Origin: Bacillota bacterium
Lineage (GTDB): Bacteria > Bacillota > Clostridia > Christensenellales > UMGS416
DNA length: 41,785 nucleotides
Assembly: GCA_016281935.1 (NCBI GenBank)
Contig: JAEEJN010000023.1
Location: 1 to 41,785 of the forward strand
Reading direction: 5' to 3'
The notes under the pieces are model-generated. The model was given only the letters and a program-made list of their open reading frames with translations. It was not told the DNA's origin and did no database searches. Shown here one piece after another: positions 1 through 41,785 of the stretch (the stretch's first letter is position 1; each line of letters begins with the position of its first letter). Both the position numbers and the translations under genes were made by a program.

Positions 1-724
1 AGGCGGCAAGCTTCTCGACGAGGTCCGTGCGAAGGCCGTGGCCGTTGTAGGTGTCGGCGGGTTTGAGGGAGATGAATCCCAGTTGCAGCGTGAAGCCTTC
101 GGGTGCTTCGATCACGAGGCGGGCATCCTTGTCGTCATCGTTCGGCACGAAAGCCGCGTCATAACGGGAGTAGCCGTTAGATTTGACCATGAAGCAGGTC
201 TCCGCGTACACGGTGCAGCCGCAGGAAGAAACCAGCTTGACTTTGACCGCATGATCGCAGCAGGATTTGGCGAACATGAAGAAATTCAGCGCACGGCCTT
301 TGACAGCGGGCACGCCCTGATAACCGATGTTGCAGATCCTGCCGCCGTCTTCGAATTTGACCTTGAGGGAGACCTTGCGGTTCGCGTTCAGAGTGTCTTC
401 GGCATCCAGAGACATCTCAGCTTTCTCGGCGTACCAGGCAGGGATGGGCGTATAGGGCGTCTTGTTCTCTTCAGGCCAGCGGGCCAGACCTTCGCCATGG
501 GTGAAGTCGCCCTTCCAGCCAGTTTTGGATGTGAAAAATGCGTTCTCTTCGTCCGCGGAACAGCATTCATCGGGGATCAGGGAATCCTCAAAGGTGTTGT
601 CGCGGATCATCTCGGGATACACACCACCGTCACCGGAACGGTTGATGTCCTCGAAGAAAAGACCGTACAGGCTCTCGGTCACGGGGAATTTGGGATCCCC
701 GGTCCTGATCGTGATCTTAGTCAT
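1..724 (-). CDS. Alpha-L-arabinofuranosidase, GH51 family (N-terminal part, runs off the window)
   Basis: About 241 residues are visible, read leftwards from an ATG at 722-724 preceded by an AAGGAG site; the rest lies beyond base 1. The N-terminus contains the segments SLYGLFFEDINRSGDGG and YPEMIRDNTFED, and the last visible residues (FISLKPADTYNGHGLRTDL) match the region just before the catalytic barrel of GH51 arabinofuranosidases. Members remove terminal arabinofuranosyl groups from arabinoxylan or arabinan oligosaccharides. No signal peptide is visible, so the enzyme is probably cytoplasmic and acts on imported oligosaccharides. The catalytic Glu residues lie outside the window and cannot be checked. 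The gene is transcribed separately from the era operon, with its own promoter and an inverted repeat in the leader. Confidence 0.85.
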   Translation of the reverse strand, partial: MTKITIRTGDPKFPVTESLYGLFFEDINRSGDGGVYPEMIRDNTFEDSLIPDECCSADEENAFFTSKTGWKGDFTHGEGLARWPEENKTPYTPIPAWYAEKAEMSLDAEDTLNANRKVSLKVKFEDGGRICNIGYQGVPAVKGRALNFFMFAKSCCDHAVKVKLVSSCGCTVYAETCFMVKSNGYSRYDAAFVPNDDDKDARLVIEAPEGFTLQLGFISLKPADTYNGHGLRTDLVEKLAA

Positions 725-740
725 ACATTGCTCCTTTCAT

Positions 741-764
741 TTGGAAGCTTTTCAATGCTTCCAA
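741..764. promoter_or_regulatory. Inverted repeat in the leader of the GH51 gene (possible operator)
   Basis: TTGGAAGC (741-748) and GCTTCCAA (757-764) are exact 8-base inverted arms around an 8-base spacer. The repeat sits between the predicted transcription start (about 773) and the ribosome binding site, where a repressor would block elongation. An RNA hairpin is the alternative reading. No regulator gene is next to it. Confidence 0.45.
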
Positions 765-779
765 CCGTCTTTTGCCTTC

Positions 780-808
780 ATGATAGCGGTTCACGGCGCA
801 AAACACAA
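780..808 (-). promoter_or_regulatory. Promoter of the GH51 gene
   Basis: On the minus strand, TTGTGT (803-808) and TATCAT (780-785) are separated by 17 bases. The -10 is good and the -35 moderate. Confidence 0.45.
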
Positions 809-835
809 GAGACAGATCGGACAAAGCGTACGGCC

Positions 836-878
836 GCAAAAAGAAAAAGCCCGGGATAGATGATTTTCCCGGAGCTTG
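836..878 (-). terminator. Terminator of the phoH-pgpH-ybeY/era operon
   Basis: Just after the era stop codon the minus strand has an imperfect stem (AGCTCCGGGA against TCCCGGGCT) followed by TTTTTCTTTTT. Confidence 0.75.
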
Positions 879-888
879 CGTCTGTATA

Positions 889-2316
889 CTATTCGTCTTC
901 CGTATACCCAAGTGCTTTGAGTGCCGCAGGACTGTCTCTCCAGCCCTCCTTGACTCGGACCCAGATCTGAAGGTTCACATGGCCCTGGATCAACTCTTCT
1001 ATGTCCTCACGGGCCTGACTGCCGATAAGACGGAGCATTGACCCGCCTTTGCCCAGAACGATGCCTTTGTGAGAAGCTTTTTCTACATACAGATCCGCAT
1101 GGATGTCAGTGATGTGTCCGCCCGGCCGGGTCTTCATGCGTACGATCTCCACGCCGATACCGTGGGGGATCTCTTCTCCAAGGTTGCGAAGCGCCTTCTC
1201 GCGGATGATCTCCGCGATCATCGTGCGTTCGGTCTGATCGGTATACATGTCTTCCGGGAAATAGGGAGGCCCTTCCGGTATAACTGTGTGGATCTCTTCC
1301 AGCAGCTCGTCCAGGCCTTCCCCCGTAGAGGCCGACACAGGAAGGATTGCTTTGAGGAAAGGATACTCACCGAGGAAAGCGATCTTTTCCAGAAGCTGTG
1401 CCTTATCAGGTATGCGATCGATCTTGTTCAGTACCGCATAAACGGGAAGATCTTTCTGCCGGCCCAGAAGTTCCAGAAGGGCCTTATCGCCGCCGCCGAA
1501 AGGAGCGGTTGCGTCGAACAGCGCGAGGACCGCATCCGTTTCCTCCAGTGCATGACCTACGGACGAGACCATATAGTCTCCCAGCCTGTTGCGCGCTTTG
1601 ATGAGTCCGGGTGTATCCACGAATACGATCTGACAGTCCTCTTCCTGAAGAACGCCGCGAATGGCATTGCGCGTAGTTTGGGGTTTGGCAGAGACGATGG
1701 ATACCTTTTCCCCTACGATCCGGTTGATGAGCGTAGATTTCCCCACATTGGGACGTCCGACAACCGCCACGAAACCGGAATAATAAGGTTCTTCCTCCTC
1801 TTCTTCTGCTCCGTCTTCATCGCGGGTCAGGCCTACAAGGGAAAGAGCTTTTTCTTCCATATCGCGCATGATGCGCTTGTCCTCTTCTTCCTCGTGATCA
1901 TAGCCGAGCAGATGCATCATGGAGTGAACGATGAGATAACCGACCTCGCGCTGCAGTCCGTGTCCGAATTCCTCTGCCTGCCGTTCCGCTGTCTCCATGG
2001 AGAGCACGATGTCGCCCAGGAGCACTTCTCCCGTTTCGGGATCCCTGTCCACATCGTCTTCTTCCCAGACCTCGTCCGTATCTTCCTCATCGTAGTCCTC
2101 TCCATAGTCAAGAAGAGGAAAGCTAAGAACATCTGTCGAAGCGTCTACGCCACGGAATTCACGGTTCAGTTCCCGTATGCCCTCGTCATCCGTCAGAGTC
2201 AGGCTGACCTGAGCATCCGGAATCGCACCGTGTACGGTCAGTGCGGCCCGGACAAGTTCCTCCAGCCACTTCTCGTCTACGGGATAACCTTTGGGGTTCT
2301 CAGTCAGTACTGTCAT
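889..2316 (-). CDS. ybeY-era: YbeY endoribonuclease fused to Era GTPase
   Basis: One uninterrupted 475-residue frame joins two ribosome-maturation proteins. Residues 1 to about 160 are YbeY, with the metal-binding motif HSMMHLLGYDH at 131-141 and TDVLSFPL near 61. Residues about 178-475 are Era: P-loop GRPNVGKS (187-194), the switch region TTRN, DTPG (234-237), NKID (297-300), and a C-terminal KH domain with VLGKGGSMLRLIG near 420-432. The linker (about 165-177) is almost all acidic, and a second acidic insert sits inside YbeY at about 69-93. In the families, YbeY acts in 16S rRNA 3'-end maturation and ribosome quality control, and Era binds the 3' end of 16S rRNA in 30S assembly. The dgkA and cdd genes that commonly separate them in Bacillota are absent. 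The start overlaps the pgpH stop by four bases (ATGA), so translation is probably coupled. Confidence 0.95.
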   Translation of the reverse strand: MTVLTENPKGYPVDEKWLEELVRAALTVHGAIPDAQVSLTLTDDEGIRELNREFRGVDASTDVLSFPLLDYGEDYDEEDTDEVWEEDDVDRDPETGEVLLGDIVLSMETAERQAEEFGHGLQREVGYLIVHSMMHLLGYDHEEEEDKRIMRDMEEKALSLVGLTRDEDGAEEEEEEPYYSGFVAVVGRPNVGKSTLINRIVGEKVSIVSAKPQTTRNAIRGVLQEEDCQIVFVDTPGLIKARNRLGDYMVSSVGHALEETDAVLALFDATAPFGGGDKALLELLGRQKDLPVYAVLNKIDRIPDKAQLLEKIAFLGEYPFLKAILPVSASTGEGLDELLEEIHTVIPEGPPYFPEDMYTDQTERTMIAEIIREKALRNLGEEIPHGIGVEIVRMKTRPGGHITDIHADLYVEKASHKGIVLGKGGSMLRLIGSQAREDIEELIQGHVNLQIWVRVKEGWRDSPAALKALGYTEDE

Positions 2317-4772
2317 TCTTCTTCCTCCGGTGCGTTTTCATCCGGAATATCCTGAACCGGAGCCTCAGGCTCACGGGCGGTCGGAGCAGGTTTCTGCGCA
2401 GACGTTGTCTGTCCGTTCACCGCTTCCATGCTCGGATACTCGATGCGTTCATGATAGACGCTGCGAAGGATGCGGATGAAAACCTGGATGATCCGCTCGA
2501 TATCGCGAAGCGTCACGTCACACAGATCCAGCTGATTATCGTTGAACTTGCCCTTGATGACGTTGCGGACCATGGTCTCGATCGATTCTTCCGTAGGATG
2601 CTTGAGGCTTCGCACCGCAGCTTCCGTGGAATCAGCCATCATGATGAGAGCGGCTTCACGCGTAGAAGGTTTGGGACCGGGATAACGGAAATCTTCTTCC
2701 CTGAGCGATTCAGGATGTTCCGCTGTCTGCTTGGCTTTATAGTAGAAATAGGTCTGCATCGTGTCGCCATGATGCGTTGCGATCATGTCGATGATCTCCT
2801 GGGGGAGCCTGGCTTTGCGAGCCATTTCCACGCCGTCCGTAACATGGGCAACAAGGATGCGGGAGGACAGTTCGGGGCTGATGTCATCATGGGGATTGGG
2901 TCCTGTCTGGTTTTCTTTGAAGAAAACCGGACGGGAAAGCTTTCCGATATCATGATAATACGCTCCTACACGGACCAGCAGCGGGTTGCAGCCGATCTCT
3001 TCGGCTGCGGCTTCCGCCAGGTTGCCCACGATGACACTGTGATGATAGGTCCCGGGCGCTTCCACAAGCAGACGCTTGAGGAGGGGCTGGTTCGGATTGC
3101 AGAGTTCCATCATCTTCATGGGAGTATTGAGCTGGAACACAGCTTCCCACAGGGGCATGGTGCCCAGAGCGAGAACGCCGGACAGGATGCCGCAGGACAG
3201 TCCTACCAGGGCGAATGAGCCAAGGCGGCTCCAGTCCATAGCACCCTGCAGGAATGCAAATGCCGCATAGAGAAGGCCCTGCGCCGCTCCGGTTGCCAGA
3301 CCGACCCAGATGAATGCGGAACGGGAGCTTCTCCGGTTGATGAGATTGACCGCGAGGATGCCGGATACGATACTGGCCAATATGACAGGAACCATGTCCG
3401 CCACGGTGGCATTTCCGGACGCATAGACAAGCAGGCCCACATATAGAGCGAGAACGGTCTGCGTGACCATGGCCATCCGCCGGTTGAACAGGCAGGCAAC
3501 GAGCATCGCAGCGAGTCCCGTCACGACAAGGTACGGAGAAACGTGAACCGTGAGGAATGTGAGTACGGCGGTCAGCGTTACGACCATGACCCACAGAACG
3601 AGATTATACTTCGTCAGGAGTTCAGCTTTTTCAAAGCCAGAGAGATACATCCACAGGACGATGACCAGCAAAGCGAAAAGCATGAGATAGGCGGCATAGG
3701 GCTGCCATCTGACTTCAGTGTCTCCCGATACCAGGCCGAGATTCACAAGCATCTGGTACTGGGCATCTGTCACGACTTCACCTTCACGGACGATTGCCTG
3801 TCCCTCACGAACGATGACGTTCGCGACAGAAGCGGCTGCATCCTCGCGGGCCTCCAATGTCGCTTCTTCGTCAGCAAGGAGATTTGCGCGAAGATAACGA
3901 TTCACGATCTCCATGCCGATACGCTGAGCGGAAGAAGACAGATTGCGCAGCGGGTTAGTCAGGTTGTCTCCGATCTTGGAGATCTCGATATCAAGGAGTC
4001 CTTCCTTGATGCCGGACTCGAGAGAAGCTGAAACCTGTTCCATTACGATCTGGCGCACAGAATCAAAATCGGAATCCGTCAGAGCCAGGAGAGCGGTCAG
4101 ATCCTGATAAGTGAAGAAATCAGGCATCTCGTCCATGGCGGATGCAATGAATTCAGCGTGATATCCATCCTGGTAAACAGGCGTGGGTGTGGGAACCGGC
4201 GTAGGAATGGGAGTCGGTTCAGGTGTCGGGACAGCCGTGGCTTCCTGCTGCACACCCTCTTCTTCCCCGTCTTCGTCGGCTTTAGGCGAAGGAGTCGGGA
4301 CGGGAGTGGGAACAGGCGTCGGAGAGATCGTCTGGATCGGGTTCTGCGCTGCCGCCTGCTGTTCCTGTGTCACAAGGATCCGGTCTTCCTGAGCGGCGGA
4401 GCGGATGGTCGCCAGGCTTTCAAAAGCACCTGTGATATCAGCAAGAACGCTGTCTGTCGTAGACTGATCCTGGACGAATTTTTCGGACACCGCATTCCGC
4501 GCAGCTTCCCGGGCTGCTTCCGTAGAGACGGTATCCTCCACAGCTCTGGGTGCCAGTATCGTCTCTTTGGCCACGTCCCCGGCGGCAAGCTCGAGCTTGG
4601 TGCCGGAACTGTTCCACACGAGAAGTCCATAGCAGACCGTCAGCGCGACAAGAACTGAAACCGCACGGGCGATTCTTCGTCTTGCTGAAGCAAGACGCTG
4701 GAGAGCTCTTCGCGGGCCCTTCTCCCTTCCGAGGTCTTCAGGAAGCTGGGAAGAAACGTCTTTCCTTCTCAT
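2313..4772 (-). CDS. pgpH: Cyclic-di-AMP phosphodiesterase PgpH (7TMR-HD family)
   Basis: 819-residue membrane protein. An N-terminal basic stretch and one membrane helix (near 35-55) lead into a large extracytoplasmic domain, followed by a run of hydrophobic helices and a cytoplasmic HD domain with YHHSVIVGNLAEAAAEE and the HD pair in AYYHDIGKL. PgpH enzymes hydrolyse c-di-AMP and so affect osmolyte and cell-wall control. The start at 4772 is preferred over the ATG seven codons upstream because AAAGGAG lies 7 bases before it, inside the longer reading. This ATG overlaps the phoH stop by four bases. The extracytoplasmic domain has a Pro-Thr-rich insert at about residues 150-199 (bases 4176-4325), split by an acidic stretch. 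It is the middle gene of phoH-pgpH-ybeY/era. Confidence 0.93.
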   Translation of the reverse strand: MRRKDVSSQLPEDLGREKGPRRALQRLASARRRIARAVSVLVALTVCYGLLVWNSSGTKLELAAGDVAKETILAPRAVEDTVSTEAAREAARNAVSEKFVQDQSTTDSVLADITGAFESLATIRSAAQEDRILVTQEQQAAAQNPIQTISPTPVPTPVPTPSPKADEDGEEEGVQQEATAVPTPEPTPIPTPVPTPTPVYQDGYHAEFIASAMDEMPDFFTYQDLTALLALTDSDFDSVRQIVMEQVSASLESGIKEGLLDIEISKIGDNLTNPLRNLSSSAQRIGMEIVNRYLRANLLADEEATLEAREDAAASVANVIVREGQAIVREGEVVTDAQYQMLVNLGLVSGDTEVRWQPYAAYLMLFALLVIVLWMYLSGFEKAELLTKYNLVLWVMVVTLTAVLTFLTVHVSPYLVVTGLAAMLVACLFNRRMAMVTQTVLALYVGLLVYASGNATVADMVPVILASIVSGILAVNLINRRSSRSAFIWVGLATGAAQGLLYAAFAFLQGAMDWSRLGSFALVGLSCGILSGVLALGTMPLWEAVFQLNTPMKMMELCNPNQPLLKRLLVEAPGTYHHSVIVGNLAEAAAEEIGCNPLLVRVGAYYHDIGKLSRPVFFKENQTGPNPHDDISPELSSRILVAHVTDGVEMARKARLPQEIIDMIATHHGDTMQTYFYYKAKQTAEHPESLREEDFRYPGPKPSTREAALIMMADSTEAAVRSLKHPTEESIETMVRNVIKGKFNDNQLDLCDVTLRDIERIIQVFIRILRSVYHERIEYPSMEAVNGQTTSAQKPAPTAREPEAPVQDIPDENAPEEEE
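4176..4325 (-). repeat. PT(P/V/E)-type repeat coding region inside pgpH
   Basis: Degenerate hexanucleotide-scale repeats encode alternating PTP, VPTP and EPTP units in two blocks around an acidic stretch. The peptide should be an extended, unstructured outside-facing linker. A similar PT-rich stretch occurs in the lipoprotein at 22034-22705. Confidence 0.7.
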
Positions 4773-5782
4773 GATTTTCTCCTTTGATCCCAAGGCGCAC
4801 GTTCGCGTTCAGGACGGCGGTTCTGCCCCGCCTTGTCATAAGCGGCTACGATCGCCTGCACGAGTTCATGCCTTACGACGTCTTTAGCCGTCAGATGGCA
4901 GACAGCGATATCGTCCACACCTTCCAGGATCGAGATCGCATCCACAAGACCGGAGCGCTTGTCTCCGGGAAGATCGACCTGGGTGATATCACCCGTGATG
5001 ATCATCCGGCTGCCCTGGCCCAGACGGGTCAGGAACATCTTCATCTGCTCGCGGGTCGTATTCTGGGCTTCATCCAGTATGATGAAGGAATCGTTCAGCG
5101 TACGCCCGCGCATATAGGCCATGGGAGCGACTTCGACCTGTCCTTTCTCCACCATGCGCTGGTAGGCTTCAGCGCCGATCATGTCATAGATCGCATCATA
5201 GAGAGGGCGGAGATAAGGATCTACCTTGTTCTGCAGATCACCGGGCAGGAACCCAAGCTTCTCCCCTGCTTCAACGGCCGGACGTGTCAGGATGATGCGG
5301 GCTACCTGTTTGTTTTTGATCGCCATGACAGCCATGGCCATGGCGAGATATGTTTTGCCCGTACCTGCAGGACCGATAGCAAAGGTCACCGTGTTGTCCT
5401 TCATGGCCTGCACATAACGCTTCTGCCCCACGGTCTTGCATTTGATCTGTCTGCCGCGGTATGTAACGAGCACCATGCCGCTCATCATCTCGGATATGAG
5501 ATCCGCATTTCCTTCTCTGGCCAGCGCGATGGCGTAGCGGATGCGGGAACGGTCGATCGTCTCGTTATGCTCGATCATGGCCAGCAGTCTCTCGATCACG
5601 TCCGAGGCGATCTGCACATTCTCTTCGGCGCCTTCCAGCGTCAGTTCTCTCTCCTCAGCGTGGATGCGCACACCGGTCTCATGCTCCAGCACCTGCAGGT
5701 TTTCGTCAAAAGCGCCGAACAGGGCCAGTAGCGCCGCATTCGTCGGCACCTCCACCCTGCGCAGAGTCGTGGTTTCTTCCAT
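4769..5782 (-). CDS. phoH: PhoH family ATPase (PhoH-like protein YbeZ)
   Basis: 337 residues from the ATG at 5780-5782, which has AAAGGGA upstream. A longer frame would run back through the rpsU terminator and is rejected; about 320-340 residues is usual for the family. An N-terminal KH-like segment with TTLRRVEVP precedes the ATPase core: Walker A GPAGTGKT, ILTRPAVEAGEKLGFLPGD, and Walker B FIILDEAQN followed by TGDITQVDLP. PhoH/YbeZ is a cytoplasmic ATPase that in several bacteria is linked to YbeY and ribosome maturation, matching its operon here. The stop overlaps the pgpH start. Confidence 0.95.
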   Translation of the reverse strand: MEETTTLRRVEVPTNAALLALFGAFDENLQVLEHETGVRIHAEERELTLEGAEENVQIASDVIERLLAMIEHNETIDRSRIRYAIALAREGNADLISEMMSGMVLVTYRGRQIKCKTVGQKRYVQAMKDNTVTFAIGPAGTGKTYLAMAMAVMAIKNKQVARIILTRPAVEAGEKLGFLPGDLQNKVDPYLRPLYDAIYDMIGAEAYQRMVEKGQVEVAPMAYMRGRTLNDSFIILDEAQNTTREQMKMFLTRLGQGSRMIITGDITQVDLPGDKRSGLVDAISILEGVDDIAVCHLTAKDVVRHELVQAIVAAYDKAGQNRRPERERAPWDQRRKS

Positions 5783-5812
5783 TCGGTTCCCTTTCCGTAT
5801 ATCACCGTCTTG

Positions 5813-5855
5813 CCCCGGTTTCGGGGCCTGATCGGGCTTTTTGCCCTTTTTCGAT
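5813..5855 (-). other. Tandem hairpins in the phoH leader
   Basis: On the minus strand GGGC-AAAAA-GCCC and GCCCCG-AAAC-CGGGGC lie in the 5' untranslated region between promoter and start. No known leader family is recognised. In the other direction GGGC-T5-GCCC-T5 resembles a terminator, but no plus-strand gene ends here. Confidence 0.4.
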
Positions 5856-5859
5856 ATGT

Positions 5860-5889
5860 ATTGTATCACAGGCGGCCGATCCATGTCCA
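5860..5889 (-). promoter_or_regulatory. Promoter of the phoH operon
   Basis: Minus-strand TGGACA (5884-5889) and TACAAT (5860-5865) with an 18-base spacer, downstream of the rpsU terminator. Confidence 0.55.
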
Positions 5890-5930
5890 CATGGAGCGGG
5901 CTGCGGAAGACCCCCGAGCGATCGGACAAC

Positions 5931-5958
5931 AAAAAACCCGGAGCCTTTCCGGCTCCGG
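5931..5958 (-). terminator. rpsU terminator
   Basis: Perfect 8-base stem CCGGAGCC / GGCTCCGG with a five-base loop, followed on the minus strand by GTTTTTTG. It separates rpsU from the phoH operon. Confidence 0.9.
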
Positions 5959-5969
5959 ATCTTCTGCTG

Positions 5970-6155
5970 TTACATCGAGCGCTTGCTCCGCTTTCTGCGA
6001 GCGGCTTCCTGCTTCTTTTTACGCTTGACGCTGGGCTTTTCATAATGCTCACGCTTGCGGACCTCCGCCAGGACGCCGGCGCGCGCGCATTTGCGCTTGA
6101 AACGCTTCAGAGCGCTTTCCAAGGACTCGTTTTCGCCCACACGAATTTCAGACAT
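5970..6155 (-). CDS. rpsU: 30S ribosomal protein bS21
   Basis: 61 residues, the usual length. It starts [19 protein letters not shown] and ends in a very basic tail ([15 protein letters not shown]), as in bS21. bS21 sits on the platform of the 30S subunit next to the 3' end of 16S rRNA, the site on which the nearby YbeY and Era also act. The gene has a near-consensus promoter and its own terminator, so it is probably a single-gene transcript. Confidence 0.97.
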
Positions 6156-6216
6156 ACCATTTCCCCCCCTTCAATCGAAGGATCGCACGGCCGGACAATC
6201 CGTCCGTGACTTATTA

Positions 6217-6245
6217 AGTATAAAGGAAGGCCGGTCGTATGTCAA
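6217..6245 (-). promoter_or_regulatory. Strong promoter of rpsU
   Basis: Minus-strand TTGACA (6240-6245) and TATACT (6217-6222) with exactly 17 bases between. It lies just past the end of the GH18 gene. Confidence 0.9.
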
Positions 6246-6272
6246 GCCAGACTTTGAAGAAAAATCGTTCTC

Positions 6273-7451
6273 TTACTGGAGTCCGACCGCGGCACGGTTC
6301 TCTTCTGCGGCATGCGCCATGGCGGTCCACCATTCAGGTTCGCCTGCCTTCTTCTGCCATATGGCTGTGCCTCCCAGGGAGTACTCCCGGACGAGTGCAA
6401 ACTTATTCCGGAGAGAGACCTCATCTTCCAAGAAGATCCTGTGGACTGATCCTTCAATGTCCCGGAACGAATACATGAGAATGCCGGAAGGTTCCTGGCG
6501 GACTCCTCTCGCCAGCCATTCATCTACTTCAAACACACGGTTCGCAGCGGAAAGCGTTCCTGTTTCAAGAAGCGCTTTGACCTCAGCCGACGTCACAGTG
6601 ATCCGGCCTGTATAGGTTTCTTCTGTTCCTTCATCCCGCCAGAAGTCCACGCCGTGCATCGGGATCCCCAGAAGGATTCTGGGGCTTGGAACGTCGCGAA
6701 GAAGCAGTTCCAGTCTGTAGCGCACCCAGTCTTCTCCCGCAACAGGAGCGATGACGCCTTCTTTATGCCCGTCATACGTCATAACGTTCACATAATCACA
6801 CACATGGGCAAGGGCTGCTCTGTCATAAGCCTGGTAGGGTGACCGCGACGGAGTGGCCATGGGAACCGTCACGCAGACGCTGAGGATCCTGTCTCCGACA
6901 GCTTCCCTGACTGCACGCGCAAAATCCGTGAAGCGGTCTGTATCATCCGGATCCATATTCTCGAAATCCAGATCGATCCCGTCCAGCCCCCATGCCTTCG
7001 CCCTGCGTCCGATCTCTTCAGCAATCCGGGCGACATTCTCCGGATCGCGCACGACCGCGGCAGTCGCTTCCGGAACGAATCCGACGACAGTGGCCCATAC
7101 CTGTGTCCCTGCCGCATGAGCATCTGACACGAATGACACAGGATCGAAGGATGTATAACCCATCTCAGAAAGATCTTTCAGAGCAGGCCCGTCCTCTTCC
7201 ATGACCAGATCCATCCACATGGGACAGATGACATCCAGTCCGTCACGTCCTTCAAAAACGAGCGGTCTGTACTCCCAGGCCATAAACAATGCCGGCTCTG
7301 TCCGCGGAATCACATTATGCCGCCAATCATCTGCCGGCAGCGGCGTGACAAGCTTAAGATCCGGAAGCGCGCTGTCCGGTCGCCAAGCACACCCGCCCAG
7401 GAGCGAGGCCAGCATGAGACATGCGATCACAGTCGAACAGACGCGTTTCAT
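6273..7451 (-). CDS. Lipoprotein glycoside hydrolase, GH18 family (YaaH-like)
   Basis: 392 residues. A lipoprotein signal peptide ends in LLGGC (Cys 21). The barrel contains DGIDLDFEN, the GH18 DxxDxDxE signature with the catalytic Glu, then a segment VNVMTYD typical of the subfamily related to spore-germination hydrolase YaaH, and LGIPMHGVDFW. No LysM repeats are visible. Family members act on N-acetylglucosamine polymers such as peptidoglycan or chitin; the protein should be anchored to the outer face of the membrane. The start has AAAGGA upstream, and an extended -10 (TGTTATACT) lies near 7485. No downstream terminator of its own is visible; the rpsU promoter follows within 30 bases. Confidence 0.85.
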   Translation of the reverse strand: MKRVCSTVIACLMLASLLGGCAWRPDSALPDLKLVTPLPADDWRHNVIPRTEPALFMAWEYRPLVFEGRDGLDVICPMWMDLVMEEDGPALKDLSEMGYTSFDPVSFVSDAHAAGTQVWATVVGFVPEATAAVVRDPENVARIAEEIGRRAKAWGLDGIDLDFENMDPDDTDRFTDFARAVREAVGDRILSVCVTVPMATPSRSPYQAYDRAALAHVCDYVNVMTYDGHKEGVIAPVAGEDWVRYRLELLLRDVPSPRILLGIPMHGVDFWRDEGTEETYTGRITVTSAEVKALLETGTLSAANRVFEVDEWLARGVRQEPSGILMYSFRDIEGSVHRIFLEDEVSLRNKFALVREYSLGGTAIWQKKAGEPEWWTAMAHAAEENRAAVGLQ

Positions 7452-7609
7452 CTTCAGGTTCCTTTCATTTAGATTGCGTTATCAGTATAACACGGACCGG
7501 ATTCATAAAAAAGCAAAAAAACGGAAGGAAAAACTGTAACGAATGTCGAATAGCGTAAAAGACAGATTGGGAAAGCCGTTATTCGCTTTCCGACATGCGG
7601 AGGTCATGC

Positions 7610-9112
7610 ATGAAGAAAAAATGGATCCTGGCACTGGATCAGGGCACTACCTCGAGCCGCGCCATCCTCTTTGATACGTCCGGCATCGCCCGTGCCAATG
7701 TCGCCGAGGAATTCACCCAGTACTTTCCTCAGCCCGGATGGGTGGAGCATGATCCCTGGGATATCTGGAACACGACGAAGAACTGCATGCAGGAAGTTCT
7801 GAAACAGGCCGGCATCAAGCCGGAGGAAATTGCTGCAATCGGCATCACGAACCAGCGCGAAACCGCACTCGTCTGGGACAGAAGGACCGGGAAACCCGTC
7901 TATAACGCCATCGTCTGGCAATGCCGCCGCACGGCAGATGCCTGTGTCCGTCTCCGGGAAGAAGGCTGGAATGAGATCCTCAGGCGCAAGACAGGGCTCA
8001 TGGCAGACGCGTACTTTACGGCCACGAAAGTAGCATGGATCCTGGACAATGTACCCGGTGCCCGCAGACGCGCTGAACAGGGTTATCTCATGATGGGCAC
8101 TGTGGATTCCTGGCTCATGTATAATCTGACAGGCGGCAAGGTCCATGCGACCGATTTCACGAACGCTTCGCGTACTCAGCTGTTCAACATCCACACTCAG
8201 GAATGGGATCCGACCCTTCTCAAACTGTTTCGTATTCCCGACACGATGCTGCCCAAAGCCCAGCCTTCCGGCTCTTTCTTCGGCATGACCGATCCGGAGA
8301 TCCTGGGCTGTGAAGTACCCATTCACGGCGTTGCGGGCGACCAGCAGGCTGCGCTCTTCGGCCAGGCCTGCTTCAAGGCCGGCAACGTCAAAAACACATA
8401 CGGCACCGGATGCTTCCTTCTCATGAACACCGGAGCGCGCGCGGTCCAGAGCCGAAACGGTCTGCTGACTACCCTGGCCGCCACAGTAGAAGGAACGCCG
8501 GTCCAGTATGCGCTGGAAGGCTCTGTCTTCACAGGCGGCGCAAGCATCCAGTGGCTCCGTGATCAGCTTGGACTCATCTCTTCCGCTTCGCAGTCCGAAG
8601 AACTTGCCCTGTCTGTTCCTGATACGGGCGGTGTATACCTTGTTCCCGCTTTCACCGGTCTCGGCACCCCCTGGTGGGACATGTTCGCCAGAGGCACGCT
8701 GTTCGGGATGACCCGCGGGACCAGCCGTGCCCATCTCGTACGCGCAGCCCTTGAATCCATTGCATTCCAGAGCAGGGACGTTCTTGACGTCATGATCAAA
8801 GATGCCGGTTACCCTGTGACTTCGCTCAAGGTGGACGGTGGTGCATCCGCAAACGCTTTCCTCATGCAGTTCCAGGCAGACATCATCCAGCGTCCCGTAG
8901 AACGCCCTGCTGAAGTGCAGACAACAGCCCTTGGTGCAGCCTACCTCGCCGCTCTCTCCGCCGGCTTGTTCAAAGACCAGAACGACATCGTGGAAAACTG
9001 GACCCTTGAGCGTACTTTCCAGCCTCAGATGACAAGGGAGGAATCCCAGAACCGCTACGAAGGCTGGCAGCACGCAGTCCGTCAGGCGATCGCCTACACG
9101 AAAAAGGACTGA
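7610..9112 (+). CDS. glpK: Glycerol kinase
   Basis: 500 residues. FGGY-family kinase beginning MKKKWILALDQGTTSSRAI, with the first ATP-binding loop at DQGTTSSR, followed by WVEHDPWDIW, NQRET and YGTGCF as in GlpK. The C-terminal ATPase lobe has VDGGASANAFLMQ. It phosphorylates glycerol to sn-glycerol 3-phosphate in the cytoplasm. The start at 7610 is chosen because GGAGG lies 6 bases upstream; a start five codons earlier would place that site inside the gene. No glycerol facilitator or dehydrogenase gene is adjacent. Confidence 0.97.
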   Translation: MKKKWILALDQGTTSSRAILFDTSGIARANVAEEFTQYFPQPGWVEHDPWDIWNTTKNCMQEVLKQAGIKPEEIAAIGITNQRETALVWDRRTGKPVYNAIVWQCRRTADACVRLREEGWNEILRRKTGLMADAYFTATKVAWILDNVPGARRRAEQGYLMMGTVDSWLMYNLTGGKVHATDFTNASRTQLFNIHTQEWDPTLLKLFRIPDTMLPKAQPSGSFFGMTDPEILGCEVPIHGVAGDQQAALFGQACFKAGNVKNTYGTGCFLLMNTGARAVQSRNGLLTTLAATVEGTPVQYALEGSVFTGGASIQWLRDQLGLISSASQSEELALSVPDTGGVYLVPAFTGLGTPWWDMFARGTLFGMTRGTSRAHLVRAALESIAFQSRDVLDVMIKDAGYPVTSLKVDGGASANAFLMQFQADIIQRPVERPAEVQTTALGAAYLAALSAGLFKDQNDIVENWTLERTFQPQMTREESQNRYEGWQHAVRQAIAYTKKD

Positions 9113-9135
9113 GTCCGACGCTGAAAAGATACCGC

Positions 9136-9164
9136 AGGCTTCCGAGATCCCGTCTCGGAAGCCT
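9136..9164 (+). terminator. Terminator-like hairpin after glpK
   Basis: Perfect 12-base stem AGGCTTCCGAGA / TCTCGGAAGCCT with a TCCCG loop. The following T stretch is short (TTACTG), so efficiency is uncertain. Confidence 0.65.
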
Positions 9165-9228
9165 TTACTGTAATGAAGACGTTCTTGAACAGGCTCGATG
9201 ATTATTGCTTTATTGAGTTAACTCGGTA

Positions 9229-9257
9229 TTGACAGTTTCATTTCCATGTGCTATAAT
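9229..9257 (+). promoter_or_regulatory. Consensus promoter of the paaK leader and operon
   Basis: TTGACA (9229-9234) and TATAAT (9252-9257), both exact consensus, with a 17-base spacer. It is the strongest-looking promoter in the window, yet it drives a biosynthetic-type operon through a terminator, as expected for attenuation control. Confidence 0.92.
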
Positions 9258-9289
9258 GGCCGCAACATTCAAGGAAGGAGGCCTGTCAC

Positions 9290-9424
9290 ATGACACGAAA
9301 CGTCCCGGAATCTGCCGTGTCTTGCAGAATGGCCGGCAAAGCTGCTGTTCCCTGCGCTTTGCTTTCTTCCTATTTCCGCTTTAGCTTTAGCTCCTTACCC
9401 GTCTGTAAGAAGCGTTTTGCGTGA
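9290..9424 (+). CDS. Aromatic-rich leader peptide upstream of paaK
   Basis: 44-codon ORF starting ATG at 9290 with an excellent Shine-Dalgarno site (GGAAGGAGG, 8 bases upstream) and ending TGA at 9422-9424. Codons 28-33 read Tyr-Phe-Arg-Phe-Ser-Phe, a cluster of four aromatic residues in six codons, with another Phe at codon 43. It lies between a consensus promoter and a terminator, the classic layout of a transcription-attenuation leader peptide. No domain is recognisable and none is expected. Inference: ribosomes slow at the Phe/Tyr codons when charged tRNA is scarce and so favour readthrough into paaK. Confidence 0.7.
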   Translation: MTRNVPESAVSCRMAGKAAVPCALLSSYFRFSFSSLPVCKKRFA

Positions 9425-9480
9425 GCGGTCAGACAGTTCACCAGGCGGTTCTTCCGGACGGAAGGACCGCTTATTGTTTT
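9407..9480 (+). promoter_or_regulatory. Putative attenuator of paaK (terminator with competing pairings)
   Basis: Terminator stem 9445-9455 / 9460-9470 (11 pairs, one G-T) with loop GGAC, followed by TTATTGTTTT. Two upstream segments can compete. AAGAAGCG (9407-9414, Lys-Lys-Arg codons) pairs 7 of 8 with 9446-9453, the 5' arm. AGCGGTC (9424-9430, overlapping the stop codon) pairs perfectly with 9465-9471, the 3' arm. A ribosome at the stop codon would mask both; a ribosome held at codons 28-33 would leave both free. Folding energies were not computed. Confidence 0.65.
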
Positions 9481-9511
9481 GACTCCCCATATATAACAGA
9501 AAGGATACAAC

Positions 9512-10831
9512 ATGAGCGAAAGAAAGCATCTCATTTATGATCCTGCACGTGAATGCATGAGCCGGGATGAACTGACTGCCCTGCAGAACGCGCGTCTCAT
9601 CGAGACCGTGAAAAGGGAATATGAAAACGTACCCATGTATCGCTCCCGGATGGATGCCAAGGGCATACGTCCCGAAGATATCCATGGTGTAGAAGATCTG
9701 AAACATCTTCCTTTCATGGACAAGCGGGATCTGCGCGATTACTACCCCTTCGACCTTCTTGCCGTCCCTCAGAGTGAGATCGTCCGCATCCAGGGTTCTT
9801 CCGGCACCACCGGCAAGCCTATCGTATCCGGTTATACACGCAATGACGTAGATATCTGGAGTGAGATGATGGCCAGAACCCTGACTGCTGCCGGCTGCAC
9901 AAAGGAAGACAAAGTCCAGGTAGCCTACGGCCTCGGACTGTTCACAGGCGGTTTCGGAGCCTATCAGGGAGCAGACAGGATCGGGGCTATGGTCGTCCCC
10001 ATGTCCAGCGGCAACACACAGCGTCAGATCCTCATGATGAAGGATCTTGGCGTGACGCTCCTGTGCTGCACTCCTTCCTATGCCACCTATCTTGGCGAGA
10101 CCATCCGTGATATGGGTCTCGTACCCGGACGTGACATCAAGCTCAAGGCAGGCTGCTTCGGTGCCGAGCCCTGGACGGAAGAAATGCGCATCCATCTTGA
10201 AGAGCTGCTTGGGATCGATGCCTGCGATATCTACGGTCTGACAGAGATCGCCGGCCCCGGAGTAGCCTTCGCCTGTCTCGAGAAGGAAGGGATGCACGTC
10301 AACGAAGACCATGTGATCGCAGAAATCATCGATCCTGTGACGGAGCAGCCGCTGCCTTATGGTCAGAAGGGCGAACTTGTTTTCACAACCATCACCAAAA
10401 CCGGCATGCCCATGCTTCGCTACCGCACCCACGACATCTGCTATCTGACTGATAAGCCCTGCGACTGCGGCCGCACCTTCGCCCGCATGAGCCGCATCAC
10501 CGGCCGGACAGACGATATGCTGGTCATCCGCGGAGTGAACGTGTTCCCGAGCCAGATCGAAACTGTACTCGTGGCGACCCAAGGTGTCGCACCGCACTAT
10601 ATGCTTATCGTGGACCGCGTCAACAATTCCGACACGCTCGAAGTCCAGGTGGAAATGACTGAGGAAATGTTCTCCGACACCGTAAGCCACATCGAAGAAG
10701 TCCGCCGCCACATCACGGAGCAGATCCGTTCCGTCGTGGGCATCACGGCAAAAGTCAGTCTGATGGCGCCCAAGTCCATGCCCAGAAGCGAAGGCAAGGC
10801 CAAGCGCGTGATCGACAATCGCAAACTGTAA
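9512..10831 (+). CDS. paaK: Phenylacetate-CoA ligase (aryl-acid AMP-forming ligase)
   Basis: 439 residues, the usual PaaK length. The adenylate-forming P-loop QGSSGTTGKP is at about 94-103, CFGAEPW and YGLTEIAGPG follow, and the C-terminal domain starts near TGRTDDMLVIRGVNVFP. The family activates phenylacetate and related arylacetates with ATP and CoA. In anaerobes such ligases may either salvage arylacetates for aromatic amino acid synthesis (with indolepyruvate:ferredoxin oxidoreductase) or act in the reverse, energy-yielding direction. The oxidoreductase genes are not in this window. The gene is followed 19 bases later by the ACT protein and preceded by the leader-peptide attenuator, which argues for amino-acid-responsive control. 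Confidence 0.92.
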   Translation: MSERKHLIYDPARECMSRDELTALQNARLIETVKREYENVPMYRSRMDAKGIRPEDIHGVEDLKHLPFMDKRDLRDYYPFDLLAVPQSEIVRIQGSSGTTGKPIVSGYTRNDVDIWSEMMARTLTAAGCTKEDKVQVAYGLGLFTGGFGAYQGADRIGAMVVPMSSGNTQRQILMMKDLGVTLLCCTPSYATYLGETIRDMGLVPGRDIKLKAGCFGAEPWTEEMRIHLEELLGIDACDIYGLTEIAGPGVAFACLEKEGMHVNEDHVIAEIIDPVTEQPLPYGQKGELVFTTITKTGMPMLRYRTHDICYLTDKPCDCGRTFARMSRITGRTDDMLVIRGVNVFPSQIETVLVATQGVAPHYMLIVDRVNNSDTLEVQVEMTEEMFSDTVSHIEEVRRHITEQIRSVVGITAKVSLMAPKSMPRSEGKAKRVIDNRKL

Positions 10832-10850
10832 CGAGAAGGAGGCATCTACC

Positions 10851-11288
10851 ATGATCCAGCAGCTGTCTGTATTTCTTGAAAACAATCCCGGCACTCTGCG
10901 CGCCATGACCGAGATTCTCGGCATAGGCGGCGTTGACCTGCTCGCCCTGTCTCTGGCCGACACCCAGAGCTTCGGTATCGTTCGTCTGATCGTATCCTCT
11001 GAACAGATGTATACGGCCCTTGGTCTCCTGAAGGACAACGGCTATATCGCCAAAATGAATCATGTGATCTGTGCCTGCGTGCCCGATCGTCCGATGGGGC
11101 TGTCTGAGCTTCTGAGCGTCATCGAAAGCGCCGGCCTGTCCGTTGAGTACATGTACTCCTTCCTTCGGGCTTATGCTTCCGGTACTGCGCTCATGATTCT
11201 GCGTATGAACGACGGCAATCTTGCCGAATCCGTGTTCTCTGAAAAAGGGATCCGCATGCTGAGCCAGGAAGAGATCGATTCTCTCTAA
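10851..11288 (+). CDS. Tandem ACT domain protein
   Basis: 145 residues in two ACT-like halves: about 1-70 begins IQQLSVFLENNPGTLRAMTEIL, and 71-145 begins ICACVPDRPMGLSELLSVIESAGLSVEYMY. ACT domains bind amino acids and related ligands, usually at a dimer interface. Small two-ACT proteins commonly sit beside paaK in anaerobes. No enzymatic domain is present. A role as an aromatic-ligand sensor or regulator of PaaK is an inference. Its start has AAGGAGG upstream and a strong terminator follows. Confidence 0.88.
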   Translation: MIQQLSVFLENNPGTLRAMTEILGIGGVDLLALSLADTQSFGIVRLIVSSEQMYTALGLLKDNGYIAKMNHVICACVPDRPMGLSELLSVIESAGLSVEYMYSFLRAYASGTALMILRMNDGNLAESVFSEKGIRMLSQEEIDSL

Positions 11289-11305
11289 GGGCGTACATAC
11301 AATAC

Positions 11306-11338
11306 AGGCCCGGGAAGTGCTTCCCGAGCCTGTTTTTT
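11306..11338 (+). terminator. Terminator of the paaK-ACT operon
   Basis: Stem AGGCCCGGGAAG / CTTCCCGAGCCT with one mismatch, followed by GTTTTTTC. Confidence 0.88.
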
Positions 11339-11349
11339 CATCTGATCAT

Positions 11350-12636
11350 TCAGGACAGAGTCTGTTCCGGCAGCTGCTCCATCATGAGATGGAGTATCTC
11401 TCTGTCGGTCTCCGCCATACCGTCACGAGCAAGCCGTCCGATGATTCGGATCGTGTTCTCCACGCCTTTTTTGACGAGACCGTCGCCTCCGTAGAACTGA
11501 TTGCCCCCATCCTTATACATCGTAAGGCCCAGCAGACCTGCATCCACGGCAGATGCGACTTTGGCTGCACAGCTGGCTTTTGCTCCGTCGCAAACGATTC
11601 CCGAGTTTACTGCGAGTCCGTTCACGACGGTGTGAGCGATCATATCGAATCTGCCGCCCATGAGGAATGCGATGCCTGCTGCAGCGCCAACTCCTGCTGA
11701 GACAGCTCCACAATAAGCTGAAAGCCTGCCCACACCCGTCTTTAGGTGGATCGTCACAAGATTCGAAACGGCAAGTCCTCGGTAGAGCTCACTCTCTTCG
11801 ATCCCATTCTCTCTGGCCCAGACGATGACGGGAACGGATGCGGTGATACCCTGATTTCCGCTTCCCGAGTTGATGATGACCGGCATCTCACAGCCATTCA
11901 TTCTGGCGTCCGAACCGGCTGCCGCCCACGCTCTCAGACGGAAAGGCAGACTGTCCGAAACGGACAGAAGCGTCCTGCCGATGTTAGCTCCGTAGCTGTT
12001 CCGCAGTCCCTCCTCACAGATCGCCATGTTACAGCGGATCTGGGGTTCCAGGACCGGGCGAAGGAACTCAGGGTCGATCTTTTCTGCAAAAGAAACGATA
12101 TTCTCTACGCTCAGGCAGGAGCGGTCCGTCCCGCCGCCTTCATCGGAAACGTAGGGAACGTCCAGCAGCACTTCATCTCCGCGGCGTTCACAGACGATAT
12201 TGGTATGATATCCTGCAATCCGGACATAAGCACTTTCTTCTCCAGCGCTGCCTGAGATCCGGATATCGAAGACCTCGTCTGAAGAAAGGCAGCTGAGTTC
12301 AAAGTCCAGTGCATCCATGTAAGGACGGATCCGGGCGATGTCCTCGTCCGTCACGTCTGACAGGACTTCCAGCTGCCGTGAAGCATCTCCCACGACGATC
12401 CCGGCTGCCACAGCTGCCGCGATTCCCCGCAGCCCGCCTGTATGAGGAACTATGACGCTCTTTACGTTCTTGAGAATGTTGCCGCTGACTTCCGTTACGA
12501 CCTTTTCAGGGATTCTACCCAAGATCTCCCTCATTCTCGCCGCAGCATAGGCAAGCGCGATCGGCTCCGTGCATCCCATTGCGGGAAGGAGCTCCTCTTT
12601 CAGAATATCCAGATAGGCCCGATCAAGATCGGTCAT
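11350..12636 (-). CDS. cyuA: L-cysteine desulfidase (CyuA/YhaM, UPF0597 family)
   Basis: 428 residues. N-terminal MGCTEPIALAYAAA matches the conserved GCTEP motif of the serine-dehydratase-alpha-like desulfidases; further matches are GGHTNIV-type GYHTNIV, SASDARM-type GSDARMNG, the conserved NSGSGNQGI, and ICDGAKASCAAKV. Family members (E. coli CyuA, archaeal CdsA) contain a 4Fe-4S cluster and convert L-cysteine to pyruvate, ammonia and sulfide. The cysteines at GCTEP, RCNM, ICDG and SCA are candidate cluster ligands. The enzyme is cytoplasmic and oxygen-sensitive, fitting an anaerobe. It follows a lipoprotein gene by 29 bases on the same strand and is probably co-transcribed with it. Confidence 0.88.
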   Translation of the reverse strand: MTDLDRAYLDILKEELLPAMGCTEPIALAYAAARMREILGRIPEKVVTEVSGNILKNVKSVIVPHTGGLRGIAAAVAAGIVVGDASRQLEVLSDVTDEDIARIRPYMDALDFELSCLSSDEVFDIRISGSAGEESAYVRIAGYHTNIVCERRGDEVLLDVPYVSDEGGGTDRSCLSVENIVSFAEKIDPEFLRPVLEPQIRCNMAICEEGLRNSYGANIGRTLLSVSDSLPFRLRAWAAAGSDARMNGCEMPVIINSGSGNQGITASVPVIVWARENGIEESELYRGLAVSNLVTIHLKTGVGRLSAYCGAVSAGVGAAAGIAFLMGGRFDMIAHTVVNGLAVNSGIVCDGAKASCAAKVASAVDAGLLGLTMYKDGGNQFYGGDGLVKKGVENTIRIIGRLARDGMAETDREILHLMMEQLPEQTLS

Positions 12637-12665
12637 GTCATCATTTCTCCTTTTTCAGTGATGGG

Positions 12666-13211
12666 CTATTTGCCGCCGCTTCCGAATTCGTAATCCATCA
12701 GGATGATTCTGGATATTTTCGTATCCTCAGTGCAGATATAATAGATCCAGAAATCACTGTCTTTCATATAGGGATTGTCGTAGGATACTTCCACCCTGCC
12801 GCGGAAAACAGCAACGCTCCAGAGATCCAGATCCTTCGATTTGGGGAAGGTCAGCTCGATCTTCTTCTTTGTATGGAGCAGGTGAATGCCTCCATAGGTT
12901 TCCACTTCCGTCGTTGTGATCTTGACTGCACGGGTACGTCCCTCAGGCGTATATATGATGGAAACACCGTCGTCGTCATAAAAGCACTCCACATAGCCGT
13001 CCTTGAACGATTCCGAATCGACACGGTCCGGTTCACCAAGGCCTTTCTCCATCTGCTCGCGATCCATATCGTAATGCAGTCGGGTTCCGTCCTGCAGTGT
13101 AAAGGCTTTCGGTTCATTCGCCCCTTTTGGTGCACAGCCGGATAAAGCTGCAAGTACAAGCACAAGCATAAGAACCAGACAGAATACCGGGAGCCTGTTT
13201 TTTCTGTTCAT
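12666..13211 (-). CDS. Small lipoprotein of unknown function
   Basis: 181 residues. The signal peptide has a long hydrophobic stretch and lipobox LSGC (Cys about 26). The mature part is beta-rich in appearance, with no recognised family; it contains the segment QMEKGLGEPDRVDSES, reminiscent of small beta-lactamase-inhibitor-like/SmpA-type lipoprotein folds, but this is weak. It is probably anchored outside the membrane. The start has GGAGG 6 bases upstream and a fair promoter. Confidence 0.75.
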   Translation of the reverse strand: MNRKNRLPVFCLVLMLVLVLAALSGCAPKGANEPKAFTLQDGTRLHYDMDREQMEKGLGEPDRVDSESFKDGYVECFYDDDGVSIIYTPEGRTRAVKITTTEVETYGGIHLLHTKKKIELTFPKSKDLDLWSVAVFRGRVEVSYDNPYMKDSDFWIYYICTEDTKISRIILMDYEFGSGGK

Positions 13212-13235
13212 CTACACCTCCGCAAAACATATACA

Positions 13236-13264
13236 AGTATAACCGAGCACGGATCAATTCGCAA
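13236..13264 (-). promoter_or_regulatory. Promoter of the lipoprotein-cyuA pair
   Basis: Minus-strand TTGCGA (13259-13264) and TATACT (13236-13241), 17-base spacer. Confidence 0.65.
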
Positions 13265-13304
13265 GTTTATCTGCGGTTCCGCATCCGTTCAGCTCGATGC
13301 TTCA

Positions 13305-13333
13305 TTGACTTCGAGTCTCTCATAGGCTATCCT
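13305..13333 (+). promoter_or_regulatory. Promoter of the PfkB-family kinase gene
   Basis: TTGACT (13305-13310) and TATCCT (13328-13333), 17-base spacer; divergent from the lipoprotein promoter. Confidence 0.6.
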
Positions 13334-13386
13334 AAACAGGAAAAACAGGACTTGGCAGATCCGCCGTCCGGAAAGAGGTCGCCGCC

Positions 13387-14331
13387 ATGCATTTCGTCAT
13401 CCTGAGCCTGAATCCCGGTTATGACAGATGGGCAATGATCGAGAAGCCTTCTGCTCTGCCGGCGGTCACCCGTGCCTCCCGTGCCTTCTCTCTTCCCGGC
13501 GGCAAAGGCATAGATGTTGCCCGCTGCCTGCACGCGCTCGGTCATGAGGATTATCGCTGCTTTACCTTTCTCGGCGGACATCAGGGAGACGAGATCGCCC
13601 GCGCCTGCAGAGAAGAAGGACTGAACATGGAATCAGTACGGATCGCCGGTGAAAGCCGTTTGAATCATACGAGTGTCTACCTGTACAGGAACGAGACCTT
13701 TACCGTCAACGAGGAAGGTCCTTCCGTCACTCGGGAAGAAACCGAATCTCTCATACGCAAGGTAAAACTCGCACTGGACAAATCTCCCGGTTCGGTCCTC
13801 ACCATCTGCGGTACGGCGTGCCCGGGATTCACCCCGGATGATTTCTGCGTTCTGGCCGACTATGCGTCGCGTACCGGGCACGAAACAGCCATAGATATAG
13901 GAGGGGCAAACTTGGTCCCTCTGTCTCATACTGCTCCCTCGCTGCTCAAGATCAACAGGCAGGAATTCCTCCATGCGTTCGGATTCGACGGATGGAAAAG
14001 GACACCTCACGTTTCTTCCTGGATCAGGGAGAATCGGATACCTGTCCTCATCCTGACAGACGGAGCTGCAGGTTCCTGCACCCACACTTCAGACACCAGT
14101 CTGTATGCAGAACTGCCCGAAGGATGCGGCGGACCTTATGGAGTAGGATGCGGAGATGCATTTTTCGGAGGATATCTCTCTGCGTGGTCGGAATGTCTTC
14201 CCATGGATGACAGGATCCGTCGTGCAAACGCCTGCGGGATCTCCAACAGCCGGGCTCTTCGCTGCGGTTCCGTGGATGCGGGCGAAGTCAGTGCGCTTCA
14301 AGACCGTATTCTCATTTATCCCTGTCGCTGA
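13387..14331 (+). CDS. PfkB-family sugar kinase (1-phosphofructokinase / tagatose-6-phosphate kinase group)
   Basis: 314 residues. Begins HFVILSLNPGYDR, then the sugar-binding GGKGIDVARCLHALG and FLGGHQGDEI, NHTSVYLYRNE, and the C-terminal ATP/anion-hole motif GVGCGDAFFGGYL with the catalytic Asp; the usual GAGD reads GCGD here. The segment order matches the hexose-phosphate kinase branch rather than ribokinase. The exact substrate cannot be told; no PTS or fructose genes are adjacent. It is cytoplasmic. Its 3' end overlaps the convergent purine nucleoside phosphorylase gene by 20 bases. Confidence 0.8.
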   Translation: MHFVILSLNPGYDRWAMIEKPSALPAVTRASRAFSLPGGKGIDVARCLHALGHEDYRCFTFLGGHQGDEIARACREEGLNMESVRIAGESRLNHTSVYLYRNETFTVNEEGPSVTREETESLIRKVKLALDKSPGSVLTICGTACPGFTPDDFCVLADYASRTGHETAIDIGGANLVPLSHTAPSLLKINRQEFLHAFGFDGWKRTPHVSSWIRENRIPVLILTDGAAGSCTHTSDTSLYAELPEGCGGPYGVGCGDAFFGGYLSAWSECLPMDDRIRRANACGISNSRALRCGSVDAGEVSALQDRILIYPCR

Positions 14332-15148
14332 TCCGCTCCAGGATCCGGATGATCCATGCCTCAAACACTGCCGCTGCCTTTTCCGCAGCGGCATTCACTT
14401 CTTCACCCGACAGCGGCTGCTGTGAGATGCCTGCAGCCATGTTCGTGAGGAGAGAGATTCCCAGCACATCCATTCCGGCATGCGCTGCCGTCATGGCTTC
14501 ATGTACTGTGCTCATGCCCACAGCATCCGCTCCCAGGATCCGGAACGCCCTGATTTCTGCGGGGGTTTCAAAATTCGGTCCTGTACAGTACCAATACACG
14601 CCTTCCCGAGGCAGAAATCCCAATCCTTCCGCAGCCTGCCTCGCCTCGATTCGAAGTCTCTCCGAAAAGACCCGGCTCATGTCAGGGAAACGCGGTCCGA
14701 ACGCATCTTCGTTCGGACCGATCAGAGCGTTGGCCCAGGGCAATCGGATGAAATCAGAAAGCAGCATAAATTCACCGACAGAAAACCCGGGATTCACGGC
14801 TCCTGACGCATTGGTAAGGATCACGGTATTCACACCCATCAGTTTTGCAGTACGGATCGGAAAAGAGACCTCCGCGGCTGAGAATCCTTCATATACATGT
14901 GTGCGGCCCTGCATGAGCAGAACAGGTACACCGGCAAGCTCAGCCACGATCAGCACGCCTTTATGGCCCGGTGCCGAAGAAACGGGAAAATGTGGGATCT
15001 CTCCATACGGGATCCGGACAGCCTCTTTCACCCGGTCTCCCAGCCCTCCAAGGCCGGAGCCAAGTACTACAAGCACCTTGGGAACAAAACCGGGCAGCCT
15101 GTTTTTCAGACAGGACGCACTTTCTTCATAATCAGATAGAGAAAACAT
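14312..15148 (-). CDS. punA: Purine nucleoside phosphorylase (PNP, trimeric type)
   Basis: 278 residues. VLGSGLGGLGDRV, the His-containing APGHKG, GRTHVYEG, ILTNASGAVNP, YCTGPNFETPAEI and VGMSTVHEAMTAAH follow the order of class II (inosine/guanosine) PNP. It splits purine nucleosides with phosphate to base plus ribose 1-phosphate in the cytoplasm. Two ATGs stand side by side (15151 and 15148); the second is used here because AGGAG is 6 bases from it. A terminator for the upstream gene lies just before its ribosome binding site, so expression from upstream must read through it or a local promoter must exist. Confidence 0.93.
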   Translation of the reverse strand: MFSLSDYEESASCLKNRLPGFVPKVLVVLGSGLGGLGDRVKEAVRIPYGEIPHFPVSSAPGHKGVLIVAELAGVPVLLMQGRTHVYEGFSAAEVSFPIRTAKLMGVNTVILTNASGAVNPGFSVGEFMLLSDFIRLPWANALIGPNEDAFGPRFPDMSRVFSERLRIEARQAAEGLGFLPREGVYWYCTGPNFETPAEIRAFRILGADAVGMSTVHEAMTAAHAGMDVLGISLLTNMAAGISQQPLSGEEVNAAAEKAAAVFEAWIIRILERISDRDK

Positions 15149-15160
15149 CATTATCTCCTG

Positions 15161-15185
15161 AAAAACCCTCCGCACTGCGGAGGGT
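15161..15185 (-). terminator. Terminator after the cytidylate-kinase-like gene
   Basis: Near-perfect palindrome CCCTCCGCA-C-TGCGGAGGG followed on the minus strand by TTTTT. It ends only about 10 bases before the PNP ribosome binding site. Confidence 0.8.
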
Positions 15186-15205
15186 GATTGGTCTTTGATG
15201 GATTA

Positions 15206-15826
15206 TCAGTTCTGAGTGCGGCTGAACTGAGCCGTGGCATCGATCAGATCCACACAGGCATCGATACTCAGGTAAGACGTGTTCAGAAGGAGTCCATAGG
15301 CTTCCCTGTCATCCCAATTATGATCCGTGACGCTGCGGTAGAATTCAGAACGGTTCCTGTCAAAACGGCGCATATTCTCCTGTGCTTCCTTTTTCGACAG
15401 TTTATAGTGTTCCATGCAGCGGCGCAGGCGGTCTTCATTCGAAGCATACATGAAAACACGCAGAACCTTGGGATTGTCTCTCAGGATGTAGCCGGCAGCA
15501 CGCCCTACGATGACACAGGGGCCCTGGTTGGCTGCGGACATGATGATCCGAGACTGTTCCTGGAACACCTGTTCTCCGGGAGAAAGGGGGATTTCGTTGG
15601 GGTTGATGACCTGACCGGCCATGATCAGCGAATACAGGAGGCTGTTTGTGTTGCTCTCCTCCAGCTTCGCCACACGTTCCGGCAAGGCATCCAGGTTTTC
15701 GGCCGTCATTTCAAGGATCTTGTGATCCAAAAGGGGCACGCCCCATTTGTCGGCCAGCTTTTCAGCGACCTCACTGCCTCCGCTTCCGTACTGACGCTCG
15801 ATCGTAACGATATGATATCTGCTCAT
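15206..15826 (-). CDS. Cytidylate kinase-like family protein
   Basis: 206 residues from ATG 15824-15826, which has AAAGGAGG 7 bases upstream; a longer frame begins in the preceding gene and is rejected. P-loop-like start HIVTIERQYGSGGSEVAEKLA, then a Cmk-like middle with GPCVIVGRAAGYIL and RVFMYA. This family resembles CMP kinase but is distinct from the housekeeping enzyme and its substrate is unknown. It is followed by a terminator. Confidence 0.8.
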   Translation of the reverse strand: MSRYHIVTIERQYGSGGSEVAEKLADKWGVPLLDHKILEMTAENLDALPERVAKLEESNTNSLLYSLIMAGQVINPNEIPLSPGEQVFQEQSRIIMSAANQGPCVIVGRAAGYILRDNPKVLRVFMYASNEDRLRRCMEHYKLSKKEAQENMRRFDRNRSEFYRSVTDHNWDDREAYGLLLNTSYLSIDACVDLIDATAQFSRTQN

Positions 15827-15857
15827 GGGTGCCTCCTTTATGTATAAGACAGGGAGT

Positions 15858-16322
15858 TCAGAATAGACCGTTAAACAGCGCACTTGCGCCGTATGTCACA
15901 AAAGAAACGATGAGTCCGGCAGTGATCACGCCCACGAGGATAGCGCTCAATGCTCTCTTGATCCGGATGTCGAGCATGGCCGCAACGAGGCAGCCTGTCC
16001 ATGCGCCTGTCCCGGGCAGCGGGATCGCCACGAGAAGCATGAGGCCCAGCCATTCAAAGCGTGAAAGCCGCTTTCCTTTCTCCCTTCCCCGCGTCTCCAG
16101 TTTTTCCACCAGGGAACGGAGTCTGGGAAAACGCGACTTTAGAAAGTTGAATACTTTCCGAACAAAAAGGATGAGGAACGGAACGGGCAGAAGATTGCCC
16201 ACAACGCCCCATAGAAAGGCCGTCCAGAAAGACAGTCCCTGTCCCATGCCGAAGGGGATCGCGCCTCGGAGTTCAATCACGGGAACCATGGCCACCAGCA
16301 CGGTCAACAGTATTGCCTTCAT
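15858..16322 (-). CDS. Small membrane protein, COG2426 (putative small multidrug export) family
   Basis: 154 residues with about four hydrophobic segments and the conserved VPVIELRGAIPFG near the N-terminus and VAIPLPGTGAWTGCLVA in the second half, both typical of the family called putative small multidrug export proteins. The transport role is by annotation tradition and not proven. It lies 31 bases upstream of the cytidylate-kinase-like gene on the same strand. AGGAGG lies upstream of the start. Confidence 0.8.
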   Translation of the reverse strand: MKAILLTVLVAMVPVIELRGAIPFGMGQGLSFWTAFLWGVVGNLLPVPFLILFVRKVFNFLKSRFPRLRSLVEKLETRGREKGKRLSRFEWLGLMLLVAIPLPGTGAWTGCLVAAMLDIRIKRALSAILVGVITAGLIVSFVTYGASALFNGLF

Positions 16323-16345
16323 ACATACCTCCTATTTAAGAGTAA

Positions 16346-16366
16346 TGCAAAACCGACAGTTTTGCA
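16346..16366. promoter_or_regulatory. Inverted repeat in the COG2426 gene upstream region
   Basis: TGCAAAAC (16346-16353) and GTTTTGCA (16359-16366), exact 8-base arms around 5 bases. It overlaps a possible minus-strand promoter (TTGCAA / TACTCT, 17-base spacer), so it could be an operator. Confidence 0.4.
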
Positions 16367-16448
16367 AGTGTGATTTATGTCCATATAGCAATTTTCCATT
16401 ATACAAAATGCAAAGTTCAGGGTCATTCACCTCTCTTAACATCCCTGC

Positions 16449-16477
16449 TTGACCGCAGCGCTTTTGTATAGTAAACT
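16449..16477 (+). promoter_or_regulatory. Promoter of proBA
   Basis: TTGACC (16449-16454) and TAAACT (16472-16477) with a 17-base spacer, 30 bases before the proB start. Confidence 0.65.
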
Positions 16478-16506
16478 GATGTTCAATCCAACACGGGAGG
16501 AAATAC

Positions 16507-17280
16507 ATGAGAATCGTCGTTAAGGTCGGCACTTCCACTCTGACCCATGCTTCAGGCCGCATGAACATACGCCATGTGGAATCTCTGGTCAAAGTACTCA
16601 GCGACATCAAGAATGCAGGACATGAGATCATGCTCGTGTCTTCAGGCGCAATCGGCATGGGCGTGGGCAAACTCAATCTGACCCGCCGGCCTTCCGATAT
16701 GCCCACGAAACAGGCTGCTGCTGCCGTTGGCCAGTGCGAACTCATGTATGTCTATGACAAACTTTTCTCCGAATACAATCATACTGTTGCTCAGATTCTT
16801 CTGACCGGTGAGGACCTGCGCGAACCTGAGAGGCATGAGAATTTCGTCAACACGCTTCAGCGTCTGCTGGAACTGGGTGTGCTTCCTGTACTCAACGAAA
16901 ACGACACGATCTCCACGGATGAAATAGCAGTCGGCGACAATGACACCTTAGGCGCACTTGTTGCCGTCTCTGTGAAAGCCGATCTTCTGATTGTCCTGAC
17001 AGATATCGACGGACTGTATACCGCTGATCCTCGCAGGGATCCGGATGCCCGGCTGATCCCGGTCGTGGAAGCAATAACCTCTGAGATGCTGGAAGGCGCA
17101 GGCGGAGGAGGCAGCGAACTGGCAACAGGCGGTATGGCAACCAAACTGTCCGCCGCAGCCATTTGCATGGAACGGGGTACGGATATGCTGATTCTGAACA
17201 GTGCCCGTCCTGAGCTCCTTTATGACGTGCTTGATGGAAAGCCGGCTGGAACGCTCTTTATCGGAAGGAAACAGGCATGA
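16507..17280 (+). CDS. proB: Glutamate 5-kinase (short form without PUA domain)
   Basis: 257 residues forming only the amino-acid-kinase domain: MRIVVKVGTSTLTH, LVSSGAIGMG, LNENDTIS, GDNDTLGALVAVSVKADLLIVLTDIDGLY, and the GGMATK segment near the C-terminus. It phosphorylates L-glutamate, the first step of proline synthesis. The C-terminal PUA domain present in the longer (about 370-residue) enzymes is missing; short forms are known. GGGAGG precedes the start, and the stop overlaps proA by four bases (ATGA). Confidence 0.95.
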   Translation: MRIVVKVGTSTLTHASGRMNIRHVESLVKVLSDIKNAGHEIMLVSSGAIGMGVGKLNLTRRPSDMPTKQAAAAVGQCELMYVYDKLFSEYNHTVAQILLTGEDLREPERHENFVNTLQRLLELGVLPVLNENDTISTDEIAVGDNDTLGALVAVSVKADLLIVLTDIDGLYTADPRRDPDARLIPVVEAITSEMLEGAGGGGSELATGGMATKLSAAAICMERGTDMLILNSARPELLYDVLDGKPAGTLFIGRKQA

Positions 17281-18533
17281 AAAAGACACATGATATCCTT
17301 ATGGAAGCCCGTACGGCCCTGCCTGCGCTTACTGCGTCGAAAGAGCGCAAGAACGCGGCCCTCGAAGCAATCGCGCGGCGCATCCTGTCCCGCGAACATG
17401 AAATCCTCGAAGCGAACCGAAAAGACGTCGATGCCGCCAGGGAGAAATACGGACAGGTCATGCTGGACCGTCTGGCTCTGAATCCTTCCCGTATCGCCGC
17501 AATGGCTCAGGGAGTACGTGATGTAGCCTCCCTTCCGGATCCAGAAGGCCGTATCCTTCGAAGAGAAGTCCGTCCGAACGGCCTAATTATAGATAAGACT
17601 TCCGTCCCGCTCGGCGTCATCGCGATCATCTATGAAAGCCGTCCCAATGTCACATCTGACGCTGCAGTTCTCGCCCTTAAATCCGGAAATGCCGTCGTTC
17701 TTCGCGGAGGAAGAGAAGCTTTCCGTTCCAATGCGGAGATTGTCAAATCGATCCGCCTGGGTCTGGAAGACGCCGGACTTCCGCCCGAACTTGTAGGCTT
17801 CGTGGAAGATACAGATCATGCAAGTGCTGAAGAACTCATGACGGCCGTCGGGCTCGTCGATCTCCTGATTCCTCGTGGGGGAGCAGGTCTCATCCGCAGG
17901 TGTACGGAACACGCTAAAGTTCCCTGTATCCAGACAGGAACCGGCATCTGCCATATCTATGTGGATGAATCCGCCGATATCCCCATGGCCCTGGACATCA
18001 TCGAAAATGCAAAGACGAGCCGGCCTTCCGTCTGCAACGCAGAAGAGGTTCTGCTTGTTCATGAAGCTATAGCCGAAGCATTCCTTCCCCTCCTCTATGA
18101 ACGCCTCGTGACTGAGCGGAAGAATGCCGGACAGATCCCTGTCGAGCTTCGGCTTGATCCGCACGCAGCACAGATCATCCCTGGAACACCTGCACAAAGC
18201 GAAGATTTTGATACGGAATTCCTGGATTACATTCTTGCAGTTGCTGTCGTTTCCGGGACCGAGAAAGCCATCTCACACATTGCGGAACACTCCACGGGAC
18301 ACAGTGAAGCGATCCTGACTCGAAACAGTAAAAACGCAGATATGTTTACGGCATTGGTAGATTCCGCCGCCGTTTATGTCAATGCTTCCACACGATTCAC
18401 TGATGGAGGAGAGTTCGGGCTCGGATGCGAAATGGGCATCTCCACACAGAAACTGCATGCACGCGGCCCCATGGGACTTGAAGAACTCAACAGTTACAAG
18501 TACGTCATACGAGGTGAAGGACAGATTCGTTGA
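17277..18533 (+). CDS. proA: Gamma-glutamyl phosphate reductase
   Basis: 418 residues, normal length. Aldehyde-dehydrogenase fold with VPLGVIAIIYESRPNVTSDA, GNAVVLRGG, PRGGAGLI, the catalytic-Cys region SRPSVCNAEEVLL, and the C-terminal FTDGGEFGLGCEMGISTQKLHARGPMGLEELNSYKY. It reduces gamma-glutamyl phosphate with NADPH to glutamate semialdehyde. It is translationally coupled to proB. No proC is adjacent. Confidence 0.97.
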   Translation: MKKTHDILMEARTALPALTASKERKNAALEAIARRILSREHEILEANRKDVDAAREKYGQVMLDRLALNPSRIAAMAQGVRDVASLPDPEGRILRREVRPNGLIIDKTSVPLGVIAIIYESRPNVTSDAAVLALKSGNAVVLRGGREAFRSNAEIVKSIRLGLEDAGLPPELVGFVEDTDHASAEELMTAVGLVDLLIPRGGAGLIRRCTEHAKVPCIQTGTGICHIYVDESADIPMALDIIENAKTSRPSVCNAEEVLLVHEAIAEAFLPLLYERLVTERKNAGQIPVELRLDPHAAQIIPGTPAQSEDFDTEFLDYILAVAVVSGTEKAISHIAEHSTGHSEAILTRNSKNADMFTALVDSAAVYVNASTRFTDGGEFGLGCEMGISTQKLHARGPMGLEELNSYKYVIRGEGQIR

Positions 18534-18547
18534 ACGTCGATTCCGTC

Positions 18548-18576
18548 TTGCGGGCTTTCCTGTTTTATGTTATGAT
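18548..18576 (+). promoter_or_regulatory. Promoter of rnpB
   Basis: TTGCGG (18548-18553) and TATGAT (18571-18576), 17-base spacer; the predicted start falls at the 5' end of the RNA. Confidence 0.75.
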
Positions 18577-18584
18577 TGATAAAC

Positions 18585-18910
18585 GAGCAGGCCGGATGGC
18601 TGCGTCCCTTTGGGATGAGGAAAGTCCGGGCTCCATAGGGCAGGGTGCCGGCTAACGGCCGGCGAAGGCGACTTCAGGGAAAGTGCAACAGAGAGATACC
18701 GCAGCTTCGGCTGTAAGGGTGAAAAGGCGAGGCAAGAGCTCACCCGCAGAGATGGCAACACCTCCGCGCTGTAAACCCCACCCGGTGCAAGATTGAGGGG
18801 ATCATCGGCGGCCCGTCGCTTCCCCGCTAATCGCTTGAGCCTGCCGGTAACGGCAGGTCGAGATAGATGGCCATCCACGACAGAACCCGGCTTACAGGCC
18901 TGACTCGCTC
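18585..18910 (+). ncRNA. rnpB: RNase P RNA, probably type A
   Basis: Contains the conserved GAGGAAAGTCCGGGCTCC, AGGGTGCCGGCTAACGGCCGG, the AAAGTGCAACAGAGA segment leading to ATACCGC, and the 3' ACAGAACCCGGCTTACAGGCC. The 5' GAGCAGGCC and 3' GGCCTGACTCGCTC pair to close the molecule. It is the catalytic RNA that trims the 5' leader of tRNA precursors. Ends are assigned from this pairing and are good to a few bases. Confidence 0.95.
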
Positions 18911-19015
18911 TTTTATTCAGCCGTTTTTGAAGGAAAACACAGACTGGATAAATCGCAAAAACTGAATAATGCACTCATCGGAACGTTTTGGTTACAGGTG
19001 TACGCTCCGATCCAT

Positions 19016-19104
19016 GGAGGTGTATCGAAGTGGTCATAACGGGCCTGACTCGAAATCAGGTGACGGGCAACCGTCCGTGGGTTCGAATCCCACCGCCTCC
19101 GCCA
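19016..19104 (+). tRNA. tRNA-Ser (anticodon CGA)
   Basis: Class II cloverleaf. Acceptor GGAGGTG pairs with CGCCTCC (one G-T), the anticodon stem is CCTGA / TCAGG with loop CTCGAAA, so the anticodon is CGA (19051-19053) reading UCG. A long variable arm (GACGGGCAACCGTC) and T loop GTTCGAATC follow. Discriminator G is at 19101 and CCA is encoded at 19102-19104. It lies about 105 bases after rnpB with no clear terminator between, so co-transcription is possible. Confidence 0.95.
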
Positions 19105-19109
19105 ACAGG

Positions 19110-19143
19110 AACCTCTTTTGTCTCCCTGGCAAAAGAGGTTTTT
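19110..19143 (+). terminator. Terminator after tRNA-Ser
   Basis: 11-base stem AACCTCTTTTG / CAAAAGAGGTT followed by TTTTT. Confidence 0.9.
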
Positions 19144-19146
19144 CAT

Positions 19147-19175
19147 TTGCCGGTTTTGATGTCGTGTTATATAAT
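19147..19175 (+). promoter_or_regulatory. Promoter of the GNAT gene
   Basis: TTGCCG (19147-19152) and TATAAT (19170-19175), 17-base spacer. Confidence 0.7.
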
Positions 19176-19223
19176 AAAGCTGATAGATGTTCATAATGTG
19201 TCTGAACAAAGAAAGGATATATT

Positions 19224-20042
19224 ATGGTCCGAATACTTACGGAATTCGATACTTGCCAGAAGTTTATCAACGAGATCAACGCAGACCCCGACTTTTCAGA
19301 TTTGATGATCCAAACAAAAGAGCAAATGGAAAGCAGCTTAAAACATGCTCTGTCATCTCAGGATCAGATCCCCTTAGGCGTGTTTTCAGGCAGCGCGATG
19401 ACAGGACTGTTCGTGTTTCTGGTCGTGAAGGAAGATCGGTATATTGAGATGCTCGTTGGGCTTTCGCGTGAGCCGGATGCCTATGAGGAAATCGCAGACT
19501 GGCTGCAGACGCACTGCTCCGGTTATCAGGTCGATTTCGTGTTCAATCCCAGAAACCGGGCGATTCGCCCCATGCTGCAAAAACGCGGTGCAGCCTTCTT
19601 CCCAGAGCAGATGAAGATGGTGCTCACCGAAAGCACTGTGTTCATCGATTCCGCCGGAATAGAGCCGCTGTCCGAGCAGTACCGGGATCAGTACATAGCG
19701 ATGCACAGCACAGACGGCTACTGGACCGGCGACAAGGTTGCAAACGCTTTAGATATATTTCATGTCTTTCTCGCGGTAGATGACGGGAGCGTCGTCGGCT
19801 ACATCGACGTGACCAGAAACAACGAAGAAAACGAACCGTTTGACCTTCTTGTCAAGGAGGACAGCAGAAGACATGGTTGGGGCAGAAAGCTGCTTGCGAA
19901 GGCGATCGAAGCTAACCGGCCAAAGGGAATGATGCTGATCGTCGACGTCGACAACGCCCCTGCGATCGCTCTCTATCGTTCCATGGGTTTTTCGTACGAC
20001 CCGGAACCGGTCAATCAATTGGCGACGTGGATGATCGCTTGA
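19224..20042 (+). CDS. GNAT-family acetyltransferase
   Basis: 272 residues. The C-terminal half carries the GNAT fold, with VFLAVDDGSVVGYIDVTR, the acetyl-CoA pyrophosphate-binding RRHGWGRKLLAKAI, and NAPAIALYRSMGF. The N-terminal 130 residues are not recognised and may be a second, degenerate GNAT-like half. The acceptor substrate is unknown. AAAGGA lies 8 bases before the ATG. The gene looks slightly AT-richer than neighbours. Confidence 0.85.
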   Translation: MVRILTEFDTCQKFINEINADPDFSDLMIQTKEQMESSLKHALSSQDQIPLGVFSGSAMTGLFVFLVVKEDRYIEMLVGLSREPDAYEEIADWLQTHCSGYQVDFVFNPRNRAIRPMLQKRGAAFFPEQMKMVLTESTVFIDSAGIEPLSEQYRDQYIAMHSTDGYWTGDKVANALDIFHVFLAVDDGSVVGYIDVTRNNEENEPFDLLVKEDSRRHGWGRKLLAKAIEANRPKGMMLIVDVDNAPAIALYRSMGFSYDPEPVNQLATWMIA

Positions 20043-20117
20043 TCAAGTGCAATAGACAGAAATGCCTTTTAGGCGCTCTTTCTATGGGTTAGCACATTTT
20101 TACGCGCTCTTTCACAC

Positions 20118-20363
20118 AAAACAGCCCTTTTCTTGATACGAGATAAGGGTTGTGACTTTTTTGGCTTCAATCCTTGATTCCACGTCATTTCCGGGCAAGC
20201 ATCGTATGCGAGTAAACCCTTTCATAGGATCTCCGCAGCCTCTAATCCTCTGCTCCCTATGGGTTACTGGTATACGATGAAATGAGAACTGTATAAAATT
20301 GCCAGCATCATATATGAGTATCTTTTTTTGCGCAGCAGAATGATTAATGCCAATCCGCCTTGA
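20118..20363 (+). pseudogene. Interrupted reading frame, possible gene remnant or dispersed repeat
   Basis: A frame from 20118 reads protein-like for 81 codons but is broken by two in-frame TGA codons, after GCDFFGFNP and after LLPMGYWYTMK, and ends at a third TGA (20361-20363). The last part reads ELYKIASIIYEYLFLRSR. There is no good start codon or ribosome binding site. I do not recognise a family. It may be a decayed gene, part of a dispersed intergenic repeat, or chance. Nothing else is visible between 20170 and 20430. Confidence 0.3.
20121..20162 (+). terminator. Possible terminator after the GNAT gene
   Basis: ACAGCCCTT / AAGGGTTGT (9 pairs, one G-T) around a 15-base loop, followed by ACTTTTTT. 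It overlaps the interrupted reading frame at 20118-20363. Confidence 0.5.
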
Positions 20364-20431
20364 AAAGCATGGTATCCCTATGTGTTTGAAGGGTTTCGAT
20401 TCACGAAGATCTATTCCGCATATCATTCCGC

Positions 20432-20459
20432 TTGACTTATCACTATTTCATGCTACAAT
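20432..20459 (+). promoter_or_regulatory. Promoter of the MATE gene leader
   Basis: TTGACT (20432-20437) and TACAAT (20454-20459), 16-base spacer; the predicted transcript starts about 100 bases before the MATE start codon. Confidence 0.7.
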
Positions 20460-20481
20460 TGAATCGTTCATCGGAGGGTAG

Positions 20482-20499
20482 ATGATTCATCAGAAATGA
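20482..20499 (+). CDS. Five-codon upstream ORF (MIHQK) in the MATE leader
   Basis: ATG at 20482 with GGAGGG just upstream (spacing about 4, slightly tight) and TGA at 20497-20499. It lies between the promoter and the terminator, and the stop codon is four bases before the terminator's 5' arm. Very short ORFs in this place are known from drug-inducible attenuators of resistance genes. Its translation is an inference. Confidence 0.45.
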   Translation: MIHQK

Positions 20500-20503
20500 T
20501 CGA

Positions 20504-20551
20504 CCGGATAAGATGACGGACTGAGACGTCCGTTTCTTATCCGGTTTTTTT
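20504..20551 (+). terminator. Intrinsic terminator (attenuator) before the MATE gene
   Basis: Long two-part stem: CCGGATAAGA (20504-20513) with TCTTATCCGG (20535-20544), and inner ACGGAC (20516-20521) with GTCCGT (20528-20533), followed by seven T. The MATE ribosome binding site GGAGG starts a few bases after the T run, so the terminator lies inside the gene's own leader. Confidence 0.88.
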
Positions 20552-20564
20552 CTTGGAGGTCAAC

Positions 20565-21938
20565 ATGCAGAAAACAAACGATTTTACGTCCGGAAGAATC
20601 CTCGGTCCACTGATTCGTTTCATGATTCCTGTATTTCTCGCCATGTTCCTGCAGGCTATGTACGGGGCCGTCGATCTTCTTATCGTAGGGCGCTTTGCTC
20701 AGTCAACGGACGTATCTGCAGTATCAACGGGATCTCAGATTATGATGACCATCACCAATCTCGTTACGAGTTTCGCCATGGGAACGACCATTCTCCTCGG
20801 TCAAAGGATAGGTGAAGGACGCGGGAAAGAAGGCGGACAGGTAATAGGCAGCAGTCTTTGTTTGTTTGGTTCCATTGCGATCTGTCTGACTGTCCTGATT
20901 CCTGCATTGGCTTATCTCCTGAGTTCCGTGATGAATGCTCCGAAAGAAGCTTTCGAGTCAACCGCATCCTACATACGAATCTGCGGAGCAGGATCTGCAT
21001 TTATCATTGCCTACAATCTGATAGGCAGCATATTCCGTGGATTAGGGGATTCCAAAACACCTCTTATGACTGTCGCGATTGCATGTGTATGCAACATTGC
21101 CTGCGACCTCCTGCTTGTAGCCGTTTTCCACTTGGGAACAGTTGGTGCAGCAGCTGCAACAGTTTTCGCTCAAGCCTTGAGTGTTGCTGTCTCTCTTCTG
21201 ATACTGAAGCGGAAAGGGCTTCCATTCGCATTTGGAAGAGCAGATATCCGTTTCAGGAAGCCTGTCATACGAAGGATTTCTCTTCTTGGGATACCGATCG
21301 CTCTACAGGATCTGCTCGTAGGGGTTTCTTTTCTCGTACTGCTGGCGATTGTCAACGGGCTAGGTCTCATACCTTCTGCAGGCGTCGGCGTAGCAGAGAG
21401 GGTATGCGGTTTCATCATGCTGATCCCCGCAGCATTCATGCAGGCTATGGCTGCCTTCGTAGCCCAGAATATAGGTGCCGGAAAATATAAACGCGCTCGA
21501 AGAGCCCTCGCCTATGCGATAAGCGTCTCCTCTGTCATTGCTATTCTGATGTTTGCACTGAATTTCTTGCGAGGTGATCTGCTTGCAGGTATCTTTTCCA
21601 ATGATTCTTCAGTCATATCAGCTGCTGCTGACTATCTGAAAGCATATGCTATCGACTGCCTGCTCACTTGCTTCCTGTTCTGCTTCATCGGTTTTTTCAA
21701 CGGTTTGGGCATGACGCGCTTCGTCATGATTCAGGGAATCATAGGAGCATTTCTCATACGGATCCCCGTCGCCTTCCTCATGAGTAAGGAAGTGCCGGTT
21801 TCAATGTTCCATGTTGGTCTTGCCACACCCTGCTCGACTGTGTTTCAGGTGTTGCTTTGTCTGATCTGCTTCATGACAGTGAACCGGAGATATATAACGT
21901 CCTTCGGCCGGAAGCCTGCCGAAAACACCGATTATTGA
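20565..21938 (+). CDS. MATE-family efflux transporter
   Basis: 457 residues with about twelve hydrophobic segments. The N-terminus GRILGPLIRFMIPVFLAMFLQAMYGAVDLLIVGRF is typical of the DinF/NorM-related branch found in Bacillota; the repeat of that layout in the second half (ISLLGIPIALQDLLVGVSFLVLLAIVNGLG) also fits. MATE proteins export cationic drugs or metabolites using a Na+ or H+ gradient; the substrate is unknown. The start at 20565 (GGAGG, 6 bases upstream) is preferred over an upstream TTG. Its leader carries a promoter, a five-codon ORF and a terminator. A second MATE gene ends at 41542. Confidence 0.93.
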   Translation: MQKTNDFTSGRILGPLIRFMIPVFLAMFLQAMYGAVDLLIVGRFAQSTDVSAVSTGSQIMMTITNLVTSFAMGTTILLGQRIGEGRGKEGGQVIGSSLCLFGSIAICLTVLIPALAYLLSSVMNAPKEAFESTASYIRICGAGSAFIIAYNLIGSIFRGLGDSKTPLMTVAIACVCNIACDLLLVAVFHLGTVGAAAATVFAQALSVAVSLLILKRKGLPFAFGRADIRFRKPVIRRISLLGIPIALQDLLVGVSFLVLLAIVNGLGLIPSAGVGVAERVCGFIMLIPAAFMQAMAAFVAQNIGAGKYKRARRALAYAISVSSVIAILMFALNFLRGDLLAGIFSNDSSVISAAADYLKAYAIDCLLTCFLFCFIGFFNGLGMTRFVMIQGIIGAFLIRIPVAFLMSKEVPVSMFHVGLATPCSTVFQVLLCLICFMTVNRRYITSFGRKPAENTDY

Positions 21939-21969
21939 ATCCTAACTCTGCTGAACCCGTTCGATAAAT

Positions 21970-21995
21970 GCCCGCGGCATCTCTTTGCCGCGGGC
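21970..21995. terminator. Hairpin between the convergent MATE and lipoprotein genes
   Basis: Perfect 10-base stem GCCCGCGGCA / TGCCGCGGGC with loop TCTCTT. Neither side has a strong T run (ATTTATCG on the minus side), so it may be a weak two-way terminator. Confidence 0.55.
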
Positions 21996-22033
21996 ACAAT
22001 CGAAACCGCCGGTTGTTTGAGCAGCTTATTCTG

Positions 22034-22705
22034 CTATTTGCCTTTAACCTCACCGGAGGCCGTAACAACAGGAAGATCCGTTCCAGAATATGATCCTTTG
22101 AATTTCCAGACCGCCTCGACCTTTGCCCCTTCTGCCAATTCGCTCTCTGTCAGGCGGATTTCTTTTTCACCGATCTTGACAGTCCCCTTTGCAGACTCGG
22201 ATCTGTCTACGCTGTCAGATGCAAATTTATACTCTGTCGATGACCCTCCCGTGGCAACACTGAGCGTGTTGTCTTTTCGCGCTCCAACATAAAGCGTATA
22301 GCATTCCAGATAGAATTCGAAATCTACAGTATACGTGCTGTCCGATCCCCGCACCGCAGTCCATTTTACAACAAGGTTGAGAGCCGTTCCGGTGTCAGAT
22401 GAGAATTCTCCTTTATATAGTTCTCCGAGCAGAGGTTCAGGAGTCGGTTCCGGCGTAGGATCCGGTGTAGGCGCAGGAGTAGGATCCGACTCAGGTTCGA
22501 AGGTCGGAACTGAAGTTGGTGCAGCCGTTGGCTGGTGCGTGGGACCGGATGGAGATTCAGAAGCAGGGATCTCCTGTACTTCCTGCGTCGGATCCGCTCC
22601 GGGATCATCCGGAACAAGACTGCTTGTTTTCCGACTGCATGCGCACATGATGAACAGCATCGACGCTGCCAGCAAAAGCAGCATCAGTCTTTTCATCTTT
22701 CTCAT
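22034..22705 (-). CDS. Lipoprotein with Pro/Thr-rich linker, unknown function
   Basis: 223 residues. Signal peptide with lipobox MCAC, then a low-complexity linker of PTP, PEP and PTHQPTAAPT-type units (about residues 35-95), then a beta-rich C-terminal domain ending ASGEVKGK that is not recognised. It should be an outward-facing, membrane-anchored protein whose domain stands off the membrane on the linker. The start at 22705 is 11 bases from AGGAGG; ATGs at 22714 and 22741 fit the site less well. Confidence 0.75.
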   Translation of the reverse strand: MRKMKRLMLLLLAASMLFIMCACSRKTSSLVPDDPGADPTQEVQEIPASESPSGPTHQPTAAPTSVPTFEPESDPTPAPTPDPTPEPTPEPLLGELYKGEFSSDTGTALNLVVKWTAVRGSDSTYTVDFEFYLECYTLYVGARKDNTLSVATGGSSTEYKFASDSVDRSESAKGTVKIGEKEIRLTESELAEGAKVEAVWKFKGSYSGTDLPVVTASGEVKGK

Positions 22706-22761
22706 TCGTATCATTCCCTCCTCATATGGGGATCGCAGCACTGCAACATGCTTACTATACT

Positions 22762-22790
22762 TTTATACCTCATTTCATGCAGATGTTCAA
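22762..22790 (-). promoter_or_regulatory. Promoter of the PT-rich lipoprotein gene
   Basis: Minus-strand TTGAAC (22785-22790) and TATAAA (22762-22767), 17-base spacer. Confidence 0.6.
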
Positions 22791-22804
22791 GCTTGCCAGG
22801 GAAT

Positions 22805-24118
22805 TCAGTTTCTTCTCCCCGCGACGTTTTCCCGATACAGAACAGCATAGGGATCCGGATCTCGGACGACGCAGCCTGCCGCTGAAAGGCCGGGATCCAT
22901 GAGACGGAAGCAGCTTCCGCATAAAACGCAGCATCTGTCCGGATCCAGGCATTCGCCGGCAAGCGCGATCTGCACAAAACCCGGATAAGCCAGCGCCTGC
23001 CTTCCGAATCCCGCAAGATCGAACCAGCCGTCCCTGATCCCTCCGGCTCCGACTGCAGGACCGAACTGCCGAAACTGGCTGAGGCCGCTGCAAACGAACA
23101 GAACACCCGGTACCTGTTTTCTGATCTCCCTTACGGCACAGATAAGGTCAAAGGCTCCGACATATGGCTTGGTCGTTTCATCGGCAGCATCCAGAAACAA
23201 AGGCTGTCTGGGCTGTGAAGCCGAGATATCGATGATTCCGACTCCCCTGTCCCGGAGCATCCTGCAGATCTCGACTGTTTCCGAAAGATCCGGAGACAAC
23301 CTGTCTCCTTCTCTCTTCAGGCCCCTTCCGTCAGGATACGGCGCGCTGTCATAAGCGTTGAGCCGAACCGCAAGGCCCAGTTCACCGTCTGTCCGTTTCC
23401 GTATTCTGTCGATCATGCACAGCAGGGCCCTCATCCTGTTTTCAAGGGCGCCGCCGAACTCTCCGTTTCTTTCATAAGCACCAAGAAGTTCGCTCAGGAA
23501 ATACCCATGGCAGGCTTTGATGTCCACTGCATCGAATCCGGCCTTCCATGCCATGACCGCATGTTCGACCATCTCATCAATCAGGCGGAAGATCCTCTCG
23601 TCAGATGCAGGAATCAGACCATCCGGATCGGATGCCCTTCTTCTTGCCGCAACCGGCCGTCTGTTCCATTCACTGCCTCTCGACACCCTGCCCGAATGCG
23701 TAAGCTGCAGGACTTTATAATGCGTATATCCGTATTCTTCCAGACAGATCCGGTCCATCTCAGCGAGCAGCGCATGAAATCCAGAGATATGATCCGAACT
23801 GAGCATCATCTGATGCGGGTTGCTCTTTCCATCCTCAGCAACAGCCGCCGATTCGAACCATACGATCCCCGCTCCGCTGTGCGCAAAGCGTCTGTATCTC
23901 CTGTAGACCAGGTCTGATGGCGATCCGTCGTCCAGGCTGTCATATCCCTCCAACGGCTGAATGCAGATCCTGTTCGGAATCGTTTTTCTGTCTGTCCGAG
24001 CCGACAGCCGAAGGCTTTCGGCGTTCGCCTCGACAGGCAGATCCATCCCATGCTCCTTCAGAAGGATTCTGAATCTCTCAGGGGTCTGAAGATCACGGTT
24101 GTCGGCGTCCGGTTTCAT
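22805..24118 (-). CDS. NADH:flavin oxidoreductase, Old Yellow Enzyme family with a Cys cluster
   Basis: 437 residues. The FMN-binding barrel has RICIQPLEGYD, VLQLTHSGR, the active-site region DIKACHGYFLSELL (where the family usually reads HxAHGYL), GLAVRLNAYD, and C-terminal AGFGRQALAYPG. After the barrel comes RCCVLCGSC with a later Cys in AAGCVV, resembling the 4Fe-4S site of 2,4-dienoyl-CoA reductase-type enzymes. The C-terminal FAD/NAD(P) domain of those enzymes is absent. It probably reduces an activated double bond; the substrate is unknown. AAGGAG precedes the start. Confidence 0.85.
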   Translation of the reverse strand: MKPDADNRDLQTPERFRILLKEHGMDLPVEANAESLRLSARTDRKTIPNRICIQPLEGYDSLDDGSPSDLVYRRYRRFAHSGAGIVWFESAAVAEDGKSNPHQMMLSSDHISGFHALLAEMDRICLEEYGYTHYKVLQLTHSGRVSRGSEWNRRPVAARRRASDPDGLIPASDERIFRLIDEMVEHAVMAWKAGFDAVDIKACHGYFLSELLGAYERNGEFGGALENRMRALLCMIDRIRKRTDGELGLAVRLNAYDSAPYPDGRGLKREGDRLSPDLSETVEICRMLRDRGVGIIDISASQPRQPLFLDAADETTKPYVGAFDLICAVREIRKQVPGVLFVCSGLSQFRQFGPAVGAGGIRDGWFDLAGFGRQALAYPGFVQIALAGECLDPDRCCVLCGSCFRLMDPGLSAAGCVVRDPDPYAVLYRENVAGRRN

Positions 24119-24168
24119 GGTTTATTCTCCTTTTTATCCTGTTATCATCTTTTCCGTCAGACAGCACG

Positions 24169-24197
24169 ATCATAGTACAGTTCACCTGTTTCCGCAA
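24169..24197 (-). promoter_or_regulatory. Promoter of the OYE-family gene
   Basis: Minus-strand TTGCGG (24192-24197) and TATGAT (24169-24174), 17-base spacer. Confidence 0.6.
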
Positions 24198-24205
24198 GTC
24201 CAGGA

Positions 24206-24236
24206 AAAGTGAAACAGCCGCATGAAAGCGGCTGTT
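24206..24236 (-). terminator. Terminator of the esterase gene
   Basis: 9-base stem AACAGCCGC / GCGGCTGTT followed on the minus strand by TCACTTTTCC. It lies directly upstream of the OYE promoter. Confidence 0.75.
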
Positions 24237-24264
24237 CCCATTTGAGATTTCATTGTCAGGTTCA

Positions 24265-25215
24265 TCAGATGCCCTTGAAAAGGACCTTCATCGAGTTCCA
24301 GAGGTAATACGGCACAAGAAAGTCCGTATGATAGAAATCGGAGATCGCAAAATAGATGTTGTTCTTCTCCGGATCCCGGCCGAAAGAGAAACCGTCCGCT
24401 TTGGTCAGTTCCTTCATCTGGCGTTTCATTTCCTCGGCGTCAGGATTGCCGCAGGAAGCGTAGATGAAGAACGGAAGATCCGGATTCTCCTTCATACCGG
24501 CTGTCACAAAGTCATAGACTTCCTTGGGTGTGACCGTCTCTCCCCTTTTCTTTCCAGCACTGATATGACCGCTCATAGGCGCATACCAGCGGAAGTACTC
24601 GAAATCCCTGTGGATGATGTTCCAGGTGCAGCCGCAGCCACGGGAGTATCCGCAGAATCCACGATGATCACGTGTGGCACGAATCCCCTCACGGGAAGGA
24701 TCTGTCAGGTAAGTATTGTACTTGGTTTCGACGAGAGGAATGATGTTCTCTACAATCTCCTTATAATAGTTACCTTTGATACTCGGCCAGGCTCCGTCGC
24801 CTGCAGGGACCATGCCTGTTACGACACGGTCCTTATAGTCGCCTTCAGGATCCATATAGTACGTGATGAATGCCATGATGCAGGGCTCGATCTCACCGGA
24901 ATCGAACAGCATGTCGATCATCGGCATATTGCCGCCCACACCGAAGATCTGCGGGTCGCAGGTATTGCCGTGCTGAAAATACAGTACATTGTACTTTTTG
25001 TCTTTGTCCTCCGGATCATATCCATAGGGAAGATAAACGTAGCAGTATTTCTTGTAGGTTATACCGTCTTCGTACACAGATGTCTCATAATCGAGACGCT
25101 CACAGTGTCCGCGCTTGGAAGGCACGCCCGTCCGGATCCGGGTGTTCTCCTCAAATACCGTTTCGAAATCGATGACTTCCCCGGGTTTCGTGATAACTTT
25201 CCTGATTACGCTCAT
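24265..25215 (-). CDS. Alpha/beta-hydrolase esterase, CE1/feruloyl-esterase-like
   Basis: 316 residues from ATG 25213-25215 (AAAGGAG 7 bases upstream). Segments YKKYCYVYLPYGYDP, YNVLYFQHGN and the nucleophile elbow GYSRG inside FCGYSRGCGCTW match the esterase-D/CE1 group that includes feruloyl and acetyl-xylan esterases; a His near the C-terminus (ISDFYHTDF) may complete the triad. No signal peptide is visible, so it probably acts inside the cell. With the GH51 enzyme it suggests use of decorated arabinoxylan oligosaccharides, but the two genes are 24 kb apart. It has its own promoter and terminator. Confidence 0.82.
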   Translation of the reverse strand: MSVIRKVITKPGEVIDFETVFEENTRIRTGVPSKRGHCERLDYETSVYEDGITYKKYCYVYLPYGYDPEDKDKKYNVLYFQHGNTCDPQIFGVGGNMPMIDMLFDSGEIEPCIMAFITYYMDPEGDYKDRVVTGMVPAGDGAWPSIKGNYYKEIVENIIPLVETKYNTYLTDPSREGIRATRDHRGFCGYSRGCGCTWNIIHRDFEYFRWYAPMSGHISAGKKRGETVTPKEVYDFVTAGMKENPDLPFFIYASCGNPDAEEMKRQMKELTKADGFSFGRDPEKNNIYFAISDFYHTDFLVPYYLWNSMKVLFKGI

Positions 25216-25242
25216 TGGACTGCTCCTTTCCGTTTTCTTCAT

Positions 25243-25264
25243 GGGGAATGATCGCTAATTCCCC
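25243..25264. promoter_or_regulatory. Inverted repeat in the esterase leader (possible operator)
   Basis: GGGGAAT (25243-25249) and ATTCCCC (25258-25264), exact 7-base arms around 8 bases, between the predicted transcription start (about 25275, from the extended -10 TGCTATACT at 25281-25289) and the start codon. Confidence 0.4.
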
Positions 25265-25415
25265 CTCTTTCTCCGATACCAGTATAGCACAGTCTTTTCG
25301 ATGACGACTTATCCGAAGGATGACTCTTTTCTTTTTTCTGTCTCTTTTTTGTACGGACCAGGGCAAATGAGACCGTTACAAAGCAGCGATACGCATGTAT
25401 GGACAATGACTATCC

Positions 25416-25443
25416 TTGCCACTGAGCTCTTGAATGGTATAAT
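25416..25443 (+). promoter_or_regulatory. Promoter of the epimerase-like gene
   Basis: TTGCCA (25416-25421) and TATAAT (25438-25443), 16-base spacer. Confidence 0.65.
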
Positions 25444-25535
25444 GAGACTGTAAGCAAACAAACGAAGAAACGGAAACGGCTCCGAAGTCATCTGGCAGCG
25501 GATGCGTTTTCCATTCGGAAAGAGAGGGCCAAAAA

Positions 25536-26489
25536 ATGAAAGCCGTAGTGATTGGAGCAGCCGGACACATAGGCACTTATCTCGTGCCCATGCTGGTCAA
25601 AGCAGGTTTTGAGACGACAGCCGTCACCCGAACGATGTCGGAACCTTATGAATACGATCCAGCCTGGAACAGAGCGGAACGCATTCTTATCGACCGGGGA
25701 GACCCGGGTTTTCTCCCTATGCTTCGCGAAAAAGATCCTGATATCGTCATCGATCTCGTCAATTTCGACATCGAAGATACAAAGAAAACGGTTGAAGCGC
25801 TTCGTGGAACGAGACTCAGCCATTACCTGTACTGCTCCTCCTGCTGGGCACACGGAATGGCGGAAACGATCCCGTTTGATCCCGACTCGATCTGCAAAGA
25901 ACCTTTGGATCCTTATGGGAAAGACAAGTACGCCAGTGAAATGTTCCTGAAAGACGAGTTCAGACGGAACGGGTTCCCCGCCACGATCGTCATGCCGGGT
26001 CAGATCTCCGGCCCCGGATGGACGATTATCGGACCGTGGGGAAACACTTCCCTCCGTCCGATTCAGACGATTGCGGAAGGCGGAGAGATCGCCCTGCCCA
26101 ATTTCGGACAGGAGATCCTGCATCATGTGCATGGCTATGACGTAGCTCAGGTGTTTTTCCAGGCTGTCACACATCGCGGTCAGGCTCTGGGCGAATCCTT
26201 TGACGCAGAAGCTGCGACACACGTGACGCTCTACGGTTATGCGAAACACCTGTACGAATACTTTGGACATGAACCGAAGATCCGTTTCATGCCCTGGCCC
26301 GAGTGGTGTGAATATGAAGGCAATCCTACAGAGTGCTCCGCTACATACTACCATATCGCAAGAAGCGGAGTGTTCCCGATTGAAAAAGCACAGAGGCTCA
26401 TCGGGTACAAGCCGAAATACACCTGTCTGGAAACGATCGATCTGGCTGTAAAAAGCTATATCGACAGAGGCTTGATCAAAGTGAAATGA
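25536..26489 (+). CDS. NAD-dependent epimerase/dehydratase (extended SDR family)
   Basis: 317 residues. N-terminal Rossmann motif VVIGAAGHIGTYLVP (GxxGxxG), VIDLVNFD, and the active-site segment DPYGKDKYASEMFL that supplies a YxxxK pair. The C-terminal half has FMPWPEWC and VKSYIDRG. The family acts on nucleotide sugars or related substrates; the actual substrate is unknown. GAGAGGG lies upstream of the ATG. The gene is flanked by its own promoter and terminator, so it is a single transcription unit. Confidence 0.82.
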   Translation: MKAVVIGAAGHIGTYLVPMLVKAGFETTAVTRTMSEPYEYDPAWNRAERILIDRGDPGFLPMLREKDPDIVIDLVNFDIEDTKKTVEALRGTRLSHYLYCSSCWAHGMAETIPFDPDSICKEPLDPYGKDKYASEMFLKDEFRRNGFPATIVMPGQISGPGWTIIGPWGNTSLRPIQTIAEGGEIALPNFGQEILHHVHGYDVAQVFFQAVTHRGQALGESFDAEAATHVTLYGYAKHLYEYFGHEPKIRFMPWPEWCEYEGNPTECSATYYHIARSGVFPIEKAQRLIGYKPKYTCLETIDLAVKSYIDRGLIKVK

Positions 26490-26515
26490 TCCATCCGCCG
26501 CTGCAACAGCAAATC

Positions 26516-26547
26516 AGTCCGGGAGCATATAGCCCCCGGACTTTTTT
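26516..26547 (+). terminator. Terminator of the epimerase-like gene
   Basis: 8-base stem AGTCCGGG / CCCGGACT followed by TTTTTT. Confidence 0.9.
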
Positions 26548-26663
26548 GTTGTCATGTTTTCCAAATGGATATATCGTCGGAAATCAATCTGCCGCATGCC
26601 TTCTCCCTGCCGAATCAACGGCACAGGTTATCACATTATAGCCCTTCTTCCGATCCCTTCAGA

Positions 26664-27569
26664 TCATTCGGCAAAAGCACTGCAGCATTCCATCTGCTGA
26701 TCTGCATTCGAGAAGCTGACGAGAGGAATCGCAGGCACCTCACGCGAAGCAAACCAGCGCAGGCTTTCTCTCGTCACATCTGCCGCCGAAGGGAGCCCTT
26801 TCAATTTCTCCGACATTCTGTCATTGGCTTTTCCGCTGTAGACTGCTGCATCATGGATCGGCAGTCCAAGATAACGGCGCGTGAAATAGCCCTTGGCGAG
26901 AGATGAAAAACAGAAAAAGCTTATCCCTTCTCTTCTTCCGAAATCCATCATGTCAGTGTCCATGGCTACATAATCCCGAGGTAGAGCGGTGCGGTTGATC
27001 TCCGCCATGCTCCACATGAGTTCATTTACTGAAAAACGGGGCAGATCATGAGCCGCCGCATAGGCATTTGCCTCCGCATGACGTTCTGCCGTCCAATTGG
27101 AACAGGCAAGATACCGAACACGGCCGTCTTCGACGAAGCCTGCAAGGCAGTCCATGATGGGACCTACTTTCATGGAAGGATTGTCTCTGTGAAGCATGTA
27201 TATATCCACATGGTCCGTATGGAGGCAATCCAGGCTCTCTGAAAGATCACGTCGTATATCATCAGGCGTAACACGGGAAACAGACGGGTGCTCGAGATCA
27301 GGATGAGCTCCTTTCGTACACAGGATGATCTTTTCTCTGGGATGACTGTCCAGCCATCTCCCTATCACATGCTCCGATCGGTTTTTTTCTCCCGGGATCC
27401 AGTCACTGTATACATGCGCAGTGTCCAGAAGGTTTCCTCCCAGTTCCAGAAACATGTCGATCTGCTCATGTGCCTGACCTTCAGGAACCTTCGGCGTTCC
27501 CAGATTCGCACAGCCCATCCCTATCGATGAAACAGAAAGATCCGTACCATTCAGTCTGACTTTTTTCAA
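26664..27569 (-). CDS. Aldo/keto reductase
   Basis: 301 residues from a TTG codon (27567-27569) that has a perfect AAGGAGG 8 bases upstream; the next ATG upstream would place that site inside the gene. Barrel motifs: LSVSSIGMGCANLG, LLDTAHVYSDW with catalytic Asp and Tyr, LCTKGAHPD with Lys, DIYMLHRDNP with His, and YLACSNW. It reduces aldehydes or ketones with NAD(P)H; the substrate is unknown. A second short frame overlaps the start in another register (ATG at about 27642, SD AGGAG) and reads through it. Confidence 0.85.
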   Translation of the reverse strand: MKKVRLNGTDLSVSSIGMGCANLGTPKVPEGQAHEQIDMFLELGGNLLDTAHVYSDWIPGEKNRSEHVIGRWLDSHPREKIILCTKGAHPDLEHPSVSRVTPDDIRRDLSESLDCLHTDHVDIYMLHRDNPSMKVGPIMDCLAGFVEDGRVRYLACSNWTAERHAEANAYAAAHDLPRFSVNELMWSMAEINRTALPRDYVAMDTDMMDFGRREGISFFCFSSLAKGYFTRRYLGLPIHDAAVYSGKANDRMSEKLKGLPSAADVTRESLRWFASREVPAIPLVSFSNADQQMECCSAFAE

Positions 27570-27684
27570 TGCTCCATCCTCCTTGCACATCTGTACTTTT
27601 CTGCATAATCATTTCTTTCTCCTGCAGAGGCTTGAAGATCTTCCCGTTTATTGTCCGGCAGTCGGATAACCCAAATGAATCACG

Positions 27685-27722
27685 GAAAAAAGCCTCTTCC
27701 GTCTTTTGACAGAAGAGGCTTT
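27685..27722 (-). terminator. Terminator of the LeuA-like/ligase/ilvE operon
   Basis: 11-base stem AAAGCCTCTTC / GAAGAGGCTTT followed on the minus strand by TTTTTTCC, 27 bases after the ilvE stop. Confidence 0.9.
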
Positions 27723-27748
27723 CATTGGCGGTCACAGTCAAACAGATC

Positions 27749-28819
27749 TTAGTCTCTGGGAATCTGAACAGTCCAGCCTTTCTTATCTTCCGTGCGTCCC
27801 CACTGGATACCGGTCAGGGTCTCATACAGCCAGGAAGTCACAGGGCCGATCTTGCCTTCACCGATCGTGATACGCTTGTCGTCATAAGCAAGCAGGCCGA
27901 CGGGGGACACGACTGCTGCGGTGCCTGTTCCCCAGAACTCTTCCAGTGCTCCGGATTCTGCGGCTTCCTGCAGCTCATCTACGGAGATCAGGCGCTCTTC
28001 CACTTCATATCCGGCGTCCTTCAGAAGTTCGATGCAGGACTTGCGGGTGATGCCGGGCAGGATGGACCCTGTCAGTTTGGGGGTCACAACTTTGCCGGAG
28101 ATCTTGAACATGACGTTCATGGCACCGACTTCCTCGATATATTTGCGCTCTACGCCATCCAGCCAGAGGACCTGAGAGAATCCCTTCTCCTCGGCTTTGG
28201 CGCCTGCACGGTTGGAAGCGCCGTAATTGCCGCCGCACTTGGCATATCCGGTACCGCCGCGAACCGTACGGACATCTTCCGTTTCGATCATGATGGAGAC
28301 GGGGTTCAATCCTTCTGCGTAATAGTTGCCCACGGGAGAAGCGATGATGATAAACACGGCATTCCGGACCGCGTGCACGCCCAGCATGGCTTCCGTAGCG
28401 AACATGAAGGGACGCAGATACAGTGAAGTACCGGGTTCAGAGGGAACCCAGTCCTGTTCAACCCGCACGAATTCCTCAATTGCCTGCAGACCATCCTCTT
28501 CGGGGATCTGGGGCAGAGTCATACGCTCAGCAGAGTTGTTCAGACGACGGACGTTCTCCATGGGACGGAAGAGCTGTACCTGTCCGTCAGGACGACGGTA
28601 AGCCTTCAGGCCTTCGAAAATCTCGGAACCATAATGGAACACGACACAGGCGGGATGCAGGCTCAGATTGTGGAGAGGCTCGATGCGAGCGTCATGCCAG
28701 CCCTGTCCCTGAGTGTATTCCATGATGAACATGTGGTCGGAGAAGTATTTGCCGAACCCGAGATTCGAAGGATCGGGTTTGACTGCGGGATGATCGGTTT
28801 TCTGAATACGGATTTCCAT
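27749..28819 (-). CDS. ilvE: Branched-chain amino acid aminotransferase
   Basis: 356 residues. Fold type IV PLP enzyme with FHYGSEIFEGLKAYR, YLRPFMFAT, KCGGNYGASNRAGAKAEEKG (the KxGGNY block), VLWLDGVERKYIEEVGAMNVMF and GTGTAAVVSPVG. It interconverts leucine, isoleucine and valine with their 2-oxo acids using 2-oxoglutarate/glutamate. It is the third gene of a Leu T-box operon, 15 bases after the ligase fusion gene, and has AAAGGAG before its ATG. The operon ends with a strong terminator. Confidence 0.97.
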   Translation of the reverse strand: MEIRIQKTDHPAVKPDPSNLGFGKYFSDHMFIMEYTQGQGWHDARIEPLHNLSLHPACVVFHYGSEIFEGLKAYRRPDGQVQLFRPMENVRRLNNSAERMTLPQIPEEDGLQAIEEFVRVEQDWVPSEPGTSLYLRPFMFATEAMLGVHAVRNAVFIIIASPVGNYYAEGLNPVSIMIETEDVRTVRGGTGYAKCGGNYGASNRAGAKAEEKGFSQVLWLDGVERKYIEEVGAMNVMFKISGKVVTPKLTGSILPGITRKSCIELLKDAGYEVEERLISVDELQEAAESGALEEFWGTGTAAVVSPVGLLAYDDKRITIGEGKIGPVTSWLYETLTGIQWGRTEDKKGWTVQIPRD

Positions 28820-28834
28820 GATTGTCTCCTTTCA

Positions 28835-31318
28835 TTATGCAGTTTCAATGCTGGCAGCTTTCTGGAGATTGAGCTTCTCCACGGCTGCTTCGCGCATCTT
28901 ATACTTGAGAATCTTCCCGGCAGCGTTCGTCGGGAATTCGTCAACGAAGTCCACGTAGCGGGGCACTTTATGACGGGCCATGGAGGCAGCCACAAAGGCT
29001 TTCATCTCCTGCTCCGTCATGGTCTCGCCTTCCTTGAGAATGACACACGCCATGATTTCTTCACCCATTGCTTCATCGGGCACACCGATGACCTGCACGT
29101 CTGAAACCTTGGGATGAGTATAGATGAATTCTTCGATCTCTTTGGGGTAGATATTCTCACCGCCGCGGATGATCATGTCCTTCAGCCTTCCGGTGATCCG
29201 GTAGTTTCCTTCCTTGGTACGTGCAGCCAGGTCTCCCGTATGAAGCCAGCCGTCTTTATCGATCGCCGCGGCTGTGGCTCCGGGCATTTTATAGTAGCCT
29301 TTCATGATATTGTATCCACGGGCTACGAATTCTCCCGTCACTTCATCCGGCAGATCCTCTCCCGTTTCAGGATCGACGATCTTACACTCTACACCGGGCA
29401 GCGCCTTGCCGACCGTTGCCACGCGGACCTCCAGCGGGTCGTCCGTAGAGCTCATGGTGCATCCGGGTGAGGCTTCCGTCTGGCCGTACACGATCACGAT
29501 TTCTGTCATGTGCATCTTGTCAACCACATCCTGCATGACGGCGATCGGGCAAGGACTGCCCGCCATGATGCCTGTGCGCATATGGGAGAAGTCTGTATTC
29601 GGGAAATCGGGGTGCTCCAGCATGGCGATGAACATCGTCGGAACGCCGTGGAAAGCCGTGATCTTCTCTGAGTGGATGCAGGCCAGAGACGACTTAGCCG
29701 AGAAATACGGTAGCGGATAAATGGACGCTCCATGTGTCATGGATGCCGTCATGGCCAGGACCATGCCGAAGCAGTGGAACATGGGCACCTGGATCATCAT
29801 ACGGTCAGCCGTTGAAAGATCCATCCGGTCACCGATGCATTTCCCATTATTCACCACGTTATGATGCGTGAGCATGACGCCTTTGGGGAATCCGGTCGTA
29901 CCGGAGGTGTACTGCATATTGCAAACGTCCCCTGGCGTGACAGCCGCTGCGAGGCGAAGGACTTCTTCGAGAGGCGTCTCATGGGCACGGGAAAGAGCCG
30001 CTTCCCAGGTCATAGCGCCGGGCATGGAGAAATCCACCGTGATCACGTTCCGAAGGAACGGCAGACGGGCTGCATGGAGAGGTTTACCCGGGACCGTATC
30101 TGCCAGTTCAGGACAGAGTTCCTGAATGATGCCTTTGTAATCCGAATCCCTGCAGTTTTCGATCATGACGAGCGTATGAGTGTCGCTCTGACGCAGAAGA
30201 TACTCTGCCTCATGGATCTTGTAAGCTGTGTTCATCGTAACGAGGACTGCACCGATTTTCGTTGTGGCCCAGAAGGTGAGATACCACTGAGGCACGTTCG
30301 TTGCCCAGATCGTCACATGATGACCGGGTCTCACACCAAGTGCGACCAACGCTCTCGCAAACTCATCCACATCGTCTCTGAACTGAGCATAGCTTCGCGT
30401 ATAGTCCAGCGTCGTATAACGGATGGCAGTCTGATCGGGGAACGCTTCCACCATGGCATCAAGAACACGGGGGAAGGTCATGGGGATCAGTGAATCCTTT
30501 TCCCAGAGATAGCGTCCTGTATGGGCTCGGTTCCAGAAAACGTTCTCATCTCCGCCTGCCGTATCGGTATACGGTGTAAGGCATGCGGCAAAATGAGGAA
30601 GATAGACAGAAGGATTCGGGAGATCCGGAAGCCAGGCAGGATTCCAGACAAGCGACAGTGCACCGTCATAGTTCACAGAGCGCAGCGCATTGTAGATCTG
30701 ATCCATCGGCAGATCGCCTTCCATTGTCAGAGCGGGAGTGATTCCGTCTTTCGTTTTATGGAAGTCGGTATAATGGACATGCCGGACATATGCACCCAGA
30801 TGGGTGATTGTCTGTTCCGGCGTCTCACCGAACTGGACAGTCTCATCCAGACACCAGCAGGCACCGAGGTAGTCGCTGGCAAATGCATCGAGCGTCAGGC
30901 GAAGACGATCCGTGTCCGCAAAAGCTCCTCTGCTCTCCAGAAGGATGGCCGTCTTAAGACGTTCTGCCGTAGGCAGAAGACTCCGCAGCGCACGTGTCAG
31001 CATGTCGCCGGGTTCTGCCCGGAGCACGACACAGTCCACATTCAGGTCCTGAGCTGCAGTGATCAGTTCTGTCACCCTTCGCACGGAGTCCGGATCCCCC
31101 CAGTCAGGCGAAGCGGAAATGCACGGCACCGTCAGATGTCTCAGATACAGTTCTCTTCGCTGCGTATGAACGCGGGAAGGCTGCAGCGGATGATCATAGG
31201 GCAACGGTCTGGAAATATCGCAGTACAGTTCCACTGAGGTCACGCCGGTATCCTCTGCAAGCTGGAATGCTTCAGCCGGAAAAAGGGACTGATACTGGGT
31301 AGAAAAGGAAAGCTTCAC
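28835..31318 (-). CDS. TIM-barrel (sugar-isomerase-like) domain fused to AMP-forming acyl-CoA synthetase
   Basis: 827 residues in one frame. Residues 1 to about 255 resemble the xylose-isomerase-like/AP-endonuclease-2 barrel (KLSFSTQYQ, TSVELYCDIS, ILLESRG, HVHYTDF). The usual metal-binding Glu of the last strand (SLEW-type) reads SLVW, so its metal site may be incomplete. Residues about 265-827 are an acyl-CoA synthetase with QYTSGTTGFPKG (469-480), VYGQTEASPG, GWLHTGDLA, GRLKDMIIRGGENIYP and the catalytic Lys in AAGKILKYK. The acyl substrate is not readable; operon context (LeuA-like gene, ilvE, Leu T-box) suggests branched-chain acids. The start overlaps the preceding stop by four bases, so the two are coupled. 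Confidence 0.9.
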   Translation of the reverse strand: MKLSFSTQYQSLFPAEAFQLAEDTGVTSVELYCDISRPLPYDHPLQPSRVHTQRRELYLRHLTVPCISASPDWGDPDSVRRVTELITAAQDLNVDCVVLRAEPGDMLTRALRSLLPTAERLKTAILLESRGAFADTDRLRLTLDAFASDYLGACWCLDETVQFGETPEQTITHLGAYVRHVHYTDFHKTKDGITPALTMEGDLPMDQIYNALRSVNYDGALSLVWNPAWLPDLPNPSVYLPHFAACLTPYTDTAGGDENVFWNRAHTGRYLWEKDSLIPMTFPRVLDAMVEAFPDQTAIRYTTLDYTRSYAQFRDDVDEFARALVALGVRPGHHVTIWATNVPQWYLTFWATTKIGAVLVTMNTAYKIHEAEYLLRQSDTHTLVMIENCRDSDYKGIIQELCPELADTVPGKPLHAARLPFLRNVITVDFSMPGAMTWEAALSRAHETPLEEVLRLAAAVTPGDVCNMQYTSGTTGFPKGVMLTHHNVVNNGKCIGDRMDLSTADRMMIQVPMFHCFGMVLAMTASMTHGASIYPLPYFSAKSSLACIHSEKITAFHGVPTMFIAMLEHPDFPNTDFSHMRTGIMAGSPCPIAVMQDVVDKMHMTEIVIVYGQTEASPGCTMSSTDDPLEVRVATVGKALPGVECKIVDPETGEDLPDEVTGEFVARGYNIMKGYYKMPGATAAAIDKDGWLHTGDLAARTKEGNYRITGRLKDMIIRGGENIYPKEIEEFIYTHPKVSDVQVIGVPDEAMGEEIMACVILKEGETMTEQEMKAFVAASMARHKVPRYVDFVDEFPTNAAGKILKYKMREAAVEKLNLQKAASIETA

Positions 31319-32718
31319 TGGTTTTCCTCCTCATATACGATCTTGTTCAGGGCGTTCACATATGCGAGTATGGAAGCGCCGATGATATCGGTGGACAGTC
31401 CGCGGCCCGAATACAGGCGTCCCTGGGAACGCAGTTTGACAATCGCCGCTCCCATAGCTTCACGGCCTTCCGTCACTGACTGGATCTGGAAATCATCCAG
31501 TTCCAAGTGACGGCCCAGGATATGCTCGATGGCAAGGAACGCAGCGTCTATAGGGCCATCGCCAAGACAGACACCGGAAAGATTCACACCTCCGCGCGAC
31601 AGGACCACATGAGCCGTTGACGTGATGACATTGCCGGAATTCGTTACATAGGACACCAGACTGTAGGTCTGCGGAACCTGAAGGGACGCCGTAGCGATTA
31701 TGGCTTCCAGTTCACGAGTTCCGGTCTCTCCCTTCCCTTCCGCAGCGGCTTTCCATGCCTGGTATACGCGAATCTTATCCTCCTGAGACAGATCGTAGCC
31801 CAAGCGTTCCACTGCGGAAAGCACGGCTGCCATATCATCGTTCACGTTCAGGCGGATGTCTTCCCGTTCATCTGCTACACCCGCGTCAAAAGGAGAGCGG
31901 TCGTTTTTCGGTGCATTCAGAATCTGGAGGATCTGACGCATCGTGCGGTGGAGTTCCGTCGTCGTGAGACCTTTTTCCACGCCACAGTAATCCGCACGGC
32001 GCGTCATGGCCTCCGCAATCTTTTCCAGGACCACGGTATCCTGTCCTCTGGATTCCGTCTTCACTCCGTCCGCTCCGCGGCGTATGGCTTCCATCGCACA
32101 GGCGGTCGCCATGTGCAGTTCACCGGGGATCGCTACCATGAGTTCCGCTTCGGCAAGACCGGGAACGTCCTCACGGAGCGATGCGATCAGGTCACCGAAT
32201 TCGCCGGGCAGCATCATACCTGCGCTGTCGGCTACCGTGATTCTTGTCGCACCAGCCTCGATCGCTTCCTTCAGGGCAAGTCTGAGGAATTCAGGCTCGG
32301 CACGCGTCGCATCTTCAGCATAGAATTCCACGTTCGGGCAGAGAGTACGGCAGGAAGCGATCCTTTCCCGAAGGAAAGGAAGCATCGCTTCCGCCTTTTT
32401 GTGGTATGCATATTCCATCCTGACAGTCGAAAGCGGAAGCGCATACTGAAGGATCGCACGTTTTGCATTGGAGACACTCTCCCATGCAGCGCGAATCGTG
32501 TCCATGCTGTCGCCAACACGCACACAGACAGCCGCATGCTTCAGTTCGTGCGCAGCGGTTTTATTGAATACTGTCTCTTCCTTATCGCCCCGTACGCCGT
32601 CTACTTCCAGAGTATCGATCTCAAGACGGTCCAGGAGACGGGCAACCTCCAGCTTTTCCCGGAAGGAAAGAGCCGACTCCCTGCGAAGGGTCTCTTCTGA
32701 TACGATCAGTTTTTTCAT
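31315..32718 (-). CDS. LeuA-like protein: degenerate isopropylmalate-synthase barrel with LeuA regulatory domain
   Basis: 467 residues. The barrel follows 2-isopropylmalate synthase in order (EKLEVARLLDRLEIDTLEV, VEFYAEDATRAEPEF, EAIEAGATRITVADSAG, PGEFGDLI). The catalytic TLRDGEQ is replaced by TLRRESA (10-16), the metal-binding HCHNDLG by AIPGELH (196-202), and NGIGERAGN by ESRGQDTVV (222-230). The C-terminal part (about 340-467) keeps the LeuA dimer/leucine-binding region, including LGDGPIDAAFLAI. So the protein probably lacks synthase activity but may still bind leucine or an acyl-CoA; this is inference. It is the first gene after a Leu T-box leader, with AGGAG before its ATG. Confidence 0.85.
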   Translation of the reverse strand: MKKLIVSEETLRRESALSFREKLEVARLLDRLEIDTLEVDGVRGDKEETVFNKTAAHELKHAAVCVRVGDSMDTIRAAWESVSNAKRAILQYALPLSTVRMEYAYHKKAEAMLPFLRERIASCRTLCPNVEFYAEDATRAEPEFLRLALKEAIEAGATRITVADSAGMMLPGEFGDLIASLREDVPGLAEAELMVAIPGELHMATACAMEAIRRGADGVKTESRGQDTVVLEKIAEAMTRRADYCGVEKGLTTTELHRTMRQILQILNAPKNDRSPFDAGVADEREDIRLNVNDDMAAVLSAVERLGYDLSQEDKIRVYQAWKAAAEGKGETGTRELEAIIATASLQVPQTYSLVSYVTNSGNVITSTAHVVLSRGGVNLSGVCLGDGPIDAAFLAIEHILGRHLELDDFQIQSVTEGREAMGAAIVKLRSQGRLYSGRGLSTDIIGASILAYVNALNKIVYEEENQ

Positions 32719-32730
32719 GGGTCTTCTCCT

Positions 32731-32765
32731 AAAAAATATAACCCGGAAGCATCAATGCTTCCGGG
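32731..32765 (-). terminator. T-box terminator
   Basis: 11-base perfect stem with a 2-base apex, then TATATTTTTT on the minus strand; the regulated half of the T-box switch. Confidence 0.88.
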
Positions 32766-32997
32766 ACGAAATCAAATTCGCGGTACCACCCGAATTACCA
32801 TGCAGAGCACGGTCACTCATAGGACTCTGTCAAGTCCCGGCCGGATCACGGCGGCCTACCCGTGCAGCCATACTCGGTTCCGGCTGCCGGCTCCGGTGTG
32901 AGACCGATCCAATTCCCGCAGCCGGCTTTCACCCTGCGCCGGCTCTCTGCATACGGGTTGAAAAGGATCGTAATACCTTCAACGCCTTTTGGAAATT
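32731..32997 (-). promoter_or_regulatory. T-box leader, probably leucine-specific (CUC)
   Basis: The minus strand carries the T-box GGGTGGTACCGCG (around 32777-32789), the Stem I apical features AGAGAG and GGTGAAA (32931 region), and a terminator CCCGGAAGCAT / ATGCTTCCGGG (32742-32765) followed by a T-rich run. The stem above the specifier loop pairs GATCC with GGATC. In the loop GGTCTCACACC, the CTC at 32900-32902, followed by A, is the best specifier, giving Leu. Uncharged tRNA-Leu would stabilise the antiterminator and switch on the LeuA-like, ligase-fusion and ilvE genes. Other registers (GTC, TCA, CAC) cannot be fully excluded without folding. Confidence 0.92.
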
Positions 32998-33003
32998 AGA
33001 CAC

Positions 33004-33031
33004 ATTATACCACAGACATCCCGTCTGTCAA
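33004..33031 (-). promoter_or_regulatory. Promoter of the T-box operon
   Basis: Minus-strand TTGACA (33026-33031) and TATAAT (33004-33009), both exact consensus, with a 16-base spacer. Confidence 0.85.
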
Positions 33032-33086
33032 GCGTCAATCAGCAGAAAACGTTCGTCTTTTTCGTGCGGTGATCTTCATTTTTCGC

Positions 33087-33119
33087 AAAAAAAGCTCCTT
33101 CTGCCGGAGCAGAAGGAGC
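33087..33119 (-). terminator. Terminator of the PEP carboxykinase gene
   Basis: 10-base stem GCTCCTTCTG / CAGAAGGAGC followed on the minus strand by TTTTTTT. Confidence 0.92.
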
Positions 33120-33136
33120 CAGATCACGCAAAATGC

Positions 33137-34897
33137 TTACGCAAGAGCAGCCTTCAGGCTGTCAAGCTGAGCGCGAAGGACTTTAGGCAGCGGATCGCCG
33201 ACCTTGGCATAGAATTCCTCGATGCCTTCAGCTTCGGTCTTCCACAGATCGCGGTCCACGTTCAGCAGGCCTTCCAGGGTCTCTTCGTCCACATCGATAC
33301 CGTCCAGATCGATGTCCTTGGCATAAGGCACATAGCCGATAGCCGTCTCACGGGCATCAACCTTGCCTTCGCAGCGGGCCAGGATCCAGAGCAGGACACG
33401 CAGGTTGTCACCAAATCCGGGCCAGATGAAGTGGCCTTCATCATCGGTACGGAACCAGTTGACGTTGAAGATCTTGGGAGCCTTGTCACCCAGCTTCTCG
33501 CCCATATCGAGCCAGTGCTGGAAATAGTCGCCTACATGGTAGCCGATGAAGGGCAGCATTGCCATGGGGTCACGGCGAACGACGCCGACAGCACCGGTCG
33601 CAGCAGCGGTCGTCTCGGAAGCCATGACGGAGCCTACGAACACACCGTTGGCCCAGTTCTTGGACTGGTAGACCAGGGGCGCGGTCTTGGCGCGGCGGCC
33701 GCCGAACACGATGGCGGAGATGGGAACGCCCGCAGGATTCTCAAACTCGGAAGAGATGCAGGGGCAGTTCTTGGCAGGAGCCGTGAAGCGGGAGTTGGGA
33801 TGCGCGCCCTTGGAGCCGTCGGTGCAATCCCAGGGTTCGCCCTTCCAGTTCTTCGCATTGGTCGGAGGCGTCTTGGTCATGCCCTCCCACCATACCGTGT
33901 TGTCGTCCAGGTTCTGCACGACGTTCGTGAAGATGGTGTTGCGGGATGTGGAGGCAAGCGCGTTGGGATTGGACTTGGCATTCGTGCCGGGAGCAACGCC
34001 GAAGAATCCGTTCTCGGGGTTGACAGCCCACAGACGGCCGTCCGGGCCCTGACGCAGCCAGGCGATATCATCGCCGACGGTCCAGACCTTGTAGCCTTTT
34101 TCACGATAGATTTCCGGAGGCACCAGCATGGCCAGATTGGTCTTGCCGCAGGCGGACGGGAAGGCGGCGGAGACATACTTGATCTGTCCGTCGGGATACT
34201 CGACGCCGAGGATCAGCATATGCTCGGCCATCCAGCCTTCCTTCCATCCCTGATAGGAAGCAATGCGCAGGGCAAAGCACTTTTTGCCAAGCAGCACGTT
34301 GCCGCCGTAACCGGAGTTGATGGACCAGATGGTATTGTCTTCGGGGAAGTGGCAGATGTAGCGGTTCTCTTCGCTCAGTTCGGCTTTGGCATGGAGGCCG
34401 CGGACGAAATCGGTGGAGTCGCCCAGCATGTCTTCAACTTCGGGTCCGACGCGGGTCATGATCAGCATGGAGAGCACGACATAAATGGAGTCGGTGATCT
34501 CATAGCCGACTTTGGCGAAGGGAGAACCTACCTGTCCCATGCAGTAAGGGATGACGTACATCGTACGTCCCTTCATGGAACCGCGGTAAAGCTCAGTCAG
34601 CTTGGCGTAGGCTTCTTTGGGATCCCACCAGTTGTTGGTCGGACCGGCATTACGCTTTTCACGGGAGCAGATGAACGTGCGGGCTTCTACGCGAGCGACG
34701 TCATTGATGGCGGAGCGATGCAGATAGCAGCCGGGCAGCTTTTCAGGGTTCAGGGGAATCATTTCACCTGTGGCGGTGGCTTCGTCCTGCAGCATTTTCT
34801 CCTGCTCGCGGGACCCGTCGATCCAGAGGATCTTGTCAGGCTGGGTCAGAGCAGCCATTTCATTGACCCAATTCAGAACTGTTTGGTTCTTGGTCAT
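33137..34897 (-). CDS. pckG: Phosphoenolpyruvate carboxykinase (GTP)
   Basis: 586 residues, normal for the GTP-dependent family. Motifs: YVIPYCMGQVGSPFAKVG, the kinase-1 loop with reactive Cys FPSACGKTNLAML, WTVGDDIAW (kinase-2), FGVAPGTNAKSNP, and GRRAKTAPLV. It interconverts oxaloacetate and PEP with GTP/GDP in the cytoplasm, either for gluconeogenesis or, in fermenters, as a CO2-fixing anaplerotic step. It is a single transcription unit with its own promoter and terminator. The 5' untranslated region is about 75 bases with no recognised structure. Confidence 0.97.
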   Translation of the reverse strand: MTKNQTVLNWVNEMAALTQPDKILWIDGSREQEKMLQDEATATGEMIPLNPEKLPGCYLHRSAINDVARVEARTFICSREKRNAGPTNNWWDPKEAYAKLTELYRGSMKGRTMYVIPYCMGQVGSPFAKVGYEITDSIYVVLSMLIMTRVGPEVEDMLGDSTDFVRGLHAKAELSEENRYICHFPEDNTIWSINSGYGGNVLLGKKCFALRIASYQGWKEGWMAEHMLILGVEYPDGQIKYVSAAFPSACGKTNLAMLVPPEIYREKGYKVWTVGDDIAWLRQGPDGRLWAVNPENGFFGVAPGTNAKSNPNALASTSRNTIFTNVVQNLDDNTVWWEGMTKTPPTNAKNWKGEPWDCTDGSKGAHPNSRFTAPAKNCPCISSEFENPAGVPISAIVFGGRRAKTAPLVYQSKNWANGVFVGSVMASETTAAATGAVGVVRRDPMAMLPFIGYHVGDYFQHWLDMGEKLGDKAPKIFNVNWFRTDDEGHFIWPGFGDNLRVLLWILARCEGKVDARETAIGYVPYAKDIDLDGIDVDEETLEGLLNVDRDLWKTEAEGIEEFYAKVGDPLPKVLRAQLDSLKAALA

Positions 34898-34978
34898 TCG
34901 GTAACCTACCTTTCGCTGTGGATTTGTTCTATTAAGGCTGTCCGCATTCCTGCGTTAAGCCCACATTTCACTGCTATC

Positions 34979-35007
34979 ATTTTATCATCTGCCCCGTCTT
35001 CTTGCAA
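34979..35007 (-). promoter_or_regulatory. Promoter of pckG
   Basis: Minus-strand TTGCAA (35002-35007) and TAAAAT (34979-34984), 17-base spacer. Confidence 0.65.
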
Positions 35008-35073
35008 GATGCGGAACGATTTTCTGTGTTTCCTACAAAACCCATGAAGCCTGTTTTCGGATTCTCTTTCTTC

Positions 35074-35102
35074 TTGTGTGCACAGTCTCTTTGCACTACA
35101 AT
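35074..35102 (+). promoter_or_regulatory. Promoter of the polysaccharide-deacetylase gene
   Basis: TTGTGT (35074-35079) and TACAAT (35097-35102), 17-base spacer. Confidence 0.6.
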
Positions 35103-35122
35103 ATCTCCAGGAGGTGTTTACC

Positions 35123-35923
35123 ATGACTATTCGTCTGAACCGTTTTCCTGAAGGCCGGCTGAAAGCCTTTACTGCCAGTTACGATGACGGACGCATCTAC
35201 GACGAGCGGCTGGCTCCTCTGTTTTCCGATCATGGCATCCGAGCTACTTTCCACCTGAATTCAGGCTTCTGGGACACGCCGGATTATATCACTTCGGAGC
35301 AGGCCCAGACGCTCTATCTCGATCATGAGATCTCCCTGCACACCTATACCCATCCTCATCTTCCGGATCTCCCGGACAGTCTGATCCTGGATGAGATACT
35401 CCGGGACAAGGAAAAACTGGAAAAGGCTGCGGGTTACGTTGTCAGGGGCATGAGTTACCCCTATGGACAGGTAGATGACCGCATCATTGCTTTGGCCCGC
35501 TCCTGCGGCATGCTTTATTCACGCACGGTCGTGTCCACCCGTTCCTTCGGCATACCCTCCGATTTCATGCGCTGGAATCCCACATGTCATCACTACGACG
35601 ATCTGGATGCCATATGGGATCGCTTTGAAAATGCAAGGAAGGATACCCCTGCCCTCTTCTATATTTGGGGACACAGTTACGAGTTCGATCGGAACAACAA
35701 CTGGGAGATCATGGAGCGCTTCTGTGATAAGGCCGCCGGGAAAAATGATGTATGGTATGCTACAAATATCGAGATCTATGACTATGTGACAGCTGTCAGG
35801 CGCCTGGAGTTTTCTGCAGACAGAGAAATGGTCCTTAATCCTTCCGTCCTACCTGTATGGATTGAAATCGACGGAGAACCCATCGTACTCCCTGCGGGAA
35901 AACTGACCTGTATCGGACGATAA
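35123..35923 (+). CDS. Polysaccharide deacetylase family protein (NodB/CE4-like)
   Basis: 266 residues from ATG 35123, which has AGGAGG 8 bases upstream; the longer frame starts within the promoter. The NodB-homology motifs are visible: FTASYDDG with the catalytic/metal Asp pair, the metal-binding HTYTHPHL, and MSYPYGQVDD. There is no signal peptide, so unlike secreted peptidoglycan or chitin deacetylases it is probably cytoplasmic and may act on a small N-acyl carbohydrate. The C-terminal 60 residues form a small beta-rich tail (LPVWIEIDGEPIVLPAGKL). Substrate unknown. Confidence 0.82.
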   Translation: MTIRLNRFPEGRLKAFTASYDDGRIYDERLAPLFSDHGIRATFHLNSGFWDTPDYITSEQAQTLYLDHEISLHTYTHPHLPDLPDSLILDEILRDKEKLEKAAGYVVRGMSYPYGQVDDRIIALARSCGMLYSRTVVSTRSFGIPSDFMRWNPTCHHYDDLDAIWDRFENARKDTPALFYIWGHSYEFDRNNNWEIMERFCDKAAGKNDVWYATNIEIYDYVTAVRRLEFSADREMVLNPSVLPVWIEIDGEPIVLPAGKLTCIGR

Positions 35924-35983
35924 AACGCCGCAAGATCTTTTCATTCTTTGCTTCTGATCTCGCAGGAAAGTTATGCAAATCAG

Positions 35984-36013
35984 TTGACGATTCATCTCCT
36001 GGAAGTTTATAAT
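35984..36013 (+). promoter_or_regulatory. Promoter of guaA
   Basis: TTGACG (35984-35989) and TATAAT (36008-36013), 18-base spacer; predicted start about 36020. Confidence 0.6.
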
Positions 36014-36015
36014 AT

Positions 36016-36070
36016 CCGCGTAAAACCTGTGGTTGTCCCACCGACGCGGCCACAGGCACATTTTCTTTTT
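36016..36070 (+). promoter_or_regulatory. Structured guaA leader with terminator-like hairpin
   Basis: CCTGTGG (36026-36032) pairs with CCACAGG (36050-36056), followed by CACATTTTCTTTTT. A second pair, CCGCGT (36016-36021) with ACGCGG (36044-36049), is interleaved with the first, as in an H-type pseudoknot, but its 5' arm may lie before the transcription start. GTGG can also pair with CCAC at 36038-36041. No known riboswitch class is recognised. Confidence 0.4.
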
Positions 36071-36091
36071 CGTGAGAAAGGATGGTATCCG

Positions 36092-37072
36092 ATGGAACAG
36101 AACAAGCGCCCTGAAACCATGGAAAGGATCCGCACCCCTGAACTTGCTCAGGCATTTATTTCTGAACAGGTCGAAGCTCTGCGTGCTCAGATCGGCACGA
36201 AGAAAGTGCTCCTCGCACTTTCCGGCGGCGTAGATTCTTCCGTCGTCGCAGCCCTGCTTATCCGCGCCGTAGGCCGTCAGCTGGTCTGTGTACATGTCAA
36301 TCACGGTCTTCTTCGCAAAGGCGAGCCTGAGCAGGTGATCCGCGTTTTCCGCGAAGAACTCGGTGCAAATCTCATTTATGTTGATGCTGTCGACCGCTTC
36401 CTGGACAAACTTGCAGGCGTTTCCGATCCCGAGACCAAACGCAAGATCATCGGCAAGGAGTTTATCGACGTGTTTGCTGAGGAAGCCGCGAAACTGGATG
36501 GTATCCAGTTCCTGGCTCAGGGCACCATCTATCCCGATATCCTCGAATCCGACGGTGTCAAGGCTCACCACAACGTAGGCGGTCTGCCCCCCGAACTGGA
36601 TTTTGAACTGGTCGAGCCCGTCAAGTTCCTCTACAAGGATGAAGTCCGTGTAGTCGGTAAAGAACTGGGTCTTCCGGACGGCATGGTTTATCGTCAGCCT
36701 TTCCCCGGACCCGGTCTCGGCGTCCGCTGCGTAGGAGCTATCACCCGTGACCGACTCGAGGCAGTCCGCGAATCCGACGCTATCCTGCGGGAAGAATTTG
36801 CGAACGCCGGTCTTGAAGGGAAAGTCTGGCAGTACTTCACGATTGTGCCTGATTTCAAGTCTACCGGCATCAAGGACAACAAGCGCACTTATGATTGGCC
36901 CGTCGTCCTGCGTGCCGTCAACTCAGTAGATGCCACCGCAGCAAGCATCGAGGAGATTCCTTATGCGCTCCTCGGAAAGATCGTCAACCGCATCCTGACC
37001 GAGGTCCCCGGAGTCAATCGTGTTCTTTACGATCTATCTCCGAAACCAGTCGCAACGATCGAGTGGGAGTGA
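36092..37072 (+). CDS. guaA: GMP synthase, ATP-pyrophosphatase subunit without glutaminase domain
   Basis: 326 residues from ATG 36092 (AAAGGA about 10 bases upstream). The PP-loop LALSGGVDSSVVAALL is near the N-terminus, followed by VHVNHGLLRKGE, LAQGTIYPD, HHNVGGLP, the PFPGPGLGVRC motif and the C-terminal dimerisation domain ending KPVATIEWE. The enzyme amidates XMP to GMP. The usual N-terminal glutamine amidotransferase domain (about 190 residues) is absent, as in archaeal two-subunit enzymes and some bacteria. No amidotransferase gene is nearby, so it uses a partner encoded elsewhere or free ammonia. Confidence 0.93.
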   Translation: MEQNKRPETMERIRTPELAQAFISEQVEALRAQIGTKKVLLALSGGVDSSVVAALLIRAVGRQLVCVHVNHGLLRKGEPEQVIRVFREELGANLIYVDAVDRFLDKLAGVSDPETKRKIIGKEFIDVFAEEAAKLDGIQFLAQGTIYPDILESDGVKAHHNVGGLPPELDFELVEPVKFLYKDEVRVVGKELGLPDGMVYRQPFPGPGLGVRCVGAITRDRLEAVRESDAILREEFANAGLEGKVWQYFTIVPDFKSTGIKDNKRTYDWPVVLRAVNSVDATAASIEEIPYALLGKIVNRILTEVPGVNRVLYDLSPKPVATIEWE

Positions 37073-37541
37073 GCCGCTTAGTTCGCAAAAATCCCGTATT
37101 CTTTTGGGATTCCTGCATCTCCAAGGTCTATTTGATAACAGTTGCATGATTTCTCTTTGTTCTCTGTATCAAGGGGTTTGGGAGTACAAAAGTCGTTCTT
37201 GACGGTTTGCAACTGAAACGATCCATATTGTGAAAGCCCTTCGCTGTGGGTTTGTAGCGAAGGGCTTTTTACATCCATTTCGATTCAATACTTGGTATAT
37301 ATACTGGAGGACTTGATCGAGATCATTTCTAGAATATCCATATTATTCAACCACTCACACCTCCAGTTATCATTTTGTTTTCAGCGTTGATTACAAAGGA
37401 AGGAAGTACCACGAAAACATGAGTATGAAACAATTCATAGATTAATCCAGTCTTCTTTCGCTTCTCTTCCCCCTGTTCTGCCATACAACAGCATGCTATA
37501 ATGGTCTCAACATGATAAACAGTTCGAGGAAGGAAAAAGCA
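37073..37541. other. Intergenic stretch with terminator and no recognised gene
   Basis: AT-richer than the surroundings. It holds a hairpin AATCCC / GGGATT (37088-37110), the strong terminator at 37233-37270, a widely spaced inverted repeat ACTGGAGG / CCTCCAGT (about 37303 and 37361) and an extended -10 (TGCTATAAT, 37494-37502) for the next gene. Short frames here have no good starts. Confidence 0.5.
37233..37270 (+). terminator. Strong terminator downstream of guaA
   Basis: 13-base perfect stem AAAGCCCTTCGCT / AGCGAAGGGCTTT followed by TTTTT; the 5' A run could allow function in both directions. Confidence 0.88.
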
Positions 37542-38894
37542 ATGAGACACATTACAAACAACGAGCATTGGGATTGCATTGTTGCAGGTTCCGGTCCTGC
37601 CGGACTCGGCGCTGCTGTGGCATGTGCACGTTTGGGTGCTAAAGTCATGATTCTTGAAGCTGCAGGCCAACCTGGAGGCACGATTTGTGCCGTGCCATTC
37701 ATGCCGGTTAATCGGCTGCGCATTCATGGAAAACTGCGCTCAGAAGTACATGAAGCTTTTGTCCAAAGCCTTCTGAGTTTCGGAAAAGCAGCATGTTACC
37801 CCGGTCCCGAAGATTCCGTGAATGGAGATGGCTTCTGTCCGCAGCCTGAATATGCTGAGTTGGCGATCTATCAGCTCTTGGAACAGGAAGGCATTGAACT
37901 GAAGCTGTTCTCACCCGTTGTAGACGCAGTGACGGAAAACGGTGCAATCCGGGAGATCATCGTACGTGAAAAGCAAGGCATGATACACTATCGCGCCAAG
38001 CTGTTCATCGACGCTACAGGGGATGGAGACCTGGCTGCAGCTGCCGGATGTGGTTTCTGGGAAGGTAAGTCTGAAGAAACTGTGGACCCTTCTATCGCAA
38101 TGAATGCCGATTTCATGCTTCGGACACAGGACATACAGGAAAAATCCATCCACATGCCCATCACCTTGGGGTTTTCACTGATTGGAATCGAGGAAGGACC
38201 TTTTTTCACCTGGATGGGTAAAAACACCTCCTCATTCAAAAAAATCCTGGGAAAAGAAGACGAAAAAGGGCGATATATAGCTGCCTGGTACGCTTTCAAT
38301 CACGGTACTGCTCCGGGTGTCATGGGTGTCAACAACGGAGCCTGGATCCATCAGAAGCTCACATCCAGCGGTCTGAATTCATCTGATCTGACTGACGCCA
38401 GAAGAAACGGTGTTAGGGTTGCTGCGGATCTCGCTGCAATCCTCAGAGAAAACGGTATCCCGGGATGTGAATGCTGCGCTCTGGACCGCGTAGGAGGCAT
38501 ACTCGGAGTGCGTGATACCAGAAGGATTGAAGGAGAGTATACTCTGACTTTTGAGAACACTCAGGAATCAGCAGAATTCAAAGATACTGTAGCCAGAAAA
38601 TATGGTGCGATCGATGCCAACCAACTGTTTATGGGAAAAATGGATTCGGGTTTTGCCTATCCATACAGATCCCTTCTTCCCGTTGCAGTCGACAATCTGC
38701 TTGTCACCGGCCGCTGCGCATCTGCTACATTCCTTGGTCATTCCGCAGGAAAGAGCATGGGCAACATGATGGAACTCGGCTGTGCTGCAGGTACAGCGGC
38801 AGGCCTGTGCCTGAAAGAGAGCGTTCTGCCCCGGAATCTTGATATTGACAAACTCAGGAATACGCTTAAGGAACAGTTCCAAGTAAAGCTCTAG
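37542..38894 (+). CDS. FAD-dependent oxidoreductase
   Basis: 450 residues. N-terminal dinucleotide-binding motif VAGSGPAGLGAAVACARLGAKVMILEA, then QPGGTICAVPF, a middle segment LFIDATGDGDLAAAAGCGF that matches the FAD-binding family PF12831, and C-terminal DNLLVTGRCASATFLGHSAGKSMGNMMELG. Family members act in the cytoplasm on diverse substrates; none can be named here. The start at 37542 has AAGGA 7 bases upstream; a start ten codons earlier is less likely. The promoter has an extended -10. Confidence 0.85.
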   Translation: MRHITNNEHWDCIVAGSGPAGLGAAVACARLGAKVMILEAAGQPGGTICAVPFMPVNRLRIHGKLRSEVHEAFVQSLLSFGKAACYPGPEDSVNGDGFCPQPEYAELAIYQLLEQEGIELKLFSPVVDAVTENGAIREIIVREKQGMIHYRAKLFIDATGDGDLAAAAGCGFWEGKSEETVDPSIAMNADFMLRTQDIQEKSIHMPITLGFSLIGIEEGPFFTWMGKNTSSFKKILGKEDEKGRYIAAWYAFNHGTAPGVMGVNNGAWIHQKLTSSGLNSSDLTDARRNGVRVAADLAAILRENGIPGCECCALDRVGGILGVRDTRRIEGEYTLTFENTQESAEFKDTVARKYGAIDANQLFMGKMDSGFAYPYRSLLPVAVDNLLVTGRCASATFLGHSAGKSMGNMMELGCAAGTAAGLCLKESVLPRNLDIDKLRNTLKEQFQVKL

Positions 38895-38912
38895 CAAACA
38901 GCATGGCTTTGC

Positions 38913-38941
38913 TTGCACCGTTTTCTGATTGGATATATAAT
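38913..38941 (+). promoter_or_regulatory. Promoter of the lipoprotein gene at 39047
   Basis: TTGCAC (38913-38918) and TATAAT (38936-38941), 17-base spacer; leader of about 100 bases with no recognised element. Confidence 0.7.
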
Positions 38942-39046
38942 GTGCTGGATATCTCTATGGACTTTTCAAGCGGTACCAGTAGGATTCCCGTTCCTAGAGA
39001 TACAAATCGAAATCGGCTGCCGTCGTTCGGCCATCAGGAGGTCAGG

Positions 39047-39691
39047 ATGAAAAAAAACATCTCTCTGTTTCTCGTGCTTCTTTTGGCATTGTCTGTCTTT
39101 GTGGCATGCTCTGTCTCCAAGAGCGATGTTCCTGATCAAAATGAAACAGAAAAGGAACAGGCTTCCCCTATCGACTCACTTAATACCATCGGCGACGTAC
39201 TTGAACTGACAAAAGGATCATGCCAGTCTGCTATCGGCGAAGGCAAAGTTATCTTTGCTTTTGAATACAACGGCTCCTATTACCGCGTGACTGCAGCAAT
39301 CTCGGAAAAAGATCAGGCAGACTATAACGGCCTGGATTTTTTTGATGAAGATTATGAAGCAAAAGGCAATGCGATCATTTCCCCTCTCAAGATCGACAAA
39401 GTCGAATGCCTGGATGATCAGAAGCTGAACAGCGAAGAGATGGAAGCTTTCATCGGAAAAACCGGACAGGATCTTATGGATGCAGGATGGCATAACGACA
39501 GCGGTTATAATCTGGAAACCATGGAATTCTGGATGAGTTTTAAGTCATTCGAATACACCGTGGTTTTCGATGGTACAATCGATGAATCGGAGTATGAAAA
39601 CTTCGACTCTGAAGAAGGCATCCGGGCCCTGGTCGTCAAATCCTTGGCTTTTGAGGGACTGGGCAATGCAACAGATTCGGACATGGAATAA
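39047..39691 (+). CDS. Lipoprotein of unknown function
   Basis: 214 residues from ATG 39047 (AGGAGG 5 bases upstream); the longer frame starts before the promoter and is rejected. Signal peptide MKKNISLFLVLLLALSVF ends at lipobox VAC. The mature protein is acidic, with segments VIFAFEYNGSYYRVTAAISEKDQADY and FIGKTGQDLMDAGWH; two similar-looking halves are possible, but no family is recognised. It is probably anchored on the outside of the membrane. A terminator follows. Confidence 0.78.
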   Translation: MKKNISLFLVLLLALSVFVACSVSKSDVPDQNETEKEQASPIDSLNTIGDVLELTKGSCQSAIGEGKVIFAFEYNGSYYRVTAAISEKDQADYNGLDFFDEDYEAKGNAIISPLKIDKVECLDDQKLNSEEMEAFIGKTGQDLMDAGWHNDSGYNLETMEFWMSFKSFEYTVVFDGTIDESEYENFDSEEGIRALVVKSLAFEGLGNATDSDME

Positions 39692-39726
39692 ACACTGTAC
39701 AGTACTTCTTTTCTCATCCAAACAGA

Positions 39727-39772
39727 ATGCCGGCAGTCTTCTCTACTGCCGGCATCTTCTTATTCTTCGTCC
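39727..39772 (+). terminator. Terminator of the lipoprotein gene
   Basis: 11-base perfect stem ATGCCGGCAGT / ACTGCCGGCAT followed by CTTCTTATTCTTC. From here to the birA stop (39926) no gene is seen. Confidence 0.78.
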
Positions 39773-39925
39773 TGACAATCCTGGAGCCGTTTTTGCGACT
39801 AGGAAAACTCCACGTCCAGCAACTTCATCGAACAGAACTGCTTGGTCAAATCATGCTTCACAGGCCATGTGGATCCATCCCGTGTGATCAAAAACATTCT
39901 GTTCGGATCAAAAAGGCTACTTTCT

Positions 39926-40912
39926 TTATTCCTGATCTCCTTCATCCAACCGAATCGATACTTCCCCGGACTGGATTCTCTGTATGCTGCCATCCTCATG
40001 ACGTACGATAAGAGCAAAGTCCCTGTCTATGTCCAGCGCTTCTGCTGAAACAGATTCTCCTCCGGCTTTCAGTATTTTGATCCTCCTGCCCAACACCAGA
40101 GAACGGGATCGATAAGCTTCATAATAGCTTCTTTCTGACAGTCTGGCATAATAATCCATGATTCTGTCCAGGATTCCCGCAGCCAGACGGCATCGAAGGT
40201 CTGGGATTGTTCTTTCAAAGGCAGCCCCCGCGATATCCCGGATCTCCTCAGGAAAACCTCCTTCCGGCACCGCAGTATTGACGCCTATTCCTACGACACA
40301 GTACTGTGCCATTCCCCGCTCCAGATCCAGTTCAGCTTCCGTAAGGATCCCGCAGACCTTACGGCGTCCGACGTATACGTCGTTCACCCACTTGATCTGC
40401 GCATCCCTGCCGGAGATCTCCTCAATCGTTTCAGCTACAGCAACAGCTGCACAGGTCGTGAGATTCAACGCTTCGATGATGCTGATCTGCGGTCGGAGCA
40501 GCAGACTCATATACAGTCCGGAAGTCATCGGAGAATAGAAAGACCGACCGAGTCTTCCCCTTCCCTCCGTCTGGCTCTGTGCGATCACGACTGTGCCTTC
40601 TGGTGCTCCCTGAGCTGCCATCTTCTTAAGATCGGTGTTCGTGGAACCCGTTTTCTTTTTCACATGAAGGACCAGATCATTGTGCCGGAGACGGCTTTGG
40701 ATCCCTTCTTGACTCAGGACATCACTGTCCGGCAGCAGTCTGTAGCCCTGCCGGCGAACTGCATCGACGCGGTATCCCTCAGACTGCAGCTCTGCAACTG
40801 CAATCCGCACGCTCTCACGACTCAAGGCAAGAATCTCTGCCATGCGTTCACCCGATACGAAACTGCCTTCTTCACGTTGCAGCAGAGTCAGCACTTCATC
40901 CCTTGTACTCAT
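39926..40912 (-). CDS. birA: Bifunctional biotin operon repressor / biotin-protein ligase
   Basis: 328 residues. N-terminal winged helix (1-60, with ALSRESVRIAVAELQSEGY as recognition helix region), then the ligase core with KTGSTNTDLK, the biotinyl-AMP loop EGRGRLGRSFYSP, IKWVNDVYVGRRKVCGILTE, VVGIGVN, and a C-terminal SH3-like domain. It makes biotinyl-5'-AMP and biotinylates carboxylase carrier domains; with the DNA-binding domain it should also repress biotin genes. It lies 14 bases after bioY on the same strand, so the operon couples uptake, use and control of biotin. Confidence 0.95.
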   Translation of the reverse strand: MSTRDEVLTLLQREEGSFVSGERMAEILALSRESVRIAVAELQSEGYRVDAVRRQGYRLLPDSDVLSQEGIQSRLRHNDLVLHVKKKTGSTNTDLKKMAAQGAPEGTVVIAQSQTEGRGRLGRSFYSPMTSGLYMSLLLRPQISIIEALNLTTCAAVAVAETIEEISGRDAQIKWVNDVYVGRRKVCGILTEAELDLERGMAQYCVVGIGVNTAVPEGGFPEEIRDIAGAAFERTIPDLRCRLAAGILDRIMDYYARLSERSYYEAYRSRSLVLGRRIKILKAGGESVSAEALDIDRDFALIVRHEDGSIQRIQSGEVSIRLDEGDQE

Positions 40913-40926
40913 TTTTTCCTCAATGA

Positions 40927-41475
40927 TCAGATTCGATTGTTCCGTTTCAACAGAGGGTACAGCCTTCCGGTCAAAAAGACTGCCAGTGCGATTTTGGCAG
41001 CATCAGGGATCAGATAGGGTACGACACACATCATGAGAGCGGAACCAAAACTCATGGGATCTCCTCCCCTGCTGTAGACGGTCACAAACCATACAGTCCC
41101 GAATGCGTAACATATGAGCAACCCAACAATCATGGCAGAAGCAAGGATTCTCCAATCCCTACCCAGCCTTTCAGCCGCCAACCCCGTGATCAGAGCAGTG
41201 AAGAAAAAGCCAATGACATATCCGCCTGTAGGCCCAGCCAGTGCCGCTATCCCACCCCGGAAGCCTGAAAGAACCGGTACTCCCGCAAGCGCAAGCAATA
41301 TATATACCCCTACTGTCAGGGTTCCCGATTTCCACCCCAGGACCGCAGCTATAAGACAGACTGCAAATGTCTGAAGTGTAAAAGGCACAAGCATTGGGAT
41401 GCTGATCCACGAGCATAGTGTAAGAAATGCCGCACCCATAGCGACATAAGCCAGATCCCTTGTTCTAAAGCGCAT
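40927..41475 (-). CDS. bioY: BioY, biotin-specific S component of an ECF transporter
   Basis: 182 residues, five to six hydrophobic helices. DLAYVAMGAAFLTLCSWISIPM, VPFTLQTFAVCLIAAVLGWKSG, and GPTGGYVIGF are BioY family segments. It binds and imports biotin together with EcfAA'T, which is not encoded here. AAAGGAGG precedes the ATG. No biotin synthesis genes are visible, consistent with uptake as the source. Confidence 0.95.
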   Translation of the reverse strand: MRFRTRDLAYVAMGAAFLTLCSWISIPMLVPFTLQTFAVCLIAAVLGWKSGTLTVGVYILLALAGVPVLSGFRGGIAALAGPTGGYVIGFFFTALITGLAAERLGRDWRILASAMIVGLLICYAFGTVWFVTVYSRGGDPMSFGSALMMCVVPYLIPDAAKIALAVFLTGRLYPLLKRNNRI

Positions 41476-41496
41476 GTTTCTGCCTCCTTTGCCATT

Positions 41497-41525
41497 ATCT
41501 TACCAGAAGGAGACATATATGTCAA
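41497..41525 (-). promoter_or_regulatory. Promoter of bioY-birA
   Basis: Minus-strand TTGACA (41520-41525) and TAAGAT (41497-41502), 17-base spacer. Confidence 0.7.
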
Positions 41526-41555
41526 TTTTAGCAATCCATTTTTATCTTGACATAT
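41512..41555. promoter_or_regulatory. Palindromes over the bioY promoter (candidate BirA operator)
   Basis: GACATATATGTC (41512-41523) is a perfect 12-base palindrome overlapping the -35. In addition ATATGTCAA (41517-41525) and TTGACATAT (41547-41555) are exact 9-base inverted arms 21 bases apart; the second lies in the end of the MATE gene. Known BirA sites have a similar two-arm layout, but spacing and sequence differ from the common consensus, so the assignment is an inference. Confidence 0.45.
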
Positions 41556-41785
41556 CGAAGACATGCACTTGACTTGTCAACGGATTCCAGGTTCCACGTG
41601 AGTAGTAGATCACATACAGAACGAACAGCAACAGGTTGTGAGCGATCATACAGGCCCAAGCAGCGACCAGATTCAAATGGAAGATCTGAGTCGTAACGTA
41701 TGTCCCCACAATCCTCACGGCCCACATCCCGATGATGTTGAACACAAAGGGAACGACCGTCTTCCCCGCTCCCTGCAGGATCCCT
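41542..41785 (-). CDS. MATE-family efflux transporter (C-terminal end, runs off the window)
   Basis: About 80 codons are visible from the right edge to the TAA at 41542-41544. The frame reads GILQGAGKTVVPFVFNIIGMWAVRIV and then two hydrophobic segments, ending in a short polar tail, which matches the last helices of MATE transporters. No start is in the window. It is on the same strand as bioY-birA, 66 bases upstream, with no clear terminator between. Confidence 0.85.
   Translation of the reverse strand, partial: GILQGAGKTVVPFVFNIIGMWAVRIVGTYVTTQIFHLNLVAAWACMIAHNLLLFVLYVIYYSRGTWNPLTSQVHVFDMSR

Follow-up and report, generated by a model that had tools for sequence, protein, structure and literature searches.

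A putative ribosome-mediated attenuator upstream of a paaK–ACT gene pair in an uncultured clostridial genome, and its family of leaders with interchangeable control codons

Results

Organisation of the paaK upstream region

The window, by which we mean the whole 41,785-nucleotide stretch of DNA analysed here (contig JAEEJN010000023.1, assembly GCA_016281935.1), derives from a Bacillota bacterium of the order Christensenellales. Within it, a leader region with its own promoter, beginning about 115 nt beyond the end of the glycerol kinase gene glpK, precedes the genes for a paaK-like aryl-acetate CoA ligase and for a protein with a pair of ACT domains (Table 1). An initial annotation had described an exact-consensus promoter, a 44-codon ORF with a very strong ribosome binding site, a Tyr-Phe-Arg-Phe-Ser-Phe run at codons 28–33 and a terminator before paaK, and all of these hold at the positions listed; promoter-like sites of any quality are expected 0.7 times in shuffled sequence. 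Two further hairpins, P1 inside the ORF and P2 at its stop codon, had been overlooked.

Table 1. Positions of the leader elements, of the genes that follow them and of the leuA-like locus in the window
Feature	Position	Strand	Evidence
Sigma-A type promoter, TTGACA-N17-TATAAT, TG before the −10 element	9229–9257	+	12/12 matches
Shine-Dalgarno sequence of the leader ORF, AAGGAGG, 8 nt before ATG	9275–9281	+	Sequence
Leader peptide ORF, 44 codons, start ATG, peptide MTRNVPESAVSCRMAGKAAVPCALLSSYFRFSFSSLPVCKKRFA	9290–9424	+	Sequence, relatives
Hairpin P1 within the ORF (GGCAAAGC-UGC...GCGCUUUGCU), then a U-rich stretch	9335–9363	+	Fold, covariation
Control codons Tyr-Phe-Arg-Phe-Ser-Phe, codons 28–33	9371–9388	+	Aligned with F/W/Y/L clusters of relatives
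Antiterminator strand A, CCCGTCTGTAAGAAGCG, encoding the end of the leader peptide	9398–9414	+	Complementary to 9446–9461; covariation
Leader stop codon	9422–9424	+	
Small hairpin P2 (UGAGC/GUUCA), stop codon in 5′ arm, closing the antiterminator loop	9422–9440	+	Sequence; relatives
Intrinsic terminator stem-loop, 13 pairs, U-rich tail at 9473–9479	9443–9472	+	Sequence; 63-sequence alignment
Strand B, pairing with strand A; comprises the terminator 5′ arm and loop	9446–9461	+	Loop-base covariation
paaK-like aryl-acetate CoA ligase, 439 aa	9512–10831	+	TIGR02155, 539 bits; AMP-binding
ACT-domain-pair protein (PF19571)	10851–11288	+	Domain match; ACT homologue in aroF–trpE operon
ORF with sugar-phosphate-isomerase-like and acyl-CoA ligase parts	28835–31318	−	
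leuA-like gene	31315–32718	−	
T-box preceding the leuA-like gene	32759–32991	−	

A family of related leaders

A search of bacterial genomes with the ligase protein returned 80 loci, 12 of which carry the same upstream region (11 complete, the remaining one being cut by a contig end). These 12 lie in metagenome-assembled genomes of uncultured Clostridia, mostly from ruminants, and their ligases are 84–89% identical to that of the window. Each complete copy possesses a promoter, Shine-Dalgarno sequence, start codon, ORF, stop codon and terminator (AGCGGUUCUUCCGGAUGGGAGGGCCGCUUUUUU), and the stop codon usually begins a small hairpin, UGAAyG...CGUUCA. The ORF, its cluster of aromatic codons and the terminator are all retained upstream of paaK–ACT, as would be expected if the initial reading of the region as a leader-peptide attenuator were right.

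Further copies were found in the genomes of the order and of relatives with a covariance model of the 3′ half, and the full model gave about 65 strong matches in one Christensenella-like family (308 genomes). The window copy, itself among the 22 training sequences, scores 93 bits (E 4e-19). Across the order, convincing matches occur only in the window's genome and in that one family, and within the class none of 391 genomes apart from that of the window yielded the element. A promoter matching at least 9 of the 12 consensus positions lies upstream of all 65 leaders examined, and an SD-like sequence precedes nearly all of them.

Downstream genes, assigned by tblastn and HMM, fall into a small number of types. 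Genes for a TrpX-like ABC transporter follow 51 copies, whose leaders are rich in Phe or Tyr; one of them reads FYYYYYYYYKK (eight Tyr in a row) and another RFYYYYYLYYY. The leaders of the 12 paaK–ACT copies have Phe with some Trp. An aroF–ACT–trpE operon follows two copies, from close relatives, with the leader FFFGWWSW, and one of these operons continues into a trpG-like ORF, as read from the sequence. A leuA-like gene follows a single copy, with the leader RFLLLGLAPG.

Several loci lie at the margins of the family. A divergent aromatic leader, FAYLYPYYF, with a hairpin and a terminator, precedes a DAHP-synthase-like gene (L268; G671:C47, ~48540–48757); it was left out of the counts and is probably a further branch of the regulon. 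At another locus (L272; G433:C90:57477–57613) a TrpX gene keeps the terminator and has no leader ORF, and one paaK gene (L036) has a plain promoter and no leader; both are apparent losses of the element. No element lies upstream of paralogous or more distant paaK genes (L044–L068 and others). Apart from L268 and L272, matches of models R1 and R2 below 38 bits, in other families and in the Christensenella-like family itself, were rejected as mostly ordinary terminators of other genes.

Two mutually exclusive folds

Strand A, CCCAUCCGAAAGAA in the relatives and CCCGUCUGUAAGAAGCG in the window, is complementary to strand B, which forms the 5′ arm and loop of the terminator. The antiterminator thus formed has a core of 9398–9405 with 9455–9461, extended by 9407–9414 with 9446–9453. 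The latter pairing had been proposed in the initial annotation and proves to be real; it belongs to an extended conserved helix (9399–9414/9446–9461), of which it is the distal part. A second pairing put forward there, 9424–9430 with 9465–9471, does not survive comparison: it forms 7 of 7 pairs in the window and 1–5 of 7 in relatives, it shows no covariation beyond shuffles, and one of its pairs fails to form in 10 of 11 sequences. We have rejected it as an antiterminator and regard it as a coincidence peculiar to the window.

Both the terminator and the antiterminator helix covary in relatives, a check that the earlier reading had called for. Over 63 distinct sequences the terminator stem is 98.6% paired, with both sides changed somewhere in 10 of its 13 pairs. 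For P1, P2 and the terminator together, 91.8% of cells are paired and double-change cells number 127, against 34 in shuffles; for the antiterminator 85.6% of pairs are formed and there are 40 double-change cells, against 20. The alignment used for the antiterminator count was fitted to P1, P2 and the terminator only, the antiterminator lying outside the model, and thus does not favour it. Covariation of both folds is seen as well in a 22-sequence alignment built without a model, and the signal is destroyed by sliding the register of either fold. Bases of the terminator loop, which the terminator itself does not need, change together with strand A; at one A:B pair A-U becomes G-C, and at another C-G becomes U-A by way of U-G. 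P2 is likewise kept in relatives, as UGAAyG..CGUUCA.

Folding with a masked ribosome points to a switch between these two structures. To mimic a stalled ribosome the RNA was masked to 15 nt past a control codon, with the polymerase just past strand B, and in every one of the 62 elements the predicted fold then contains the A:B helix. Masking a ribosome at the stop codon instead yields a predicted terminator in 59 of the 62. If the ribosome is stalled and the whole terminator has been transcribed, the minimum-energy fold is the antiterminator in 36 and the terminator in 25 of the 62, implying that the switch would often depend on the antiterminator forming before the 3′ arm of the terminator is made, and hence on timing. 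Each aromatic control codon of the window begins between 12 and 27 nt ahead of strand A. From the usual size of its footprint, a ribosome at the stop codon would cover most of strand A.

Coding tests of the leader ORF

The second half of the leader in relatives resembles AARFFxALRFWFFxFxFTxLPIRKK. In these second halves Phe, Tyr and Trp make up 27.8% of codons in frame, compared with 12–15% in the other two frames, and 503 aromatic codons are observed where shuffling gives 222 ± 12. Phe is written UUU in 79–89% of cases in the control region, as against 24% in the downstream genes. Selected solely for the strength of their Shine-Dalgarno sequences, the start codons of 59 of 66 copies share a single frame, and those of 61 do so if two 1-nt shifts are allowed for, even though they sit at about a dozen different distances from P1. 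The N-terminal part of the leader shows no purifying selection (24 synonymous and 87 other changes, close to the no-selection expectation). This absence is usual for leader peptides and would fit a leader whose sole requirement is to be translated; the evolution of this part gives no independent proof that the leader is translated. Next to its relatives, the window copy is poor in aromatic codons, with only five, and its P1 is weak. The initial annotation had proposed sensing of Phe (or Tyr). Tuning to aromatic amino acids is borne out, and the dominant codon in relatives is that for Phe, with Trp or Tyr as extras.

A hairpin inside the ORF

P1 lies directly before the control codons and does not overlap strand A. 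It covaries in relatives, with changes on both sides in 8 of 10 pairs, and across copies it has a median stability of −16.5 kcal/mol and is followed by 8 nt of which a median of 6 are U; the window P1 is a diverged, weaker copy with a weaker U tract. With its U-rich tail, P1 resembles a terminator or strong pause site, which a translating ribosome would have to open, and the UUU control codons may double as the U tract of such a first terminator or pause site. In trp-type attenuators the ribosome and polymerase are synchronised by a hairpin one strand of which also belongs to the antiterminator. Such a protector hairpin (the 1:2 pairing), which is typical of trp-type leaders rather than defining, was not found, and a pairing that sequesters strand A is confined to a few close relatives, in whose folds it appears.

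Discussion

We conclude that the region upstream of paaK–ACT is very probably a ribosome-mediated transcription attenuator with a leader peptide, as the initial annotation had suggested for a sensor of aromatic amino acids. This reading draws on the anatomy of the locus, its conservation, the covariation of both folds, the tracking of downstream genes by control codons and the masked-ribosome folding predictions. The region combines a short ORF with its own Shine-Dalgarno sequence between promoter and regulated gene, clustered control codons that match the amino acid which the downstream genes make or import, an intrinsic terminator before the regulated gene and, from covariation and masked folding, an antiterminator that excludes the terminator and would be blocked by a ribosome on the stop codon.

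In the mechanism that we propose, RNA polymerase would start at the promoter and transcribe the leader ORF. When charged Phe-tRNA (or Tyr-tRNA) is scarce, the ribosome would slow at codons 28–33 and leave strand A free to pair with strand B, with P2 closing the loop, so that the terminator is blocked and paaK–ACT is transcribed. When charged tRNA is ample, the ribosome would reach the stop codon and cover strand A and P2, and the terminator would end transcription. P1 probably pauses, or terminates, the polymerase until a translating ribosome opens it; this would couple polymerase to ribosome and make expression depend on translation of the leader. Readthrough would then be expected to respond to tRNA charging, as far as can be judged from sequence. 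A bolder proposal, which we put forward tentatively and with some doubt, is that the element is a two-stage attenuator in which P1 and its U tract form a genuine first terminator, opened by the ribosome and with the U tract written in the UUU sensing codons, on a scaffold that can be retargeted from Phe to Tyr, Trp or Leu and can stand in for a T-box on one and the same gene.

Could the ribosome instead be stalled by its own nascent peptide in response to a small molecule, as in TnaC or ErmCL? Such an arrest-peptide or drug-sensing leader could free the same antiterminator, and part of the peptide is indeed conserved (AARFxxALRFxFF, then LPI/PI). The conserved stretch, however, coincides with P1 and strand A, so that its conservation is explained through the RNA, and the control residues can be exchanged for one another (F, Y, W, L and even eight Tyr), following the amino acid of the downstream pathway. 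We therefore consider an arrest peptide very unlikely. The same tracking bears on a riboswitch or protein-binding RNA, in which the structure would sense a ligand and the ORF would be incidental. The strong conservation of the RNA structure would suit this alternative, and U-rich segments would yield Phe codons by chance, but the aromatic codons are enriched in the ORF frame only, start codon, Shine-Dalgarno sequence and frame persist across a dozen spacings, codon identity changes with the gene on an unchanged scaffold, and the region matches no Rfam family even at a relaxed threshold; a ligand-sensing RNA is in our view highly improbable. Of the in silico evidence, the strongest argument for ribosome-mediated attenuation over either a riboswitch or an arrest peptide is that the control codons follow the downstream gene, with the limitation that the Leu case is a single locus and the Trp case comes from two close relatives.

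Terminators are common, and the proximity of glpK raises the question whether the region is simply an ordinary promoter together with the terminator of the glycerol kinase gene, with an ORF that arose by chance. The promoter nevertheless precedes the terminator, the antiterminator covaries, and in other genomes the whole unit travels with paaK, trpX, aroF and leuA-like genes. The chance of this explanation is negligible, the comparative data having already refuted it.

How does the attenuator proposed here compare with known regulators? Like the pheA, trp, his and leu attenuators of Proteobacteria, it has a short ORF with clustered pathway codons, a terminator and an alternative antiterminator, and the position of the ribosome is the signal. 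It differs from them in the presence of P1 within the ORF, upstream of the control codons and with its own U tract; in the lack of a strand common to P1 and the antiterminator, in contrast to the 1:2/2:3/3:4 arrangement; and in the use of one scaffold for Phe, Tyr, Trp and Leu. No covariance model of the Rfam amino-acid leader families (Phe, Trp, Leu, His) matches the region, and no T-box, with its stem I, specifier and T-box sequence, is matched at 9200–9520 up to E = 1.

In Bacillota, amino acid genes are mostly under T-box control. Leader-peptide attenuation, which the initial annotation took to be less usual in this phylum, is indeed rarer but known, with Rli60 (ilv) in Listeria monocytogenes (PMC5864092), the ilv attenuator peptide of Staphylococcus aureus (PMC5794164) and predicted His leader peptides in bacilli (PMC2965389). 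These systems, unlike the family described here, concern branched-chain amino acids or His, single operon types and other hosts. T-boxes such as that on trpX of Streptococcus suis (PMC9382623), or the one elsewhere in the window, serve the same sorts of genes and also respond to tRNA charging, but they bind the tRNA directly. The regulator is thus of a known kind; what is new is the codon-interchangeable family, its modular exchange of codons and the hairpin within the ORF. In our searches of the open-access literature we found no paper on this element, and one clade of mostly ruminant-gut Clostridia appears to hold many leader-peptide attenuators that share one scaffold with exchangeable sensing codons and form a family apparently not described before. 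As a naturally occurring set of codon swaps, the family offers a test of attenuation theory and a means of predicting transporter substrates.

Synthesis of Phe from phenylacetate has long been proposed for rumen bacteria. PaaK-family ligases and IorAB can, in rumen bacteria and methanogens, carry out the reductive carboxylation by which phenylacetate is converted to phenylpyruvate and then Phe. The ligase of the window is best described as a putative PaaK-family aryl-CoA ligase, since its TIGR02155 score lies below the curated equivalog cut-off of 646.3 bits. Its ACT partner is 31% identical to the ACT protein of an aroF–trpE operon with the same attenuator, and the occurrence of homologous ACT-pair proteins in both operons would fit feedback sensing of an aromatic amino acid. 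Prephenate dehydratase (PF00800) was not found in 8 of the 12 leader–paaK genomes (G000, L031, L032, L033, L035, L038, L040 and L042), with the same search positive in 14 of 14 control genomes, which suggests that these eight do not make Phe by the usual route. A search for IorA, the enzyme that would be expected to partner the ligase, detected it in the genomes of 10 of the 11 relatives and not in the window's own genome, which is assembled to 88%; all are draft genomes of uncultured organisms, so that such absences are soft. The view of the initial annotation that the ligase serves synthesis and not breakdown is favoured, short of proof, by the failure to find the dehydratase in these eight genomes and by the aroF–trpE, leuA-like and transporter copies. 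We infer that PaaK–ACT may feed Phe synthesis from phenylacetate-type acids. The attenuator would tie PaaK–ACT to aromatic amino acid synthesis, in keeping with genomes that lack an identifiable prephenate dehydratase and would need phenylacetate as their source of Phe.

The distribution of the element bears on its origin. None of seven other searched members of the window's family has it, and the closest ligases in that family are at most 61% identical, compared with 84–89% for the other family, while the housekeeping gene PhoH of the window is about equally distant from both. The simplest reading is that the leader–paaK–ACT cassette (window 9228–11288; cf. L031–L043) was transferred into the window's lineage, as these comparisons would suggest; alternatively, the contig may be misbinned.

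The window also carries a leuA-like gene that is 52% identical to the attenuator-bearing leuA-like homologue (L251). In the window this gene follows a T-box, whose specifier is read from the Rfam alignment as CUC, for Leu. A T-box in one genome and a Leu-codon leader in the other thus place two RNA sensors for the same amino acid on the same type of gene. Directly after the leuA-like gene of the window is an ORF in which a sugar-phosphate-isomerase-like N-terminal part is fused to an AMP-dependent acyl-CoA ligase.
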